Source: Anatilimnocola aggregata
Lineage (GTDB): Bacteria; Planctomycetota; Planctomycetia; Pirellulales; Pirellulaceae
Assembly (NCBI RefSeq): GCF_007747655.1
Contig: NZ_CP036274.1
Location: 6,510,001-6,574,000, forward strand
Direction of reading: 5' to 3'
DNA: 64,000 nucleotides
Part shown: positions 1 to 64,000 of the stretch, in pieces
How the letters are laid out: each line of letters opens with the position of its first letter
Position numbering within the stretch: the first letter of the stretch is position 1
The notes under the pieces: model-generated
Databases searched by the model: none
The model's input: only the letters and a program-made list of their open reading frames with translations
Told to the model about the DNA's origin: nothing
Made by a program: the position numbers and the translations under genes

Positions 1-1
1 G

Positions 2-1054
2 CTGGCAGCGCTGGCGAAGGAATGGCTGGGCAATGAAGCAAGCGGCTCGGATGAGGCGCTGCTCGCGCACTTGCAAACGCGAATCAACGATGCGCGCGGA
101 CGCGCAGTCCGCCGGCAAGAGTTGTTGGAGCAGCAGCAGCGGTCGATGTCGCAGCGCGATAAGGCAGCCGCGGACGAGACCCAATTGAAGGCGCAACTCA
201 AACAGCTGTGCCTGGATGCAAAGTGCGCCGATCCGGAACAATTGGTGTCTGCCATCGAGAACTCCGAGTGCCGTCGGCAGTTGGAAGCGGAGTTGCGACA
301 ATTGCAGCAACGTTTATTGACGCTGGCCGGCTCCACACCGCTCGAACAGTTTGCCGTTGCAGCCCGCGCATTGACGAGCGAACAATTGCGGGCCGAGCAG
401 CTGCAATTGCAAAGTGATATCAAGTCGCTCTATGGCGAGTTGGTTGCAGCCTCGGAACGTGCGGGCGCGCTTGCCAGCGAGCGAAGTCGCTGGCAAGGTG
501 CCGACGATGCAGCTGCCGCCGAACAAGATGCGCAGTGCTTGCTTAGCCAGATTCGCGAGCAGAGCGAACAATACATTCGCCTGCGGTTGGCAGCCGCGAT
601 GCTGCGCAAAGCAGTCGAGGCCTGGCGAGAGAGCAATCAAGATCCCGTCTTGCAGCGAGCCAGCGATCTGTTCGCGAAGCTCACGTTGCAGTCGTTCGCC
701 GGCATTCGCTCGGATTTGGACGACGAAGGGAAGTCGATCCTGGTCGGCGTAAGGCCGAGCAGGGAAGCCGTGCCGATCGAGGGAATGAGTTCGGGCACTT
801 GCGATCAACTGTATCTGGCAATTCGCCTCGCGAGTTTGGAGGTGCAACTCGCGCATCGCGAGCCGCTGCCGTTTATCGTCGACGACTGTTTGATTAACTT
901 TGACGACGACCGATCGCGGGCTGCACTGGAAGTGCTTGGCGAACTTTCAAAATCAACGCAAGTGATTGTGCTCACACATCACGAGCGATTGGTTCGTCTC
1001 GCCGAAGAAGCGCTCCCCAAGGATGTATTGTTTGTCCAGCGACTGAAAGCTTGA
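2..1054 (+). CDS. YhaN/SMC-like AAA ATPase, C-terminal part (5'-truncated by window)
   Basis: The reading frame is open from base 2, so the gene starts upstream and only its last ~350 codons are present. It has a long Gln/Glu/Leu-rich coiled coil followed by an ABC/SMC-type head half. The head shows an ABC-signature-like segment (SSGTCDQLYLAIRLA), a Walker B segment (LPFIVDDCLINFDDDR) and a D-loop/H-loop region (VIVLTHHERLV). This arrangement fits YhaN-type ATPases, which pair with a YhaO-type SbcD-like metallophosphoesterase in DNA-end processing; a partner would be expected upstream, outside the window. The convergent WYL regulator starts its stop-to-stop gap only 10 bases downstream. The family call is good; membership of a repair or a defence system is inference. 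Confidence 0.8.
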   Translation: MAALAKEWLGNEASGSDEALLAHLQTRINDARGRAVRRQELLEQQQRSMSQRDKAAADETQLKAQLKQLCLDAKCADPEQLVSAIENSECRRQLEAELRQLQQRLLTLAGSTPLEQFAVAARALTSEQLRAEQLQLQSDIKSLYGELVAASERAGALASERSRWQGADDAAAAEQDAQCLLSQIREQSEQYIRLRLAAAMLRKAVEAWRESNQDPVLQRASDLFAKLTLQSFAGIRSDLDDEGKSILVGVRPSREAVPIEGMSSGTCDQLYLAIRLASLEVQLAHREPLPFIVDDCLINFDDDRSRAALEVLGELSKSTQVIVLTHHERLVRLAEEALPKDVLFVQRLKA

Positions 1055-1064
1055 CCGAATGCGA

Positions 1065-2084
1065 TTACGATGCCGGGCCATATTGATTGGCCGCTTGACG
1101 CAACACGCCGGCGATCATCTTCCGGCATACTTCGGGCGCGAGTAATTCCGCCTCGGTACCGAGCGACAGCACGCGCGGAATGATTTCCAACTCGTGCGCG
1201 GCCTTCACCGTTAGCAGAATGCTGCCGTCAGCCTGTTGATCGATAGTTTGTTCAGGATGCCACGGATCTTCAGCCACCCATCGTGCGCCGCGGGCAGTGA
1301 TCCGGATTTTGAAGTCTCGCGGCTTGCCGCCGGAGAAGATGCCCGTGCCTTGTCCGAGATGCTCTTCGAGATTGAAGTCTGGCGGCAACTGAAACCACTG
1401 ATCGAGAGCGACGGCTTTTAAGAAGCGATCCAGCTTCAAGTGCCGGATTCGCTCTTGACCTTCGGGAATCTCACTGGCCGCAGCCAGGATGTACAGACTG
1501 TTGTTATAGAAAACGACTGCGTAAGGCTCGATGGTCCGCTTCTGCACATCTTTGCCCGGCGGCTGATACTCGATGTCGACAATGCGATGCTCCAGAATTG
1601 CCCGATGGAGCGTACCCAGAATGCCTTGCTGCTTCTGATACGACTTGGCGGGCATGCCGCGCACGTAGAGCGTCTGTCGATACTCTTGGTAGTGCTTGCG
1701 AACAGCAGGGGGCAGCTCTTCTTGCAGCTTATTCCAAAACGATTCAATGCCTTGCCAAAAGGGAGTACCCGCGAGGGGATAGAGCAAGTCACGACTCAGC
1801 GACAGGGCGATTAGTTCGGTCGCGGAAGCTGCCACTTTCACCGCGGCACGACCGCGGGGACCAAACTTCCAAATTCGGCCGCGCTGCGATTCCTGCATCT
1901 CGATATCGATGCCCGCTGCCTGCAGAGCTTCGAGGTCGCGCCGGACGCTCCGTTCGTGCAGTGTCCCCAGGCCAAGTTCAGTCACCACAGCTTCGCGCAG
2001 TTCGTCGAGTGTGCGACCAAAACGATTCGCTTCCAGAATCTGCAGGAGCTTGTGTTGGCGAACCAATTGTTCGTTACGAGCCAT
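1065..2084 (-). CDS. HTH/WYL-domain transcriptional regulator
   Basis: 339 residues. The N-terminal ~70 residues form a DeoR/HTH_11-like winged helix (LLQILEANRFGRTLDELREA), with an acidic recognition region after it. The middle carries a WYL domain, seen in RTIEPYAVVFYNNSLYILAA at about residues 185-205, and the C-terminus matches the usual WCX extension. WYL proteins bind small ligands or nucleic acid and regulate transcription, often of DNA-repair or phage-defence genes. It is convergent with the YhaN-like ATPase and upstream of the SUMF1 gene's 3' end on the same strand, with 68 bases between them. Regulation of the neighbouring ATPase is a guess from position only. Confidence 0.85.
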   Translation of the reverse strand: MARNEQLVRQHKLLQILEANRFGRTLDELREAVVTELGLGTLHERSVRRDLEALQAAGIDIEMQESQRGRIWKFGPRGRAAVKVAASATELIALSLSRDLLYPLAGTPFWQGIESFWNKLQEELPPAVRKHYQEYRQTLYVRGMPAKSYQKQQGILGTLHRAILEHRIVDIEYQPPGKDVQKRTIEPYAVVFYNNSLYILAAASEIPEGQERIRHLKLDRFLKAVALDQWFQLPPDFNLEEHLGQGTGIFSGGKPRDFKIRITARGARWVAEDPWHPEQTIDQQADGSILLTVKAAHELEIIPRVLSLGTEAELLAPEVCRKMIAGVLRQAANQYGPAS

Positions 2085-2152
2085 GACGCAAAACTCCAGC
2101 CGCCGAGACCATACGAAACGGAGAGACTAGCGTGGAAAACTCCCCGCACCCA

Positions 2153-3343
2153 TTACTTGGGATCTTCCAGCTTCTTCAAGTCGGCGGGCAAAGCTGCGTC
2201 GGCAATGCCGCGGACACCGCGGCCTTCCTTATCGACGCGCTGATTGACGTCATCGCGAATTTGTTGAATGTCTGCTTGCCAAAACTTGTTTCGTTCGGCA
2301 ATGGTCGCTGGCGCTTGGAGCGGACGAATGGGCCGAAAGCCCACGCTCAGGGCCGGTTCACTCGTAAACCACCAAGGACTTTGGGGGAAGTTGGGATCTT
2401 CGCCGCGCCAGGAATCATCGTCCGATTGCTGGCGAACCGCCACGCGACAATTGGCCGCGTCGTCGTCCCAACCACCACCTTTGACAATGCGCGGATAGAG
2501 CTTCGTTGGCCAGGCAATGGCCTCAGCGGCGGAAACAGTCTTACCTGCGCGGGCCTTGTAGCTGTCGGCAGCGTATTCGTCCAAAACCCACTCGCCGACG
2601 TTTCCATGCATGTCGTACAAGCCCCAGGCATTCGGCTTTTTCAGGCCGACTTTGTGAGTGGTCTCGCCACCGTTTTCGTAGTACCAGGCATAGTCGCCCA
2701 GTTGCTTCGGATCATCGCCAAAGTGAAATGCGGTGGTTGAGCCAGCGCGGCAGGCATACTCCCATTCGGCTTCGCTGGGCAGACGGAGGAACTGCCCAGA
2801 GATGCCACTTAACCATTTGGTGTATTGCTTGGCGGCGAACTGGCTCATCGTCACGGCCGGTTGCTGCGGATCGGCACCTTGCTTAAACGTGAACGTGGGA
2901 TCATACAAATTCGAAGGCGCCGTCACGACCAGGTCGCTCTTGGGATCGGCCACGGGGCGAATCTTCGCTTCGTAGAGTTTCTTCAGCTGATCGTGCATCG
3001 TCATGTAGTACTTGTATTCGGCCCACGAGACTTCGCGCTCGGCCATCCAGAAAGGCTCGATGGTTACTTCAAACTGTGGCCCCTCATCGGGCTGGCGCCC
3101 CGCTTCTGACTCCGGGCTGCCGACCTTCACTTTGCCGCCCGGGATGGGCTGCATGCGATAGGTAATATCGGTGCCGGGAATCTTCGCCTCATAGGGAATC
3201 ATGTAGCCGTGTGGCGTTTCTACGTAACGTCCGGCGGCCGGTTTGGTTTTCGAGATTCCCAGCGTGTCGCCACTCGCTTGAGCCAACAGAAGGGAGGGAA
3301 ATACGACTAGCACTATCAAGCTACGCGCTGCGGTTGCAAACAT
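2153..3343 (-). CDS. Secreted SUMF1/formylglycine-generating-enzyme-fold protein, catalytic Cys pair incomplete
   Basis: The start is placed at the ATG at 3343 because a typical signal peptide follows directly (MFATAARSLIVLVVFPSLLLAQA); the open frame reaches further upstream but is Cys-rich and unlike a coding sequence. The protein is 396 residues. The FGE-sulfatase fold is shown by VKVGSPESEAGR, FWMAEREVSWAEY, LPSEAEWEYACRAG, GLYDMHGNVGEWVLD and GFRPIRP. In the active-site stretch KGGGWDDDAANC, only the second of the two catalytic cysteines of true formylglycine-generating enzymes is kept (C299). The first position is Asp (D294). It is therefore probably not a sulfatase activator. Planctomycetes carry many such secreted members, most of unknown role. 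Confidence 0.85.
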   Translation of the reverse strand: MFATAARSLIVLVVFPSLLLAQASGDTLGISKTKPAAGRYVETPHGYMIPYEAKIPGTDITYRMQPIPGGKVKVGSPESEAGRQPDEGPQFEVTIEPFWMAEREVSWAEYKYYMTMHDQLKKLYEAKIRPVADPKSDLVVTAPSNLYDPTFTFKQGADPQQPAVTMSQFAAKQYTKWLSGISGQFLRLPSEAEWEYACRAGSTTAFHFGDDPKQLGDYAWYYENGGETTHKVGLKKPNAWGLYDMHGNVGEWVLDEYAADSYKARAGKTVSAAEAIAWPTKLYPRIVKGGGWDDDAANCRVAVRQQSDDDSWRGEDPNFPQSPWWFTSEPALSVGFRPIRPLQAPATIAERNKFWQADIQQIRDDVNQRVDKEGRGVRGIADAALPADLKKLEDPK

Positions 3344-3477
3344 TTCAATCTCAGAATGGCAAGGAAAACAGAAGCAGGAAGGCTGCCAAAGCTTGCAAAA
3401 ACGAAGCAGTTTCAGCAGCAAACATCGTACTCAATCAGTGAACGAAATGACAGTACGCGTGGCGCGAAAAGGGACGA

Positions 3478-5376
3478 CTACGGCGCTGTTGCCGAGGCAG
3501 ACGATTGAGCTTCGCGGACCATCTCGGCGGCCCAGGGTTTGTCGCCGAATAACGTGATTACACTCTGGCGAATGGCTGCAGCCTCCGCGGGCTTGTCGGT
3601 CGCCAGTTCCGTAGCACGGTCTAATTGGCGGCGAATCAATTCCAGCTGATGTTTCTCGGTCTGCAGACCGGTCTCTTTCAGTTGTTCAATTTGTTTTTTT
3701 GCCAAATCCAAGCAGCGCGTCGCAATCAGTTCGTCGGCTTTTGTTGCCTTCGGATCTCGATCGCCGGCAAGCAGGGTAACAATGGCCTCGAACTGCTCGA
3801 GAGCAGCAACCGGATCGGTCTGAGCTGTTCGCTGAGCCTGCAAATAGAGCCGTTCCACGGGCAACAGGGCTTGCCCGTCAGCGCTGCGCCGGGTCCGACG
3901 ATCGAATTGCCGCTGGAGGCGATACAAGTCGAGTTCCTTTGCATAAGCTTGCATCTGCCCAGCGCGAGGATCGTCCGGAAATCGTTCGATAAAGTTCTCC
4001 AGGTCTGCTTCGACGACAATCAGCCCTTCCGTCCCATCGGCATCGACTGCAGCTTGAATTGTGGTGGCCAGGTGATCGGCCGATGGCTGACGCGTCATCG
4101 CAAATGCGAACAAGGCCAACGCCACGAGTCCGCTCAGAAGCACACCGGCCAGCTTGGCCCAATCGAGCTTGCTCTGTTGGGGAGCCTCGCGCGACTCGTA
4201 CTTGCGACGCAGTTCTTCCTCACTAACCGTTGTGAAGTGAGACGACTTGACGGGTGGTGCTAGCGCGTATTCATTTCCGCTCGGGGCATGCGTAGCTGCC
4301 GAAGGTTGAACTGCATTCTGGCTGGTGGCTTGAGTCGGCAGTCCCGCTAGCGGACTTGGGTTGGGACCCGTGATGAGCGTGGGGAGTTCGCCGCCGACCA
4401 ATGCCGAATGGGGACCACTGGCGGGCATATCGACCGTCGGCGACGAATTGAGGCCCCGGGAGGTCGGATGCGAGCGGGGAGTTGGCTGGTCTAACGGTTG
4501 CAAGGCAAAATCGTCGTCATCAACGGCTGGTGTGGGTGGCTCGATGCGAGTTTCGATCGAGAGCGCGTGCTCCATTGCCTTGAGGCGATTCGCCACCGCA
4601 ATCGCTGTGGGAATTCGGTTCGCCGCATCTTTCTCTAACAACTGCATGACGATGTTTTCAAGTTCGTCCGGCGCATCGGGAGCCAAACGCCGCAAGGCCA
4701 CCGGCTTTTCGTGCATCAGGTTGTGAATCACCTCCGTCAGCGTCTTGCCTGCAAACGGGGGACGACCGGTGATCAGCGCGTACAGAACACTTCCCAGGCT
4801 ATAAAGATCGCAGCGACTGGTGACCTGCTTGCCGCGCGCTTGCTCGGGCGCCATGTAGTCGGCGGTTCCCATCACACTGCCGTCAGCAGTGACACTCGTG
4901 CCGCCGTAGAGTTTGGCGATGCCAAAGTCGGTGAGCTTGACCTGATCGTCGTCGGTCAGCAGCAAGTTTGCAGGCTTCAGGTCGCGATGTACGACACCAC
5001 GATCGTGAGCATGCTTGAGGGCGAGTGCGATCTGAACACCCATGCGGGTCACGTCGCGCCACGTGAATCGCCTGCCGGCCGCCAATTCGTCCTGCAGGTT
5101 GCGCCCGGGAACATACTCCATCACATAGTAGAGGTGGCCGTCCTCCTCGCCATAGCCATGCAAACGGACAATGCCCGGGTGAAGCAGTTGCTTGAGCGTG
5201 TTGACTTCGGCCTTAAAGCGCTCGCGAAACAATAAATCGTCGGAGAGGTTCGGAGCCAGAACTTTCACGGCCGCCTTCTCGCCCGTCTCGCGATGAATGC
5301 CGAGATAGACCGCCCCCATGCCGCCGCGACCGAGCGTTTTTTCCAGTCGATAGGGGCCCAGTTGTTCCAAAGCCAT
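3478..5376 (-). CDS. Membrane-anchored Ser/Thr protein kinase (PknB-type)
   Basis: 632 residues. A complete Hanks-type kinase domain occupies residues ~9-270. It has a Gly-rich loop GRGGMGAV (16-23), K38, the HRDLKPANLL catalytic loop (H130-R131-D132), DFG at 150-152 and APEQ at 176-179. A Pro/Ser/Thr-rich linker (~280-400) leads to a single membrane helix at ~408-427, and the outer ~200 residues are helical with no PASTA or WD repeats. This is the usual planctomycete layout: cytoplasmic kinase, one membrane pass, external sensor. The next gene on the same strand encodes an FHA/coiled-coil membrane protein whose Ser/Thr-rich body could be a substrate. All kinase residues are intact, so activity is likely. 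Confidence 0.95.
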   Translation of the reverse strand: MALEQLGPYRLEKTLGRGGMGAVYLGIHRETGEKAAVKVLAPNLSDDLLFRERFKAEVNTLKQLLHPGIVRLHGYGEEDGHLYYVMEYVPGRNLQDELAAGRRFTWRDVTRMGVQIALALKHAHDRGVVHRDLKPANLLLTDDDQVKLTDFGIAKLYGGTSVTADGSVMGTADYMAPEQARGKQVTSRCDLYSLGSVLYALITGRPPFAGKTLTEVIHNLMHEKPVALRRLAPDAPDELENIVMQLLEKDAANRIPTAIAVANRLKAMEHALSIETRIEPPTPAVDDDDFALQPLDQPTPRSHPTSRGLNSSPTVDMPASGPHSALVGGELPTLITGPNPSPLAGLPTQATSQNAVQPSAATHAPSGNEYALAPPVKSSHFTTVSEEELRRKYESREAPQQSKLDWAKLAGVLLSGLVALALFAFAMTRQPSADHLATTIQAAVDADGTEGLIVVEADLENFIERFPDDPRAGQMQAYAKELDLYRLQRQFDRRTRRSADGQALLPVERLYLQAQRTAQTDPVAALEQFEAIVTLLAGDRDPKATKADELIATRCLDLAKKQIEQLKETGLQTEKHQLELIRRQLDRATELATDKPAEAAAIRQSVITLFGDKPWAAEMVREAQSSASATAP

Positions 5377-5643
5377 TCAGCACATCCCGAGTGTTGCGAG
5401 CCACGATCGCGCTCTCGCCCTAGAGAAACAAGAGCTGCCGCGCGAATCTTATTGTCGCCGAAATCACTGGGGGCGGCTACTCAACCCGATTCGTCAAGAT
5501 CGCCGGGTGCTAAACGACACGATAAGTTTCGCCACTCGCTTGGCTATTCGACACGAGTTCGCAATCACCAAAGCGGCGATCTGGAAACATGACAATAGAC
5601 CCGTCGCCTGAGGAAGTAACAAATTCAGCGACAGGCTGGCAAC

Positions 5644-8600
5644 TTATTTCGCTGCGTCCGGGGGAACATCGTTGGAATCCTGCGACGCGCGGCGCAGTGT
5701 CATGTTTTGATAACCGGCCAGGGCGCTCGAACTGACCGCCCAGAGAATGCTCAGTGCGACACCCCCGAGTGCGATGCTCGAATTGGTGCGGACGTAACAC
5801 AGCACAAACCCCGACGCGACCAGCAAAGCCATGAGCGAGAATACCGTTCGCTTCGTGACTCGCTGGGCACTGCTCTGCTGCTTGTGCGTTTCGATCGCGC
5901 CACGAGCCGCCGAGTTCGCCAATTCGCGCATTGCTGCGAGATTGGCGCCTAGTTCAGGTGCCTGACTACGAGGAGCCAAGTCCGACAAGCTTGTGAGCGG
6001 CGTCGAATCTGTCTGCTTCACCGGAGCCACCGGAACCACGGGGGCGGCAACAGGGGTTGAAACGCGCGAGTGATTATTTCCCGTGTTCTTCTTGACCGGT
6101 TCTTCGACCTCATCACTTTTTCGCAGACGCTGCATCAACCGCGACATGTAAGACTCGATCGAATCATCAGCCTCGCTTTGTTCGCTGGTGGGAGATTCCA
6201 ACAAGCTGGCCTTCGCCGGAGCACTTCTCGCAAGTAGCGCGAGGTTGTCCTCTGGTTCCTCTTCGACCTGCTCTTCAACGTCAGCTGCGGTGGGCAGATC
6301 ACCGACAATCGCGCCAACACTGCTCTGCCGGCAGAGACCTTCATCCACGGGGGGATGCGAACTCGGCAACTGATCTGATTTCGCGGTCCCCTCACCCTTC
6401 CACAAACCTGCTTCGCGCAGGCGGTCGAGGACGCTGTTCACCGCTTGAGATTGCGTGGGAGGAGCTTCGGGCTCGGCGGGAGCGAGATTATCGGAGCCTT
6501 CGTTGCCAGTCGAACTGGCTGCGTTCCACGACGACTTCTCTTGCCGCATGACGCGGGCCATACGGGCTTCGAGCTGACTTTCGAAGTCATCACCTGCGCT
6601 TGACTCCTCCGCATTGAACAACGGGGGAGTTGCCTCGACGACGTCATCGGCACTGGGCTGAATGATGAACTCATTGCTGACGGCGTCCGCCACCTCTGCG
6701 TCTGCGGGCGAAGTCGTGGGAATGATCAGCGATTCTTCTGCGTCTGGTTCCTCAGCGTTCGATAGCGGTTCTTCCGGGTTGGAGAACGTTGCCGGCGAAT
6801 CGTACAGGCTATCGTGCACGTTGGCATCGGCCAGAGATACTTGCTCGTTGACAACTTCTTGCGGTTCGCGATAAAGCGCCGCGACCTGGTCGGCCATTGC
6901 CGCAAAGGCTTCGCTTTCCGACAGTGGATTGGACTCGCGCTCGGCTTCTTCCGCTCCGCCATACGAGTGCTCGTAATAGTGATCGGCAGCTGGTACGGCA
7001 GCAGCGTTTGCCGGCATCGAAGCCAACTGCTGCAATTCTTGTTCGCGGTGCAGGAGCGTTTGTTCCAACTCGACCAGCGAAGCTTGGAATTGCTCTAACT
7101 CAATGCGTTGGCGAGCGACGATGGCCTGCTGTTCTTCCAGCTGAGATTGTTGCGCTGCGAGCTCTTCAGCCTGTTCCTGCAACGTGGCCGCGCGAGCTTG
7201 CAGTTCGGCCGAGTCCGGCACGTGAGAGACATCGTGCGGAGCCAGGAGGCCACCTGGCACCACGGCCGCCAGCATGCTTTGCTCTTGCAAGGCGGCCAGA
7301 TCTTGATTGTTAACGTTGATCGTCCGTCCCAAATTTTCTTCTGCCGGCGGGGCTGCAAACGACGACGGAGCACAGGTCACGGCGACGGCTGCGTGAGCAT
7401 CGGCCAATTGTTGCTGGAGATCGTTGATGGCCGTTTCGAGGTGTTGCAGGCGTTCGTTCGAACTCTGCTGCAAGATCTCGAGCTGTTCCCGCTCCAGTTG
7501 CCAGGCAAGTTCTTGACGCTGAAACTTGGCGGCGGCGGCCAGCAACTCTTCGCATTGCAACTTGTTGGTGGTCGCGGCCTCCTGCCAATGCTCGAGTTGT
7601 TGCTGCGCGGCGATCAAGGCCTGCTGCGCGGTGTCGACGCGGCGTTCCGCCTCCGACGTTAGTTGCTGGCGAGCCGCTTCTTCAGCAGCGGCCTGTTCGG
7701 TGGTAAGACGCGTGACTTCGGTTTGCAACTCGGCAACGCAGAGAGCCAGCGCATTTCGCTCTTGCTCCCATTCGGCTCGCTCGATCTCGAGCTGGCTTTC
7801 GACGCCACCGCGATCAATCTGCAACTGCTCCATCGAGACCGTCATTTGCTGCAGACGATTGTTCACGCCATGTTCGGCGGCAAACAGAGCCTCCTGGCTT
7901 TGCTCCAATTCAATTTGCAATTGGGTCAGCTGATCTTGCAGCTGACGGCTCTCGCTGCGGGCCAGTTCGTAGGCTTGTCGTTGGGTCGCAAGTTCGGCCT
8001 GCAGGCCTGCACAGCGTTCTTCAGCAAGTTGGCGTTCTTCCACACCGGCCGCTTCCAGCCGAGTGCGGAATTCGGTCCAGTCTTGTTGTTGACGCAACAT
8101 TTGCGCGCGGACGGCATCTCGCTCTTTGCGAGCCGATTCAGCTTCCGCCAGCACTGCCGCTTGCAGCTGACCGGAGTTTTCTCTCGCTTCGTGCAGCAGT
8201 TCTTCGCTTTGACGCAGACGGCCATTGAGCGCGACGAGCTCAGCTTCGAGCGATTTGCGAGCCTGGGTCCAACCATCGCGTTCTTGTTGTAGCGACGTCG
8301 AAGCGCCCGCCGTTTGCGAGCGGAGTGCGGTGAGCTCTTGTTCGAGTTGAGCAGCCTTCGTATCGGCATTGCTCTGCACTTCGCGCAGTTGACGCAGTGC
8401 CGATAACCGAGCTTCATCGGCCTGCGACTGCGCGCGGGCCAGTTGTTGGTCGAAGTTCAGTTGCTCGTCCTGCAGGCGCTGAAAGAGCTCATCGCGTTCT
8501 TGCCGAACCAGCTCAAAGGCGTGCGACAATTGTTCGATCTGCGACGCAATCGATTGCCGAGAGAACTCTTCGCTGTGTTCTTTGGTTTCTAGGGCCAGCT

Positions 8601-9573
8601 TGAGCGCGGCGACCTCCCGAGCCAGGGTCTCTCGCTCATCCGCGATGGCCGTCAGCTCGGCTTTGGTACTGGCAGCAGCGCGAATCGCCGCATCGCGCAG
8701 CTGCGCGATTTCCCCATCGTGTTTGGCCTTCAATTCCGCGGCCATCTTGCTCGACTGCAACGCCTGTTCTTGCTGCAGTTCATCGCGCAGTTGCTGCAAT
8801 TCCGCGGTTCGTCGTTGTTCGGCCTGTTCTTCCCAGTTCGCACGTTGGCGACTGACCGATTGCTGCTCCAGCGCGCGACGTTGGGCGGCAGCCTCGAGTT
8901 CCTGGCGAAGTTGCTCGACAGTCTTGGCCAACTGCTGCTGCACGCAATCGTCGATTGCAGCTGTCGAGGTGCGTTCGACGTTCGTGGCGGCGACTGTCAC
9001 TTGCTCAACCTGCTGCTGCATCGCCTTTAGCTGCTCTGACTGCGACTGAATCGTCGCTTGGAGCTCGGCCTGTTGTTTGCGATCTTGTCGCAACACGTCA
9101 AACAGCTGCTTGCGGCGATTGCGAACGCGGGGCGAAGGGCGCTGCGGCGGTTGTGCCTCTGGTGTCTGATTAACCGTTGAACATTCGGCTTCCTCTTCAG
9201 CAGGCGCCTCGTCTGCAGGTGCCGGCCGGCCAAGATCCACCACCGATAGCTTGACGGGACCGAGTTGCAGCGAGTCCCCCACGCCGAGGGCAGATTCCGA
9301 AAAGCCCCGCTCATTGAGCAGGACATCGGCCGTCCAGCAGCGGACGACCGCGCCGCGAGGTCCCCGCAGGATGAGGCAATGGATCGGGCGAACTCCCCGG
9401 GCACGCAGCCGCAGCGTGCAGCCGGTGGCGGAGCCGATTACGCACTTGGCCGCTGCAATCCGCAGCGTTCGGCCGTCGTGCTCGCCGCCGCAAATCTGGA
9501 GTACCAGGTCGCCGGTCGCAGAACCAAGCAAACCAGTTTTGAATGTTCGGGGGGGTGTCATCAGTGACTGCAT
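5644..9573 (-). CDS. Giant FHA-domain coiled-coil membrane protein
   Basis: 1309 residues; M1 or M5 (MTPPRT) may be the start. Residues ~20-115 form an FHA-like beta sandwich. The phosphothreonine-contacting Arg is Ser (S48), and the usual Ser of SxxH is missing (H65 and N87 remain). A Gln/Glu/Leu/Ala coiled coil follows from ~150 to ~860, then an acidic disordered segment. Two membrane helices lie near the C-terminus (VFSLMALLVASGFVLCY and ALGGVALSILWAVSSSALAG). This reads as a tether anchored in the membrane by its C-terminus with a long rod reaching into the cytoplasm. The Ser/Thr kinase is 267 bases downstream on the same strand. I do not recognise a named family, and the function is unknown. 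Confidence 0.85.
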   Translation of the reverse strand: MQSLMTPPRTFKTGLLGSATGDLVLQICGGEHDGRTLRIAAAKCVIGSATGCTLRLRARGVRPIHCLILRGPRGAVVRCWTADVLLNERGFSESALGVGDSLQLGPVKLSVVDLGRPAPADEAPAEEEAECSTVNQTPEAQPPQRPSPRVRNRRKQLFDVLRQDRKQQAELQATIQSQSEQLKAMQQQVEQVTVAATNVERTSTAAIDDCVQQQLAKTVEQLRQELEAAAQRRALEQQSVSRQRANWEEQAEQRRTAELQQLRDELQQEQALQSSKMAAELKAKHDGEIAQLRDAAIRAAASTKAELTAIADERETLAREVAALKLALETKEHSEEFSRQSIASQIEQLSHAFELVRQERDELFQRLQDEQLNFDQQLARAQSQADEARLSALRQLREVQSNADTKAAQLEQELTALRSQTAGASTSLQQERDGWTQARKSLEAELVALNGRLRQSEELLHEARENSGQLQAAVLAEAESARKERDAVRAQMLRQQQDWTEFRTRLEAAGVEERQLAEERCAGLQAELATQRQAYELARSESRQLQDQLTQLQIELEQSQEALFAAEHGVNNRLQQMTVSMEQLQIDRGGVESQLEIERAEWEQERNALALCVAELQTEVTRLTTEQAAAEEAARQQLTSEAERRVDTAQQALIAAQQQLEHWQEAATTNKLQCEELLAAAAKFQRQELAWQLEREQLEILQQSSNERLQHLETAINDLQQQLADAHAAVAVTCAPSSFAAPPAEENLGRTINVNNQDLAALQEQSMLAAVVPGGLLAPHDVSHVPDSAELQARAATLQEQAEELAAQQSQLEEQQAIVARQRIELEQFQASLVELEQTLLHREQELQQLASMPANAAAVPAADHYYEHSYGGAEEAERESNPLSESEAFAAMADQVAALYREPQEVVNEQVSLADANVHDSLYDSPATFSNPEEPLSNAEEPDAEESLIIPTTSPADAEVADAVSNEFIIQPSADDVVEATPPLFNAEESSAGDDFESQLEARMARVMRQEKSSWNAASSTGNEGSDNLAPAEPEAPPTQSQAVNSVLDRLREAGLWKGEGTAKSDQLPSSHPPVDEGLCRQSSVGAIVGDLPTAADVEEQVEEEPEDNLALLARSAPAKASLLESPTSEQSEADDSIESYMSRLMQRLRKSDEVEEPVKKNTGNNHSRVSTPVAAPVVPVAPVKQTDSTPLTSLSDLAPRSQAPELGANLAAMRELANSAARGAIETHKQQSSAQRVTKRTVFSLMALLVASGFVLCYVRTNSSIALGGVALSILWAVSSSALAGYQNMTLRRASQDSNDVPPDAAK

Positions 9574-10217
9574 CGTTCGAAACCTTCAAGGGTGGTCGCA
9601 ACATCCACGAGCGCGAGCTCGCGCAGGGACTGCCAATCGGTACTGCCCAAGGGCATGTAGCTTGCGAACCACCTGTCGTCAAAACTCCACGCCCCTGCCT
9701 AACCCTAAAGAACGGCTGAGCCGGCAGGTTTTGCCGATTCTGACGACAAGAACTGAATGCGGCCGCCGAATATGCCGATTATCGGAGTGCGGCGGGGATT
9801 GCCGACTGTAGTGAACCGCAGCACGTCGCTGGGGAGTCAATTCTGCAGTTCGGCCAAGGATGTTGAATTGACCGTGTGTCCGCATCACGAACTGTCAAGT
9901 TCGCTACCAACGCGTAGCAGGCGACAGAATGGTCGATGCGCTAAGCACTTAGGTCAAATCGAGCTAGTTTCGTCATTTACCTAAGTCGATAAATTCGCCA
10001 GCCGCAGTAGCCGGCTTTCGTACTATATTTCGGTTAATGCTGGGCGAACAAATGGGGTGGCAGCACTGTCTTGCGGGCACAAGCACAGAGGCGACCACGG
10101 CAGCGGTAATTACGGTACACCACAGAGGCAACGAGTGATTCACAGCGTTTGAGGCGGCCGACATCCAAGCTCTCTTTGGGGCAAACCGGACAAATCAAGC
10201 GGGAGGAGACCAGAACA
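9574..10217. other. 644-base divergent intergenic region
   Basis: The region lies between the leftward FHA/coiled-coil gene and the rightward dksA-like gene, so it should carry both promoters. Short open frames here have no start context or family likeness. It contains a perfect 14-base palindrome (gcgcgagctcgcgc, near 9613) and an A+T-richer stretch at ~9950-10040 that includes tactatattt at 10021. I see no confident -35 box and no RNA gene. Confidence 0.5.
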
Positions 10218-10658
10218 ATGGCACGTAAAGAAGCAGTAGCACAACTTCGTCAAATCCTCGTTCGCCGGCGCGACGCTCTGCGTAAAGCCCTTGCGGGCGA
10301 CTTGAGCTCGCTCAAGGAACTCCGCCAGCAGACTTCCGGCGACATGATGGACGCCGCTATGGACTCTGCCCAGGACGAAATCAGCTCGCAGTTGGCCGAA
10401 GTCGAAAGTCGCGAACTCGCGCATATCGACGTCGCCCTCGAGCGGATGCGCCAAGGCGACTACGGCAGCTGCGAAGGTTGCGGTCACGGCATTCCGCTCG
10501 CCCGCCTGCAAGCCCTGCCCTATGCCACCATGTGCATCACTTGCCAACGCGAAGCCGAAAAGAATGGCGACACCATCGGCTCCGGTGCCAAGCAAATGTT
10601 CGACTTCGGGCTCGACAGCGATGTCTCGTCCGGCGATGTCGAAATCGATATCTCCTAG
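10218..10658 (+). CDS. TraR/DksA-family zinc-finger transcription factor
   Basis: The start at ATG 10218 is fixed by a strong Shine-Dalgarno gggaggag about ten bases upstream; the longer open frame has no such site. The protein is 146 residues. A helical hairpin carries a D42-x-x-D45-x-A47 motif, the acidic tip that DksA uses inside the RNA polymerase secondary channel. A C4 zinc finger follows (C85, C88, C106, C109). DksA proteins tune rRNA and stress promoters together with ppGpp. The gene stands alone between its own promoter region and a clear intrinsic terminator. The acidic C-terminal tail (SDVSSGDVEIDIS) is an extra. The family call is firm; whether it is the housekeeping DksA is inference. 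Confidence 0.92.
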   Translation: MARKEAVAQLRQILVRRRDALRKALAGDLSSLKELRQQTSGDMMDAAMDSAQDEISSQLAEVESRELAHIDVALERMRQGDYGSCEGCGHGIPLARLQALPYATMCITCQREAEKNGDTIGSGAKQMFDFGLDSDVSSGDVEIDIS

Positions 10659-10716
10659 CATTGCACCGCCCGAGATCGCAGCTCAGCAGCGTCTCCGGCA
10701 ATCGTCAATGCCTACG

Positions 10717-10747
10717 AGCCGGTGAAGTGACTTCACCGGCTTTTTTT
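10717..10747 (+). terminator. Rho-independent terminator after dksA-like gene
   Basis: An 11-base perfect stem (agccggtgaag / cttcaccggct) with a three-base loop is followed by a run of seven T. It lies 58 bases after the dksA-like stop and before the protease gene, so it separates the two transcription units. It is the clearest intrinsic terminator in the window. Confidence 0.9.
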
Positions 10748-10776
10748 CGGGCTGTTTCCAAGGAAGGATCTCGGCC

Positions 10777-11943
10777 ATGCCTGTCATTCGTCGCAATTTC
10801 CGCTTCTGGCGATTGGTTCGCGCCCACGGCACTGGCCTCCTCCTCTTCGCCGGTGGTCTGACGGCCAGCCTGCCCGCGACTGCCGAAGAGTTGATCTCCA
10901 TTGATAACCGCGCCCGGCTCTTTGCCGAATTAGCTCGGGACGTCGAACACCTGGAACAACAGGGAAACATCCTCAAGCGAACGGTCAAGCTCGTCACTCC
11001 TTCGGTTGTGCACATCGAAGCCAAGCGCGACGACGATGCTCGCAATCTGAACAAGACGGTCGAAGAAGCCGGTTCGGGCGTCGTCATCGAACGGGCTGGC
11101 AAGCACTTCGTGATCACCAACCGCCATGTGATCAAGTACTCGTCGCTGGCCAGCATCAAAATCAAGCTCTCCGACGGCCGGTTACTGGCACCAACTCAAG
11201 TCTGGGCCGATCGCGAGACCGATATCGCCATTCTCGCCGTTCCCGGCAAAAACTTGATTCCGGCGAACATCGGCGACAGCGATAAGCTCGAAATTGGCGA
11301 CTTCGTTCTCGCCGTCGGCAGCCCGTTTGGCCTCAGCCATTCGGTGACATATGGCATTATCTCCGCGAAAGGTCGCCGCGACTTGCAACTCGGCGACGAC
11401 GGCGTCACCAATCAAGATTTCCTCCAAACCGATGCCGCCATTAACCCCGGCAACAGCGGGGGACCACTCCTTAACCTGCGCGGCGAAGTAGTCGGCATCA
11501 ACACCGCCATCGCCAGCAGTTCGGGCGGTAACGAAGGAATTGGCTTCACGATTCCCGTGAACATGGTCATGGTCGTCGCCGATCAACTGATCGATCACGG
11601 CCAGGTGGTCCGCGCCTATCTCGGCGTTCAACTCGATGCCACTTTCACCCGCGAAGAAGCAATCGCTGCCGGCCTGCAACGACCCGAAGGGGCGCGCATC
11701 ACTGGCGTTACTCCTCGGTCCCCTGCCGAAATGGCCCGCCTGCAGCCCGGCGACGTCATCCTCAACTTCAACGGTTACCGCGTCGAAGACGACGACCATC
11801 TGATCAACCTGGTCAGCCTGACTCCCGTCGACAAGGAAGTCGAACTGACCCTCATGCGCGATACTCAGACCGTTCGCCTGCGCGTCCGTGTCGGCAATCG
11901 CAGCGATCTCAAGCCCGCTCTCGAAACCTCGCGCAACGAGTAG
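10777..11943 (+). CDS. HtrA/DegP-type serine protease with one PDZ domain
   Basis: 388 residues with an N-terminal export signal (LLLFAGGLTASLPATAEE). The S1C trypsin-fold triad is complete: H117 in TNRHVI, D149 in RETDIAIL and S227 in NPGNSGGPL. A single PDZ domain covers ~275-375 (YLGVQL, PAEMARLQPGDVILNFNG). HtrA proteins are periplasmic proteases or chaperones for misfolded envelope proteins; one PDZ is like DegS or HhoA rather than DegP with two. A stretch at 41-65 is helical. The gene is preceded by the dksA terminator and an aggaag site 17 bases before the ATG, so it is probably transcribed alone. Confidence 0.93.
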   Translation: MPVIRRNFRFWRLVRAHGTGLLLFAGGLTASLPATAEELISIDNRARLFAELARDVEHLEQQGNILKRTVKLVTPSVVHIEAKRDDDARNLNKTVEEAGSGVVIERAGKHFVITNRHVIKYSSLASIKIKLSDGRLLAPTQVWADRETDIAILAVPGKNLIPANIGDSDKLEIGDFVLAVGSPFGLSHSVTYGIISAKGRRDLQLGDDGVTNQDFLQTDAAINPGNSGGPLLNLRGEVVGINTAIASSSGGNEGIGFTIPVNMVMVVADQLIDHGQVVRAYLGVQLDATFTREEAIAAGLQRPEGARITGVTPRSPAEMARLQPGDVILNFNGYRVEDDDHLINLVSLTPVDKEVELTLMRDTQTVRLRVRVGNRSDLKPALETSRNE

Positions 11944-12103
11944 CGCTCCGCGAGACTGCCAAACACACACGGACGATCTGCCCGGGGTCGGGAGGTTTTT
12001 CGGGCGAGTTGACCCTGTCTTCTGCCGCCCGGCGATGACCCGAAAATCCTCCTGAACCCAAACGTGCGAATCCCGAAATCATGCTTCAGGTTGGTACCTC
12101 TTG

Positions 12104-12127
12104 AGGAAACCCGAAGCGTGAGCGAGG
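12104..12127 (+). repeat. REP-like repeat, copy 1
   Basis: The core cccgaagcgtgagcgagg plus flanking agga forms a 24-base unit. It is matched in inverse orientation at 12256-12279 with a single mismatch, about 130 bases away. Such palindromic spacer repeats are common in planctomycete intergenic DNA as far as I recall; this is not checked here. Confidence 0.75.
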
Positions 12128-12255
12128 AAAGCGAACGGGAGGCATGGAAGCGTATTTCTCTCGTGATTCGTTGGGATGACGCAAGCTGCGCAATTGAACT
12201 CGGTAAAGTGAATGGTCTGGCAACCGCGACGGCTCTTCACCGCGATCAGCACGCG

Positions 12256-12279
12256 CCTCGCTCACGCTTCGGGTCTCCT
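12256..12279 (-). repeat. REP-like repeat, copy 2 (inverted)
   Basis: This is the reverse complement of copy 1 (cctcgctcacgcttcgggt and flank, one mismatch over 24 bases). The two copies could fold into a long hairpin in a transcript reading into the HTH gene. Confidence 0.75.
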
Positions 12280-12414
12280 GAATGGCGGCGAAACCGAGTG
12301 TCGGCACGCTGGCGTGAATGGCTACAATTCTGCTAGCGCTGTGACCAGACGTGTCAAGCGGGTGTGCTGGAATGGGGAGAACAACTTTTCCCTTTTTCAG
12401 GAGGACGCACCACC

Positions 12415-13245
12415 ATGGTTGCCGAACTGCATGCGCCGCCCAGTGAGCGGGACTTTCAGGTCTTTCGTCTGATTAAAGTCGAACAGCGAACGACTCGCGA
12501 AGTGGCCGAAATCGTGGGAATTTCGCAGACTCGCGTTTGTCAGATCGTCCAGCGAGTGCTGGACTTTTTGGTGGCGACGGCCCCTGCTGACGATGATGAA
12601 AAACAGCGGGCTCAGCGGCTGTATGTTGCCCGGGAATTGGCCGCGGAACGGTTCGATTTTCTCTTCAAGGCCGCGCTCGATAGTTTCGAAGAGTCGAAAG
12701 GTGAAGAGACGATCACCCGCACGGTCAACTCGCAGTTTCGCGCCGGCTTGGAGACGAGCACGACCCGCTCTAGCTGCGGCGATGTTCGCTACCTGGCTCA
12801 GGCCGCGCGCATCAATGTAATGGCGGCGAAGCTGGCCGCGTCTCGGTTGCCACCTTGGAACCTCGCGGTCGATGAGAGCATCGCGGATGCAAACGAACAC
12901 GATACTTCCCCAGCGCCCAGGAACCACCCGTTGGAGGACTGTTCAACGGAGGCGACCGAATCGCCGCGAATGGCTGAGAAGAAGTCCGGTCAACAGGCTG
13001 TAAGTCGTGGCAAGCGATACCTTTCGCGCCGCGAGCTGATTGAGTTCTTTCGGGGAATCGAGGGGCGCACAGTACCTGTTCAAGAGGAGGCTGAAGGGTT
13101 CTCGCCGCGCGAGGAACTCGAGCAAGTGTTGGCCACTTCCGCCCCGCTGCCAGACCAGCAACCGGCGGCCACGGGCAAGCCGCTGACTGCCAAGCAGCGC
13201 CGCGCGCGAGCAAAGTTCTTGCAACGCAAGAGAAGCGCAAAGTAA
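12415..13245 (+). CDS. Orphan sigma-region-4-like helix-turn-helix protein
   Basis: 276 residues from ATG 12415, chosen for the aggagg ten bases upstream; an in-frame GTG at 12364 lacks such a site. Residues ~15-50 form a sigma-70 region 4-like HTH (REVAEIVGISQTRVCQIVQRVL). The rest is helical and charged, and the last 20 residues are strongly basic (TAKQRRARAKFLQRKR). I do not recognise a family with a known role. It could be a DNA-binding regulator or a packaging-type small subunit, but no phage genes are near. It is convergent with the formamidase gene, 40 bases away. Confidence 0.75.
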   Translation: MVAELHAPPSERDFQVFRLIKVEQRTTREVAEIVGISQTRVCQIVQRVLDFLVATAPADDDEKQRAQRLYVARELAAERFDFLFKAALDSFEESKGEETITRTVNSQFRAGLETSTTRSSCGDVRYLAQAARINVMAAKLAASRLPPWNLAVDESIADANEHDTSPAPRNHPLEDCSTEATESPRMAEKKSGQQAVSRGKRYLSRRELIEFFRGIEGRTVPVQEEAEGFSPREELEQVLATSAPLPDQQPAATGKPLTAKQRRARAKFLQRKRSAK

Positions 13246-13285
13246 CGCGCAATCGTGGCTGCCCGGTAGTTGGCTTCCAACCAGG

Positions 13286-14230
13286 CTATGCGTTGCCAAC
13301 GAGATAGCGTTTTTCGATTTTGGTGGCGACCGTGCCGATGGCGTAGTAGCCCACGCTGATGCTGGCGACGTGCGTGAGCAGATCGTAGGCTCGCCAGCGA
13401 TCCCAACCATAGTCAGCTTCGAGCCAGAGGATGAGCTTGGCGAAGGCTTCGGCAGTGGCGCGTTCCATCGGGCAACCGGTGGCGACGGTCATGAGTTCGG
13501 TGGGTGATTCGATCCGCGGCCCGGAGATTTTTTTACCTTTACGCAGCTCGACGGTGATGGTCGATTCGGCGGGCATCTCGAGGCCACTGGCTGAGAGTTC
13601 GCCGTGCCCCATCGCTGCGTGGGCATCGCCCAGGTAGAGATAGCCGCCGGGGACAAACACCGGCAAGTAGATGGTATTGCCGGGGCAGACTTCGATGATG
13701 TCCATATTGCCGCCATGCACGCCAGCGGGAATGGTGGTGGGAACACCCCAATCGGGCGCGGTGCCAATGCAGCCCAGCATCGGGCGATAAGGGATCGTGA
13801 GCTTGTCGCTCCAATGAATCTGGCCGTCGTTGATGGCGCAGACGTGGGTGCCGTGCGGGCATTCGGTGCCAAGCCATTCGGCCAGTTGGCGCGGGTCGCT
13901 GGTGCGCGTGCTGCATTGGCCAATGAGAGGTTTGATTTCACGAATGGTCACAGCTAGCGAATCGCCCGGTTCGGCCCCTTCGATCCAGATCGGGCCGGTC
14001 TGGGGATTTCCTTTGGGCTGGATGGATTTGTCGCGGCGGTCGGCATTGGTGCGAATCTGCCCGCTGAAGGCGTCTTCACTTTCGACGACGATCGTTTCGC
14101 CCGGTTGAATGCGGAGGCGAGGTTCGTTGTGACGGCTGTATTCGTAGTACAGCGGGCCGATGGGGAGGCGTTGCATGGCAGGTTGTTCCAGGCGGGCGGG
14201 TGCGATGGAGGAGGCGAGGGGCGACGACAT
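13286..14230 (-). CDS. Acetamidase/formamidase-family protein
   Basis: 314 residues. FmdA/AmdA-family signatures are seen throughout: PGETIVVESEDAFSGQI, NPQTGPIWIEGAEPGDSLAV, PAGVHGGNMDI, VPGGYLYLGDAHAAMGHGELS and ATGCPMERATAEA. Members hydrolyse formamide or acetamide to the acid and ammonia. Length and motif order are close to the bacterial family norm. It is divergent from the membrane protein/mfnB pair with 113 bases between them. Placement beside an MfnB gene suggests a formate/C1 link, which is inference; family members with other amide substrates are possible. Confidence 0.88.
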   Translation of the reverse strand: MSSPLASSIAPARLEQPAMQRLPIGPLYYEYSRHNEPRLRIQPGETIVVESEDAFSGQIRTNADRRDKSIQPKGNPQTGPIWIEGAEPGDSLAVTIREIKPLIGQCSTRTSDPRQLAEWLGTECPHGTHVCAINDGQIHWSDKLTIPYRPMLGCIGTAPDWGVPTTIPAGVHGGNMDIIEVCPGNTIYLPVFVPGGYLYLGDAHAAMGHGELSASGLEMPAESTITVELRKGKKISGPRIESPTELMTVATGCPMERATAEAFAKLILWLEADYGWDRWRAYDLLTHVASISVGYYAIGTVATKIEKRYLVGNA

Positions 14231-14343
14231 TTTGACAATGTTTGAGGGCTGCCGCTACGCATGCCGCTGGGCAGGAGGGCCGATTTTGCTACAACGGGAG
14301 ATTGTGGATTCCCCGTCTCGCTGACCGCTGCCGATTTCGCTCC

Positions 14344-14928
14344 ATGCCTGAAGTTTGGTTACGCACGAACCGCCGAGCCCTGCTGCTGGGACTGATCTTG
14401 CCTGCGCTGGTCGCCCTGAGCGGCATCTTTCTGCTGGTGGCTGCCTGGCTCGAAGGTTGGCACTGGGGATTCTTCGTGCTCGCGGGCGCGATCATTGCCG
14501 GGGCGGCGTTTCTCACGGGCAATATCCTGTGGCTAGCCGCCCAGCCGCGGCTCGCCTTCGAACCGCACTGGCTGCTGGTCTATTTCGAACAGAACGATCC
14601 GGTGCGAGTGCCGCTGGAGATTGTCGAGTGTTTTTTTCTGGGGCAAGGACCGAGCAATTTGCCGAACCTTGAGGGCCGCGAACCAGAAACGAGCAACGTC
14701 ATCGTCCGTCTCGCCGAACGAGCCAAGGATTGGCACCATCGCGATGTGAAGCCCGCCCTGGGGCATTGGTGCGAAGGTTACATCACCCTGCGGGGCGCGT
14801 GGTGCGAACCGATCAGTGGTGAAGCGCTCAAGCATTTGAATCGCCGGCTGGCCGAAGCGCATCGTGCCCAGCGTGCTCAAGCCGAAGTTGCCACAGCGGA
14901 TGTTGCCGCAGGGGAAGTGACTCAGTGA
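14344..14928 (+). CDS. Two-helix membrane protein upstream of mfnB
   Basis: 194 residues from ATG 14344. Two adjacent membrane helices (LLLGLILPALVALSGIFLLVAAWL and WGFFVLAGAIIAGAAFLTGNILWLA) lie in the first 75 residues, then a soluble domain of ~115 residues (PRLAFEPHWLLVYF...). It ends in a Glu/Ala-rich tail. I do not recognise a family. The stop codon overlaps the GTG start of the MfnB gene by four bases (GTGA), so the two are almost certainly translationally coupled. That makes a role near methanofuran-type cofactor synthesis possible but unproven. Confidence 0.8.
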   Translation: MPEVWLRTNRRALLLGLILPALVALSGIFLLVAAWLEGWHWGFFVLAGAIIAGAAFLTGNILWLAAQPRLAFEPHWLLVYFEQNDPVRVPLEIVECFFLGQGPSNLPNLEGREPETSNVIVRLAERAKDWHHRDVKPALGHWCEGYITLRGAWCEPISGEALKHLNRRLAEAHRAQRAQAEVATADVAAGEVTQ

Positions 14929-15638
14929 CGCGTCTGCTGGTGAGTGTGCAGGGTCCGGACGAAGCGCTGCTGGCCGTGGAGTGCGGCGCACAGTTGATCG
15001 ATGTGAAGGATCCGCGGCACGGATCGCTGGGCGCGACATCACCGGCCGTGTGGCAAGCCGTGATGGCTGCGGTGGGCGAGTATATGCCCGTGAGCGCCGC
15101 GCTCGGCGAATTGCTCGATCGCGAAGTTCTCGGCCGAGCGCAGGCCACAGCGGGTCTGACGTTCGCCAAGGTTGGTCTGGCCGGTTGTGGCGCGCTCAAC
15201 GATTGGCAGGCTCGTTGGTACGCTTGGCAACAAAGCCTGGCGACCGGCGTGCAAGCGGTGGCGGTGATCTATGCCGATTGGAATTCGTGCGGCGCACCGG
15301 CACCAGACGAAGTGCTCGACCTGGCCGCGCAGGCAGACATCGCAGCCGTGCTGATCGACACGTTCGATAAGACGCGGGGGTCGGTGCTGCAACTGCGCTC
15401 CACTGCCGAGCTCGCGGCGCTTGCCAGTGAAGTGCAACAGGCCCAGCTGATGCTCGTGGTGGCGGGCTCGTTGCAACTGGGCGATGTTTCCGCATTACTG
15501 CCGCTGCGCCCCGCTTATCTGGCGGTGCGTGGCGCGGTTTGCGATGGTCCGCGCAGTGGTCAATTATCGGCGGCGAAGATTCGTCAGTGGTCGCGCGCGC
15601 TGAGCACTCCCCAAGATCACTGTCAAGCGCTGCGTTGA
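14925..15638 (+). CDS. mfnB: (5-formylfuran-3-yl)methyl phosphate synthase-like, MfnB family
   Basis: 237 residues; GTG start within the upstream stop codon. It has a TIM-barrel of the DUF556/MfnB family. Seen motifs are LIDVKDPRHGSLGA with the Schiff-base-type Lys (K28), AKVGLAGCG (K82) and VLIDTFDKTRGSVL (D145, D148, K149). In methanogens MfnB condenses two glyceraldehyde-3-phosphates into the furan precursor of methanofuran. Planctomycetes carry this gene with tetrahydromethanopterin-linked C1 enzymes for formaldehyde oxidation. Other H4MPT genes are not in the window. The family call is firm; the exact cofactor made is inference. Confidence 0.87.
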   Translation: MTRLLVSVQGPDEALLAVECGAQLIDVKDPRHGSLGATSPAVWQAVMAAVGEYMPVSAALGELLDREVLGRAQATAGLTFAKVGLAGCGALNDWQARWYAWQQSLATGVQAVAVIYADWNSCGAPAPDEVLDLAAQADIAAVLIDTFDKTRGSVLQLRSTAELAALASEVQQAQLMLVVAGSLQLGDVSALLPLRPAYLAVRGAVCDGPRSGQLSAAKIRQWSRALSTPQDHCQALR

Positions 15639-15903
15639 AATTCTCAGCCCTTGGCGACTGGCTTGGCTGCGCCAATTGCTTGACTTGATGGCGACGGAGT
15701 TCAATACTGCTGTCGTCGTTGGTGAGAGCTCGCAAGCTCATCTTTCTGCCAGCTCGCTGACGACCCGGTTCATTTCCACTGCTCCCAACGATGTTGCCTC
15801 ATCACGAGGCATGGGGACGTCAACCACAGGCCGCTCATCAGCACCCAGGCTTGTTGTGTTACATTCAACGACAGTTCCGTTCTGCGTCTAAGGAGATCTA
15901 CAC

Positions 15904-16107
15904 GTGCCGCGTTCTGTGTTAGAAGCCATTCGCGACGGCGAATGGAATTACGAACCTGAGCAGCAGCCTTCTGAAGGAGTAGAAGGAACCAAGGCCATGC
16001 CGGGCACACAGGAAAAACTCGACGTGCTGGCCGAACGATTAAAACAAGGGATGCCCTTGTGGAATCCGCTCGATCGCCGGGATTACGAGCACATGAACGA
16101 ACGGTAG
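15904..16107 (+). CDS. Small conserved-looking protein, 67 aa
   Basis: GTG start at 15904 with a clear aaggag eight bases upstream. The 67-residue product is acidic to neutral and soluble (MPRSVLEAIRDGEWNYEP..., ending in LDRRDYEHMNER), with no Cys or membrane segment. I recall similar short proteins in other planctomycetes but cannot name a function. It is followed at once by a stem-loop and then the PHA-system-domain gene. Confidence 0.7.
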   Translation: MPRSVLEAIRDGEWNYEPEQQPSEGVEGTKAMPGTQEKLDVLAERLKQGMPLWNPLDRRDYEHMNER

Positions 16108-16136
16108 AATGAAGAGCACTTCGACTCCCTTCATTC
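16107..16136 (+). terminator. Stem-loop after the 67-aa gene, possible weak terminator
   Basis: An 8-base stem gaatgaag/cttcattc with a 14-base loop starts on the last base of the stop codon. There is no T run after it, so it may be an mRNA-end or processing hairpin rather than a classic terminator. Confidence 0.35.
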
Positions 16137-16152
16137 GTTAGAAAGTTTGTGC

Positions 16153-16455
16153 ATGCCCTCGCTGAAAATTAAAGTTCCTCACGCTCTGCAAGTCGCTGAG
16201 GCCGTCAAGCGACTGCAAACGTTTCTCGATGAGGTTCGCCGCGATCACGCCGATCGGGTGAGCAACGTGCAAGGTGTGTGGCAGGACGATACTCTGGCCT
16301 TTGGCTTCACGGCGATGGGCATGAAGATTGACGGCACCCTGGTGGTGTATCAAGAGGAAGTGCTGGTGAGCGGCAACCTGCCGTTCGCGGCCTCGCTGTT
16401 TCGCGGGCAGATCGAGCAGACGATTCGCGGCGAGTTAGAAAAGCTGTTGGTGTGA
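16153..16455 (+). CDS. Polyhydroxyalkanoic acid system (PHA_gran_rgn) family protein
   Basis: 100 residues from ATG 16153. The pattern LKIKVPHALQVAEAVKRLQTFLDEV, then WQDDTLAFGFTAMGMKIDGTLVV and LPFAASLFRGQIEQTIRGELEKLL, fits the small PHA_gran_rgn domain. This has an AHSA1/START-like fold and is named after a PHA-granule locus, although its function is not settled. No PHA synthase or phasin is nearby. No clear Shine-Dalgarno is seen. Confidence 0.75.
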   Translation: MPSLKIKVPHALQVAEAVKRLQTFLDEVRRDHADRVSNVQGVWQDDTLAFGFTAMGMKIDGTLVVYQEEVLVSGNLPFAASLFRGQIEQTIRGELEKLLV

Positions 16456-16681
16456 CGCAGCTTGTCGGACTTGCATCCGGCCCTGCCAACTTCAATCGAA
16501 TCTGCCAGATTCCGCTTCTGCCCGTTGTGCCGAAGCGTGCCGGCCAGCCGCGAATTTCTTCTCTGAATTCATAACGGTTCCCGGCTGCCGCGCCATAAGC
16601 ATCGGGTAAAGTTCACTACCCCCCTCTCTTGGCCGCTGGAAGCGACTGTCGGCAACGGGGCTGCGAATTCAGGAGTCTGCG

Positions 16682-18262
16682 ATGTCGGCCGAGAATGCTT
16701 ACGACGAAGTTTTGTACGAAAGCCATCCGTTCGCGCAAACGCACCCCAATCGCCTGGCGACGATCGGGCAGTTGTTCGGCATGCAACCCGCACCACTCGC
16801 CAAGTGCCGCGTGCTGGAACTCGGCTGTTCGAGTGGCGGCAATATCATTCCACTGGCCGAGCGCTTTCCGCAGAGCGAGTTCGTCGGCATCGATGCTTCG
16901 TCGCGGCAAGTGGCCATTGGTCAGAAGACGGTCCAAGCGCTGAACTTGCCGAACCTGCAACTGCTGCACGAAGACATTCTGAAGTTCTCGCCGCAGCAAG
17001 GAAAGTTCGATTACATCATTGCGCACGGTGTCTTCTCGTGGGTGCCGCCCAATGTGCAGGACGCGATTCTGCACATTTGCCACGATCATCTCACGCCCAA
17101 TGGCATCGCCTATATCAGTTACAACACGAACCCGGGCTGGCGCTTGCGGGGCATGATTCGCGACATCATGACTTACCGCGCTCGCAAGATCAGCAACCCG
17201 GCTGAGAAGCTGCGTGAATCGCGAGCGTTGCTCGATTTTCTCGCCGAGTCCGTTTCGACCAAGGGAAATGCGTACGGCATTCTGCTGGCCGACGAAGTGA
17301 ATCACATCCGTCCCAAGCAGGACTGGTATCTGATTCACGAATATCTCGAAGAGGTCAATGAGCCCGAGTATTTTCATCAGTTCATGGACCGCGCTCATCT
17401 GCACAACTTGCAGTATCTGGGCGAAGCTGACTACAGCACCATGCTGGCCAGCAATTTTCCGCCCGAAGTCGAAGCCATGCTGAAGAAGCTCGGCACGGAC
17501 ATCATCGAAACCGAGCAGTACATGGACATGGTGCGGAATCGCCTGTTTCGCCAGACGCTGCTGTGCCAGTCGGCTGTGACGCTCGACCGCACGATTCCGC
17601 CCGAGCGAATTTTCAACATGCATGTCGCGTCGTCGTCGGAACCAGAAGGGGGCGTGCAAGTCGATCCGCGCAGTTGGGATCCCGTGACGTTCAAGCGTCC
17701 TGGCTCGACACTCTCGACCAAAGAACCGCTGCTCAAGGCGGCGATGTTGGAACTACGCGCTGCCTGGCCTCGGGCGATTCCCTTCATGGAGCTCCTCTCG
17801 AACGCCCGGGGACGATTGCATCCCGGTACGCAAGTGATCGACGCCGAGCGGGCTGCGAACGATGCGAAGAATCTGGCCCGTCCGCTGCTCCGCTGTTATG
17901 CGACGACACACGTCGACTTGCATGCCGAGCCACCACAGGTGGCGTATCTTATTCCGGAACAGCCAGCTATCTCTCGGCTCGCACGGTTTCAGGCGAGTCA
18001 GCCGGGCGCTGTGACCAATTTGATGCACGAAGTGGTGCAATTGGGCGACTTCGAACGGCAAGTGGCCAAACTGCTCGATGGCTCGCGCGATCGCGCAGCA
18101 GTGATCGAGACGCTAACGGACCTCGTTGCCAAAAAGACACTCGTCGTTCACGAAAAAGGGAAGCCGGTCGCCGATCTCGATCAGGTGCGCGTCATCCTCG
18201 GCAAAGTGCTGGAAGATGCACTCCCCTCGCTGGCGAGAAAGAACTTGCTGCTGCCGCAGTAG
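16682..18262 (+). CDS. SAM-dependent methyltransferase with PKMT-type regulatory domain
   Basis: 526 residues. The N-terminal class I methyltransferase domain shows motif I VLELGCSSGGN (~44-54), FVGIDASSRQV (motif II) and FDYIIAHGVFSWVP (motif IV region). YISYNTNPGWRLRGMIRDIM leads into the second domain (~220-300, 'methyltransferase regulatory domain'). A third C-terminal part follows, reading like a winged helix (LLDGSRDRAAVIETLTDLV). Rickettsial PKMT1/2 protein-lysine methyltransferases that modify outer-membrane proteins share this layout. The substrate here is unknown. It stands alone, convergent with the protease gene six bases away. Confidence 0.87.
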   Translation: MSAENAYDEVLYESHPFAQTHPNRLATIGQLFGMQPAPLAKCRVLELGCSSGGNIIPLAERFPQSEFVGIDASSRQVAIGQKTVQALNLPNLQLLHEDILKFSPQQGKFDYIIAHGVFSWVPPNVQDAILHICHDHLTPNGIAYISYNTNPGWRLRGMIRDIMTYRARKISNPAEKLRESRALLDFLAESVSTKGNAYGILLADEVNHIRPKQDWYLIHEYLEEVNEPEYFHQFMDRAHLHNLQYLGEADYSTMLASNFPPEVEAMLKKLGTDIIETEQYMDMVRNRLFRQTLLCQSAVTLDRTIPPERIFNMHVASSSEPEGGVQVDPRSWDPVTFKRPGSTLSTKEPLLKAAMLELRAAWPRAIPFMELLSNARGRLHPGTQVIDAERAANDAKNLARPLLRCYATTHVDLHAEPPQVAYLIPEQPAISRLARFQASQPGAVTNLMHEVVQLGDFERQVAKLLDGSRDRAAVIETLTDLVAKKTLVVHEKGKPVADLDQVRVILGKVLEDALPSLARKNLLLPQ

Positions 18263-18268
18263 GCGGAA

Positions 18269-19762
18269 TTATTTTTCGAGCGGCACAATCAGCGGGGCGA
18301 TAATCACGCTGGCGACAATTGGTTGCAGCGGATTATCGCCATAGCGAACCGTTCGCCCGCGATCGTTCACACCCACAAACAAGCACTGCGAACCCGTGGC
18401 GGGTGCATTGAGCTCGCCGCTCAGCGGCACGAGTAACATCTGCTCGAAGCCGGCGAGTTTGACGAGCAAGGCTCGCTCTTGCTTGCGCCCTTCCACGACC
18501 CGCTGCACCGTGCCGAAGAAGACCACGCCAGCGCCCGCGCGCGTGACCTCTTTCTCGGCAAATTCATTCAAGACAATGATCTGGCCGCCGTCGTTCCAGG
18601 CATGTTGATGCAGCTGCGCTGCCACGCGGTCGGCTTCTTTGACTAACTCGTCGAGCCGATCGCCGAGTTCGCTCTTGGTGGTGAAGTGTTCCGGCACGTT
18701 GGCCAGTGTCACACCCCAAGCGAGGTGCTGCAGGCGGGAATAGTCGGACCATTCGTGTACCTGCCACTTGGTGGCGCGGGCTTCGTCGGCCAGTTTCCGC
18801 AGCTTTTGCGCCGACGTCTGCCAGGTGGCATCGCGGACGCGGGCGTCGCTCGCGGCAAACCGCTCCAGCGGCTGCACCTCTGGAAGTCGCAGGTTGCTCA
18901 GGTTTTTCAGGGCGGCAACGGGCAAGGCATAGCTATAGTCGGATTGGCGGTCGACCCACATATTGAGTCCGATCACTTCTCCTTGGTCATTGGCCAGCGG
19001 CCCGCCACTATTCCCCTCCGAGAGTTTCGCCGTGTGCTGGATCCAGGTTTGCTCGGTGTCGCCACCGGTCAATTCGCGCACAAACTTTTGCAGACCGCCC
19101 GGCAACTGGCTGCTGTCGATGAGCCGGCTGACTTTGCCATCGAAGGGGGAAAATTCAATTCCCTGCGGATGCCCCCAAGCGATGACAGGCGTCAACTGCG
19201 TGGGCGGAGTCTCTGCCAACACAACTGGCTTGAGCGACGACGGCGGTTCTTTCAGTTGCAGGAGCGCCAAATCGTTGGCGGGATCAACGGCCGCATAGCC
19301 GGCGACATCGAATACGCGGCCGTCACTCAAGCGAACCACGGCGCTCGTGGCCCGACTGATAACGTGCAGGCAAGTGACAACCTCGCCTTGCGGCGTCAGA
19401 ACGAACGCGCTGCCGATCACCTCGCGTCCTAAGGGGCCGTCGGCTTCGATGAGCGCGACGCTCTCTTTCAGCTTCGCCAAGCCGGCATTCAAGGCAGGTG
19501 CCGGGGTAATGGTCTTTGTTTGCGTGACCAGCGGATCGTGCGGACGATGATCGGGCGGTGTGATGATCACATCGTTCATGCGCGATGAACGTCGATCGGA
19601 CAACAGTTCATCCCAATAAGACCACGGGCGAATGGCAACAATTCCCAAGACCACTAACAGCGTGATGAGCAATCCGCGCAACAACTTTCCCCGTCCCGTG
19701 CGGCGGGGGCGCGGCGCACTCGGCCGCTCGGTCGAGATTGCAGGAACTTCAGGTACTGGCAT
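18269..19762 (-). CDS. Membrane-anchored trypsin-like (S1C) protease
   Basis: 497 residues from ATG 19762. The longer frame upstream runs through a repeat element and is unlikely to be translated. One membrane helix (LLRGLLITLLVVLGIVAI) follows a short basic Pro/Arg-rich cytoplasmic tail. The protease domain has His in VTCLHVIS, Asp in DPANDLALLQL and Ser in LSEGNSGGPLAND, so the triad is intact. There is no PDZ domain. The C-terminal ~200 residues hold a helical segment and a beta-rich domain of unknown type (VVFFGTVQRVVEGRKQ). It is likely an envelope protease; substrate unknown. Confidence 0.87.
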   Translation of the reverse strand: MPVPEVPAISTERPSAPRPRRTGRGKLLRGLLITLLVVLGIVAIRPWSYWDELLSDRRSSRMNDVIITPPDHRPHDPLVTQTKTITPAPALNAGLAKLKESVALIEADGPLGREVIGSAFVLTPQGEVVTCLHVISRATSAVVRLSDGRVFDVAGYAAVDPANDLALLQLKEPPSSLKPVVLAETPPTQLTPVIAWGHPQGIEFSPFDGKVSRLIDSSQLPGGLQKFVRELTGGDTEQTWIQHTAKLSEGNSGGPLANDQGEVIGLNMWVDRQSDYSYALPVAALKNLSNLRLPEVQPLERFAASDARVRDATWQTSAQKLRKLADEARATKWQVHEWSDYSRLQHLAWGVTLANVPEHFTTKSELGDRLDELVKEADRVAAQLHQHAWNDGGQIIVLNEFAEKEVTRAGAGVVFFGTVQRVVEGRKQERALLVKLAGFEQMLLVPLSGELNAPATGSQCLFVGVNDRGRTVRYGDNPLQPIVASVIIAPLIVPLEK

Positions 19763-19846
19763 TGGTTCGCGGTCCACGCTCAATATCTTACCATGCGCGC
19801 CCCAGGGTACTATGCCGAAACGATGACTCAAGTAGTGGGCCCCTTT

Positions 19847-19934
19847 GGGTGCCTGTTGTTTTGCGCAGCAAAACACAGTGCAGCGGGACTGAGTTCCTTC
19901 TGCTGTGTTTTGCTGCGCAAAACGACAGGCACCC
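19847..19934. repeat. Large imperfect palindrome with 32-base arms
   Basis: The arms at 19847-19878 and 19903-19934 are reverse complements with one mismatch, separated by 24 bases. Each arm itself contains a smaller hairpin (gttttgc-gca-gcaaaac). It lies between the divergent-looking 5' end of the protease gene and the 3' end of the CopZ-like gene. It has the look of a MITE or REP-type element; no transposase is nearby. Confidence 0.85.
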
Positions 19935-19985
19935 AGCTTCATTTCTCAAACTAGCCCACTTCCAGAACTCAAAGAAGCGCGTGGC

Positions 19986-20438
19986 CTATCCTCGCGAAGC
20001 CTGCGACTTCAGCCGGAAATAGAGCCGCTGCACTTCAGGCAGACAACACCGCCCATTCGGTGCGGCACTGCTACAGTGGGCCGCGGGCGATTTCGACTTC
20101 GCCAGTAGTTCGCGAATCCGCCGCGGAACAGCCTCGGCCGCGTCATCCTCGATATCTTCCAGTTTGAAGCCAAAGCACCCGCAGATTGGTGCCGCGGGAT
20201 CCTTGGGATAGATCGGCTGATTGAGCGCCGCGGCTTCGATGGCGCCTTCCATTGCATCGAAATAGGCCACGGGACAACTGGTCGTACTGCAGAAGTAGAC
20301 CGTGTCGCTGAGCTTCTTGCGCAATTCGGCCGACACATAAGAGCTCACCGCCGCTTCGGGTACGGCATCGCCGCTGGCACCGCACTTGGGACAGAGCACA
20401 TCGTCGGCATCGGGTTCGCGAGTGAAGGCTTTGTTCAT
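19986..20438 (-). CDS. CopZ-like iron-sulfur/zinc-binding Cys-rich protein
   Basis: 150 residues with four Cys clusters: CPKCG (16-20), CSTTSCPVAYF (50-60), CGCFGF (~87) and HCSS...RCCLPEVQRLYF near the end. This resembles the N-terminal [2Fe-2S]/zinc domain of Archaeoglobus-type CopZ copper chaperones (the zf_CopZ family) without the C-terminal heavy-metal domain. Such proteins may move copper or sense redox state. Its start region overlaps the upstream frame of the divergent esterase gene, so the two promoters share ~150 bases. No copper ATPase lies in the window. Confidence 0.75.
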   Translation of the reverse strand: MNKAFTREPDADDVLCPKCGASGDAVPEAAVSSYVSAELRKKLSDTVYFCSTTSCPVAYFDAMEGAIEAAALNQPIYPKDPAAPICGCFGFKLEDIEDDAAEAVPRRIRELLAKSKSPAAHCSSAAPNGRCCLPEVQRLYFRLKSQASRG

Positions 20439-20595
20439 GCGCGAATCATCGGCTCCCCGACTTCACAAAGCAAGGACTGCCAGCGGAATTCGCGGGGCTG
20501 CGAATGCGGCGTTCAGTACTCGCATCGGCACGCGGGAATCGCTATCGTTTAGCGAACCTGAGTTCTGCCCATTCGTACTTCACCCGAGATTGCCA

Positions 20596-21372
20596 ATGCT
20601 CTCCCGAATTGCACTTTGCTTAGGAATTGTGCTCGTGACTTTGCTTACCGACGACGTAGACGCCGCCGACAATCTCGACCGTTTTGAAGCGCGGACCTAC
20701 GCCGGCGCTGGCGGCGAGAAGCTTAACTATCGGCTGCTGAAACCCAAGGACTATGACCCCAATAAAAAGTACCCGCTAGTGCTCTTTATGCATGGGGCCG
20801 GCGAGCGCGGAGATGACAACAAGCGCCAACTCGTCCACGGCATGAATGACTTCGCCTCGGACGAAGTGATGGCCAAGTATCCCGCGTTTGTCGTCGCCCC
20901 GCAGTGCCCCAATGGCAAGAAGTGGGTCGAAGTCGATTGGGGTGCTGCGAAACATACAGCACCGGAGAAGCCATCGATTTCTTTGCAGCTTACGTTTGAA
21001 ACACTCGACGCGATTGCGAAGGAATTCAGCATCGATGACAAGCGGATCTATGTGACGGGCCTCTCGATGGGGGGCTACGGCACGTGGGATAGTATTGAAC
21101 GAAAGCCCGATTACTTTGCAGCTGCTGCGCCGATTTGCGGAGGGGGCGATGTGGAACAAGCCAAGAAGCTGACTAAGTTGCCAATCTGGGCCTTTCATGG
21201 CGACAAAGACACTGCCGTCAAGCCAGAACGCTCGCGCGATATGATCGCGGCAATCAAGGCTGCTGGTGGCGAGCCGAAGTACACGGAGTATCCCGGTGTG
21301 GGGCATAACTCGTGGACGGCAACCTACCGCAATCCTGAGTTTTATGCCTGGCTGTTCGCACAGAAGAAGTAG
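20596..21372 (+). CDS. Secreted alpha/beta-hydrolase esterase (phospholipase/carboxylesterase-like)
   Basis: 258 residues from ATG 20596, chosen because a signal peptide follows (LSRIALCLGIVLVTLLTDDVDAAD). The longer frame overlaps the divergent gene. The triad is visible: Ser in GLSMGGYGTWD, Asp in FHGDKDTAV and His in GVGHNSW; LVLFMHGAGERGDDN supplies the oxyanion strand. Dienelactone-hydrolase/prolyl-oligopeptidase-like secreted esterases of this type are common in planctomycetes and often act on plant polysaccharide esters. The substrate is not known here. Confidence 0.87.
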   Translation: MLSRIALCLGIVLVTLLTDDVDAADNLDRFEARTYAGAGGEKLNYRLLKPKDYDPNKKYPLVLFMHGAGERGDDNKRQLVHGMNDFASDEVMAKYPAFVVAPQCPNGKKWVEVDWGAAKHTAPEKPSISLQLTFETLDAIAKEFSIDDKRIYVTGLSMGGYGTWDSIERKPDYFAAAAPICGGGDVEQAKKLTKLPIWAFHGDKDTAVKPERSRDMIAAIKAAGGEPKYTEYPGVGHNSWTATYRNPEFYAWLFAQKK

Positions 21373-21402
21373 TAGTCTCGCGCAGAGGGAGCAAGGAAGC
21401 GG

Positions 21403-21648
21403 ATGGCCAAGTCGAAACAACAGCGTGGAAAAGGAAACGTCAGCAAGAATGCTGCATCTGACCGCGCTGCTGCGCCCTTAACCGACGAAACGAATGCCGA
21501 ATCGCAAGCAAAGTCCGACCAGCCGACCGATCCGTTGCGAGCTTACCGGGCCGATCCGCCGCGGCAAAATCTCCCGCTGCTGATCGTTAGCGTCGGCCTG
21601 TTTGTGATTTGGTTCGGTTACCTGGCCTATGTGGCGCTGCGGGGTTAA
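21403..21648 (+). CDS. Small single-pass membrane protein, 81 aa
   Basis: ATG at 21403 follows a purine-rich aaggaag. The first ~55 residues are basic, then Asp/Glu/Gln-rich and disordered, and the last 25 form one membrane helix (LPLLIVSVGLFVIWFGYLAYVAL). The gene lies 30 bases after the esterase on the same strand and overlaps the tadC 3' end by four bases tail to tail. Function unknown. Confidence 0.7.
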   Translation: MAKSKQQRGKGNVSKNAASDRAAAPLTDETNAESQAKSDQPTDPLRAYRADPPRQNLPLLIVSVGLFVIWFGYLAYVALRG

Positions 21649-22610
21649 CCACCCTTGTTCATTGCCGGGAACATTTCGCGGACCATCGTGATTGCGGCCG
21701 GGCCAACGAGGATCACAAAGATGCCGGGGAAGATAAAGAGCACCAGCGGGAAGATGAGTTTCACCGCGGTTTTGGCCGCTTTTTCTTCCGCAATTTGTGC
21801 GCGGCGAGTACGCATCGCTTCGCTTTGCACGCGAAGCGCTTGAGCGATACTGCTGCCGAACTTATCGGCCTGAATGAGAATGGAAGCCAGCGATTTTAGA
21901 TCGTCGACACCACTGCGCGAGCCCAGTTCCTGCAGCACTTGCGAACGGACGCGACCCATTTGCAGTTGCAGGTTGCAGAGGCCGAATTCGTCGGCAATGT
22001 TGCGATAGGCCTTCTTCATTTCTTCCGCCACTTTTCGCATGGCCTGATCGAGACCGAGGCCAGCTTCGACGCAGACCACCATCAGGTCGAGCGCATCGGG
22101 CAGGCCGAGGAAGATCGATTCCTTCCGCTTTTTGGCCAAGTACATGACGACCAGTTCCGGCAGATAAAAGAAGCCACCGGCCAGCAACACGACTTTCATC
22201 AGTGCGCCTTGGGTGAAGCCGTACGTCAAAATGGTAATACCACCACCCAGGAACAGGCCAATCATCAGGCCCAGGAACTTCGCGGCTTGAAAGACCATCG
22301 GCGCGCCTTCGCTCCGAAAGCCCGCGTACGACAATTTGAGCTTGACCTTATTCATTTCCGCTTCGGTTTTGGGCTGTAGCGGTTTGGCCAGCGCCGGCGA
22401 AGCTGCTTCGAGCATGCGCGAGAGGTTATCTCCCTTGCGGCCACCCTCTTCGCGCTTCTTTCGCCCCACGGGGTCGCGGAAGTCTTCGAGCCGTTGTTCG
22501 GCTCGGCTGTTGCTGCCTGAGAAGAATTCGATGGCGAGCCACGTCAGGGCCGCAATCAGGCCGAACACCGCGATTTGCACAAAGATTGGGTTGGTGAGGA
22601 TCTGATTCAT
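21645..22610 (-). CDS. tadC: Tad pilus inner-membrane platform protein TadC
   Basis: 321 residues, type II secretion F family. One helix at the N-terminus (FVQIAVFGLIAALTWLAIEFF), a central pair (LGLMIGLFLGGGITILTYGF, VVLLAGGFFYLPELVVMYL) and one at the C-terminus (LVLFIFPGIFVILVGPAAITMV). The conserved T2SF core DALDLMVVCVEAGLGLDQAM and LGSRSGVDDLKSLASILIQADKFGSSIAQALR is present. TadC forms the pilus platform with TadB. It lies 57 bases downstream of tadB on the same strand, so the three tad genes read as one leftward unit. Confidence 0.92.
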   Translation of the reverse strand: MNQILTNPIFVQIAVFGLIAALTWLAIEFFSGSNSRAEQRLEDFRDPVGRKKREEGGRKGDNLSRMLEAASPALAKPLQPKTEAEMNKVKLKLSYAGFRSEGAPMVFQAAKFLGLMIGLFLGGGITILTYGFTQGALMKVVLLAGGFFYLPELVVMYLAKKRKESIFLGLPDALDLMVVCVEAGLGLDQAMRKVAEEMKKAYRNIADEFGLCNLQLQMGRVRSQVLQELGSRSGVDDLKSLASILIQADKFGSSIAQALRVQSEAMRTRRAQIAEEKAAKTAVKLIFPLVLFIFPGIFVILVGPAAITMVREMFPAMNKGG

Positions 22611-22667
22611 ATAAACCGCCGAGCTAACAAATGGAACAAACCAATCGCGCGAAACAGAGCCCCGTCG

Positions 22668-23624
22668 CTACACCTTGATATTCACAATCTTGCGAATGAC
22701 GAGCGCGCCCACAAACTGCAGCACCACCGCACCGGCGAGCATTTGATGCCCCATCGGGTCGGTGAAGAGGGTCGTCAAATAACCAGGATTCAAGCGATAC
22801 ATGACAATTGCCAGGCAGGGGGGCAAACCGAGCAACACCGATCCCGACAAGCGGCCTTCGCCCGTGAGGGACTGGATCATGCCGTAGATTTTGTATCGTT
22901 CGCGGACGAGGTGGCCGATCTTATCGAGAATTTCAGCGAGGTCACCACCTGTCTGGCGTTGCAGAATCACGGCCGTCGCAAAGAATCGCAAGTCGAGGTT
23001 CGGTACGCGGTCGGTCATTTCTTCGATGGCATCTTCGAGCGGCTGCCCCAGGTTCTGGGCTTCGTAGCAGCGTTCGAACTCGGTGCCGATTGGCGCGCCC
23101 ATTTCATCGGCACACAGCTTGAACCCTGCGGCCAAGCTATGCCCCGCGCGCAAGGCGCGAGAGATCAATTCCAATGCTTCGGGCAACTGCTTGGCGAACT
23201 TGGCCAGGCGACGAGCACGCCGCATGTAGAAGTAAATGAATGGTCCGCAACCCAGCACCAGGCCGATCGGGGCAAACACCAGTGGCACCCGGCAGAGTAC
23301 TGGCAAGACAACGCCACCCACGGCCAGGCCCAACGACATCACCACCATCTTGGCTGGCGTGACTTTCGTATCTGCCTGTTGCAAAAACAGACGCAGGTTG
23401 AAGTTCTTCGACAACCATTCTTCGAACGGGCTGCTGTCGCCCATTGTGGCCAGCAGGTTGGTATCGTCCTTTTTCTTCGCAGCAGGATTCGACAGACCGG
23501 CGAGCAGGTCGAGCCGGTCTTCGACCATGCTGCCTGTGCTCGACTTCGAGAATACGCTCGCGACACCGCCGACGAGACAGGCTACGCCGATGAACGAGGC
23601 ACCGATGATGAGTAGCGTTAGCAT
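22668..23624 (-). CDS. tadB: Tad pilus inner-membrane platform protein TadB
   Basis: 318 residues, T2SF family. It starts with a membrane helix (LLIIGASFIGVACLVGGVASVF). The F-domain core LPEALELISRALRAGHSLAAGFKLCADEMG and FATAVILQRQTGGDLAEILDKIG is conserved, and a final helix lies at the C-terminus. It partners TadC as the second platform subunit driven by the CpaF ATPase. A short dispersed palindrome separates it from cpaF, which is unusual inside a tad operon. Confidence 0.92.
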   Translation of the reverse strand: MLTLLIIGASFIGVACLVGGVASVFSKSSTGSMVEDRLDLLAGLSNPAAKKKDDTNLLATMGDSSPFEEWLSKNFNLRLFLQQADTKVTPAKMVVMSLGLAVGGVVLPVLCRVPLVFAPIGLVLGCGPFIYFYMRRARRLAKFAKQLPEALELISRALRAGHSLAAGFKLCADEMGAPIGTEFERCYEAQNLGQPLEDAIEEMTDRVPNLDLRFFATAVILQRQTGGDLAEILDKIGHLVRERYKIYGMIQSLTGEGRLSGSVLLGLPPCLAIVMYRLNPGYLTTLFTDPMGHQMLAGAVVLQFVGALVIRKIVNIKV

Positions 23625-23676
23625 GGCGATGACTTGGTTGAAGCGAAGCGGATTGGAGTTGTCTGTTTTCGAGCTG

Positions 23677-23759
23677 AAATGCAGAACGTAGTAGTCAGAA
23701 TGCAGAATGGATGTTGTGGTCTTTCATTCTGCGTTCTGCCTTCTTACTTCTGGATTTCC
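23677..23759. repeat. Dispersed palindromic element, copy A
   Basis: This ~83-base imperfect palindrome has arms around gcagaacg and cgttctgc, and is nearly the same as copy B at 30189-30280. Its right end runs directly up to the stop codon of cpaF. The shared right half (cattctgcgttctgc, then ttcttacttctg) is almost identical between copies. Confidence 0.8.
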
Positions 23760-25085
23760 TTAGTCTGGCAACATTACGCGTTGGCGGAATGCACTGGACG
23801 GGAGACGGATACCGGCGGACTCGAGCTTGTGCATGAAGGTGGGGCGAATGCCGGTGGCTTCGAAGCGACCACGAGCACGACCCGTTTCGTCGATGCCTTC
23901 TTGCACGTATTTGTAAATGTCTTGCATCACGATCGTGTCTTGTTCCATGCCCACCACTTCGGTGATGCTGGTCACGCGGCGGATACCACCTTGCAACCGG
24001 TTCGCCTGAATGAGCAGATGCACAGCGCTCGAGATTTGCTGACGCATGGCCTTGATGGGGAGTTCGAAGCCCGACATCAAGATCATCGTTTCGAGACGGG
24101 CCAAAGCATCGCGGGGTGTATTGGCGTGCAACGTCGTGAGCGAGCCGTCGTGACCCGTATTCATCGCTTGCAACATGTCCAGCGTTTCCGGTCCGCGGCA
24201 TTCGCCGATGATGATTCGCTCAGGACGCATACGCAGAGCATTCTTCACCAGGTCGGTGGCGGTCACCGCTCCCTTACCTTCGATATTCGGCGGCCGAGTT
24301 TCGAGACGGACCACATGCTCTTGTTGCAGGCGAAGTTCCGCCGCGTCTTCGATGGTGATCACGCGCTCGTGATTCGGAATGAAGCTGCTGAGCGTATTGA
24401 GCAGCGTCGTCTTACCCGAACCGGTACCACCCGCAACGATGATGTTGAGTCGTGCTTTCATGGCCCCTTCGAGCAACATGACCATTTCCGGCGTGAGCGC
24501 TTTGTAGTTCAGCAAGTCTTCGAGTTTTAGTGGCGAAGAACCGAAACGACGAATGGAAACCGCGGCACCATCAAGGGCAAGTGGCGGAATGATGGCATTC
24601 ACGCGGGAGCCGTCGGACAGACGCGCATCGACCATCGGGCAGACTTCGTCGACGCGACGACCGACCTTCGACACGATGCGGTCGATGATTTGCAGCAAGT
24701 GGCCGTTATCGCGGAACTCGACGTTTGTCCGTTCCAACTTGCCGCGACGTTCGACAAAGATGTGCTTGGGACCGTTGATCAAAATATCGGAGATCGTGTG
24801 ATCCTTCAGCAGCATTTCGAGCGGGCCGAGTCCGAACGTTTCGTCGAGCACTTCTTCAATCAGTCGCTCACGCTCGGTGCGGTTGAGGAAGGTTTCTTCC
24901 GTATCGCAAAGATGTTCGACAACCAAGCGGATTTCGCGGCGAAGGACATCACCTTGCAATTCGCCGACGCGATTCAGGTCGAGCTTATCGACGAGTTTGT
25001 TATGGATCTTGCGCTTGAGGAGGTCGAACTCTTCGGCCTTCGAAGCTTCGGCGGCTGACCGTGCTGCAGTGGGAAGTGGTTTCAT
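23760..25085 (-). CDS. cpaF: Tad/CpaF-family secretion ATPase
   Basis: 441 residues from ATG 25085; an upstream in-frame GTG at 25208 adds 41 residues with no ribosome site and poor family fit. The N-terminal helical domain ([21 protein letters not shown]) is typical of CpaF/TadA. Walker A GGTGSGKT is at 219-226, the Asp box is [12 protein letters not shown], Walker B is [11 protein letters not shown], and the His box [18 protein letters not shown] follows. It powers Tad pilus assembly at the inner membrane with TadB and TadC. Pilin, secretin and TadZ genes are not in the window and must lie elsewhere. Confidence 0.93.
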
Positions 25086-25334
25086 TTTGCAAGCTGACTC
25101 CGCCCAGGGGATGGGCAACTCGAATTGGGCAAGACGGACGATCAATGGCCTGCCGCGCAACCTTCGCGCAGCAAACCCGACTGGTTCTCCGTCGAAACCA
25201 TAGCTCACGCGTTGCTAACGAGCGATCGCGATAGTGGCAAAATGTCAACATTAAGAAAGGCGATCCGGTTATGCTGAAAGCACGGTCAGTACCATCCCTT
25301 CAAACGGCACAACCACGAACCAAATCAAGTCAAC

Positions 25335-25973
25335 ATGCGAGCCGGCGGAATCATTCTGTGCGGTGGAAAGAGCAGCCGAATGGGGCTGCCGAAGGCCACA
25401 CTTCCCTTCGGGTCAGAGTTCATGCTCCAACGAGTCCATCGCCTGCTGAGCGAAGTAGTGCGGCCGATTGTGGTGGTTGTCGCTGAGGGGCAACCTTTGC
25501 CCGGATTACCCACTGGCACGCTCTATGCCTGCGACCAGCGCCCGGATCGTGGCCCGCTCGAAGGCTTACTGGCAGGCATGAAAGCAATCGAGCCTGTTTG
25601 CGACTTGGCTTACGTCACTAGCTGCGATGTACCACTACTGCAGCCCAGCTTGGTTCGCCAACTGCTGCAACTGACGGCTGATTTCGATGCTGTCGCGCCG
25701 CGGCAAGAAGAGTTTTGTCACCCACTCTCCGCCGTTTATCAGACCAGGATCATTCCCACGATTGAGAAGCTGTTGGCCCGCGACCTGCTGCGGGCGTCGA
25801 ACTTGCTGCAGCAGATTCGCACGCGATACATTCCGGTCGATGATCTGCGTCTCAGCGATCCAAACTTGCTCACATTACGAAATCTCAATCGGCCCGAAGA
25901 ATACTTCGAAGCGCTTGCCGTAGCTGGGTTTGAAATTGATCCGACCATCAAAGCCGGACTTTTGGCAAAGTAA
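25335..25973 (+). CDS. mobA: Molybdenum cofactor guanylyltransferase MobA
   Basis: 212 residues. The nucleotidyltransferase signature GGIILCGGKSSRMGLPKATLPFG opens the protein, DQRPDRGPLEGLLAGM binds the nucleotide, and YVTSCDVPLL carries the metal-binding Asp. MobA attaches GMP to molybdopterin to give the bis-MGD cofactor of DMSO-reductase-family enzymes. The downstream MobA-type motif AVYQTRIIPTIEKLL is also present. It is a single gene, divergent from cpaF (249 bases) and convergent with the GlmU-like gene. MocA-type CTP enzymes share the fold but differ in length and motif. Confidence 0.88.
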   Translation: MRAGGIILCGGKSSRMGLPKATLPFGSEFMLQRVHRLLSEVVRPIVVVVAEGQPLPGLPTGTLYACDQRPDRGPLEGLLAGMKAIEPVCDLAYVTSCDVPLLQPSLVRQLLQLTADFDAVAPRQEEFCHPLSAVYQTRIIPTIEKLLARDLLRASNLLQQIRTRYIPVDDLRLSDPNLLTLRNLNRPEEYFEALAVAGFEIDPTIKAGLLAK

Positions 25974-25976
25974 GAA

Positions 25977-27236
25977 CTACAGTTGCAACGGTTCGCCGGC
26001 GAGCTGTCGTTCGTTACGAGTCAGTTCGTACATATCGTGAATGAGTTGAGCATCGCAGGGCCGCTGCTGAACACTACGGCGGGCAAACATTCGCTGCTGA
26101 GTGGCGATCATGATGTCGGCAGGCAATTCAGTGACCTGCCCGAATAGCCGGGCATAGTTCACAAAGCTGGCGACATTCGTCGTCACATAGCCATAGAGCA
26201 TGCTGCAACAGCCCACAGTCTTGCCAGTGAAGATGCCGGTGTTGATGGCCGACTTGGAATAATCGCCCATCATGCAGCCGACAAACTGCATGCCGGTTTG
26301 CACGGCCTCGCCGCGGTAATCCATCTTCACGTTGCCGTACGTGTTCTTCAGGTCGCTATTGCAAGTTCCTGCACCCAAGTTGATCCAACTGCCAAGATAG
26401 CTGTGCCCGAGAAAGCCGTGATGCTGCTTGTTCGTATACGGTTCGACGATGCTGGCTTCCACTTCGCCACCGATTTTTGTCGTATGCCCCAGCGACACAG
26501 CATCTTTAATCGCCGAGTGCTCGATCACTCGTGCGCGTGGCCCCAAGTAGGCGGGACCTCGCAGGAACGAATATGGTCCGACGGTCGCATTTTCATCCAA
26601 CAACACGGGACCTTTACTCGTATCGGTTGTGCAATATTGCCCCAGCAAAGCACCCGTCGCAGCAAACACACCGTCCGCAATTTCTTGATACTTGCCGCTG
26701 GCAATGCGCCGTTCGAGGCTGGCCGCAATAATCGAAAGGTTGTAACGAACCAGATCGTGGGGCCAGGTGAGCAGCGGCAAATCGCGCTCAATCACTGGCA
26801 GCTTCCACAGTGCCGGCGTATGCAGGTACTCGTGAAAGCGATTCACATCGGCGTGCGAGGGAGGCTGTGGACCTTCGCGGTGAATCAAGGCAGCTGCGAT
26901 GGTTTCACCGTCGCGCACGGTTCCCGGTCGACCTTCAGCGACCAACTGCTTCAATGTTTCGAAGGTACCCACGGAAGGAACCAGACGGGCATTCACGAGC
27001 AAAGCGGTTGCTTCACCATTGGCGGGTACCGCGGTGAATTGCGGATAATCCACTTGCTGAATCGTGGTCAGATGCGGACGAACAATGCCACGCAGCGAAG
27101 CGCCTAATTCAGTGCTTAATTCGCCCAGCCAATCAATGAGTCGATAACTGCCGCAAGTCATCGCGTACGCGGCTCGGCCCACGGTAATGGGGAAAAGTCG
27201 ATTGATCCATTCGTCTTCAAAAACGATGATTTGCAT
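25977..27236 (-). CDS. GlmU-like putative sugar nucleotidyltransferase with left-handed beta-helix
   Basis: 419 residues from ATG 27236 (MQIIVFEDEWINRLFPITVGR), the usual start of this group; 20 further residues upstream are possible. The N-terminal nucleotidyltransferase-like domain lacks the GGxGTRL loop of GlmU. The C-terminal half is a hexapeptide left-handed beta-helix (GPYSFLRGPAYLGPRARVIEHSAIKDAVSLGHTTKIGGEVEASIV, given here only to position it at ~225-270; see also GLGAGTCNSDLKN-like turns). Its members are annotated as putative sugar-phosphate nucleotidyl/acetyltransferases. It likely takes part in cell-surface sugar synthesis. Convergent with mobA, four bases apart. Confidence 0.75.
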   Translation of the reverse strand: MQIIVFEDEWINRLFPITVGRAAYAMTCGSYRLIDWLGELSTELGASLRGIVRPHLTTIQQVDYPQFTAVPANGEATALLVNARLVPSVGTFETLKQLVAEGRPGTVRDGETIAAALIHREGPQPPSHADVNRFHEYLHTPALWKLPVIERDLPLLTWPHDLVRYNLSIIAASLERRIASGKYQEIADGVFAATGALLGQYCTTDTSKGPVLLDENATVGPYSFLRGPAYLGPRARVIEHSAIKDAVSLGHTTKIGGEVEASIVEPYTNKQHHGFLGHSYLGSWINLGAGTCNSDLKNTYGNVKMDYRGEAVQTGMQFVGCMMGDYSKSAINTGIFTGKTVGCCSMLYGYVTTNVASFVNYARLFGQVTELPADIMIATQQRMFARRSVQQRPCDAQLIHDMYELTRNERQLAGEPLQL

Positions 27237-27322
27237 CGCAGGCTCGGGCAAGGTGAGGGGGCATGCGCCATTGTAGCGCATCGGGCCGCCTTGCAAGGGT
27301 AGCTTGCGGTTTTGCGCGAACG

Positions 27323-28756
27323 TTATTCCGTATCGCTTGAATAGATTTCCGGCACGAGCAGATATTCGCTACCTTCGGCAATACTCGTTGGCTGAAACGC
27401 AGTCACATTCAGCCGCTCGTTGAGCGCAGCCAAACCTTGACAGAAGACAAGGCCAGTCGGACAGCGATCACGAACGACGACAGCCACGTCTTGTTCGCTT
27501 TCGGCAAAATGCTCCATCATTTCGTTTAAGGAGGTTGTTTCATCAAACTTGGCAAATTCGGTCTGCATGACATGCCGCACCAGCCGTACCGATGCCTGCC
27601 GCGGACGACTTCCCTGAGAACGAACATTGGCCAGTTTAGTAGCTGTGATTAAACCTAAAAGTCGCCCTTCGAGATCAACGACCGGCAACGTGGCCAATTG
27701 AGTTTGATCGAAAAGGGCCAGTCCTTGATCGACCGTTTCATCCGCGCCGATCAGCACGGGGCAAGGAATCATCACATCGCGGGCGACGGTCGTTGCAAAC
27801 AACTGCCCTTCGGATGCCAACTCAGTCCAGCTTTGCTGATCTTCGTCCACCTCGTCGCTATGGACCACGCAGTTGCGACCCGAGACCTTGGCCAACTGCA
27901 GCGCGGTTATGGCCCGTTGCAGGGCGATGTCGGCTGGCTCGTCGGTTTGCACCGCAGTAAAGCCCAAGCTGGCGGTGACTTGCACCGAAGTGCCATTCGC
28001 CTGTAGCGAAGTCGCCTGCAATGACTTTAGCCATCCGCTGGCGAGAGACTCGGCCGCAGCGTCGTCGTGTGCGGCGAAGAGTATCGCCAGTCGATTATCG
28101 TGGAGCACGCCCGGGAGCGCCGTTGCCGGGAGCGCTTTCTTGATCGATTGCGCCGCGCCACGGAGCAGTTCGCGATAGGCAATCAACCCTTGCACGCGGG
28201 CAAAGCGGCCAAACGAATCGAAATCCAGCACTGCGACGTAGGGGGGAGTTGCCCTGGCTTTTTCTGCGGCAGAGGCCTGCAACCACGGTTTCCACTGTTT
28301 GAGCCAGGCATTTCGTTCGGCTAAGCCCGTGATGACATCGAGCCCGTTCTGCTCGGCGAGGCGGCGTTCGTATTCCAGCACACGTGCGCCGGCGCGTAGG
28401 CGCGCCAGCAATTCCCCATAGACAACGTCGCGTGCGAGAAAGTCGTCGAAGCCGGCTTCTAACGATTCAGTAAGTGCGGCGACCTCAGGAAGTTCTACCA
28501 GGAGCATGCAATAGGTGAAAACCTGCTGGGCTCCAAGCCTGCGTACTTGTCGACAAAGTTGCTTGTTCGCCAGGCTCTCTGTCGAACCATCGACGAGCAG
28601 GAAGTCCGGCGGATTTGCTTCCGCGGAGGCCAGAGTCTGCGCTTCGTCGCTCGCTTGCCGCACTTCGTAGCCAAAGATATCGAGAAATTTCGACATCCGC
28701 CGCAGCAAGGTGCGATCGGCCGACACAATCAAAATGGAGAAAGGGCGAGCTGACAT
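27323..28756 (-). CDS. Receiver-degenerate GGDEF-CBS signalling protein
   Basis: 477 residues. A response-regulator receiver domain spans 1-125 with a likely phosphoacceptor D56 (FLLVDG). A GGDEF-like fold follows at ~135-300, but the signature GG(D/E)EF is replaced by LHDNRLAIL (218-226), so no cyclase activity is expected. A CBS pair lies at ~325-455 (VARDVMIPCPVLIGADETVDQ, LPVVDLEGRLLGLITATKL). CBS pairs bind adenine nucleotides. It is divergent from an FHA-EAL protein that is also degenerate, and the two share a 285-base promoter region. Function is inferred to be regulatory, by binding rather than catalysis. Confidence 0.82.
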   Translation of the reverse strand: MSARPFSILIVSADRTLLRRMSKFLDIFGYEVRQASDEAQTLASAEANPPDFLLVDGSTESLANKQLCRQVRRLGAQQVFTYCMLLVELPEVAALTESLEAGFDDFLARDVVYGELLARLRAGARVLEYERRLAEQNGLDVITGLAERNAWLKQWKPWLQASAAEKARATPPYVAVLDFDSFGRFARVQGLIAYRELLRGAAQSIKKALPATALPGVLHDNRLAILFAAHDDAAAESLASGWLKSLQATSLQANGTSVQVTASLGFTAVQTDEPADIALQRAITALQLAKVSGRNCVVHSDEVDEDQQSWTELASEGQLFATTVARDVMIPCPVLIGADETVDQGLALFDQTQLATLPVVDLEGRLLGLITATKLANVRSQGSRPRQASVRLVRHVMQTEFAKFDETTSLNEMMEHFAESEQDVAVVVRDRCPTGLVFCQGLAALNERLNVTAFQPTSIAEGSEYLLVPEIYSSDTE

Positions 28757-29041
28757 CGGTGGCTTTCACCCAAGGGTGCAAAGGGGGCAACGCCAGGCGC
28801 GAACACACGTAGATCGCGCGGAAGCATGGCCTCTGGCACAAACTTAGGTTACAGATTCGGTGCTGCCTTAGCCGCGCCAAATATTTCTCAGCAAGATAGC
28901 GGCTTCTTGTCAATTCATGACGTACGTTTCAGTTGGCTCGCGCTGCCGAAGCGGTGTCATTGTCGGCAATGCGTAGTCAAATTCGACAGGCTTGGTCGAC
29001 CCAGATCCAAACCACTGGTCGCAAACCACTGCGGGGCTGTC

Positions 29042-30190
29042 ATGCGAACGAAGATTCTATTGCCGGAAACAAAGCTATCTCCTTATCTCGAGCGTGTTGG
29101 GGGGACGCCCGGCGAGCCCGTTGTGCTCGAGAAGTTCCCTTTTACCCTGGGGCGCAACGAGTCGTGCGACTATCAGGTCCCTTCAACGCGAGTCTCTCGC
29201 GAACATGCCGCCATCAATAAAGATGGCCGCCACTTTCGGATCAAAGACCTGGGCAGCACGAACGGCACGCTCTTGAACGGCAAGAAGGTCGCCGAAGCGC
29301 TACTAAGTGACGGCGATCTGCTCACTTTTGCCGATGCCGAGTTCTGCTTCCGCACGCCTTGTAACGAATCAGCTCGCGTCACAGTGACCCACGTGATGGA
29401 CGGCGGCTCGGTTGCCGCCCACGACAACGATCTGCAGTCCGAAGACCGCGCTGCCCGCGATTTTATCCTGGCCGTCCGCTCATTGAACGAAGGCTTACTC
29501 CATCGAGGCCTGCGCACCCGCTTTCAGCCTGTTGTGGAATTGGCGACCGGGCAAGCCATCGGTTACGAGGCGCTCCGGCGAATCGAGAACCACTCGGGCG
29601 AAGTCCCTGCAGGCGAACGAGTCCTGCAAAGCGTCGATTGCCGGCTGACGGAGCGTTGGCATCAGTTGCATCGCCTGCTGGCCGCCGAACAAGCCGCTGA
29701 AGCCACGGGCGCGAACCTGCTGTTCTTGAATCTGCAGCCCGCTGAAGTCGGTGCCGATGGACTTCCCGAGACGTTGGCTCAACTGCAAAGTCGCTTGTCG
29801 GGCAAAAAGCTGATCGCTGAGATTCCTCACTCTGCGGTCGTCGATATTCCGTTCTTCCGCGACTTCCTCAGCCGGCTACGGGAACTGAATGTCGGCGTCT
29901 GCTATGCCGGCTTCAGTAGTGGGCAGAATCAGGTGCGGGCCCACGAGCAATTTGCGCCAGACTATTTGCAACTGGCTCCCGCCTTGGCACGCGGCGTCGA
30001 TCGCAGCACGCAGCGGCAACAGCAGATCAAGGCGCTCGTTGAAGCCGCCGTTGCAGCCGGTTGTAAGATTATAGCAACTGGAGTGCACAGCGAAAACGAA
30101 GCCCAGACCTGCCGCGAACTCGGCTGTCAACTCGCTCAAGGCGACCACTACGGTCGACCTCAAACAATGCAGTGGGCGTCACTTGCGTAA
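29042..30190 (+). CDS. FHA-degenerate EAL domain signalling protein
   Basis: 382 residues from ATG 29042, the first Met before the FHA fold. The FHA domain (~25-105) is fully canonical: GR at 37-38, SREH at 52-55, STNG at 72-75. An EAL-type domain covers ~155-375. It keeps the EAL motif (176-178), N230 and E260, and a QG at 366-367. The DDFGTG metal loop is YAGFSSG (288-294), the catalytic Lys region is LQLAP, and the late Glu is lost (ATGVH, 345-349). It is unlikely to hydrolyse c-di-GMP and may instead bind it or a partner. FHA suggests recruitment to a phosphothreonine protein. Confidence 0.82.
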   Translation: MRTKILLPETKLSPYLERVGGTPGEPVVLEKFPFTLGRNESCDYQVPSTRVSREHAAINKDGRHFRIKDLGSTNGTLLNGKKVAEALLSDGDLLTFADAEFCFRTPCNESARVTVTHVMDGGSVAAHDNDLQSEDRAARDFILAVRSLNEGLLHRGLRTRFQPVVELATGQAIGYEALRRIENHSGEVPAGERVLQSVDCRLTERWHQLHRLLAAEQAAEATGANLLFLNLQPAEVGADGLPETLAQLQSRLSGKKLIAEIPHSAVVDIPFFRDFLSRLRELNVGVCYAGFSSGQNQVRAHEQFAPDYLQLAPALARGVDRSTQRQQQIKALVEAAVAAGCKIIATGVHSENEAQTCRELGCQLAQGDHYGRPQTMQWASLA

Positions 30191-30280
30191 ATGCAGAACG
30201 TAGAACGAAGAATGCACAATGAAAGACAACAACATATATGTCTTCATTCTGCGTTCTGCATTCTTACTTCTGCATTCCTA
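30189..30280. repeat. Dispersed palindromic element, copy B
   Basis: This ~90-base imperfect palindrome has ~35-base arms and an AT-rich centre (acatatatg). It fills the whole gap between two convergent genes. It begins within the stop codon of the FHA-EAL gene and ends in the stop codon of thrS. It matches copy A at 23677-23759. It probably acts as a bidirectional terminator. Confidence 0.82.
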
Positions 30281-32464
30281 GTACTCGTTCGTCTTTTCCT
30301 TCTCGACCAGCCCTGCACTGCCGCTGTAGGTTTTGCGCACGCGGCGTTCGGCGATTTCTGCTTGCAGGTGCGCAATAGCAGCATCAAGGGACATGGCACC
30401 TAGATCTCCTTCAAGCCGATCACGGACCGAAACGGTTCCTTGTTCGGCGTCGCGCGGGCCGACAACGAGCATGTAAGGAATTAGTTCCAACTGACCGTCG
30501 CGAATCTTCGCGCCGAGCTTTTCAGGGCGGAAGTCGCCGGTAACGCGCAGACCGCGGATTCGCAGTTGCTGCTCGATCTTGCGGCCGTACTCTTCGCTCT
30601 TTTCGCTGACGGTAATCACTCGGACTTGCTCGGGAGCCAGCCACAGGGGGAACGCGCCGGCAAAGTGTTCGATCAGCACGCCGATGAAGCGCTCCATCGA
30701 ACCCAACGGAGCCCGGTGAATCATCACAGGCTGATGGGCCTTGTTGTCCGAAGCGGTGTACTCCAGACCAAATCGTGCCGGCAAGTTATAGTCGAGCTGC
30801 ACCGTGCCTAGCTGCCATTCGCGCCCGATACAATCGGTCACGACGAAGTCGGCCTTGGGTCCGTAAAACGCAGCTTCGCCGGGCTCGGCGGTGTAGGCAA
30901 TGCCGAGGCGAGTGCAGACATCTTCGAGCGCGTTCTGCGCGCGATTCCACACCTGCTCGCTGCCGACGTACTTGTCGCTCTTGGGATCGCGGAAGCCCAG
31001 CCGCACGCGGTAATTGTCGAGCCCCAGCGACTTCAGTACGAACTGAGTCATCGCGATGCAGCCTTCGAACTCGGCGGGAACCTGGTCTTCCATGCAGAAC
31101 AAGTGAGCATCGTCCTGAGTAAAACCACGCACGCGAGTCATACCGTTAAGCTGGCCGGTTTTTTCAAAGCGATAGACGGAGCCGAACTCAGCGAGCCGCA
31201 GCGGCAGTTCTTTGTAGCTCCGCTTTTGCGCCTTATAGATCTGAATATGATGCGGGCAGTTCATCGGCTTCAGCAGATAAGCCTCTTGTTCGTCGAACCA
31301 CTCCTTGATCGCGTGCATCTTGTCGGCATCGGTCTTGGCATTACCAAAACCACCGAACGAAATCGGCACCAGCCCATCGATGTTGACCTTCAATGCTTCT
31401 TCGAAGTGGCCGATGAACCGATTGTCGGCCAGCTTGCCTTGGAACTGCAGCGCAAAGAGTTGCTGCACGCTTTGCATGAACGGATCGAAGTAGAACGGCG
31501 GGAACTGGCTTTCCATGTAGTACGGAAAGTGTCCGCTGGTTTGATACATCTGAATGCGGCCGATGTGCGGTGTGTAAACCGGCAAATAGGCCCGCTGAGT
31601 CAGCTCCTGCTTGATGAATTCTTCGAGCTGCGAGCGAATCATCGCTCCCTTGGGCAGCCACAAGCACAACCCTGGACCAACGTCGTTGCTCAAGGTAAAC
31701 AACTGCAGTTGCTTGCCGAGAACGCGGTGATCGCGGCGTTTGGCCTCCTCGATTTTCTTCAGGTGTTCATCGAGTTCTTCCTGAGTGAAAAACGCGGTGG
31801 CGTACAGCCGCTGCAACTGCGCGTTGTCGGAATCACCTTTCCAATACGCACCGGCCAGCGAAAGGAGCTTGAACGCTCCGACGGCACTCGCACTCGGAAT
31901 ATGAGGTCCCCGGCAAAGGTCGATGAACTCACCCTGGCGATAGAACGACAATTCGGGGTGAGTCGCCAGCCCGGTCTCGATGTGCTCGACCTTATACTTT
32001 TGATCGAGTCCCTGGACGATCGCCAGAGCCTTCTCGCGTGGCACTTCGATTCGCTCAAAGCCTTCATCGAGCGCGATGATCTTTTTCATCTCGGCTTCGA
32101 TGGCGGGAAAATCGTCGTCGGTCAGCGGTTCGGGAAGTTGAAAGTCGTAATAAAAACCACCTTCGACGGTCGGACCGAAGGCCAGTTGCACCCCCTTCTT
32201 CAGCCGCATGACTGCGCGGGCCATGATGTGAGCGCACGAGTGCCGCATAACGGCCAGCGCTTCGGCATCTTTGCGGGTCAGCAGCCGCAGCTTGACCTCA
32301 CCTTCGCTGGGCAGGACGTAGTCGGAACCGACTACTTTCCCATCCACTTCGGCAGCCAGCGTGGCCTTGGCGAGTCGCGGGCCGATTGATTCGGCAATCG
32401 CTCGCGGGGTGGTTGAGGCGGGAAACTCCTTCACGCTGCCATCGGGCAAACTGACCTTAAGCAT
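30278..32464 (-). CDS. thrS: Threonyl-tRNA synthetase
   Basis: 728 residues from ATG 32464, placed by the aggaag site upstream and by the TGS-domain beginning (MLKVSLPDGSVKEFPAS). The order is TGS, second additional (editing-like) domain with HSCAHIMARAV, class II core, anticodon-binding domain. Core motifs are visible: motif 2 YRFEKTGQLNGMTRVRGFTQDD, the zinc-binding MNCPHHIQIY Cys/His, and motif 3 near APLGSMERFIGVLIEH. It charges tRNA-Thr in the cytoplasm. Slightly longer than E. coli ThrS (642) because of insertions and a C-terminal extension. No T-box-like leader is seen. Confidence 0.97.
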   Translation of the reverse strand: MLKVSLPDGSVKEFPASTTPRAIAESIGPRLAKATLAAEVDGKVVGSDYVLPSEGEVKLRLLTRKDAEALAVMRHSCAHIMARAVMRLKKGVQLAFGPTVEGGFYYDFQLPEPLTDDDFPAIEAEMKKIIALDEGFERIEVPREKALAIVQGLDQKYKVEHIETGLATHPELSFYRQGEFIDLCRGPHIPSASAVGAFKLLSLAGAYWKGDSDNAQLQRLYATAFFTQEELDEHLKKIEEAKRRDHRVLGKQLQLFTLSNDVGPGLCLWLPKGAMIRSQLEEFIKQELTQRAYLPVYTPHIGRIQMYQTSGHFPYYMESQFPPFYFDPFMQSVQQLFALQFQGKLADNRFIGHFEEALKVNIDGLVPISFGGFGNAKTDADKMHAIKEWFDEQEAYLLKPMNCPHHIQIYKAQKRSYKELPLRLAEFGSVYRFEKTGQLNGMTRVRGFTQDDAHLFCMEDQVPAEFEGCIAMTQFVLKSLGLDNYRVRLGFRDPKSDKYVGSEQVWNRAQNALEDVCTRLGIAYTAEPGEAAFYGPKADFVVTDCIGREWQLGTVQLDYNLPARFGLEYTASDNKAHQPVMIHRAPLGSMERFIGVLIEHFAGAFPLWLAPEQVRVITVSEKSEEYGRKIEQQLRIRGLRVTGDFRPEKLGAKIRDGQLELIPYMLVVGPRDAEQGTVSVRDRLEGDLGAMSLDAAIAHLQAEIAERRVRKTYSGSAGLVEKEKTNEY

Positions 32465-32748
32465 CGAACCATCTTCCTGAAGAGGGACCAGCTGTTCGCT
32501 GCGGCACGCCGCTACAAAGGGTGTGCACCGACAACGTCTGCCGACGCGTAACATAACGGTCCGCCATGGTTTGCGACAAGGCAGGCTAAGCAAACGACAG
32601 CACCGTTCGTTCCGATTACCTCCGAGACACAAGGTCATACTCGCGGGTTCAGCGTACGGCCGCCCGTTGTGAGAAATGGCAGTACGACCTACGATGATGG
32701 ACTCGCAATTTGCGGGCTGCGGCCAGCAGATGCGTCCAGGAAAGTGGA

Positions 32749-33219
32749 ATGTCCCCTCCCAAGCTGATTCTCTGCGAACGAACCCCTCGCTGGCTGGCGG
32801 CGTGGCGTCTTGCGCTCCCAGATTCTCGCTGGAGTTTGCTTTCGAGCGCGGTCTCGCTCGCGCAGTGCGAAACTCAGCTTCAAGAATCGCCCGAATCGGT
32901 CGCTGCCGTGCATGTCAACGAGCAGAACTTGTCCACCGTTATCCCAATCTTGCATCGCTGGCGGCGCGACTTCCCGGCAGCTCGTTTTCTCGCTCTCTGT
33001 TCGAGCGATGTCGCCCAAAAAGTCCCGGCAGTCGCGTTATTGCAAGATGCTGGCGTGCTACTGGTGATCGACCGCCTCGAACAACTGCCCGCTGCCACCC
33101 GGTTGGTGCAACGGCACTTGCGCCGCCACGTGGCGACCAGCACGGCATTGCCGACCACCATCTGGCAGCGAATTCCCTGGCCGCGGTTTGCGGTCAGCAC
33201 CACACCAGTCATCAACTAA
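32749..33219 (+). CDS. Small receiver-like protein of unknown function
   Basis: 156 residues from ATG 32749, with aggaa upstream. It has the alternating beta/alpha pattern of a response-regulator fold (PKLILCERTPRWLAAWRLALPD, ARFLALCSSDV, DAGVLLVIDRLEQLP) but no clear Asp phosphoacceptor. The last ~35 residues are basic and Trp-rich. It lies just upstream of the Mrp-type ATPase gene (28 bases) on the same strand and could be cotranscribed. No family name can be given. Confidence 0.65.
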   Translation: MSPPKLILCERTPRWLAAWRLALPDSRWSLLSSAVSLAQCETQLQESPESVAAVHVNEQNLSTVIPILHRWRRDFPAARFLALCSSDVAQKVPAVALLQDAGVLLVIDRLEQLPAATRLVQRHLRRHVATSTALPTTIWQRIPWPRFAVSTTPVIN

Positions 33220-33247
33220 TACCTTTTGAATTGCAGAGGATGGACGG

Positions 33248-34327
33248 ATGAGTATGGACGTAACGGTAGCGGCTGTCGAAAAAGTATTGGCAGAGTTCAA
33301 AGATCCCGAAACCGGCCGCAGTGTCACCCAAACGCAACAAGCGCGCGACGTGCAAGTCGCCGGCGACAAAGTCACACTCACGCTGGCGCTCACCTCCCAT
33401 TCCGCTCCCATCAAGAACGAGATGAAGGAAAGGTTAGTTGAGTTGCTGCGGCGTCGGTTTCCTTCCCTCACCAGCATCGATGTAAATCTGGTCGTTCACG
33501 AACGGGCCGCAGTCAAGCTCGGTCAAATCGGCCTGACGGCCAAAAGCGTGATCGCCGTCGGTTCTGGCAAAGGCGGCGTGGGCAAGAGCACCGTGGCGGC
33601 GACGATCGCGCTGGGCCTGAAGCGCGCCGGTTGTAAAGTCGGCCTGATGGACGCCGACGTCTACGGCCCCAGCATTCCGCACTTGCTCGGCCTTAGCGGC
33701 AAGCCGGTGATTGAAAACAACAAGCTGCAACCGATCATGTTTCAAGGCATGCCGACCATCTCGATGGGCTACCTTGTTCCTGCTGGCGAAGCAGTCGTCT
33801 GGCGCGGGCCCATGTTGCACGGGGCGATCACGCAGTTCTTGCGCGACACCGCCTGGGGCGATCTCGATTATCTGATCATCGACATGCCTCCCGGCACCGG
33901 CGATATCGCCCTCACCTTGTCGCAACAACTGCCGCTCACCGGCGCGGTCGTCGTTTGCACGCCGCAGCAAGTGGCACTGATCGATGCGGTGAAGGCTATC
34001 GCCATGTTCCGCAAGGTCAACATTCCCCTGCTGGGGATGGTCGAAAACATGAGCGGTTTCATTTGCCCCGATACCGGCAAACGCTATGACATTTTCGGCA
34101 GTGGTGGCGCTCGTCAGGCAGCGGAAGAGTTAAAGGTTCCGTTTCTGGGCGAAGTGCCGCTCAACATGCAGATTCGGATCAACGGCGACGAAGGCCTCAC
34201 CCTCGGCAATTTCGACGATCCAATTCTCGGACCTTACCTCGAGAAGATCGTCACCACGCTGGTGCGCAACATCGCTGACAACACCATGAGCAAGCCACCG
34301 AGCATGCAACTACCGATGTTGGGGTAA
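33248..34327 (+). CDS. apbC: Mrp/ApbC-type iron-sulfur cluster carrier ATPase
   Basis: 359 residues. An N-terminal DUF59/MIP18-like domain (1-80) is followed by the MinD-like P-loop domain. Walker A is GSGKGGVGKST (105-115); other motifs are GLMDADVYGPSIP, LIIDMPPGTGD and a family ENMSGFICPDTG. ApbC proteins hold a bridging [4Fe-4S] cluster through a CxxC; here only C273 is present and the second position is Thr (T276). So cluster binding may be altered or supplied differently. ATPase residues are intact. GTG/ATG choice is not an issue; ATG 33248 follows gagga. Confidence 0.9.
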   Translation: MSMDVTVAAVEKVLAEFKDPETGRSVTQTQQARDVQVAGDKVTLTLALTSHSAPIKNEMKERLVELLRRRFPSLTSIDVNLVVHERAAVKLGQIGLTAKSVIAVGSGKGGVGKSTVAATIALGLKRAGCKVGLMDADVYGPSIPHLLGLSGKPVIENNKLQPIMFQGMPTISMGYLVPAGEAVVWRGPMLHGAITQFLRDTAWGDLDYLIIDMPPGTGDIALTLSQQLPLTGAVVVCTPQQVALIDAVKAIAMFRKVNIPLLGMVENMSGFICPDTGKRYDIFGSGGARQAAEELKVPFLGEVPLNMQIRINGDEGLTLGNFDDPILGPYLEKIVTTLVRNIADNTMSKPPSMQLPMLG

Positions 34328-34415
34328 CTCGGTGGCATAAGCTTTCTGCCGGTGAGAAACTGCGTTTCGGCTTTGACAGGCAGGGTGCCCAACCCACGAA
34401 AAGAGGAGCACGACC

Positions 34416-34901
34416 ATGGTCGAGTTTGGTAATCCACCGCCGGGAATGCGTTCCATCCAAGCGTACCTGGTTTGCAAAGACGCGGCAGCGGCGATCGAGT
34501 TCTACGGCAAAGCATTCGGCGCAAAAGAAAAGTTTCGCATGCCGATGCCGGATGGCAAAACGGTGATGCATGCCGAGCTCAATCTCGGCGATAGCATACT
34601 GATGCTCTCGGAAGAGAATCCACAATGGAACACCAAGTCGCCCCTCACGCTCGGCGGCACTCCCGTCACGCTCCATTGTTACGTTGCCGACGTCGATGCG
34701 ATCTACAATCAGGCTGTCGCTGCTGGCTGCAAATCGCGGATGGTGCCAACCAACATGTTCTGGGGCGATCGGATGAGCTCGGTCGAAGACCCCTTCGGCC
34801 ACATCTGGTCCATTGCCCAGGCGGTGGAAGATGTCTCGCCCGCAGAGATGAACGCGCGGGCCGCCAAGTTCTTCAACAGCCAAACCGGCGCTTGCACCTA
34901 A
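34416..34901 (+). CDS. VOC/glyoxalase-fold protein (PhnB-like)
   Basis: 161 residues. The two betaalphabetabetabeta repeats of the vicinal-oxygen-chelate fold are seen (SIQAYLVCKDAAAAIEFYGKAFGAKEKF and VTLHCYVADVDAIYNQAVAAG), and FWGDRMSSVEDPFGHIWSIA is the family ending of PhnB/YcbJ-like proteins. Possible metal ligands are His in VMHAELN and Glu/His near the end. These small proteins may be isomerases or resistance proteins; PhnB-like members are largely uncharacterised. A good aggag site precedes the ATG. It ends the conserved block before the accessory islet. Confidence 0.85.
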   Translation: MVEFGNPPPGMRSIQAYLVCKDAAAAIEFYGKAFGAKEKFRMPMPDGKTVMHAELNLGDSILMLSEENPQWNTKSPLTLGGTPVTLHCYVADVDAIYNQAVAAGCKSRMVPTNMFWGDRMSSVEDPFGHIWSIAQAVEDVSPAEMNARAAKFFNSQTGACT

Positions 34902-35226
34902 CCACCATCGCTGCTCGCCATTACTCCGCTGGAAACAATCTCGTTTTCAGCGCGTTCGTTGAAAAAGTCGGCGACTTATTCAACACCACACGCAGCCAAA
35001 CCCGCGTGCGGCGCGCCTGACTGTTGAAAAAGTCTACCCCTTTTTCAACACCCTCCGAATCGGGCAGATGCGAGGTTGCGTTCAACGTGATCTGCCGGCA
35101 ACCGCGAGTAAAAGACGTGCAGACTTTAAACTTCTGACGTGGGTCGTCTCAGGGCGGAGAACCGACCTGACAAACCGGCTAAAAGTTTGAAATGGCTTCG
35201 GGGCACCGTCGGCCAAAGGTTCGGAA
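34902..35226. other. 325-base intergenic region with MITE-like segment
   Basis: No gene is supported. It holds two neighbouring hairpins that share gttgaaaaag/ctttttcaac arms (given separately). The rest, up to the 3' end of the leftward 301-residue gene, shows nothing I can name. Confidence 0.5.
34959..35050. repeat. MITE-like 92-base segment with 10-base terminal inverted repeats
   Basis: The segment starts with gttgaaaaag and ends with its perfect reverse complement ctttttcaac. Inside lie two hairpins: 34959-34985 (12-base stem, one mismatch, 3-base loop) and 35024-35050 (10-base perfect stem, 7-base loop). The pattern resembles a short non-autonomous IS relic. It sits at the left border of the accessory islet. 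Confidence 0.75.
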
Positions 35227-36132
35227 TTACAGATCAGGAAAAATGGTCTTGCCGGCGAGGATTGCTTGCTCGAGCAGCTCGTCTCGTACGACCTGTAAGT
35301 TGTCAGGGGGCGACATGAGAGGTGATTGCAGAAACGGATGAGAGAGTGACGGAGCGGCAAGCTTTTGAAATCTTCGCAGCCGGAGAATGCAGAGGGCTTC
35401 CCACGGGATTGATTCGCAATAAGTGGAAAAGAAGTCCATCTCGTCGCACTCACGACTCGTATGGCCATTTGAGACGTGATACTCAGCGGCAGCATCAAGG
35501 GCCTCGCCTAGACGTTGGTGATCATCCCAATAACGCCAGATGTCGTCGTAGGCCTGACAAGGACGGCTAATGGAAATTTGCGTGGGGTCAACGTCACGCT
35601 GCAGCCAACGGCCGGCGATCTTGTAAACCAGGAGATTGACCGGTGACCAGTCGGGGCGTTTCTGAAACAATTGCTCGCTGTCCACGTCGCTCAGCAGCGC
35701 ATTGCCCAGCCAGCTTGCCGCTTCATCTTGGTGAAATGCGAAAGCGACGCCGAAAGCCATCGACGTCTTCAACCGATCAGCGAGAATCCGCCGATCCTTT
35801 TTGTTCTGAAACCGAAATTGGACAAGGCGAAGTTCCATACGCCGCACCCAGTACATGATCGGGATGCTTTGTAGAATATCTCCCCATCCACTTTGGTCAC
35901 CGCTCAACACACGCTCGCACCCTATAGCGGCGCAGCGATGGGCAATATCGGCGAGATATACTGACACGACACCCGGATATGCCCCCACTTCCGAGTTTCG
36001 TCGAGGGGCCAGAGGATCATTGATCCATGCGCGCACACAATCCGCCGCGCGATTGAGACGGCTCTCGGCATCTCTAAGAATGCCATTCTGAAGAACACGC
36101 ACTTCTTTCGCGGAGTTCCAAGCCGAATTCAT
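35227..36132 (-). CDS. Unknown 301-aa protein of accessory islet
   Basis: ATG 36132 is preferred over a TTG four codons upstream. The product is largely helical, rich in Trp, Arg and Asp, with no signal peptide or membrane helix. Segments such as ADIAHRCAAIGCERVLSGDQSGW and MAFGVAFAFHQDEAASWLGNALLSD recall TPR-like or Imm49-type immunity proteins, but I cannot establish this. Codon use is less G+C-rich than the neighbours. A short same-strand frame ends 16 bases upstream, the spacing expected for a toxin tip followed by its immunity gene. That reading is speculative. Confidence 0.7.
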   Translation of the reverse strand: MNSAWNSAKEVRVLQNGILRDAESRLNRAADCVRAWINDPLAPRRNSEVGAYPGVVSVYLADIAHRCAAIGCERVLSGDQSGWGDILQSIPIMYWVRRMELRLVQFRFQNKKDRRILADRLKTSMAFGVAFAFHQDEAASWLGNALLSDVDSEQLFQKRPDWSPVNLLVYKIAGRWLQRDVDPTQISISRPCQAYDDIWRYWDDHQRLGEALDAAAEYHVSNGHTSRECDEMDFFSTYCESIPWEALCILRLRRFQKLAAPSLSHPFLQSPLMSPPDNLQVVRDELLEQAILAGKTIFPDL

Positions 36133-36462
36133 TCTGGCTCTCAACTATTTACCACCACTTGCTAATCGTATTTGCCTGACTACTCGAACTCAGATTGGTG
36201 ATTTCGATCAAGCCGCCACCTACTAGTCCCTGCCTTCTAATGTCCTTCAATATACTGTCTGCCCTATGTTTTTTACTGCTGCTGATATTCCACTCATCGC
36301 GGGCACGCGTCAGCCGAGAAGTTGCATACCAGTTCGGTCCCATTACTTGATCCGTACTCAGAGCTGGGGCTCGATTGCTGCGGCTGGGGGATTAGCGGCG
36401 AAGTACCAGTTGCCAAACCCGAGCAACTGGTATGTGTTAATGGCTAGAGAGGAGCAGCTACA
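36133..36462. other. 330-base gap between the islet genes
   Basis: Apart from the doubtful 64-codon frame, I see only the likely promoter region for the divergent small membrane protein, with aggag at ~36450. A plus-strand frame at 36266-36466 overlaps the start of that gene and has no supporting features. Confidence 0.4.
36149..36343 (-). CDS. Possible remnant of a toxin-tip or other short frame, 64 aa
   Basis: A 64-codon frame (MGPNWYATSRLTRARDEWNI..., ending in TISKWW) ends 16 bases before the 301-aa gene. Codons continue upstream without stop for only 27 more residues, so a longer parent gene, if any, is broken. There is no ribosome site. It may be a relic or a chance frame; included because of its position. 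Confidence 0.25.
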   Translation of the reverse strand: MGPNWYATSRLTRARDEWNISSSKKHRADSILKDIRRQGLVGGGLIEITNLSSSSQANTISKWW

Positions 36463-36795
36463 GTGACTGACGACAATCCGTATTCTTCCCCATCCCATGC
36501 TGGTAAAACCGGGAAACAGGATAACATTGCCGACATACTTAAGCTTCAAATTGTCTGGGCTCTGGCAATAGCAGGACTGGCGTGTGTTGTTTATATCTGG
36601 TGCAGGTTGCGATTTCCGCCTAACGGCCGAGACTACAAGTTCGATCTTGAGTTAGCGTCTCTTGCCGGACTTGGATTGAACGTTCTGAGCCTATGCGCTG
36701 TGTTCCTTTTGCCAAAGCGAACTGCAATTGTTGCTTTGAATGTTCTTGCACTTGCCTGGAATCTCGCCATGAATCTGCTTGGACCAATTCCATAG
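36463..36795 (+). CDS. Small 'NPY' membrane protein, 110 aa
   Basis: GTG start at 36463 with aggag nine bases upstream. The N-terminus MTDDNPYSSPS is a pattern I associate with many small planctomycete membrane proteins. Three hydrophobic helices follow (IVWALAIAGLACVVYIWC, LASLAGLGLNVLSLCAVFLL and IVALNVLALAWNLAMNLLG). No function is known for this group. Base composition is A+T-richer than in flanking conserved genes, as for the rest of the islet. Confidence 0.75.
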   Translation: MTDDNPYSSPSHAGKTGKQDNIADILKLQIVWALAIAGLACVVYIWCRLRFPPNGRDYKFDLELASLAGLGLNVLSLCAVFLLPKRTAIVALNVLALAWNLAMNLLGPIP

Positions 36796-37159
36796 ATTTG
36801 TCGGGCATCACTGGGGCGCAAACCGCAAAAGGGGGGTGTTCAATTAAGCGGTCGCTATTTGGACAGTGCATGGCGTAACTCTCGGGTTTGGCTGCAGGTG
36901 TCTGTCCAACTAAGGGTTCCTTGTTTGGACAAGTTGGTTGATTTTGGGAGGGGCTGGGGCCGCGACAGCTCTCGTGGGGCGCAGTTCAGGGGAGGAGAGG
37001 TCCGGCTCCCTAAACCACGATCATTCAGCGGGCATACTTGGAGATCTGCAAAGTTGTGGTTTCCGGCCCGTGCGAGTCTTCCCGCGACAAGCTCACCCCC
37101 AGGTGGTAGAATAGGCGTGCGGCCAACGGAAAAACCAGCAGGCCGCGAGGAATTGCAAA
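36796..37159. other. 364-base intergenic region before the Fur-family gene
   Basis: No gene is supported. Three copies of ttggaca lie at 36859, 36903 (inverted, as tgtccaa) and 36925. The last two form an 8-base stem. A candidate promoter for the Fur-family gene is given separately. Its first ~60 bases are G-rich without structure that I can see. Confidence 0.45.
37084..37112 (+). promoter_or_regulatory. Candidate sigma-70-type promoter for the Fur-family gene
   Basis: A tagaat -10 hexamer (37107-37112) lies 17 bases after gcgaca (37084-37089), which matches half of the -35 consensus. The leader to the GTG/ATG start would be ~40 bases. The same ggtagaat appears at 48658, upstream of another gene. 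Confidence 0.35.
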
Positions 37160-37618
37160 GTGGGCGGTGGCATGGGTAAAGATGAAACAGCAGGGCTATC
37201 GGTTCAACAGGCGCGCGAGATGCTTCGCGCGGCCGACCTGCGTAGCACGGCCTCGCGCCTGGCGGTCCTGCAGTACCTGGCGAACTTCAACAAGCCCCTG
37301 AGCCATGCCGAGGTTGCCGACGCACTGGTGCCGCAAGGGTACGACAAGTCGACCCTGTATCGCTGCTTGGTCGAGCTGGCCGACTCGAATTTGCTGAGCC
37401 GGCTCGATGCGGGCGATCATGCCTGGCGGTTTGAGTTGCGGCGTACGGACGAGCACGAGGATGGCCAGCATCCCCACTTCATGTGCTTGGATTGTGGCAA
37501 AGTGACCTGCCTGCCCGAGGTCGAAGTGAAGATCGTTCCCTCGTCCGGCAAAAAGACGGGCATGATGGGAGACGTGACGGAGATTTTCCTCAAAGGACAC
37601 TGCACCGAGTGCAAATAA
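37160..37618 (+). CDS. Fur-family metal-dependent repressor
   Basis: 152 residues from GTG 37160 (gagg nine bases upstream); ATG 37172 is an alternative four codons in. The winged helix (STASRLAVLQYLANFNKPLSHAEVADAL, YDKSTLYRCLVELADSNLL) is followed by the dimerisation/metal domain with HPHFMCLDCGKVTCLP and a closing GHCTECK. The two CxxC pairs form the structural zinc site. The sensing ligands expected in the HxH region are only partly clear, so iron, zinc and peroxide members cannot be separated. The DinB-fold gene follows with no gap. Confidence 0.87.
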   Translation: MGGGMGKDETAGLSVQQAREMLRAADLRSTASRLAVLQYLANFNKPLSHAEVADALVPQGYDKSTLYRCLVELADSNLLSRLDAGDHAWRFELRRTDEHEDGQHPHFMCLDCGKVTCLPEVEVKIVPSSGKKTGMMGDVTEIFLKGHCTECK

Positions 37619-38086
37619 ATGAGTGCCGATCAACTGATTGAACGATACCTGGCTGGACCGGCACTGTTGCGGCAAGCGGTGGCGGGCATGACGCGCGAGC
37701 AACTGCTGGCCCGACCAGTTGCCGGCAAATGGAGCACACTGGAACTGGTGGCGCACATTGCCGACTTTGAGCCCGTTTACCTCGATCGTATGAAACGGAC
37801 GATTGCCCAGCACGAACCGACGATGTTCAGCGGCGATCCTGATTTGTTCGCCAGCAAGCTCGCTTATCACGAGCGTGACCTGGAAGAAGAACTGAATCTG
37901 ATTGCCGCCTGCCGGACGCACATGGGCCGGATTTTGAAGACGCTGCCGGCAGACGCTTTTCACCGGTGCGGCATTCACACCGAAAACGGGCCAATGACGC
38001 TGGAGAAGATTCTCACGAACATTGCCAACCACATTCCTCACCACCTGCCATTTGTGCAGGAGAAGCGCCAAGCCTTGGGCGTTTAA
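37619..38086 (+). CDS. DinB-fold (YfiT/DinB_2) putative metal-dependent protein
   Basis: 155 residues; its ATG directly follows the stop of the Fur-family gene, so the two are cotranscribed. A four-helix bundle is suggested by GKWSTLELVAHIADFEPVYLDRM and a C-terminal NHIPHHLPFVQEKR. The His residues in VAHIADFE and NHIPHH are the usual metal ligands of the DinB superfamily. Members include thiol transferases for bacillithiol or mycothiol. The coupling to a Fur-type regulator hints at a metal or redox role. The exact reaction is not known. Confidence 0.87.
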   Translation: MSADQLIERYLAGPALLRQAVAGMTREQLLARPVAGKWSTLELVAHIADFEPVYLDRMKRTIAQHEPTMFSGDPDLFASKLAYHERDLEEELNLIAACRTHMGRILKTLPADAFHRCGIHTENGPMTLEKILTNIANHIPHHLPFVQEKRQALGV

Positions 38087-38484
38087 ACGGGCGACCGTTT
38101 GTAGCGTCCCTACATTCGTTGCCAAGCCTACGCTCCGTCAAATTGTCGCGAGCGAGCGACTTTCTTGGAAATTGCAACCAGTTGGTACCTAAATACTTGC
38201 GCGCCTGATAGCAACAATCCCTGGTCCCTACGGCCGATTACCGTTTATACTTAAGACAGGCAGCGATCGACCGAGCGTCGATTTTGAGTGAGCTGCGAAT
38301 TGTTCTCCCCTTGGCCACTGGTGTGCGAGTTGCAATTCAGTTGGTGAAGGTTCCTTAGGACTGCCACGATTCAGACTTTCGTACTACGCCTGCGTTTTCG
38401 TTCTCCGCGGCGTCTTGTCGCGACCCGACTCGACTTGGGTTCGTGCTTCTTGGCCACTCGGTGCAGCCTCAGCTGCTCTGCTCC
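38087..38484. other. 398-base intergenic region before phoH
   Basis: No gene is supported. It contains an A+T-richer stretch near 38165-38265 (tacctaaatacttg, and tttatacttaag at 38245) that is the likely promoter zone of the phoH-pgpH-ybeY operon. I see no convincing -35 pair and no terminator for the DinB gene. Confidence 0.45.
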
Positions 38485-39453
38485 ATGATCGAACAGATTA
38501 TTACGCTTAACGACCCGAGTCAGGCCTTGGCCCTCTTTGGTCCCCGCGACCAGTATCTGCGAGCATTGCGAGAAACCCTCAGCGTGACCATCAGTCATCG
38601 CGATGGGCAACTACGCATTCAGGGCGAAGAACCGGCGGTGAACAAAGCGACCTCTGTCTTCGAGCAGCTCTCGGCACTGCTGGCGCAACGGGGTGAGCTC
38701 GATCCCGAAACGGTCGGCGGCATCTTGAGCGCTGCTGGGGGCAAAGTGCTGGGCCTGGTGGCTCAGCCCATTGATGTCATTAACGTTGCCAAACGAATTG
38801 TCCCCAAGACCGCGGGCCAGGCCCGCTACGTCGACTCAATTCGTGCGCACGACATTACCTTTGCCGTCGGCCCAGCAGGCACAGGCAAAACATACCTCGC
38901 GGTCGCGATCGCTGTGGAAGCGCTCAAGCATCATCAAATGCGGAAGATCGTGCTGGTTCGCCCAGCCGTCGAAGCGGGCGAAAGCCTCGGCTATTTGCCC
39001 GGCGATATGTTCGCCAAGATCAATCCGTATCTCCGCCCCCTGCTCGATGCCCTGGCGGAAATGATCGACTACGACCAGATGAAGCGGTACATGGAACAGG
39101 ACGTGATTGAAGTGGTGCCGCTTGCCTATATGCGAGGTCGCACGCTCAACGAAGCGTTCATCATTCTGGATGAAGCCCAGAACACCACCGTTTCGCAAAT
39201 GAAAATGTTCCTGACTCGCATGGGTCATGGTTCGAAGATTGTGATCTCTGGTGACGTGACCCAGGTTGACTTGCCGCGCGCGAGTGCCAGCGGATTGACC
39301 GATGCGTTGCAACGCTTGCGCGATATTCACGGCATCAACACCGTGCATCTCGGCAAGGGAGACATCGTCCGCCATAAGCTCGTCCAAGAGATTGTCCGCG
39401 CTTATGAAGACGAACCACGTTCGAATCCGTCGACATCCAAAAAGTCCAAGTAA
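38485..39453 (+). CDS. PhoH-family ATPase
   Basis: 322 residues from ATG 38485 (MIEQIITLNDPSQALALFG). An N-terminal KH-like segment (1-75) is followed by the PhoH P-loop ATPase: FAVGPAGTGKTYLAVAIAVEAL, VLVRPAVEAGESLGYLPGD, AFIILDEAQNTTVSQMKMFLTRMG and KIVISGDVTQVDLP. PhoH proteins are superfamily-1-like RNA-linked ATPases whose genes commonly sit next to ybeY, and they are thought to act in RNA maturation. Here the order is phoH-pgpH-ybeY, matching the common bacterial operon. Confidence 0.93.
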   Translation: MIEQIITLNDPSQALALFGPRDQYLRALRETLSVTISHRDGQLRIQGEEPAVNKATSVFEQLSALLAQRGELDPETVGGILSAAGGKVLGLVAQPIDVINVAKRIVPKTAGQARYVDSIRAHDITFAVGPAGTGKTYLAVAIAVEALKHHQMRKIVLVRPAVEAGESLGYLPGDMFAKINPYLRPLLDALAEMIDYDQMKRYMEQDVIEVVPLAYMRGRTLNEAFIILDEAQNTTVSQMKMFLTRMGHGSKIVISGDVTQVDLPRASASGLTDALQRLRDIHGINTVHLGKGDIVRHKLVQEIVRAYEDEPRSNPSTSKKSK

Positions 39454-39476
39454 CTCCCTACTCTCGTACTTCCCGA

Positions 39477-41831
39477 TTGCCCGTGTCTCACAGCCTTTCA
39501 CGCCGACTTCGCAATAGCCGGGTAACCACGCTACCCCCAGGCATGGTCGCGCGCGGACTGTCTGTACTGCGGCGTACCGACGTGCTCATTCGCTTGGGCT
39601 TGTGCGTACTCGCTGCGCTGGTGATGTGGGGAGTTACTGGCAGTTGGGCTCCCTCGTTCTCGTATCGCACGGGTTTCATACCGAACCGCGATATCATCGC
39701 GCGAGTCGATTTTTCCGAAGAAGATCCCGTCGAAACCGCCAAGCGCAAAGATCAGGCTCGCTCGCAGGCTGAGTTCGTTTACGAACAAGACGCCCGACCG
39801 CTGGAAGAATTGCGACAAGAGCTAAAGAACAAGGTCTCGCAGCTCGCGAGTGTGGAAAGTTACGACAAGGTCGAGCCCAAACTGTGGGAAGAGTTCTCGC
39901 CAGCTGGCGAAGGGAAGACACCTGAAACGGAAAAGCGAAAGTTTGACGCCCTGAAGGGCTTCTTCATGGTCGGCATGGACTCCGGCCGCTTCGACGAAGC
40001 GATCAAGCGGGCCTTTGTTCCGCTCGAACGGAGCGGCGTTATCGATGTGCTGCAACACACCAGCACCGAAGGGAGTCAACAAGGTGTGAAGGTTCGCCCC
40101 ACGGGCAAGCCCCAATGGACTCACCGCGCTGCAGTCGAAGAGGTGCTGGTCAGCAAGATCAAACCACAGCTGCAGCAACGCTTGATCGAAGAGCTGAAGT
40201 CCTTCGGCGGCATGAGCGAAAACAGTCTGACCGTTGCTGACCTGACCTATGCCTGGCTCGATCAGCGATTGCAGAACGCTCGGACATTGCAGCTCGACCG
40301 CGAAGCGTCTGAAGCCGAAAAGAAGGCAGCTGCCGATGCGGTTGTAATGGTCATCCGCGAATACAAAGCCAACGACGCCCACCTGGCCGAAGCTCGTCAG
40401 CCGCTCGATAGCAGCCACGTGCAGCTGTTGCGAAGAGAGTACGAGGCCTGGCGAAAGCAGATGGGCTGGTCCGAAAAGATTGGCCACAGCCTGGCGACGT
40501 TCGGCATGTATGGCGCGCTCTACACGCTGTGTGGTTTCTACATATTGAACCGCCGCCGCAAGTTGGTTGAAGACCTGAACAAGTTCTCGGTCCTTTTGGG
40601 CGCGATCGTCGTCACGGTCATCCTCTGCTGGGGTGCTTCCAAAGATCAATGGCGCGCCGAGATCATTCCGCTCATGCTGTTCGGCATGACCGCCGCAATT
40701 GCCTATGAAAAAGAACTGGCTCTGTTGCTGGCAGCTTCGGTCGCGCTGATCGTTTCATTCCTGCTCGACCAGGGGCTGGCTGAGTTCGTCATCCTCGTCT
40801 CTTCCGTCGCGGCTGCGATCTTGTTTCTGGCCCGCATTCGCAGCCGGACCAAGTTGATTTATGTCGGTGCCATATCAGGAGTCGTTGTCGTTGCCACGAC
40901 GTTCGGTGTCGGCACACTTGTGGGCCAGGCATTTGGCGCCACCGATAGTGCCCTCAACGTTGTCGAAGATTGGCTCCCCGCGACTTGGACCAATTCCTTC
41001 GTAGTTACGCTAGCCATCGGTGCCTTTTGGTTCGGCTCTTGCTCACTTTTGGCCAGTGTATTAATGACGGGGCTCCTCCCTTTCATCGAACGATTGTTCG
41101 ACGTGCAAACCGACATTAGCTTGCTCGAACTGGGTGATGTGCAGCATCCGCTGCTGCAGCAATTGGTTCGCCGCGCACCGGGAACGTATAACCACTCGAT
41201 CAACGTGGCGTCGATCGCCGAGACGGCCGCCGAAGCCATTGGCTGTAACGGCCTGCTGGTCCGGGTCGGCGCTTATTTTCATGACATCGGCAAGATGCTG
41301 AAGCCGGCGTACTTCGTCGAGAATCAAGGGACCGAAGGAAATCGACATGAGTTCCTCCAGCCTGCTATGAGTACGCTCGTGATTATCGCGCACGTGAAGG
41401 ATGGCGCAGACTTGGCTCGGCAACATCACTTGCCGCGGACGATTATCGACTTCATCGAGCAGCATCACGGCACCACGCTTGTCGAGTACTTCTATCGTCG
41501 AGAGGCTAAGCGACTGGAGTCCGATCCCACAGCCGCCGAACCCGATGAATCGACCTTCCGCTATCCCGGCCCGAAGCCGCAGACCAAAGAGACCGCCGTC
41601 TTGATGTTGGCCGACGTGGTCGAAAGCGCCAGCCGAGCCCTCTCCGATCCCACACCGGCCCGCATTGAAAGCCTGGTGCACGATCTGGCTCTCAAGCGTC
41701 TGCTCGATGGGCAGTTCGACGAATGCGGCCTCACGCTGCAAGAGCTGCGAATTCTCGAAGATAGCCTCGTAAAATCGCTGACTGCCGTTTATCACGGCCG
41801 CGTGAAGTATCCCGAACATCAGACGGTGTGA
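39477..41831 (+). CDS. pgpH: 7TM-HD phosphohydrolase PgpH, c-di-AMP phosphodiesterase
   Basis: 784 residues as drawn from TTG; GTG 39483 or ATG 39543 (M23) are equally possible starts. One N-terminal membrane helix (~36-56) precedes a large external domain (~60-325), then six helices (~335-520). The cytoplasmic HD domain has RAPGTYNHSINVASIAETAAEA, YFHDIGK and EQHHGTTLVEYFY. PgpH degrades cyclic di-AMP to pApA and controls osmotic and potassium balance. Its ATG-type neighbour ybeY overlaps its stop by one base. A diadenylate cyclase gene is not in the window. Confidence 0.93.
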   Translation: MPVSHSLSRRLRNSRVTTLPPGMVARGLSVLRRTDVLIRLGLCVLAALVMWGVTGSWAPSFSYRTGFIPNRDIIARVDFSEEDPVETAKRKDQARSQAEFVYEQDARPLEELRQELKNKVSQLASVESYDKVEPKLWEEFSPAGEGKTPETEKRKFDALKGFFMVGMDSGRFDEAIKRAFVPLERSGVIDVLQHTSTEGSQQGVKVRPTGKPQWTHRAAVEEVLVSKIKPQLQQRLIEELKSFGGMSENSLTVADLTYAWLDQRLQNARTLQLDREASEAEKKAAADAVVMVIREYKANDAHLAEARQPLDSSHVQLLRREYEAWRKQMGWSEKIGHSLATFGMYGALYTLCGFYILNRRRKLVEDLNKFSVLLGAIVVTVILCWGASKDQWRAEIIPLMLFGMTAAIAYEKELALLLAASVALIVSFLLDQGLAEFVILVSSVAAAILFLARIRSRTKLIYVGAISGVVVVATTFGVGTLVGQAFGATDSALNVVEDWLPATWTNSFVVTLAIGAFWFGSCSLLASVLMTGLLPFIERLFDVQTDISLLELGDVQHPLLQQLVRRAPGTYNHSINVASIAETAAEAIGCNGLLVRVGAYFHDIGKMLKPAYFVENQGTEGNRHEFLQPAMSTLVIIAHVKDGADLARQHHLPRTIIDFIEQHHGTTLVEYFYRREAKRLESDPTAAEPDESTFRYPGPKPQTKETAVLMLADVVESASRALSDPTPARIESLVHDLALKRLLDGQFDECGLTLQELRILEDSLVKSLTAVYHGRVKYPEHQTV

Positions 41832-42292
41832 TGCCTGTAAAAGTGACGACCTTGAAGCTGCGCATCGACATCGCCGACGAGCAAGAGACTCATACCGTTA
41901 ACTACGACCGGCTGATTGCCGCCGTGAAGTTGATCTTTGCTGATGCCGGTTACGTGCGGGGAGAAGTGAGCATTGCCATTGTCACCGATGAAGCGATGCA
42001 CGACCTGAACCGGCAGTATCTGCAGCACGACTATCCCACCGATGTCCTCAGCTTTGTTCTGGAAGAAGACTCTGATCGGCTCGATGGCCAATTGATCGTC
42101 AGCGCCGATTACGCATCCCGCGAAGCACCCACCTTTGGCTGGACAACCGACGACGAACTGCTGCTGTACACCATTCACGGCGCTCTGCATCTGGTCGGCT
42201 ACGATGATCTGGAACCGGAATTAAAAGCTGAGATGCGCGAGCAGGAAAAGCGCTACCTCGCGAAGTTCGGACTGACACCCAGTTACTCTTGA
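41831..42292 (+). CDS. ybeY: Endoribonuclease/rRNA maturation factor YbeY
   Basis: 153 residues from ATG 41831, which overlaps the pgpH stop (TGATG). The core is VSIAIVTDEAMHDLNRQYLQHDYPTDVLSF, and the metal-site stretch is HGALHLVGYDD (116-126). The usual third zinc ligand is His (as in the E. coli HGSLHLLGYDH); here it is D126. H116 and H120 are kept. YbeY matures 16S rRNA ends and is part of the phoH-pgpH-ybeY unit. The change may alter the metal or be lineage-specific. The 3' end overlaps the convergent gene by 10 bases. Confidence 0.9.
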   Translation: MPVKVTTLKLRIDIADEQETHTVNYDRLIAAVKLIFADAGYVRGEVSIAIVTDEAMHDLNRQYLQHDYPTDVLSFVLEEDSDRLDGQLIVSADYASREAPTFGWTTDDELLLYTIHGALHLVGYDDLEPELKAEMREQEKRYLAKFGLTPSYS

Positions 42293-43401
42293 TTGGCAGC
42301 AGCCGGCGCATGAGCGCGGTCCCAAAGCAGACTCAGTGAACCACCGGCCGCAGCGATGCCCGCCGGCAACAGGGGAGCATACAGCAAGCCCCAATAAAAA
42401 TTCACCTCCATTCCCACCAGGCAGAACGCAGCCAGATAACTGGCTGCAGCCACGAACTGTAGGTTGAGTCGCTCATCGCGAAGGCTAAGGAGCCCGAGCA
42501 GGCCAAGCAGCAAATACAAAAAGAGGACTGGCCCGATCGCCGTGAACAGGAACGAATTCATGCGCGCGGTCAACAGAACAAAATCAAGCCCACCGAACTT
42601 CAACCACTGCGAAATGCCGCCGCCATTCGTTGCCAGATCTGCCGGAGTCAACTGAGCCGCGACTTGCTGACTATGCCAATACAAGAAAGCAACGAAGAGC
42701 GTGATGCCGGCAGCCCAAGCAAACGCCTCGGACCAACGCCTGTGATAGACGGCGAAAACTCCTGCCCAGAAGACGAATGGCAACGCAAGTTCTCGAAACA
42801 TTAAGGCGGTGATGCCGGCAATGATCGCTACCACCTGCCAGCCTTTGCCCATTGCTGCAATCGAAAGCAAGATCAAGACACTCGCCCAGAGTTCTTGCGT
42901 GTAAAAGGCCAGACCATCGACCGACCACTTCACCACCCCCAGTAGCAAGAAGGAAGAGACAACCGCGGCAGCCATTCCACGCGCTGAGAACTCCGCTTGG
43001 AAGTGCAGGACAAGTGCGACCACAGCCAAAAGCACTAGCAACGCTTGAATAGCCCACGGCCCGGGCAAGAGTGCGAACAGCCAAGCGTAAGTGGGGAGTC
43101 GCCAGTTAAAAGTGCTGCGAACCGGGAAGCCACTGGCGATCAGTTTGGGCTTCGCCGCGACGTAGTAGTTCTCACCCCGACGCACCGCATCCACCATGTC
43201 GCGATACAGTTGCAAATCAGGTGCGACGGCGTCTGGAGTTTCTGCGACCGCTGCTTCAACTGGCGCTACATCGCGCACGGGTAATTTGCCGCGATTCCAA
43301 GACGCGACGCCACCGACAACTGCAACCAAGCTTAAGACGACGAGCACCCACCGCGCGTACAGCGGTGAGAGTTCAGAAATGCGATTGGATTGCGGTAGCA
43401 T
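42283..43401 (-). CDS. Polytopic membrane protein of unknown function
   Basis: 372 residues from ATG 43401, with a GTG-type longer start at 43434. About nine or ten membrane helices are seen, including WVLVVLSLVAVVGGVASW, ALLVLLAVVALVLHFQAEF, LASVLILLSIAAMGKGWQVVAIIAGITALMF and the end FYWGLLYAPLLPAGIAAAGGSL. An external loop near the start holds the only sizeable soluble part (~residues 30-80). Similarity to the DUF2029/GT87-type polyprenol-linked glycosyltransferases is possible but not shown. It is convergent with ybeY, overlapping by ten bases. Confidence 0.75.
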   Translation of the reverse strand: MLPQSNRISELSPLYARWVLVVLSLVAVVGGVASWNRGKLPVRDVAPVEAAVAETPDAVAPDLQLYRDMVDAVRRGENYYVAAKPKLIASGFPVRSTFNWRLPTYAWLFALLPGPWAIQALLVLLAVVALVLHFQAEFSARGMAAAVVSSFLLLGVVKWSVDGLAFYTQELWASVLILLSIAAMGKGWQVVAIIAGITALMFRELALPFVFWAGVFAVYHRRWSEAFAWAAGITLFVAFLYWHSQQVAAQLTPADLATNGGGISQWLKFGGLDFVLLTARMNSFLFTAIGPVLFLYLLLGLLGLLSLRDERLNLQFVAAASYLAAFCLVGMEVNFYWGLLYAPLLPAGIAAAGGSLSLLWDRAHAPAAANQE

Positions 43402-43472
43402 CGTGCGGCTCGCCTTCACATCCAGCGATGGCAATTCCGCAGTCTACCGCTCCCTTGCCCGCTCCAGCTAGA

Positions 43473-46400
43473 TCAGTCGTAGCGTTCACCTTCGTAGGCA
43501 GCCGTTAGCCGACTGCGAAAGGGTTGCGATGGTGCCAGCCGAGTATGTTCTTCTTTCCCGTTGCCCGAGGCATAGCCGGCTCCCAAAGAACCGTTGCCAA
43601 ACATGGCCCGCGTCGGCAGTTGCAAGTTCTCGGGAGCGGTAAGGTCTTGCTCCATCGTGGGAGTCGTGCGCAAATCGAGCGTGAGAGGCATCTCGGCATG
43701 ATGCTCTTCGGCTGGTGTGACTAGCCCACTTCCTGGTGAATGTCCCATGGCGAAGAACCGGGCATGACGACGACCTTCGGCTTCGTTGGCATTCACGGGG
43801 AATGTCTCATAGTTGCGACCGCCCGGATGAGCCACATGATACGTGCAGCCACCGATCGAGCGATTGAGCCAGGTATCGATAACGTCGAACACCAGCGGGG
43901 TGTGTACACCGATGGTTGGATGCAAGCAGGATGGAGGTTGCCAGGCGCGGTAGCGGACGCCAGCCACGAATTCGCCGTTCACGCCGGTCGGATGTAGCGG
44001 TACGCGACGACCATTGCAGGCGATCACGTGCCGGGTATCAACCAGCCCACTCACCTTCACTTGCACGCGTTCGACCGATGAATCGACGTAACGGGCAGTG
44101 CCATTGCTAGAGCCTTCTTCGCCCAAGACGTGCCAGGGTTCGATTCCGGTTCGCAGTTCCAAATGCAGGCCACGTTGAGAAATGCTGCCCAACGTCGGAA
44201 AGCGGAACTCGAAGTGTGGGGCAAACCAGGCTTCCTGCAAAGGGAAGCCGGCATGCCGCAGTTCGAAGAGTACGTCCTGCAGATCTTGCTGAATAAAGTG
44301 CGGCAGCGCGAAGCGGTCATGCAGTTCGGTACCCCAGCGGACGAGGCGTGCACGATAGGGTTCGTGCCAGAAGCGGGCCAGCAATGACCGGAGGAGCAAC
44401 TGTTGCACGAGGCTCATTTGCCAGTGCGGCGGCATTTCGAACGCACGCATTTCGAGCAAACCGCGACGGCCTGCCGAACTATCGGGCGAATAGAGTTTGT
44501 CGATGCAGAACTCAGCACGGTGTGTATTGCCAGTCAGGTCGGTGAGCAAATGACGGAAGATGCGATCGACCATCCACGGCTTCACGCCCTGCTGATTGCG
44601 AATCTCTTGGAAGGCGATTTCCAATTCGTACAGAGAATCGTTGCGAGCTTCATCGACTCGCGGTGCCTGGCTGGTTGGCCCTAAGAACAGACCGCTAAAC
44701 AGGTACGAGAGTGACGGATGATTGTGCCAATACGAGACCAAACTGCGGAGCAAATCGGGCCGTTGCAAGATCGGACTTTCGGCCGGCGTTGGGCCACCGA
44801 TGACAATGTGATTGCCACCACCCGTGCCGGTGTGCTTGCCGTCGAGCATGAACTTCTCGGCACTCAGTCGCGATTCATGCGCCAGGCGATACAGCACTTC
44901 GGTGTTCGCCGCCAGTTCTTCCCAATTGTCGGTCGGGTGAATGTTGACTTCGATTACGCCGGGGTCGGGTGTGACCGACAGACTGTCCAGGCGATAGTCG
45001 TGCGGAGGTCCGTAACCTTCCATCTGCACCGGCATGTTAAGTTCGGCAGCGGTCGCTTCCAGAGCCGAAACCAGGTCGAGGTAATCTTCCAAGATGGGTA
45101 GCGGAGGCATGAAGATGTACATCGTGCCGTCGCGCGGTTCGATGCAGAGCGCCGTGCGGACAATTCCCGAGGCGGATTGGCCAGGTTGCGGGCGAGTATC
45201 GCTGGACGTTTGAAACTTAACGAGCGTCTCGCGGCGACGATCGCCAGCATTCGGTGTATTGAAAGCGGCAAAGTCCTGTTCGTGCGAGCGCGAAGTCGAA
45301 ATCGCTCCGCCCGGATAGCCCGGCATCTCCATTCCAAAGTTACGTTCCCAAACCGTTTGCGGTCGATTGGCGGAATCGTAACGCGCCATCAAGTCGCCAG
45401 CGTCGGGCGACCAGTAGCGGCCGTCGTTGGCTGCGGGCAGGGGCGGCAACTTGGCGGAAGGATCGACTTCGTCGGGCTTGAATAAATCGCCTGGTGCAAC
45501 CCAGGGAATACTATCCAGCGGCAAGCGAAAGCCCATCGGCGAGTCGCCTGGGATCAGGAACATGTGTTCGCGTCGCAGGAACCAGCTGCCGCTGATCCAA
45601 TACGCACCTTCGCGAGTGTGGATCCGCTGAACCGGCAAAGCGTAACCGATGATCTTTTCCAGACCATGATCGAACACCTTGGCAATTCGAGCGCGCTCCT
45701 CGGCATCGGCCAAATTGTTGGCAAGTGGATCGACATTGGTGGGCAGGCGGCGCTCGCGCCACATGTAATACCAAACGTCTTCGTAGCCAGGAATTTCTTT
45801 GCCAGGATCGAGGCCAAGCCGACGCGACAAGACTTGCGCGAAGCGTTGAGCGTCGCGATCGGTGAAGCTGTAGCTCTTGCCGTCTTCAGCTACGAGGGCT
45901 GGGTTGCGCCAGAGCGGCTGCCCGTCTTTACGCCAGAAGCAACTGAGTGCCCAGCGGGGCAACGATTCGCCGGGGTACCACTTTCCTTGACCGAAGTGAA
46001 GCATCCCTTGGGGGGCAAAATGGTCGCGCAACTTGCGGAACAAAATGCCGGCTCGTTCGCGCTTGTGCGGACCAAGGGCAGCGGTGTTCCACTCGGGAGC
46101 ATCGCGCTGGTCGATGGAAACAAACGTGGGTTCGCCACCCATCGTCAGGCGGCAATCGGCGGCTCGCAGTTCGTCGTCGATCTGGGCACCAAGCGCTTCG
46201 ATCGAGTTCCACTGACGGTCGGTGTAGGGCTTCGTGACGCGCGGATCTTCGTGAACCCGCGTCACCGTCATTTCAAATTCGAAATCTTCCTTCACCTTGG
46301 CATCGGCAGGATCTGTGGCGAGCTTGGTCCAGGTGTAGCTGCCTGTGATGGCCGCCGCCGAGATCGGATCGGCCGCACAAGCGAGCGGAATGTGCCCTTC

Positions 46401-47159
46401 GCCGGCCAGCAGACCGCTGGTTGGGTCGAGACCTACCCAGCCCGCACCGGGAATGAAGACTTCTGTCCAGGCATGCAGGTCAGTAAAGTCTGCAGTCGGC
46501 CCGCTCGGACCATCGAGTGACTTCACATCAGCTGTCAATTGAATCAGGTAGCCAGAAACAAATCGGGCGGCTAGTCCCAGGTGTCGCATCAAGTTCACTA
46601 GCAGCCAGGCGGAATCGCGGCAACTACCTGAACCAAGCGTCAGCGTTTCTTCAGCCGTCTGAATGCCGGGCTGCATGCGAATGACGTACGAAACTCGTTC
46701 TTGCACGGCCTGATTCAGTGCGACCAGATAGTCGACCGTCACCGCCTCGGGGCGGCGCATTTTTTCGACCAGTTCCGCGAGCAGCGGCGTCGCAGCGGCG
46801 ATTTCAAAATAAGGAGTCAGTTCGCGGGCGAGAATCGGTTCGTAGGTAAACGGAAACTTTTGGGCATATGTATCGATAAAGAAGTCGAACGGGTTAATCG
46901 CCGTCATCTCGGCGACGAGGTCGACCTCGAAGACCGCTTCGGTCGCTGGTTCCGGAAATACGAACCGCGCCAGGTAGTTGCTGTATGGATCTTGCTGCCA
47001 ATTTAGGAACTGCAGTTCAGGCTGCACCCGGAGAGAATAACTCAAGATGGGCGTGCGGCAGTGCGGTGCCGGCCGCAGCCGAACCACGTGCGGCATCAGC
47101 GTTACGGGGCGGTCGTAGCGATAAACGGTGCGATGGTGAAGTGCGACGCGGATGGCCAT
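43473..47159 (-). CDS. Transglutaminase-like DUF2126 protein
   Basis: 1228 residues. The first ~300 residues are a bacterial transglutaminase N domain plus a papain-fold core with C180 (GSGSCRDSAW), H229 (DLHAWTEVF) and D245 (GLDPTSGL), a complete Cys-His-Asp triad. The remaining ~850 residues match the DUF2126 type, with motifs TMGGEPTFVSIDQRDAPEWN and HTGTGGGNHIVIGG. No signal peptide or membrane helix is seen. Such genes are often neighbours of alpha-E (DUF403) and circularly-permuted ATP-grasp genes that make a peptide; those are not here. Its substrate is unknown. Confidence 0.9.
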   Translation of the reverse strand: MAIRVALHHRTVYRYDRPVTLMPHVVRLRPAPHCRTPILSYSLRVQPELQFLNWQQDPYSNYLARFVFPEPATEAVFEVDLVAEMTAINPFDFFIDTYAQKFPFTYEPILARELTPYFEIAAATPLLAELVEKMRRPEAVTVDYLVALNQAVQERVSYVIRMQPGIQTAEETLTLGSGSCRDSAWLLVNLMRHLGLAARFVSGYLIQLTADVKSLDGPSGPTADFTDLHAWTEVFIPGAGWVGLDPTSGLLAGEGHIPLACAADPISAAAITGSYTWTKLATDPADAKVKEDFEFEMTVTRVHEDPRVTKPYTDRQWNSIEALGAQIDDELRAADCRLTMGGEPTFVSIDQRDAPEWNTAALGPHKRERAGILFRKLRDHFAPQGMLHFGQGKWYPGESLPRWALSCFWRKDGQPLWRNPALVAEDGKSYSFTDRDAQRFAQVLSRRLGLDPGKEIPGYEDVWYYMWRERRLPTNVDPLANNLADAEERARIAKVFDHGLEKIIGYALPVQRIHTREGAYWISGSWFLRREHMFLIPGDSPMGFRLPLDSIPWVAPGDLFKPDEVDPSAKLPPLPAANDGRYWSPDAGDLMARYDSANRPQTVWERNFGMEMPGYPGGAISTSRSHEQDFAAFNTPNAGDRRRETLVKFQTSSDTRPQPGQSASGIVRTALCIEPRDGTMYIFMPPLPILEDYLDLVSALEATAAELNMPVQMEGYGPPHDYRLDSLSVTPDPGVIEVNIHPTDNWEELAANTEVLYRLAHESRLSAEKFMLDGKHTGTGGGNHIVIGGPTPAESPILQRPDLLRSLVSYWHNHPSLSYLFSGLFLGPTSQAPRVDEARNDSLYELEIAFQEIRNQQGVKPWMVDRIFRHLLTDLTGNTHRAEFCIDKLYSPDSSAGRRGLLEMRAFEMPPHWQMSLVQQLLLRSLLARFWHEPYRARLVRWGTELHDRFALPHFIQQDLQDVLFELRHAGFPLQEAWFAPHFEFRFPTLGSISQRGLHLELRTGIEPWHVLGEEGSSNGTARYVDSSVERVQVKVSGLVDTRHVIACNGRRVPLHPTGVNGEFVAGVRYRAWQPPSCLHPTIGVHTPLVFDVIDTWLNRSIGGCTYHVAHPGGRNYETFPVNANEAEGRRHARFFAMGHSPGSGLVTPAEEHHAEMPLTLDLRTTPTMEQDLTAPENLQLPTRAMFGNGSLGAGYASGNGKEEHTRLAPSQPFRSRLTAAYEGERYD

Positions 47160-47497
47160 AGCGATTCAGTGCAATCTGGGCGAGTGGTCTGTGGATCGGA
47201 GGTATCGGCAAGGCAAAGAGATCGGCTTGGGCAAATCGTGCAGCCTCAATGCAAGCGCTGCGACCGATTCATGCGGCAGGTGCTGGAACTCTGCTCGATC
47301 CATCGAAGAGATTGTCGCGCCAGCCTCTGCGCGCAAAGCGCCCGGAGAGCAATTCCCATTCCGTAGGGCTGAAAGTAAGTCATTTCACGCTTTTGCGCTG
47401 TTCTAGTGAGCAATTCGCACTTGCGGGAACGAATTGATTCTAGTCACTGCCTGACGTTTGGGCGAATACTGCCCGTTTTCTGGGCCCCGGCGCAGCC
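47160..47497. other. 338-base gap between DUF2126 and the small membrane protein gene
   Basis: The only likely content is the promoter of the leftward DUF2126 gene near 47160-47260. No RNA gene or repeat is seen. Short frames on the plus strand are mirrors of this spacer and have no start context. Confidence 0.45.
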
Positions 47498-47719
47498 CTA
47501 CAGCAGCGGCAACCGCCAACCGCGGATCAGGGCGATGCCAAGAGCAATCAGTGCGAGACCAAGCAGGCTGAGGCAAACTCTCGCGACATTCCGGCCCCAG
47601 AGATTCGTCAACCAGCGTGTCTTGTGCAGGCCCAGAAGAAGTTCGCTGTCGGCCGCAGCACCCAAGATGAACAACAGACCGGTAACGCAAGTAATCGCGC
47701 CGACAAAAGCATCTTGCAT
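47498..47719 (-). CDS. Small two-helix membrane protein, 73 aa
   Basis: Two hydrophobic helices (AFVGAITCVTGLLFILGAA and VCLSLLGLALIALGIALIRG) are separated by a charged loop (KTRWLTNLWGRN). The start lies 21 bases downstream of the HNH gene on the same strand. A plain Shine-Dalgarno is missing, so it may depend on translation from the HNH gene. Family unknown. Confidence 0.55.
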   Translation of the reverse strand: MQDAFVGAITCVTGLLFILGAAADSELLLGLHKTRWLTNLWGRNVARVCLSLLGLALIALGIALIRGWRLPLL

Positions 47720-47740
47720 GGTTGAGCGAAACTGAGGTTG

Positions 47741-48391
47741 TTAGTTGACATCGCCGGCAGACGCATGCTGCGGGACATCTAGGTGCGGCAAAAAGGTCTG
47801 CCAGGCAGCATACTTCGGATTGCGCAGCTTTTGCAGCAGCAGCGGATTGGCAGTCGGCTCGATTGGCTTGGTCATCAAGTGCATATGAGCTTCGTGCGGC
47901 GTCCGGTTTCCCTTTTTGGTGTTGCAGCCAACGCACGAGCAGACGACATTCTGCCAACTTGTTTCGCCGCCGCGACTACGGGGCATCACATGATCCAGAC
48001 TTAACTGGTGTGAAGGAAATGAGCGCCCGCAATACTGGCACTTGTGGCCATCGCGGGCAAACAAGTTTCGCCGGTTAAACCGCAAAACGCTGCGGGGAGC
48101 CCGCTCGTACTGGAGCAGTCTCACTACGCGCGGACATTGCACTTCGAACTGGACGGCCCGGACCCAATCTTCGTGCGGCTGCTTTTCCTGCGAACGAAAG
48201 GCGCTGATTTCGCACCAACTCTCGAAGTCGTAATTCGTGAACTGACCATCTTCGAGATGGACGATCTCTGCGCACTCGCGATACAACAGAATGAAGGCCC
48301 GGCGAACAGATATGACGTGCACGGGCGAATAGAATCGATTCAGCACAAGAACGCTGGAACTCAACACTCGGTCTGAGTCCGCATTGATCAC
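47741..48391 (-). CDS. HNH endonuclease-family protein
   Basis: 216 residues from GTG 48391, selected because ggaggg lies eight bases upstream; a TTG 12 codons earlier has none. The first ~100 residues (SSSVLVLNRFYSPVHVISVRRAFILLYR) precede an HNH zinc-ribbon nuclease: CQYCG, LSLDHVMPRSRGGETSWQNVV, and CVGCNTKKGNRTP. This is the standard stand-alone bacterial HNH type (like 5-methylcytosine or phage-type nucleases), widespread and mostly of unknown role. The four ligand Cys residues are intact. Confidence 0.85.
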   Translation of the reverse strand: MINADSDRVLSSSVLVLNRFYSPVHVISVRRAFILLYRECAEIVHLEDGQFTNYDFESWCEISAFRSQEKQPHEDWVRAVQFEVQCPRVVRLLQYERAPRSVLRFNRRNLFARDGHKCQYCGRSFPSHQLSLDHVMPRSRGGETSWQNVVCSCVGCNTKKGNRTPHEAHMHLMTKPIEPTANPLLLQKLRNPKYAAWQTFLPHLDVPQHASAGDVN

Positions 48392-48771
48392 GCAGAGTCC
48401 CTCCGCTGGCGCTGGATTCGATCTCAATTTATTCTATCCCGCCTCGAAGCGTTCGGCCAGTCGAGAGCGCAGGATCCCGCCCTATCAGCCGCGGTACTGC
48501 CAGCTGATGCATCGAACTGTCGAGTTATTCAACTGCTGCTCGCGCAAACCAATGGGCCGACATGCGAAAAAAAATCAACACCCGCGCGTTAAATTTTTCG
48601 CAAGTGGCACGATGTCGCCAAACGACTCGCGCCAAAAGCTGGAACCTTGCGACTTTCTGGTAGAATCATCTTGTGGGTTTTCGGGAGTCGGCGTTAGGAT
48701 GAAGGTCGTCGTGAGTGGGCACGTCCGGGTGCAGACTCGCAGCTGATCGAGGCTTTAAAGGGGTGGATTGT
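48392..48771. other. 380-base divergent intergenic region
   Basis: It separates the leftward HNH gene from the rightward Zn-ribbon gene, so it should carry both promoters. A ggtagaat box at 48658 resembles that upstream of the Fur-family gene. An A/T-rich run (aaattttt, 48590-48598) is visible. No structure that I would call a repeat or RNA is present. Confidence 0.4.
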
Positions 48772-49080
48772 ATGCGTCATTACTCGTGTGATCGGTGCAA
48801 ACGGGTACTCGATCCGCAGGAGGATCTGCGGTATGTCGTGCGGCTAGAAGTCCAAGCCGTGATGGAGCCGATCAACGACAACGAACTGGCCGATGACCGC
48901 GATCATCTGTGCGAGATCGAAGAGATTCTCGAACGGTCAGATGACGAAATGAACGAAGCCATCGGCAACGATGTCTATCAAAAGAAGAGCTTCGATCTGT
49001 GCTGCGATTGCTATCGCACCTACATTCAAAATCCGCTGGGACGCGAGCCCAAGGTTTCGCTCAACTTCAGCCAGAACTAG
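48772..49080 (+). CDS. Small acidic Zn-ribbon-like protein, 102 aa
   Basis: ATG at 48772. The N-terminus HYSCDRCKRVL and the C-terminus DLCCDCYRTYIQ give two CxxC pairs, likely one zinc site. The middle is strongly acidic (residues ~32-65: ELADDRDHLCEIEEILE and onward). I recall close relatives only in planctomycetes and cannot give a function. A regulatory or adaptor role is a guess. The gene precedes the thermonuclease gene by 32 bases and may be cotranscribed. Confidence 0.75.
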   Translation: MRHYSCDRCKRVLDPQEDLRYVVRLEVQAVMEPINDNELADDRDHLCEIEEILERSDDEMNEAIGNDVYQKKSFDLCCDCYRTYIQNPLGREPKVSLNFSQN

Positions 49081-49112
49081 TTCAACGCGCTTGTCAGCAT
49101 AGGGCCGCAAGT

Positions 49113-49709
49113 ATGTGGGGCCGCTATCGGCGCTGGCCTAGACTGTCACCCTTATTGTTCACCGCTGCTGTCTTGGCCGCGGTTGGATATTTTGGTCGTC
49201 AACCGGCGCAGCCGCGCAATCTCCTCGCGGCATTTTCGCAGGCGACAAGTTTCGCGCGCTCAGGGGCGTGTGAAGTTCTGGTTGTCATTGATGGCGATAC
49301 ACTGCTAGTGAAGCAGGCCGCCAGTGAGCGCGCGCCGGAGTTTATCGGCATTGTCCGGCTGCTTGGCATCAACACTCCTGAAACAGTCAAACGGGGCGTT
49401 GCTCCGCAACCTTACGGTGCGGAAGCAACGGCCTTCACCAAGTCAGCCGTTGCAGCGAGTGCGGTTAGCTTGCAACTCGATAAGCGTCGAGTCGACCGTT
49501 ACGGGAGGTTTCTCGCGTACGTCTACACGGGGCAAAGTCTGCTTAACGAAGACCTCGTCACAGCTGGCCTCGCGCGGGTTCACACTTATCCGGGCGATTC
49601 GATGACCATCAACCGGCAACTGTTGCGAGCTCAGGACGAAGCGAAACGCGAGCGACGGGGAATGTGGCAAGAGCCTGAGACGGTTCCAATGACCGCCGAT
49701 GAAGATTGA
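49113..49709 (+). CDS. Staphylococcal-nuclease-type thermonuclease, membrane-anchored
   Basis: 198 residues from ATG 49113. A signal anchor (LSPLLFTAAVLAAVGYFG) is followed by the SNase OB-fold. The core includes VIDGDTLLV, IVRLLGINTPETVKRG with a catalytic Arg, the Asp and Glu of the calcium site, and RYGRFLAYVYTGQSLLNEDLV with the second Arg. These nucleases cut DNA or RNA outside the cytoplasm. A Shine-Dalgarno is not obvious. The family fit is strong at the motif level. Confidence 0.9.
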   Translation: MWGRYRRWPRLSPLLFTAAVLAAVGYFGRQPAQPRNLLAAFSQATSFARSGACEVLVVIDGDTLLVKQAASERAPEFIGIVRLLGINTPETVKRGVAPQPYGAEATAFTKSAVAASAVSLQLDKRRVDRYGRFLAYVYTGQSLLNEDLVTAGLARVHTYPGDSMTINRQLLRAQDEAKRERRGMWQEPETVPMTADED

Positions 49710-49833
49710 ATCGCTACTTCACGCCCCCTGGCCTGCCCCGGGGGTTTAATGGCTTCCGCACTACTTGTGACTTTGCATTCGGTAGTGGATAAGCCAATGA
49801 AGCCCCGCCGCAGGGGCGGAGGCGATTCACGAT

Positions 49834-50316
49834 CTACAGCAACCCGCCCGATTGCGGATCAACGGCTACGCCGTGGCAAAGCTTGGCAAGTCGGGCGAGA
49901 ACGAGGAGCAAGGTGCCCGGATCAAGCGGCCCGTCATCGTCGTCGATGGAGTCGCCCATTTCTTCGAAATGGAAAACGTCGAACCGGGCATTGCATAGCA
50001 GCATGCGGTCGAACTTGGCTTTCTCTTCGGCGGTGAGGGCCTGGCCGCGAAACTCCTTCTTGAGTTCCGTAATCTGCTCGCGGACTTCATCACCTTCGAT
50101 ATAGGTAATGTCGATCCCCGACGAATCGATATGGGACAGGAGCGACATTCCTTCCAGGTTGCCGTCGTCCGAATCGGTCGCTTCGTTGATGTTCAACCCG
50201 GCCTTCAATTCCTGCAGGGCCTTTTTTACCGCTGCGGAGGAAGGGCGATTCTTCGCATCAAAAAGCACGAAGTAAGTTTCGCGCCATTGAAAGCGGGAAT
50301 CTTCGAAAAGGGACAT
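49834..50316 (-). CDS. Acidic cytoplasmic protein of unknown function, 160 aa
   Basis: ATG 50316 with gggag eleven bases upstream; the upstream open frame is discarded. The sequence begins SLFEDSRFQWRETYFVLFDAKNRPS, has an acidic loop (NEATDSDDGNLEG) and ends with a helical LDPGTLLLVLARLAKLCHG. No Cys cluster, signal or membrane segment. I recall similar planctomycete proteins without a known job. It is 42 bases downstream of the small 77-residue gene on the same strand, so the two likely form one unit. Confidence 0.75.
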   Translation of the reverse strand: MSLFEDSRFQWRETYFVLFDAKNRPSSAAVKKALQELKAGLNINEATDSDDGNLEGMSLLSHIDSSGIDITYIEGDEVREQITELKKEFRGQALTAEEKAKFDRMLLCNARFDVFHFEEMGDSIDDDDGPLDPGTLLLVLARLAKLCHGVAVDPQSGGLL

Positions 50317-50357
50317 GCGAACGTCTCCCGCCGAGGCAAGTGCTGCGCGAAGTCTGA

Positions 50358-50591
50358 CTACTCGAAATCGTGGCCCCGCTCGTGGCCGTTGTACCACGCT
50401 TCGAGCGCCTTGAGCACCCCGTCGCGCTCGATCCGCGACGCAAAAACCGATTCATCCCCTTCGAGACGAACTTCGTAGTCCCCTTCGAAAGTGCAGTCGT
50501 CGTTACCGCAAAAATGGGGAACATCTGCGATCCAGACAATGCGATAAAGCGGCACATGCTTATCGTCAATCAACGCGAAAATCGAAGACAC
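50358..50591 (-). CDS. Small protein with Cys pair, 77 aa
   Basis: GTG 50591 is set by gaggag eight bases upstream; the longer frame has poor start context. The product starts SSIFALIDDKHVPLYRIVWIAD, has a C-x5-C (FCGNDDCTF) and ends in GHERGHDFE. It is compact, acidic and probably cytoplasmic. No named domain; it belongs with the 160-residue gene downstream. Confidence 0.7.
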   Translation of the reverse strand: MSSIFALIDDKHVPLYRIVWIADVPHFCGNDDCTFEGDYEVRLEGDESVFASRIERDGVLKALEAWYNGHERGHDFE

Positions 50592-50752
50592 AACCGCACT
50601 CCTCACAACCAGCCGGGAATACGCTCTCTTGTGCATTTCCACTGACGAGCGTTCATCAGCCCTGAAAAACATTAACGCCAGAATTGTACCCCAAACCGGT
50701 CGGTGCGTCGAATGGGACCGGCTGGCAAGAGATACCCCAAATATCCGCTGCT

Positions 50753-51550
50753 CTACGGCGATTGCGGCAGGAGTTCAATTCGTCGTAGCCAACGCTCCAA
50801 CCAGTGCCAGTGCAGCAGCAGGGCAGTAAAGAGACAAGCGACAGCAGCGCCCGCCAGGGTATCGCTTAGGTAGTGAGCACTGCTGACCACCCGCTGAAAC
50901 ATGGCCAAGGCGGCCAACACCAAAAACCACCAGGTGCCACGCGGATAAAGGATGCTCAATGCCAGGGCCAGCCCCACTGCGGTGGCAGAGTGCCCCGAGG
51001 GAAATGACTGCAGCCCGCGATTCCACTCGCCGGGCAAATCCGAGCGCCAAATCAGCGGCAGCCAGCCCACGAAGGAATCGCGAAAGCCCTCCGGACGAAA
51101 TTCGGTATTCGGCCGCCACCGGGCGACAAAGATTTTGCAGCAGTCTGAAAAAATTCCGCTACCTAGGCCACCCAGTAGAAGTCGCGGGGCCACGCGCCAG
51201 CCACGTACGTCGAGCACTCCCGCCGTGATAATAATCATCACCACACTCAGGCCATAACCAAATACCTCGCCGAGCATAATCAACCGCAACAGATCCCCCT
51301 TGATTGGTTTCTGGTCATGCCGAATCCAATTTGCCAGCGGCACATCGACGAAGAACGCGACGAACATTAGCACCACGAGCACTGCGCTCGCTACCAGACA
51401 GCCCATGCTGGTGATGTGCCAGGGAGCCAGTTCGTCGTTTGCGGGGAGGTGCGCAACCGCTTCGGCAGAGCGCGGAGCAGGTTGCTGTGGCGAAGGTGTG
51501 CGAACAAGCCCGCGAGGTTTCTTCTGAGCTTTTCGGCGATGCTTCTTCAT
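50753..51550 (-). CDS. PAP2-family membrane phosphatase
   Basis: 265 residues. A basic Pro-rich N-terminus leads to about five helices. The three PAP2 motifs are seen: KIFVARWRP (Kx6RP), FPSGHSATAVG with the catalytic His region, and SAHYLSDTLAGAAVA (the SRxxxxxHxxxD-type third motif). PAP2 enzymes dephosphorylate lipid phosphates such as undecaprenyl pyrophosphate or phosphatidic acid at the membrane. The substrate is not set. It is a single gene with an aaggaac site upstream of ATG 51550. Confidence 0.9.
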   Translation of the reverse strand: MKKHRRKAQKKPRGLVRTPSPQQPAPRSAEAVAHLPANDELAPWHITSMGCLVASAVLVVLMFVAFFVDVPLANWIRHDQKPIKGDLLRLIMLGEVFGYGLSVVMIIITAGVLDVRGWRVAPRLLLGGLGSGIFSDCCKIFVARWRPNTEFRPEGFRDSFVGWLPLIWRSDLPGEWNRGLQSFPSGHSATAVGLALALSILYPRGTWWFLVLAALAMFQRVVSSAHYLSDTLAGAAVACLFTALLLHWHWLERWLRRIELLPQSP

Positions 51551-51720
51551 GGTTCCTTCCAGAATGACTCATCCGTGCGCTGAATTCCCCTGAATCCAGG
51601 CGTTCTCATTCGTCAAGAAAAGAGCGCGGGCGTCTGTCGCAGTGACAAACGCCCGCTCAATATAGCGAAAGATTCAATTCTGCTGACCAGCGATTTCGCC
51701 GGTTAGCCGATCTCGATTCG

Positions 51721-52560
51721 TTACTTGTTCTCGCTGAGCGACTTCACCGCTTGCGTGGCAGGCTTCTTCTTCGCAGCCTCTTCCGCGCGGAAAGTAGCTT
51801 CGCGTGAAGCCCGCACGCCAAACTCAAGCTGACCGGCGGTGAAGTAAGGCTCGAGCGTGCCGTCGAGATGCTTTTTGCCAATCTTATTGGCGAGTTCATT
51901 CCAGGGCAGATCGCTGCTCAGGTGCCAGGCAGCTGCTTGAGCCGACTTCTGATCGATTTCACCCTTCGCCAGCATTTTTACAAGCTCAATCACTTCGCCC
52001 TTGTTGGTGAACGACTCGATGGGGCGCAGGTCGTAAGGAATTCGCGGGTTTGGATCGTCTTTGCCATGCTCCAGACAAACGGCTACGACCTTCAACTTGC
52101 CGACCTTTTCGGGGCCAACGTTGAACAGGCCACCACCACCACCACCGAATCCACCGCCGCCCATACCACCCATCATGCCGCCGCCCATGCCACCCATCAT
52201 GCCGCCGCCCATGGCTTGGTTTTGCTGATTGTTATTGCCGCCTCCACCGCCCAGGCCGCCACCCATGCCACCCAATTGGGCCAACACAGGCACGCCCACG
52301 AAGGCTTCTGGCAATTTGATGGTGAGAGGCTTCTTGGTCTTGTTCTTGATCGTCACCGTGCCAGTGGTCGAGTCTTTGGGAATCAACCGAACTTCGATAT
52401 CGCCCTTCGCAGCTGCGGCGAACATCTCGACCATTTCGGCCGGCGGTGCTGCATTCGGCGTGGCAGTTTTGACAGGAGTGGGTTCCGCCGCTGGGGTGGA
52501 CGTAGCGAACGCAACCAAACCAAGGGCCAGAAAATAACCGAGTAGCGACCAGCACTTCAT
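51721..52560 (-). CDS. Secreted Gly/Met-rich protein
   Basis: 279 residues from ATG 52560, with aaggg upstream. A signal peptide (KCWSLLGYFLALGLVAFATSTPAAEP) opens it. Residues ~75-165 hold a low-complexity stretch of Gly, Met and Asn/Gln made partly by a 24-base tandem repeat. The flanks look like folded beta strands (VRLIPKDSTTGTVTIKNKTKKPLTIKLPEAFVG), and the last part (WHLSSDLPWNELANKIGKK) is helical. I do not recognise a family. It may be a surface or matrix protein. Confidence 0.8.
   Translation of the reverse strand: MKCWSLLGYFLALGLVAFATSTPAAEPTPVKTATPNAAPPAEMVEMFAAAAKGDIEVRLIPKDSTTGTVTIKNKTKKPLTIKLPEAFVGVPVLAQLGGMGGGLGGGGGNNNQQNQAMGGGMMGGMGGGMMGGMGGGGFGGGGGGLFNVGPEKVGKLKVVAVCLEHGKDDPNPRIPYDLRPIESFTNKGEVIELVKMLAKGEIDQKSAQAAAWHLSSDLPWNELANKIGKKHLDGTLEPYFTAGQLEFGVRASREATFRAEEAAKKKPATQAVKSLSENK
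52161..52208. repeat. 24-base tandem repeat in the Gly-rich gene
   Basis: Two 24-base units (52161-52184 and 52185-52208) differ by one base, and a partial third follows. They encode an eight-residue MGG-type repeat, so copy number changes would keep the frame and alter the length of the Gly-rich stretch. Confidence 0.85.
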
Positions 52561-53008
52561 CGTAAGCCTCACCCTTCTAATGTTTTCTGTTCTGAGCTAT
52601 TCCGGCACTTAGCTCTTACCACAGGACCGAATGGTCGCAGCGCATGGCACTGCCAAAGTGGTCAAAGATTGTCGTTCCGGACTCAGAGCGCCCCTGCAAC
52701 CGCCGCGATCCTTTGAAAAGTTGTTCCTGCGCGGCCAGCTGGTTGTCTCCCAGAATAATCGAGGCGTCGCCAGAAAACAAACTGAAAAGCCTGGGAAAAA
52801 AGGCCCCGGACGGCAATGGGCGAAAATGGTCCCGTGAATTCGGCCCATCGGCAGCCGGAATTACCCACAAAACCGTTAGCCACGCATTGATTGCTGCAAC
52901 CAGCACCATACTGCAGCTTTTTCGCAACGCCGCAGGTTGCTTTTTCGCTTCATGTTGCCAAATTGAGTGGTAGGCTTGCAGGGTCCCTTACTCTGTTCGC
53001 ACACAGCC
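52561..53008. other. 448-base divergent intergenic region
   Basis: It lies between the secreted Gly-rich gene and the DUF11-type lipoprotein gene and must hold two promoters. I see no repeat, RNA or conserved short gene. Overlapping short frames on both strands have no ribosome site or family likeness. Confidence 0.45.
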
Positions 53009-55756
53009 ATGCCTACGATTTTCGCCAGTTCGAAATCCGCCTTGTTGCTCGCCGTGTTAACGGTCGCAACTGCGGGTGGCTGCGCGATTCCAGCGATTGA
53101 TCCCACCGGCGAAGGAATCTTCTCAGGGACCACGACGTTCGCCCGCCTGCGCGATTGCCCCTTGATCGCCCGCCACCATCAACCGCAGCAACCGCCGGTT
53201 CCCATCGGCCCACCGGTCATGGGGCCAATTGTGGGACCTGCACCCTGTGGACCGCCACCGGTAATCGCCATCCCCGTCAGTTGCACACCGCCTGCCCCAC
53301 CGCCGCTGGTTGCCATTCCACTGGCGCCTGCCGTTCCCCTAACACCTGCGGTTTGCGCAGTACCACCGCCGAGTCCGCCGCCGTTGCAGGTTGTGCAGTG
53401 CGCCTCGCCTGCTCAAGCGCCCGTCGATGACTGCGAAAATGGACCGACACTAAAAATCACCCCCAATCGCCTGGTGGCAGCCGTCGGCAGTGAGGTTGTC
53501 CTCGCCGCCGGCATTTGCGGCAAAGATGGCTACTACGTCATGCGGCAGCCTTTGGAATGGATGCTCGCGCAGGATGGTGCCGGCCAAATTGTGGCCATTG
53601 GCCAAGAGAGCCCGCTGAAGGCTTCCTACTTCTTGCGTCATTCGCCCCAAAAAATCTCGCCGCAATACGCGCTCGCTCATACCTCGACCATTTCTCAAAA
53701 CATCGACCGAGGTACCAAAGACCCCAGTGACGACATTGCCCTCAAGCGTGGGCAAAGCTGGATTAGTGTAACTTCGCCCAAAGAGGGCGCATCGTACGTG
53801 ACCGTATGGTCACCCAAAGAACACAACTTTGATCGCCGCCGCGCCAATGCGACCATCTACTGGGTCGACGCGGTCTGGACGTTTCCTCCTTGCTCCGTCG
53901 CCCCCATTGGTGCTCGCAATGGTCAGCGATTGACGACGGTCGTTCGTCGCTCCGGTGGCGCGCCCGTCACAGGTTGGACTGTCCGCTACGAAGTGCTCGA
54001 AGGGCCCGATGCGGCGTTTGGTGCCGGCAAGGCCCGCGCTGTCGAAGTGAAAACGGATATCCAAGGTGTGGCCATCGCCGATTTATTTTCGCTCACCGGT
54101 TCGCAGGGCATTACGACAGTCCGAGTGCAGATCATTCGCCCCACCGGTGGCGACGTGCCGGAAATGATCGTCGGCCAAGGGCTGACGAGTGTGAACTGGA
54201 CGGCCCCAGGCCTGAGCGTTTCGGCCAGTGGTCCCACAACAGTTCCCGGCGATGGCTTGCTTAGTTATCAAGTCGAAGTGATGAACACGGGCGATCAACT
54301 GTCGCGCGATGTGGTCCTGAAGTTCACGCCGCCAACAAACGTGACAGTCCTGAATAGTGCTCCCTCGGCCGAGGTTTTTGGCAATCGGCTCGAATGGCGA
54401 CTGGGAGATCTGCAGGCCCGCTCGCGTGCCGTCGTAAAAGTGAATTGCCGCGCTAGTGTCGATGGCGACCTGCGGTCAACCTTCATGGCAGTCACCAGCG
54501 ATGGACAATTGAAGGCTGAAGGGGTCGCGGCGACGCGCGTTTTCCGTCAGGCGTTAGCCGTGCGAATGAGCGGACCCGATTCGGTCGAAGTGGGCAAGCG
54601 AGCTACCTTTCAAATCGAAATCACCAACACGGGCAGCGAAGTGCTGCGGAATGTCACGCTGACCGATCGCTTCCCCGCCGAACTTGTACATGCCGACGGT
54701 CAGCAGAGCCCGATTGTGAAAACGATTGGCGATCTGCAGCCGGGACAAAAGATCAACTCGCCGGCGGTCACGTTCATCGTCACCCGTCCCGGTCAGCATT
54801 CGCATCGGCTGGACGTAACTGCCGACGGACAGCAATCGGCCACGGCCCGCAGTGTGGTCACTGGCATTCAAACGCAAGTGATGCCAGCCAAGCTCCAGCT
54901 TCGCTTTTCTCAGCCCCAGCAAGTGCGGGCGGGTGAAACCGCAGAAGTGGTGGCCGAAGTAACCAACCTTGGCGGCTCGGTGGCTCGCAACGCCAAGTTG
55001 AGTGTCGCCTATGGCGTGAACTTCACACCTGACCGAGCAACGCCCGGCCATCAATTCGACGAAGCTCGCCGTACGCTCTATTGGAACATCGACCAACTGG
55101 CCGCGGGTGCGTCGCTGAGCAAGCAAATCAACCTGAAGGCCTTGAATACAGACGAGCGGGCCTTTTTGCAGATCACACTGCAGCCGGAACAAGGAGAGCC
55201 CGAAACGCGGCAGATCAATATTCCGATTGTGGCCGGCGCTCGTGCCGCTCCCGCCCCCGTACCGCTCCAACGGAATCCGCCCACACCTGCTCCAGGACCG
55301 GCTCCCACGCCGCGCCCCGAAATTCCTCGTCAGCCGCCGCGCGAAGCAGTTCTGCCGGGTGGCAACCTGGAAGTGACGCTCAGCCAGACTGCCAACCCAA
55401 TTCCCCAGGGAAAGACGACGACCTACATCGTGCGAATTAAAAACGACGGTAGCGGTGCCGACGAAGACCTGTCGATAACCCTGTTCCTGCCCGCGGGACT
55501 CAGCTTTAAGAAAGTTGTGGCCACCGAACAAACCGCGTTCAGGGTGCAAAGTTGGAATGCGGATAAGAGTCAGGTCGATTTTACACCGGTCGCTTTGGTG
55601 CGAGCACGCGAGGACATGCCGCCACTACAAATCGAAGTTGAAGGGTCAAAGCCAGGCATGTTCAAGTTCCAAGTCGAAGTGCGCAGCAAGCGGAATCCGA
55701 AGCCGATCGTCCGCGAGCGCGAAACCACGGTGAACATGCCAGCTGGTGCCCGCTGA
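53009..55756 (+). CDS. Large lipoprotein with DUF11-type repeats
   Basis: 915 residues from ATG 53009, where a lipoprotein signal begins (SALLLAVLTVATAGGC; lipobox Cys at ~25). A Pro-rich stretch (~60-150) leads to a beta-rich body with several DUF11/CARDB-like domains: GPTTVPGDGLLSYQVEVMNTGDQLSRDV, GPDSVEVGKRATFQIEITNTGSEV, and RAGETAEVVAEVTNLGGSVARNAK. DUF11-type domains mediate adhesion or envelope attachment. A second Pro-rich linker lies near 755-795. It is likely on the cell surface. Ends 33 bases before the SDR gene. Confidence 0.85.
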   Translation: MPTIFASSKSALLLAVLTVATAGGCAIPAIDPTGEGIFSGTTTFARLRDCPLIARHHQPQQPPVPIGPPVMGPIVGPAPCGPPPVIAIPVSCTPPAPPPLVAIPLAPAVPLTPAVCAVPPPSPPPLQVVQCASPAQAPVDDCENGPTLKITPNRLVAAVGSEVVLAAGICGKDGYYVMRQPLEWMLAQDGAGQIVAIGQESPLKASYFLRHSPQKISPQYALAHTSTISQNIDRGTKDPSDDIALKRGQSWISVTSPKEGASYVTVWSPKEHNFDRRRANATIYWVDAVWTFPPCSVAPIGARNGQRLTTVVRRSGGAPVTGWTVRYEVLEGPDAAFGAGKARAVEVKTDIQGVAIADLFSLTGSQGITTVRVQIIRPTGGDVPEMIVGQGLTSVNWTAPGLSVSASGPTTVPGDGLLSYQVEVMNTGDQLSRDVVLKFTPPTNVTVLNSAPSAEVFGNRLEWRLGDLQARSRAVVKVNCRASVDGDLRSTFMAVTSDGQLKAEGVAATRVFRQALAVRMSGPDSVEVGKRATFQIEITNTGSEVLRNVTLTDRFPAELVHADGQQSPIVKTIGDLQPGQKINSPAVTFIVTRPGQHSHRLDVTADGQQSATARSVVTGIQTQVMPAKLQLRFSQPQQVRAGETAEVVAEVTNLGGSVARNAKLSVAYGVNFTPDRATPGHQFDEARRTLYWNIDQLAAGASLSKQINLKALNTDERAFLQITLQPEQGEPETRQINIPIVAGARAAPAPVPLQRNPPTPAPGPAPTPRPEIPRQPPREAVLPGGNLEVTLSQTANPIPQGKTTTYIVRIKNDGSGADEDLSITLFLPAGLSFKKVVATEQTAFRVQSWNADKSQVDFTPVALVRAREDMPPLQIEVEGSKPGMFKFQVEVRSKRNPKPIVRERETTVNMPAGAR

Positions 55757-55789
55757 ACAAGCATCGCACTATGGCCAGAAAGGAAGCAC

Positions 55790-56581
55790 ATGTCGCCGGC
55801 CAGTGATTTGGATATTCCCCCGCCAATTAGTTCGCTCAGCGGTTTGACAGCGCTCGTTACGGGCGGTGGCACAGGCATTGGCCGCGCGATTTGCCAGCAA
55901 TTGGCTGCCGCCGGCGCGAAGGTCATCGTTCACTACCATCGCAGCCACTTGGAAGCAGAAGCGACGTTGCAAGCGATTCGCTCCGTCGGTGGCGACACCT
56001 ACTTGGAACAAGCTGATCTCTCGAATCCCGCTGCTGCTGCCGCGCTCGTCGATCTCGCGGTCACACACACGGGCGGGCTCGATCTGCTGATTAATAACGC
56101 GGGGTCCGTCGTCGAGCGCGCGAAGCTCGAAGAATGCTCGCTGGAACTTTGGCAGCAGGTGATGAACGTCAATCTGACCTCCGCCTTTGTCGTCACGCAG
56201 CGGGCGATTCCTCATCTGCGTAAAACTGGTCGCGGGGCAATCGTCAATCTGTTGTCGCTCTCGGTGCAAACCGGCGGAGCTAACGGCGCGGGCCCTTATG
56301 CTGCTGCCAAAGGTGGACTGCAAGTCTTCACTCGCACCTTGGCGCGCGAGCTAGCGCCGCAAGTTCGCACGAACGCGGTCATGCCGGGAGTGATCGAGAC
56401 TCGCCATCATGAACAATTCACCACGCACGAACGGATGGAACAATATCGTCGCGAAACGCCCCTGGGTCGCAACGGCACCGCCGATGAAGTGGCTTCAGTC
56501 GTTTCGTTTCTCGTCAGCGATGCCGCCCGCTTTGTCAACGGCGCGCTGATCGATATCAGCGGCGGCCGCTTCCTGCGGTAG
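55790..56581 (+). CDS. Short-chain dehydrogenase/reductase
   Basis: 263 residues from ATG 55790 with aaggaag nine bases before. The NAD(P)-binding TGGGTGIGRAI (24-34), NNAG and the catalytic YxxxK (YAAAKGG) with an upstream Ser are present, so the classical SDR active site is complete. The closing GALIDISGGR is family-typical. It is similar to 3-oxoacyl-ACP reductases (FabG) and sugar dehydrogenases; substrate not resolvable. It is followed 40 bases later by purU. Confidence 0.92.
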   Translation: MSPASDLDIPPPISSLSGLTALVTGGGTGIGRAICQQLAAAGAKVIVHYHRSHLEAEATLQAIRSVGGDTYLEQADLSNPAAAAALVDLAVTHTGGLDLLINNAGSVVERAKLEECSLELWQQVMNVNLTSAFVVTQRAIPHLRKTGRGAIVNLLSLSVQTGGANGAGPYAAAKGGLQVFTRTLARELAPQVRTNAVMPGVIETRHHEQFTTHERMEQYRRETPLGRNGTADEVASVVSFLVSDAARFVNGALIDISGGRFLR

Positions 56582-56598
56582 TCAACAACCTTTCCTGC

Positions 56599-56612
56599 GC
56601 TCACGCTTCGGG
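56599..56612 (-). repeat. REP-like repeat fragment, copy 3
   Basis: gctcacgcttcggg equals the core of the repeats at 12104-12127 and 12256-12279 in inverse orientation. It sits ten bases before the ATG of purU, in the ribosome-binding region. Confidence 0.65.
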
Positions 56613-56621
56613 CTATTGAAT

Positions 56622-57479
56622 ATGCAAATTGTCGTCACTGCCGTTGGTCCAGATAACGTTCGCCTCGCCGATCCGATCATTCATTATCTGACCGGGCAAG
56701 GGGCGAACATTGCCGAGATTCAGATGTACGATCACGACGAAGAAGCACTCTTCGCCATGATGGTACGGGTTCATCTTCCCAGTGCGCAACTGGGCGAAGT
56801 TCGTTCGGCGCTGAGCCAGATCGGCCAGGCAACCAAACTCAGCGTGCGCGTCTGGTCGCCGGAAGAACGAGCCGCCCGACCACGGTTGGCCATTTGTGCC
56901 ACCTACCGCACCGAACCTCCGCTGGCGATCCTGCGCGCGATTCGCGATGGCGTGCTCAAGGCCGATGCTGCCGTGATGATCGGGAACCGACCGAACTGCC
57001 GCGGCATTGCCGAGCAGTTCGATGTGCCATGGGAAAGCATTGGCGAGAACGATGGCAAGGCGAACGACGACCGAATGATCGACATTCTCGATCGCTACAA
57101 CGTCGACTACGTAATTCTTGCCCGTTACATGCGAATTCTTCCGGCCGGCAGTTGCTGGAAGTATGCCGGCGGCCGAATCATCAACTTGCATCACGGACTG
57201 CTACCAAGTTTCCCCGGCTTGCGACCCTATCACGATGCCTATGCCGGCCGCATGCTGACCTACGGCGCAACTTGCCACTTCATTGTGCCCGAACTCGACG
57301 CCGGCAATCAGACCATTCATCAATCGACGTTCACCGTGCCCCCCGGCATGAAGCTGGACGAAATCATTCGGATTGGACAAGAAGACAACGAGCCGCGCTG
57401 CCTGGTCGAAGGAGTGCGCCGCGTCGTCGATCGTGAAGTGCAACTGCACTTTCATCGCGTGATTGCGTTGCCAAAATAG
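56622..57479 (+). CDS. purU: Formyltetrahydrofolate deformylase
   Basis: 285 residues from ATG 56622 (an adjoining TTG is also possible). An N-terminal ACT domain (1-80) and a formyl-transferase domain. Key pieces are IGNRPNCRGIAEQF, DYVILARYMRIL, the catalytic INLHHGLLPSFPGLRPYHDA and GATCHFIVPELDAG. PurU hydrolyses 10-formyl-THF to formate and THF, feeding formate to purine synthesis or discharging C1 units. Together with MfnB and the formamidase-like gene it adds to the C1 theme. It is a single gene with an SDR upstream. Confidence 0.95.
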   Translation: MQIVVTAVGPDNVRLADPIIHYLTGQGANIAEIQMYDHDEEALFAMMVRVHLPSAQLGEVRSALSQIGQATKLSVRVWSPEERAARPRLAICATYRTEPPLAILRAIRDGVLKADAAVMIGNRPNCRGIAEQFDVPWESIGENDGKANDDRMIDILDRYNVDYVILARYMRILPAGSCWKYAGGRIINLHHGLLPSFPGLRPYHDAYAGRMLTYGATCHFIVPELDAGNQTIHQSTFTVPPGMKLDEIIRIGQEDNEPRCLVEGVRRVVDREVQLHFHRVIALPK

Positions 57480-57514
57480 TTTGGCATTTCTAGACCGTCG
57501 CGAGTTAGGGACAG

Positions 57515-59236
57515 CTACTTCTCAAGTTTAGAGGCAGCCAGTTTTTCGAGCGGAGGCCGATTCAAGTGGGCTCCGCTGGCCTGCTGATAAGCATGAGCGA
57601 GTGCGAGAAGTTTGGACTCGCCAAAGAGTGCGCCCGTGAAGGTGATTGTCCCAGGCTGGCCACTCACGCTGTTGGGACGTTCGCCGTCGGGAATGACCAC
57701 CGTGGGATGGCCGGTGAAGTTGGTGAGCACCAGGTCGTCGCCACCGATATAGGCGTCGATGCCGTCCATAACTTCTGCCATCTCTTGCATCACTAGCGTG
57801 CGAATGCGGCAGGCGCGCAAGTACTCGACGGCGGGGACGAACTGCCCCTGGCGGAACGTCGTTCCCCATCTGCCGATGCCATCGCGAATGCCGGCGCGGG
57901 TCAGGTCATCGAAGGCGGCAGCCGCTTCGGTGTTAAGGATCAGAGTCAGAGGCCCGACGGGATACTTTTGCGGCAGTTTGATGGGAACGAGCTTAACACC
58001 CAGTTTCCTCACCATGTCGATCGCCCGCATTTCTTCTGGCGGTCGCTCTCCTTCAAAATAGCCGACTTTAAGCGAAGTGATTTCATCCTGCAGTGGCCAG
58101 GCAAAGGAACGATCGACCGCCGAAATGTCGTGGGGATCGCTGCCGTGAATCGCGCCGAAAATGAGAGCGCAGTCCTCCAGCGAACGAGCGATTGGACCGA
58201 TCTTGTCCATGCTCCACGAGAGGGTCATGCAGCCGAACCGACTGACACGCCCGAAGGTTGGCCGCAACCCCGACGCACTGCAGCGACGGCAGGGAGAAAC
58301 GATGCTTCCCAGCGTTTCGCTGCCGAGAGCAAAGCCCACCAATCCGGCTACGACCGCAGATGTGGAACCGGCAGATGAGCCACTCGAGCCTTCTTCCGGA
58401 TTCCACGGATTGCGAGTCATGCCGCCGAACCACTCGTCACCCAGCGCCAGTGAGCCGACCGTCAGCTTGGCGACGAGGACCGCACCTGCTTCCTCCAATC
58501 GGCGGACAACCGTTGCCTGCACTGCGAGCGACTGGTCTTGATAGTGCCCCGCGCCCCAGGTTGTCTTGTAGCCCGGCACGGCGATGATGTCCTTCGCACC
58601 CCACGGAATTCCATGCAATGGCCCTTGATATTTGCCAGCTGCAATTTCCTCATCCGCGCGCTTTGCCTGCTTGAGTGCTAACTCCTCGGTGAGTGTCACC
58701 ACGCACTTCAGCAGCGGATCGTACTTCTTCAGCCGAGCCAGATAGAGCTGTGTCAGTTCGGTGGACGAGACCTGCTTCGCTTTCAGCAGTGCGGCTAGTT
58801 TAGTCACCGGCAGAAAAGCCAGGTCTTCTTCAGAAAGTGGCTTCTCAACGGCTTCTTTGCCGGTCAGGGGCTGAACAGCCTGGCGATCGATTTGTGCTGT
58901 TGTTTCTGGCGGCGGAGCGGCAAAGAAAGTGAGCGCGGGAGGAACGCTGTTTTTCAGATCGACTTGGCGCAATAACTCGAACTTTCGCTGATCCCGCTGC
59001 ACAGCGTCTGCCACCGCCTGGCGATCTTCCTCCGCAAGCTTAATGCCGGCGATCCACTCGGATTGCTGGATGAGCTCCGGTGTCACTCTTCCCGCCTGCT
59101 CCGCTTGGACAGCAAGTGCACGCTGAAAGGCGATGGTTCCTACTCCAACGCCAGCCAAGGCAGCCAGGATGTGGCGGCGGGAAACTGGCCCACTAGCGGC
59201 CGAAGCTTCGAAAGAGACATCGTCGGAACTTGGCAT
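57515..59236 (-). CDS. Tat-exported amidase-signature enzyme
   Basis: 573 residues from ATG 59236. A twin-arginine signal (SRRHILAALAGVGVG) suggests folded export. The amidase signature has K215 in GIPWGAKDI, the cis-Ser around S287 in GSSGSSAGS, and the nucleophile S311 in GSETLGSIVSP, so the Ser-cisSer-Lys triad is complete. Around 120 extra residues precede the domain. Amidases of this group cleave C-N bonds of varied amides; GatA would not be exported. It is divergent from the GDPD gene with ~180 bases between them. Confidence 0.9.
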   Translation of the reverse strand: MPSSDDVSFEASAASGPVSRRHILAALAGVGVGTIAFQRALAVQAEQAGRVTPELIQQSEWIAGIKLAEEDRQAVADAVQRDQRKFELLRQVDLKNSVPPALTFFAAPPPETTAQIDRQAVQPLTGKEAVEKPLSEEDLAFLPVTKLAALLKAKQVSSTELTQLYLARLKKYDPLLKCVVTLTEELALKQAKRADEEIAAGKYQGPLHGIPWGAKDIIAVPGYKTTWGAGHYQDQSLAVQATVVRRLEEAGAVLVAKLTVGSLALGDEWFGGMTRNPWNPEEGSSGSSAGSTSAVVAGLVGFALGSETLGSIVSPCRRCSASGLRPTFGRVSRFGCMTLSWSMDKIGPIARSLEDCALIFGAIHGSDPHDISAVDRSFAWPLQDEITSLKVGYFEGERPPEEMRAIDMVRKLGVKLVPIKLPQKYPVGPLTLILNTEAAAAFDDLTRAGIRDGIGRWGTTFRQGQFVPAVEYLRACRIRTLVMQEMAEVMDGIDAYIGGDDLVLTNFTGHPTVVIPDGERPNSVSGQPGTITFTGALFGESKLLALAHAYQQASGAHLNRPPLEKLAASKLEK

Positions 59237-59417
59237 CGTCGCAATCTCACCGTAAAAAGGCTCAAAGCTGGCGGCACACCAGGCGCAGCCTAACAAATAT
59301 CCAAGCCAGCCGGAAACCACTTTCATTGAGAGATTGCGTTAAGATACTTTCGTCGCGCCTTACATCAGCGGAATCGCGCTTGCTAACGCGCGGTTTCATT
59401 CTTCGTCGGAAGTTTTT

Positions 59418-60290
59418 ATGCAACGCTGCTCTGCCCTGGTCCTCGTCTGCACCTTCGCTCCCTGCTACTTCGCAGTTCAGCCAATCCGAGCTGAGGAAAA
59501 AGCTCCTTCGAAAGCAGCGGAACTGGTTGCGACCAAGCGGGTGCTAATCATCGCTCATCGCGGCGCAAGTGCGCATGCTCCCGAGAACACGATCCCCGCG
59601 TTCGAGGCCGCGCTAAAGACAAAGTGCGATCTAATCGAACTGGACTATTACCACTCGAAGGATAGCGTGCCCGTCGTCTTTCACGATAAAGTCCTCGATC
59701 GCACGAGCAACTCCGTCGCGAAACTCGGCATAGCCAAGATTGGAATTGGCGACTTAACGGCGAAGGAACTGCAGACGCTGGAGGCGGGCCAGTGGTTCAA
59801 GCCGCCCTTTCCAGGTGCGAAGATTCCCACACTGGTCGAAGCGCTCGACGTCATTCAAAACGGCGGCAAGACACTTATCGAACGAAAAGGGGGCGATGCG
59901 GCGACGGTGGTGAAACTGCTCGACGAAAAACAACTGCGCGGCAATGTAGTCGTGCAGGCCTTCGATTGGAAGTATATCGCCGAGTGTCACAAGCTGGCCC
60001 CCGATCTGGTGCTGGGCTGTTTGGGTAGTGAGGAACTTTCTGCGAAGCGAATCGCCGCCGCCAAAGCGGCCGGTGCCACTGCCATCGGTTGGCGTCATGG
60101 AGATTTGAACGAAGCAGGAATCGCCTCAGTCCATGCCGCCGGTCTGAAGTGCTGGGCTTACACGGTGAACGATCGTCGCCGCGCGAAGTACCTGATTGAG
60201 GCAGGCATCGATGGCCTCATCACCGATGACCCGGCCAACATGCAGGGACTACTCGAGTTGCTGGCCAAAGAAAAAGCGGCGAACAAGTAA
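59418..60290 (+). CDS. Secreted glycerophosphodiester phosphodiesterase
   Basis: 290 residues with an N-terminal signal (LVLVCTFAPCYFAVQPIRA). The GDPD fold shows HRGASAHAPENT (H47, R48, E56) and E74 in LIELDY, with H89 in VVFHD. The C-terminal GLKCWAYTVND and GIDGLITDDPA are characteristic. It releases glycerol-3-phosphate from glycerophosphodiesters outside the cytoplasm, likely for phosphate or lipid recycling. The small membrane gene follows 14 bases later on the same strand. Confidence 0.93.
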   Translation: MQRCSALVLVCTFAPCYFAVQPIRAEEKAPSKAAELVATKRVLIIAHRGASAHAPENTIPAFEAALKTKCDLIELDYYHSKDSVPVVFHDKVLDRTSNSVAKLGIAKIGIGDLTAKELQTLEAGQWFKPPFPGAKIPTLVEALDVIQNGGKTLIERKGGDAATVVKLLDEKQLRGNVVVQAFDWKYIAECHKLAPDLVLGCLGSEELSAKRIAAAKAAGATAIGWRHGDLNEAGIASVHAAGLKCWAYTVNDRRRAKYLIEAGIDGLITDDPANMQGLLELLAKEKAANK

Positions 60291-60304
60291 GGCGGAATCC
60301 TCTC

Positions 60305-60565
60305 ATGGGCGACATCAAGCATCCAGCGCTCCTGTATCTCAAAGGTGGCCTGTTCGTAGCGCTCGGATTGCTCACCGTAACGGCAATTTTGGTGCTCCAT
60401 CCCAGCTTGCAGTTAGCGGCACTGCTGGCGATTGCGATTTGGTCGTTTTGCCGCGCGTATTACTTTGCCTTTTATGTGATTCAGCATTACATCGATCCGA
60501 AGTTTCGTTATGCGGGACTGTGGGACTTTGCCCGGTATGCGCTGAAGAAACGCGATTCCCAATAG
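60305..60565 (+). CDS. Small two-helix membrane protein, 86 aa
   Basis: ATG at 60305, eleven bases after ggcggaa. Two helices (LFVALGLLTVTAILVLH and LAALLAIAIWSFCRAYYFAFYVI) end in a His/Tyr-containing motif and a basic tail (FARYALKKRDSQ). It probably shares a transcript with the GDPD gene. Similar planctomycete proteins exist as far as I recall, function unknown. Confidence 0.75.
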   Translation: MGDIKHPALLYLKGGLFVALGLLTVTAILVLHPSLQLAALLAIAIWSFCRAYYFAFYVIQHYIDPKFRYAGLWDFARYALKKRDSQ

Positions 60566-60693
60566 TCAGTTGCGGCGTGCCTTCGAGTCCCCGCAAGCCA
60601 TCTACTGGTTTTCTAGTTGACAACCTACTGGTTATGCCGTAGATTGCCCCTCGTCCTACTTTTCCGATCTGCTGTTCAGCAACTGAGGGAACC

Positions 60694-62715
60694 ATGCGAG
60701 CGCACGTTTTAGCCTGCTGGTGCGCGGTCATCAGCGCGATTATTTCTTCGCATGTTGCATCGGCAGCAGAAAAAGTTGACTACGACCTTCTCCCTTGGGC
60801 CTTTCGCCCACTTGCCCGGCCTGTAGTTCCCGCAGTCAAAGATGAAAGTTGGCCGCGCGCAGAACTCGATCGCTTCATTCTCGCCGGGCTCGAGAAGCAA
60901 GGCATTCAGCCCAATGCCGATGCCGATCGCCGCACGCTGTTGCGCCGAGCTTCGTTCGATCTGACTGGTCTGCCACCAACGCAGCAGGAAATCGCCGAGT
61001 TTGTCGATGATCCAGCCAGTGATGACGTGGCCTTTGCCAAGGCCGTCGATCGATATCTCCGTTCACAGCACTTCGGCGAACGCTGGGGCCGGCATTGGCT
61101 CGATATTGCCCGCTATGGCGACAGCACCGGGCGGGCCTGGAATGCCCCGTTTACGTATGCCTGGCGCTATCGCGATTGGGTGATCGATGCCTTTAATGAC
61201 GATCTCCCTTACGACCGCTTTCTCACCGAGCAGTTGGCTGGAGACTTGTTGCCCGCGAAGTCGGCGGCGCAGGCTCGTTCGCAATTGATTGCCACGGGCT
61301 TTCTCGCGATTGGGTCGCACGATCTGCAGAATCTGAGTTACGAGCAGTTCAAGTTCGACGTGATCGATGACCAAATCGATGCCACGACGCGGGCCATTCT
61401 GGGTCTTTCGGTCAGTTGTGCTCGCTGCCACGATCACAAGTACGACCCGATCAAGATGCACGACTACTACGCACTGGCGGGCGTGTTTCGCAGCCTGCAG
61501 TTGCGACCGGGCGTTACCCATCAGCGCGAGAATGGTAGCGAGGGCTATCTACACCCCAGTCGACTAGTACCGCTGCCCGGCGTTGATGAATCCATTGCTT
61601 CGCGCCCGTCGATGATTTCGCTGCCGCCGGGCGTGCATTCGATGACCGACTATCAAGACGAATGGCGAACCGGGCTGCGCGATATTCGATTCACCACTGC
61701 GCCGAATGTGGCAATGGGTGTGATCGCCGGTGAACCGCGCGATTGTGAGATTCTGCTCCGCGGCGAGCCCTATGATCTGGGTGAAGTGGTCGCACGTGGC
61801 GACTGGCGAATCACCGGACTACCACCTGGGCCGCGCGTAAGCGCAAACTCTGGCGGCCGCTTGGAACTGGCGCGCTGGCTCACCTCGAACGAACAGCCCT
61901 TAACTTCGCGGGTCATGGCGAATCGTGTTTGGCAACATTTGTTTGGCGTGGGGATCGTTCGCACGGTCGATGACTTTGGAATTAATGCCGAAGATCCCAC
62001 GAACCCCGAACTCCTCGACCACTTGGCCTGGCAGTTTCGCAGCGACGGTTGGTCCCTGAAGAAGCTGATTCGCACTATCGTGCTCAGCCGGGCCTATCGC
62101 TTGAGCAGTGCGAGCCAAACGATTGGGCAGGAGAAAGATGGTGCCAATGCCCTCATCTGGCGTATGAATCTGCGCCGGCTGGAGATCGAACCGCTGCGAG
62201 ATTCGCTGCTGGAAGTAGCGGGACGATTGGATTTGGACCGGCCCCCAGGAATTCAAATCGCGGGCGTCGGTGGCAAGAGTCCGCAGTCGCAGGTGCGTAG
62301 TCTGCTGCCGTTCAGTTCGTCGTATCGCACGGTGTACTTGCCCGTCGTGCGAGCCAAGATCTCCGATGAGTTTGCGACATTCGATTTTCCCGATCCCTGC
62401 TTGCTCCAAGGCCAGCGCGAAGTGACAACCGTCGCGCCGCAGGCTTTGTTCTTCTTAAACAGCAGCTTTGTCGTCGATTGCTCGCAGGACGCGGCCGATC
62501 GTATGCTTGGTGCCGTGACCACAGATGCGGCCAGAGTCGATTGGATTTATCGCCGGCTCTTCGCGCGGCCAGCGACTGCTGAAGAAGTAAGAGCTTCAAT
62601 CAAGTTAGTTACTGAATTGGAACCAGGTGCAAGCGTGAGAGATGCCGAGCTCTATCGCTGGAGCACGCTGGTTCAAGCGTTATTCGCAAGCGCCGAGTTT
62701 CGTTACCTGAAGTAA
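60694..62715 (+). CDS. Planctomycete DUF1549/DUF1553 secreted protein
   Basis: 673 residues with a signal peptide (LACWCAVISAIISSHVASA). DUF1549 (~50-270) shows FDLTGLPPTQQEI, FGERWGRHWLDIARYGDS and CARCHDHKYDPI; DUF1553 (~395-640) shows SRVMANRVWQHLFGVGIVRTVDDFG and RAYRLSS. Length is short of the ~1000-residue members because a cytochrome-type PSCyt1 domain is absent, although a CxxCH (ARCHDH) is present. These proteins are hallmark planctomycete secreted factors, possibly for sulfated-polysaccharide breakdown. It is followed 39 bases later by DUF1501. Confidence 0.95.
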   Translation: MRAHVLACWCAVISAIISSHVASAAEKVDYDLLPWAFRPLARPVVPAVKDESWPRAELDRFILAGLEKQGIQPNADADRRTLLRRASFDLTGLPPTQQEIAEFVDDPASDDVAFAKAVDRYLRSQHFGERWGRHWLDIARYGDSTGRAWNAPFTYAWRYRDWVIDAFNDDLPYDRFLTEQLAGDLLPAKSAAQARSQLIATGFLAIGSHDLQNLSYEQFKFDVIDDQIDATTRAILGLSVSCARCHDHKYDPIKMHDYYALAGVFRSLQLRPGVTHQRENGSEGYLHPSRLVPLPGVDESIASRPSMISLPPGVHSMTDYQDEWRTGLRDIRFTTAPNVAMGVIAGEPRDCEILLRGEPYDLGEVVARGDWRITGLPPGPRVSANSGGRLELARWLTSNEQPLTSRVMANRVWQHLFGVGIVRTVDDFGINAEDPTNPELLDHLAWQFRSDGWSLKKLIRTIVLSRAYRLSSASQTIGQEKDGANALIWRMNLRRLEIEPLRDSLLEVAGRLDLDRPPGIQIAGVGGKSPQSQVRSLLPFSSSYRTVYLPVVRAKISDEFATFDFPDPCLLQGQREVTTVAPQALFFLNSSFVVDCSQDAADRMLGAVTTDAARVDWIYRRLFARPATAEEVRASIKLVTELEPGASVRDAELYRWSTLVQALFASAEFRYLK

Positions 62716-62754
62716 CCCTCGCCCGACCAATTGAATTATCTGCGAGAGAAAACC

Positions 62755-64000
62755 ATGTTCACACGTCGCCAAGTGTTGCAATCTTCGGCTGCCGGTTTCG
62801 GCTGGCTCGCCTTCTCGGCACTGCATGCTCAATGGACAGCAAAACGGTCTCACGGTGCGGAGCCGACGAAGTATCGGAGCCCGCTCGCACCAAAGCCGCA
62901 GCATTTTGCCGCCAAAGCAAAGCGAGTGATTTTCTTTTTCATGGCCGGTGGGCCGAGCCACCTCGACACCTTCGATTGGAAACCAGAACTCGCCAAGCGC
63001 GGGCCCGGCGGTCGCAGCCAACACTTGGCACCGGTGTTTGGCTTCCAACCCAGCGGCAAGTCTGGGCTGCCAATTGCCGACGTTTTCCCACATTTGGCTA
63101 AGCACGCCGATCATCTCTGTTTGCTCAATGGCGTTCACACAGCGGTGGCCGGTCATCAGCAGGCTACGGTCGCGGTACATACCGGCAACCCGAGTTTTGT
63201 ACGCCCGTCGTTTGGTTCGTGGATCACTTACGGCCTCGGCAGCCAGGCCGACGATCTGCCGGGCTTCGTCACGCTCAATCCGCTGGGCGATCAAGGTGGT
63301 GCGCAAAACTACGGCTCTGCCTTTTTGCCGGCCGCCTTTCAAGGAACCCGACTGGGGACCGGCTCGCGCGGCGTGCCGAACATCGAGAATCGTCATCTGG
63401 CCGGCAACGACCAGCGCAAGCAGCTCGACTTTGTCGAGCAAGCGAATCGCCGCTTGCTCGAACAAGATCCTAACGACCCGGCACTGCAAGGGCTGATTGA
63501 GTCGTACGAACTGGCTTACAAAATGCAAACTTCGGTCCCTGCGACGCTCGACTTAGAGCGTGAATCAGCAGCAACGCATTCGCTGTATGGACTCGACGAT
63601 GCAGCGACTTCCGCCTTTGGGACGCAATGCCTTACCGCGCGTCGCCTGGCCGAAAAAGGGGTGCGGTTCATTCAACTCACGAGTCAAGGTTGGGATCATC
63701 ACAACAATCTGCGCGAATCGCTCGGCCGCAATGCAACTTCCATCGACAAGCCGATTGCCGGGCTAATTGCCGACCTGGCGCAGCGCGGCATGCTCGATGA
63801 AACCCTGCTTGTTTGGGGCGGCGAGTTTGGCCGCACCGCACGCGACGACAAGGGAGACGGCAACGGCCGCGGCCATGCCAACAAGGGCTACACCATGTGG
63901 ATGTGCGGTGGCGGCGTGAAAGGTGGCCTGCGTTACGGCGCAACCGATGAACTGGGCGAAGTTGCCGTCGACGGACGAATGGGGACGCACGACCTGCATG
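62755..64000 (+). CDS. DUF1501 protein, 3' end outside the window
   Basis: ATG at 62755; the frame is open to the window end, with ~415 codons visible. A Tat-type signal (FTRRQVLQSSAAGFGWLAF) is followed by DUF1501 motifs: VIFFFMAGGPSHLDTFDWKP, GHQQATVAVHTGNPS, FGTQCLTARRLAEKGVRFIQL, GWDHHNNL, LVWGGEFGRTA and GRGHANKGYTMWMCGGGVKGG. DUF1501 proteins resemble sulfatase/alkaline-phosphatase-fold secreted enzymes and nearly always pair with DUF1549/1553 genes in planctomycetes, as here. The exact reaction is unknown. Confidence 0.95.
   Translation, partial: MFTRRQVLQSSAAGFGWLAFSALHAQWTAKRSHGAEPTKYRSPLAPKPQHFAAKAKRVIFFFMAGGPSHLDTFDWKPELAKRGPGGRSQHLAPVFGFQPSGKSGLPIADVFPHLAKHADHLCLLNGVHTAVAGHQQATVAVHTGNPSFVRPSFGSWITYGLGSQADDLPGFVTLNPLGDQGGAQNYGSAFLPAAFQGTRLGTGSRGVPNIENRHLAGNDQRKQLDFVEQANRRLLEQDPNDPALQGLIESYELAYKMQTSVPATLDLERESAATHSLYGLDDAATSAFGTQCLTARRLAEKGVRFIQLTSQGWDHHNNLRESLGRNATSIDKPIAGLIADLAQRGMLDETLLVWGGEFGRTARDDKGDGNGRGHANKGYTMWMCGGGVKGGLRYGATDELGEVAVDGRMGTHDLH

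Follow-up and report, generated by a model that had tools for sequence, protein, structure and literature searches.

A conserved divergent pair of apparent pseudoenzymes, receiver-GGDEF-CBS and FHA-EAL, and a kinase-tubulin protein as its putative partner in planctomycetes

Gene order and selection at the A/B locus

What do two divergent genes do when their products carry folds of c-di-GMP proteins and appear to have lost the chemistry? The question is raised by a locus of Anatilimnocola aggregata within the window, as the whole analysed stretch of 64,000 nucleotides is called here. Gene A (27323-28756, minus strand, 477 aa) encodes a receiver, a degenerate GGDEF domain and a CBS pair, while gene B (29042-30190, plus strand, 382 aa) encodes an FHA domain and a degenerate EAL domain; both were defined from the open reading frame list, Pfam and orthologs. 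The original prediction of a divergent pair with a 285-base gap is borne out by the coordinates (28757-29041), and a consensus scan of the gap, which is weak evidence, gave no sigma-70-like and no terminator-like site. A longer open reading frame for B, starting at 28826 and coding for 454 aa, is an alternative; the alignment, however, places the start of all 27 B-type sequences in register with one another, at the Met encoded at 29042. The predicted domains all score above the Pfam gathering thresholds, with Response_reg at 34.5 bits, GGDEF at 45.8 and CBS at 45.0 (two stretches) in A, and FHA at 69.0 and EAL at 116.3 in B.

When 241 genomes of the organism's family were searched for A and B, 26 were found to keep the divergent pair, and in a 27th (G263) both genes are present about 62 kb apart. 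A lack of conserved gene order had been named at the outset as what would speak against the prediction; because the divergent pair persists in these 26 genomes, this objection falls away. The pair is under purifying selection, with dN/dS between two congeners of 0.15 for A and 0.03 for B at a dS that is high or saturated. Since the degeneration is common to the orthologs, and in view of these ratios, it is not chance decay. Furthermore, A and B distances correlate at 0.90 after the ThrRS distance is removed, a value reached in none of 999 permutations, in which relatedness was not kept. That A and B are two independent remnants in decay next to each other would agree with the many different ways in which catalytic residues were lost across lineages, but the occurrence of the pair in 26 genomes, the dN/dS values, the invariant FHA domain and the linked distances render it extremely improbable.

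The B tree does not recover a single B clade, as two changes fall on the tree, which has one long-branch row (G362); the B proteins of G000, G296 and G299 group with that of G301 (SH-aLRT 99). The window neighbours were considered as partners and rejected: G296 shares several of them (clusters c9-c12), yet ThrRS lies about 118 kb off. ThrRS is not beside the pair in 24 other genomes with a ThrRS match, and G299 gave no ThrRS match.

Residue losses in A and B

Both proteins look like pseudoenzymes, in agreement with the original view of each as a binder and not an enzyme; catalytic residues are lost in the orthologs of A and of B. The receiver domain of A (28397-28735, minus strand, aa 8-120, by Pfam) has D56 in the window, with Ser12 replacing the first acidic residue and with Val87 and Arg109. 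Among 26 A proteins, D56 is present in 25, the first acidic residue is lost in all, Thr87 is found in 6 and Lys109 in 13, and the full residue set of a phosphorylatable response regulator (acidic pair, Asp, Thr/Ser and Lys) is not found in A. The degenerate GGDEF domain (27872-28342, minus strand, aa 139-295, by Pfam and fold matches) resembles PleD, WspR and GGDEF structures in a model of moderate quality (pLDDT 72), and carries HDNRL (28088-28102, minus strand, aa 219-223) in the GGDEF position, with Arg222 at the position of the Glu. The GG[DE]EF signature of diguanylate cyclases is found in 0/26 A proteins, as against 6/8 D paralogs, and position 222 is occupied by Arg in 20, Gln in 4, Cys in 1 and Asn in 1. 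In the c-di-GMP-binding RxxD inhibitory site, the Asp213 position holds Asp in no A protein of the 26 and in all eight D paralogs.

Two CBS repeats, as in a CBS-pair nucleotide sensor, are present in A as two stretches together scoring 45 bits, the first at 27626-27784 (minus strand, aa 325-377, by Pfam) and the second at 27407-27577 (minus strand, approximate limits, about aa 394-450, by alignment and Pfam), and in many A proteins they are preceded by a linker of the type F-x-x-T-x-A-R-D-[VI]-M. Both features would suit gating of B by a CBS pair with AMP/ATP or a cyclic dinucleotide as ligand. However, the GVLSEKD-like stretch of the D paralogs, which we take to be the CBS ribose-binding Ser/Thr..Asp motif, is replaced in most A proteins (GLITATK, GLLPEER, GVVTLPQ; alignment judged by eye), although the eight members of genus g3 retain a similar one (GLIRTDD or alike, also by eye), and with the inhibitory-site Asp gone from every A protein such gating is judged very unlikely.

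The degenerate EAL domain of B (29477-30160, plus strand, aa 146-373, by Pfam and fold matches to EAL structures) was compared at nine positions, namely Gln, the Glu of EAL, Asn, Glu, an Asp pair, Lys, a late Glu and Gln, in an alignment of 27 rows, two of which end within or before the domain. The residues originally read from the DNA proved right, both those noted as present (D56 and LHDNRLAIL at 218-226 in A; EAL at 176-178, N230 and E260 in B) and those noted as lost from B, where AGFS stands in place of the DDFG loop, Gln310 in place of the catalytic Lys and His349 in place of the late Glu. The window B retains Q162, E176, L178, R180, N230, E260 and Q366 and has five of the nine positions, within a range of 0-7 across B. 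The best is its relative in G299, which in addition has the Lys and the first Asp of the loop, and since 7/9 positions remain, the loss there is only partial. No B has the full phosphodiesterase site, in contrast to the group C paralogs, 24/24 of which keep each position. Among all 27 B proteins, Glu176 is kept in 11, Asn230 in 6, Glu260 in 12, R180 in 11 and Q162 in 8; ten of the 26 with EAL letters, including all eight g3 rows, keep 0 or 1 of the nine positions.

The residues that remain raise the alternative of a c-di-GMP receptor of the LapD/FimX type, in which the degenerate EAL domain would bind uncut c-di-GMP and signal via A or the FHA domain. The modelled B matches EAL domains including those of LapD and FimX, the window and G299 proteins keep much of the site, and the window genome holds ten GGDEF matches (A included, one below the cut-off), of which the canonical ones could make c-di-GMP, as well as a REC-GGDEF-CBS paralog with GGEEF. 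A receptor of this kind is nevertheless considered unlikely for the pair. Because the EAL positions are lost in most B orthologs while the FHA domain is invariant, c-di-GMP binding is unlikely as a role common to all B, although it may persist in the window's clade. Residue losses likewise disfavour a c-di-GMP enzyme or a family-wide receptor role. Nucleotide gating, as first proposed, finds no support as a conserved role, with the inhibitory-site Asp lost throughout A and the c-di-GMP-site residues of B lost one by one in relatives.

The FHA domain of B (29144-29329, plus strand, aa 35-96, by Pfam) has R38, S52, R53, H55, N74 and N79 in 27/27 proteins, and its phosphothreonine pocket (G37, R38, S52, H55, N74 and N79) is identical in all of them, as expected of a reader. 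Two Thr motifs flank it. Thr3 (29048-29050, plus strand), within an N-terminal M-x-T-x-x-[LMFI] motif, is invariant in 27/27 and sits in a low-confidence tail of the model, while T116-x-x-M119 (29387-29398, plus strand), just past the FHA domain, is likewise found in 27/27 and falls within the low-confidence linker 108-131. By their conservation alone, both motifs are candidate phosphosites.

The kinase-tubulin gene

In relatives, B is followed by a gene for KT, a Ser/Thr kinase fused to a tubulin-like domain (Pkinase plus Tubulin_2/FtsZl1). KT directly follows B, on its strand, in 22 of the 26 A/B genomes in which both are listed, a count that includes G263 and in which G327 is not listed; the window locus itself has no FtsZl1/Tubulin_2 gene. 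The kinase motifs are intact in 33/33 KTs, and a Thr cluster occurs in the KT linker in some lineages. The phosphothreonine part of the original prediction is thereby strengthened, the FHA residues being kept throughout B and the gene after it usually being a kinase. In the window genome, KT is found at 1734544-1738086, unlinked and 4.8 Mb from the pair, and it is also unlinked in the congener and in G299, so that in these genomes the link rests on orthology. The KTs of G000, G296 and G299, none of them linked to B, form a group with the B-linked KT of G301 (SH-aLRT 100). The KT tree gives no clean split, as the KTs of G441 and G343, beside canonical FHA-EAL genes, fall among the B-linked ones.

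With the ThrRS distance removed, A-KT distances correlate at 0.82-0.84 and B-KT distances at 0.81-0.86; the gene neighbourhood of KT and B does not show binding. The pair might instead depend on a different kinase, or on a phosphorelay from a histidine kinase via D56, the KT link being historical. D56 is indeed retained in nearly all A proteins, KT is unlinked in the window genome, and 36 matches to the KT query there, KT itself included, mean that other kinases could feed the FHA domain. Erosion of the acidic pair, Thr and Lys in the receiver pocket, the B-KT correlation and the position of KT beside B nevertheless make the alternative quite unlikely. A lineage-wide rate change could contribute to the distance correlations among A, B and KT.

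Of 88 non-pair genomes in which FHA-EAL and KT are both listed, 68 have them no more than 4.5 kb apart, 67 of these divergently, and in each of the nine loci of this kind that were opened an AAA-like ATPase gene, whose product has Pfam matches below the gathering score only, sits between the two. In named genomes the three genes also occur in other orders; a scan there with the B profile and a broad FHA motif gave at least 80 loci, many of them for plain FHA proteins, and of which L180-L201 (22) were used. In eight loci of other families, FHA-EAL proteins occur with no full KT adjacent. PADLOC at E 1e-4 gave no defence-system match for A or B; its KT matches (PD-T4-6, mad6) are mostly to the kinase domain, and its AAA-like matches (IetA) cover a short stretch.

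Proposed mechanism and known systems

Given the kinase-tubulin neighbour in relatives, the pair probably reads the phosphate marks of the kinase and not a c-di-GMP signal. From gene context and sequences, we infer for A and B the function of a co-evolving pseudoenzyme pair in which B most likely reads phosphothreonine marks of KT, an explanation held to be moderately probable as a whole. KT, with a cytoplasmic Ser/Thr kinase and an FtsZ/tubulin-like GTPase, would phosphorylate Thr residues, the candidate targets being Thr3 and Thr116 flanking the FHA domain of B and, in some lineages, the Thr cluster of its own linker. The FHA pocket would then bind the mark inside B, closing B as in GarA/OdhI, or alternatively bind the mark on KT or a client and recruit that protein. 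The EAL domain of B and the GGDEF, receiver and CBS domains of A would act as binding surfaces, holding the two proteins together and relaying their state to the tubulin-like polymer. An intact-looking FHA-EAL with the AAA-like ATPase and KT, still common in the family, would probably be the older unit, and in the window's lineage the c-di-GMP chemistry would have been lost and A added; the order of these units, the FHA ligand, the A-B contact and the action on KT are what we infer.

More tentatively, and with less than even confidence, a phosphothreonine circuit on a tubulin-like polymer is proposed for the family, in which KT marks, FHA-EAL reads and the AAA-like ATPase remodels. In one set of lineages the phosphodiesterase half of the reader would have become a dead scaffold joined by a dead cyclase, a second-messenger module being rebuilt as a protein-binding switch. 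Planctomycetes of this family are not known to have FtsZ, and for that reason the KT circuit may serve membrane remodelling or even division.

GarA and OdhI are FHA proteins that reportedly switch state when a Thr in their own N-terminal part is phosphorylated. B resembles them in an FHA domain that matches NCBIfam OdhI (5.7e-9) and PDB chains of GarA/OdhI, and in having a conserved Thr motif on the low-confidence tail that adjoins this domain. It differs in its degenerate EAL domain, about 240 residues long, and in having two Thr motifs, and reaches 35.9 bits with the OdhI family model, below the cut-off of 200. LapD, FimX, YdiV and PopA use degenerate GGDEF/EAL folds as non-catalytic binding modules, either with both domains in one chain or with no known FHA domain. 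In the present case the two folds are encoded by separate, divergently transcribed genes, one of the products has an FHA reader, and relatives add a gene for a kinase-tubulin protein.

The fusion of a kinase to FtsZl1 was already published in 2010; the FtsZl1 family (Tubulin_2), which has the same make-up as KT, Pkinase plus Tubulin_2, includes four planctomycete proteins with an N-terminal protein kinase (PMC2875224). Makarova and Koonin predicted membrane remodelling for FtsZl1 and held a direct role in cell division unlikely because it usually co-occurs with FtsZ (PMC2875224). In the portions of that paper available here, the neighbours are vWA, kinase, GTPase and OmpA-like genes, and no FHA, EAL, FHA-EAL or pseudo-GGDEF partner is named; its main text lacks the string 'FHA', and its single 'EAL' match is part of an author name. 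The new result is KT as a putative partner of the A/B pair. Tubulin-containing NTPase conflict systems are modular: their parts include homologs of tubulin as well as FHA, receiver and GGDEF domains, certain of the enzymes are inactive, and some of the systems occur in planctomycetes (PMC7159879). As far as the accessible text goes, tubulin is found in them alongside GTPases, HSP70 or vWA genes, in firmicutes and actinobacteria, FHA serves as an effector domain and, unlike in A/B/KT, no FHA-EAL occurs with kinase-tubulin (PMC7159879). The open literature searched gave no account of FHA-EAL proteins or of FHA with degenerate GGDEF/EAL architectures, and the available text of a paper matching GGDEF and EAL in planctomycetes has no 'FHA' (PMC1183210).

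Three subjects that are mostly investigated separately meet here, namely signalling by eukaryote-like Ser/Thr kinases, the folds of c-di-GMP proteins and a tubulin-like protein family. Being conserved and constrained, the pair of apparently dead enzymes offers a concrete handle on the function of tubulin-like polymers in planctomycetes, with bait proteins, testable Thr residues and a natural comparison of FHA-EAL with and without an active site. No A gene was labelled in the 12 loci of group C FHA-EAL paralogs opened. These paralogs of the same family share the architecture of B and often the same KT and AAA-like neighbours, but differ from it in an EAL site kept in every protein checked and, usually, in gene order.

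The divergent pair and its occurrence in Pirellulaceae

Gene A (27323-28756, minus strand, 477 aa) matches a receiver, a GGDEF domain and two CBS stretches above Pfam gathering scores, and gene B (29042-30190, plus strand, 382 aa) matches FHA and EAL domains in the same way. Both genes were found where the original prediction had placed them, divergent and separated by 285 bases, and the residues it named in the two proteins proved correct. All 27 B-type sequences line up from a shared M-x-T, which supports 29042 as the start of B. An AlphaFold model of B, made with 22 relatives, reached a pLDDT of 82.8, and its top PDB matches were EAL domains (MorA and PdeA, also LapD and FimX); the model of A, made with 4 relatives, reached 72, with PleD, WspR and GGDEF domains as top matches.

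Sequence searches with the A and B proteins covered 149 family genomes and profile searches 241, after which the loci were inspected. Conservation of gene order in relatives had been set as the prediction's own test, and an adjacent, divergent A/B pair was found in 26 of the 241 family genomes. Eighteen of these are the window's genome (G000), G296, G299, G301, G307, G341, G285, G276, G327, G248, G266, G264, G349, G323, G121, G366, G324 and G305; the remaining eight form part of genus g3 (G402, G356, G382, G403, G391, G333, G205 and G371), in whose ninth genome, G401 (68% complete), neither gene was found. The gap between A and B spans 221-480 bases across the 15 genomes measured, and a contig end cuts B in G327 and G324 and A in G305 and G285. 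In G263 both genes are present about 62 kb apart on the same strand. A search of 246 sampled genomes from the phylum recovered relatives of B in 11 (E 1e-20). A degenerate B-like FHA-EAL protein was also observed in G362 (L168), where no A was found, possibly an independent loss of catalysis.

Residue losses and conserved positions

Residues were compared in 27 B, 24 FHA-EAL paralogs from three families, 26 A and 8 REC-GGDEF-CBS paralogs. All nine tested EAL positions are intact in 24/24 FHA-EAL paralogs. Among the B rows, which include G327 without EAL letters and the cut G324, Q162 is kept in 8/27, E176 in 11/27, N230 in 6/27, E260 in 12/27, the two loop Asp in 4/27 each, Lys310 in 6/27, the late Glu in 2/27 and Gln366 in 10/27. 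Single B proteins retain 0 to 7 of the nine: five in the window's B, seven (the highest) in G299, 0 or 1 in genus g3 and none in genus g2 and G264. The FHA-EAL tree places the 24 paralog rows on one side of a branch with support 100, and B is split by the long-branch row G362 only.

GG[DE]EF is found in 0/26 A versus 6/8 of the REC-GGDEF-CBS paralogs, and the Glu position of the signature is Arg in 20/26 A. The proposed interpretation as a phosphothreonine- and nucleotide-gated switch is half right: the active-site losses agree with a pair of pseudoenzymes, whereas nucleotide gating lacks support as a shared role, the inhibitory-site Asp being lost in 26/26 A and retained in 8/8 REC-GGDEF-CBS paralogs. 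The receiver of A keeps D56 in 25/26, Thr87 in 6/26 and Lys109 in 13/26, and its first acidic residue is lost in 26/26. Genus g3 (L160-L167) has A and B proteins among the most eroded of each: an 11-column stretch is lost at the GGDEF metal-binding strand, and WCP stands at the EAL motif.

The FHA residues G37, R38, S52, R53, H55, T73, N74 and N79 are present in 27/27 B, and at the sequence level the FHA pocket is the most conserved part of the protein. Thr3 (M-x-T-x-x-[LMFI]) and Thr116 (T-x-x-M) are likewise invariant (27/27 each) and fall in the low-confidence model stretches 1-10 and 108-131. In the FHA-EAL paralogs a Thr also stands near the site of Thr116 (Thr114 column, 23/24), although T-x-x-M is missing.

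Between G000 and G296, dN/dS was 0.15 for A (0.22 for its GGDEF part) and 0.03 for B, values that are rough because dS is about 1.5 or more; the EAL part alone gave no dS estimate. In 23 genomes having A, B, the kinase-tubulin protein (KT) and ThrRS, the A-B distance correlation was 0.94, and 0.90 with ThrRS distance removed; thinned to 14 genomes it was 0.92 and 0.905. In neither set were any of 999 permutations as high, a certainty that is overstated since permutation ignores relatedness. With ThrRS distance removed, A-KT gave 0.84 and 0.82, and B-KT 0.86 and 0.81, in the 23 and 14 genomes.

A kinase-tubulin neighbour

Neighbour clustering revealed a protein of about 1,000-1,200 aa immediately 3' of B on the same strand, identified by Pfam as Pkinase plus Tubulin_2 (six examples and the window genome's copy). 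Neighbourhood counts cover the matches listed, from 132 of 152 (FHA-EAL) and 146 of 160 (KT) matching genomes. Among these, KT is listed for 26/27 A/B genomes, G327 being the one outside the listing, and lies in tandem with B within 551 bases in 22 of the 26 with both listed; KT is elsewhere in G000, G296 and G299, and in G324 B stops at the contig edge. An additional A/B pair with KT following B was found in the named MAG L182 (Rhodopirellula sp.). In non-pair genomes with both genes among the matches listed, FHA-EAL lies at most 4.5 kb from KT in 68/88, divergently in 67; these 88 include the degenerate G362 protein, and intact EAL residues refer to the 24 paralogs checked. FHA-EAL, an AAA-like ATPase and KT follow in that order at 9/12 opened family paralog loci (not in G000, G336 and G311). 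KT was near FHA-EAL in 10/18 named-genome paralog loci, in several orders and with at least two duplicates of family loci already counted, and a full KT beside FHA-EAL was found at 0/8 loci from other families, where one weak kinase match was seen. All 33 KTs examined keep the kinase motifs (glycine loop, Lys, HLDxKPxN and DFG); their tubulin-like G-rich loop is also preserved for the most part.

The KT of G000 groups with those of G296, G299 and G301 (SH-aLRT 100), and the B tree gives the identical group (SH-aLRT 99). The KTs absent from the B locus in G000, G296 and G299 (L329, L339, L340) group together with SH-aLRT 86, so that KT may have left this locus once, in their common line. The paralog-linked KTs of G441 and G343 fall among B-linked KTs, which argues that the change of arrangement was not one clean split.

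The AAA-like protein contains a P-loop stretch, which reads FLYGAPGNGKTT in G121, but its matches to Pfam AAA families all fall short of the gathering scores. Its gene adjoins A in 15/26 pair loci, occurs also at paralog loci, and has matches (E 1e-20) in 27/27 A/B genomes, in one to three copies each; the best match in G000 (3265980-3267302) is unlinked. This gene is less firmly tied to the pair than KT is.

In the portions of text available, the FtsZl1 family was described with four planctomycete members carrying an N-terminal kinase and a predicted membrane-remodelling function, a direct cell-division role being held unlikely because FtsZl1 usually co-occurs with FtsZ (Makarova and Koonin 2010, PMC2875224). 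According to a 2024 paper (PMC11032199), solely cytoplasmic kinases of the phylum are most often joined to the tubulin-like domain, which is absent from the title organism of that paper. Conflict systems described in a 2020 paper (PMC7159879) have tubulins among their parts, along with FHA and receiver domains and cyclase-like domains that are inactive. The same portions of these three papers name no FHA-EAL partner of the kinase-tubulin protein.

Predicted working of the pair

The simplest reading is that FHA-EAL would act as the phosphothreonine reader of KT, since kinase and FHA protein stand side by side across much of the family and the FHA pocket is so conserved. The EAL domain of B would have lost its enzyme role in the lineage of the window's genome, where A, a dead cyclase, would have joined, with the degenerate EAL and GGDEF folds probably serving as binding surfaces. 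Such folds do so in LapD, FimX and YdiV. GarA and OdhI are FHA proteins with a self-binding switch, and the two invariant Thr motifs flanking the FHA domain of B suggest, by analogy, a similar switch. What emerges is a pseudoenzyme pair apparently attached to a kinase-tubulin system, its function being predicted from sequence; the KT partner lay beyond what could be seen from the window alone.

A DTKTI stretch is conserved in the kinase-tubulin linker of 13 KTs (G264, g2 and g3; L098-L102 and L160-L167), where it may be a further FHA ligand; it is absent from the KT linker of G000 and G296. The only full-length KT of G000 (1734544-1738086) is unlinked to the pair and is one of 36 KT-query matches in that genome. 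The genome's only EAL protein besides B, an FHA-EAL paralog with intact residues (7221603-7222604), lies near a kinase-WD40 gene instead of KT (L103:2049-5498, L103:6553-7719). Another Ser/Thr kinase domain was observed within the window at 4609-5367 on the minus strand.
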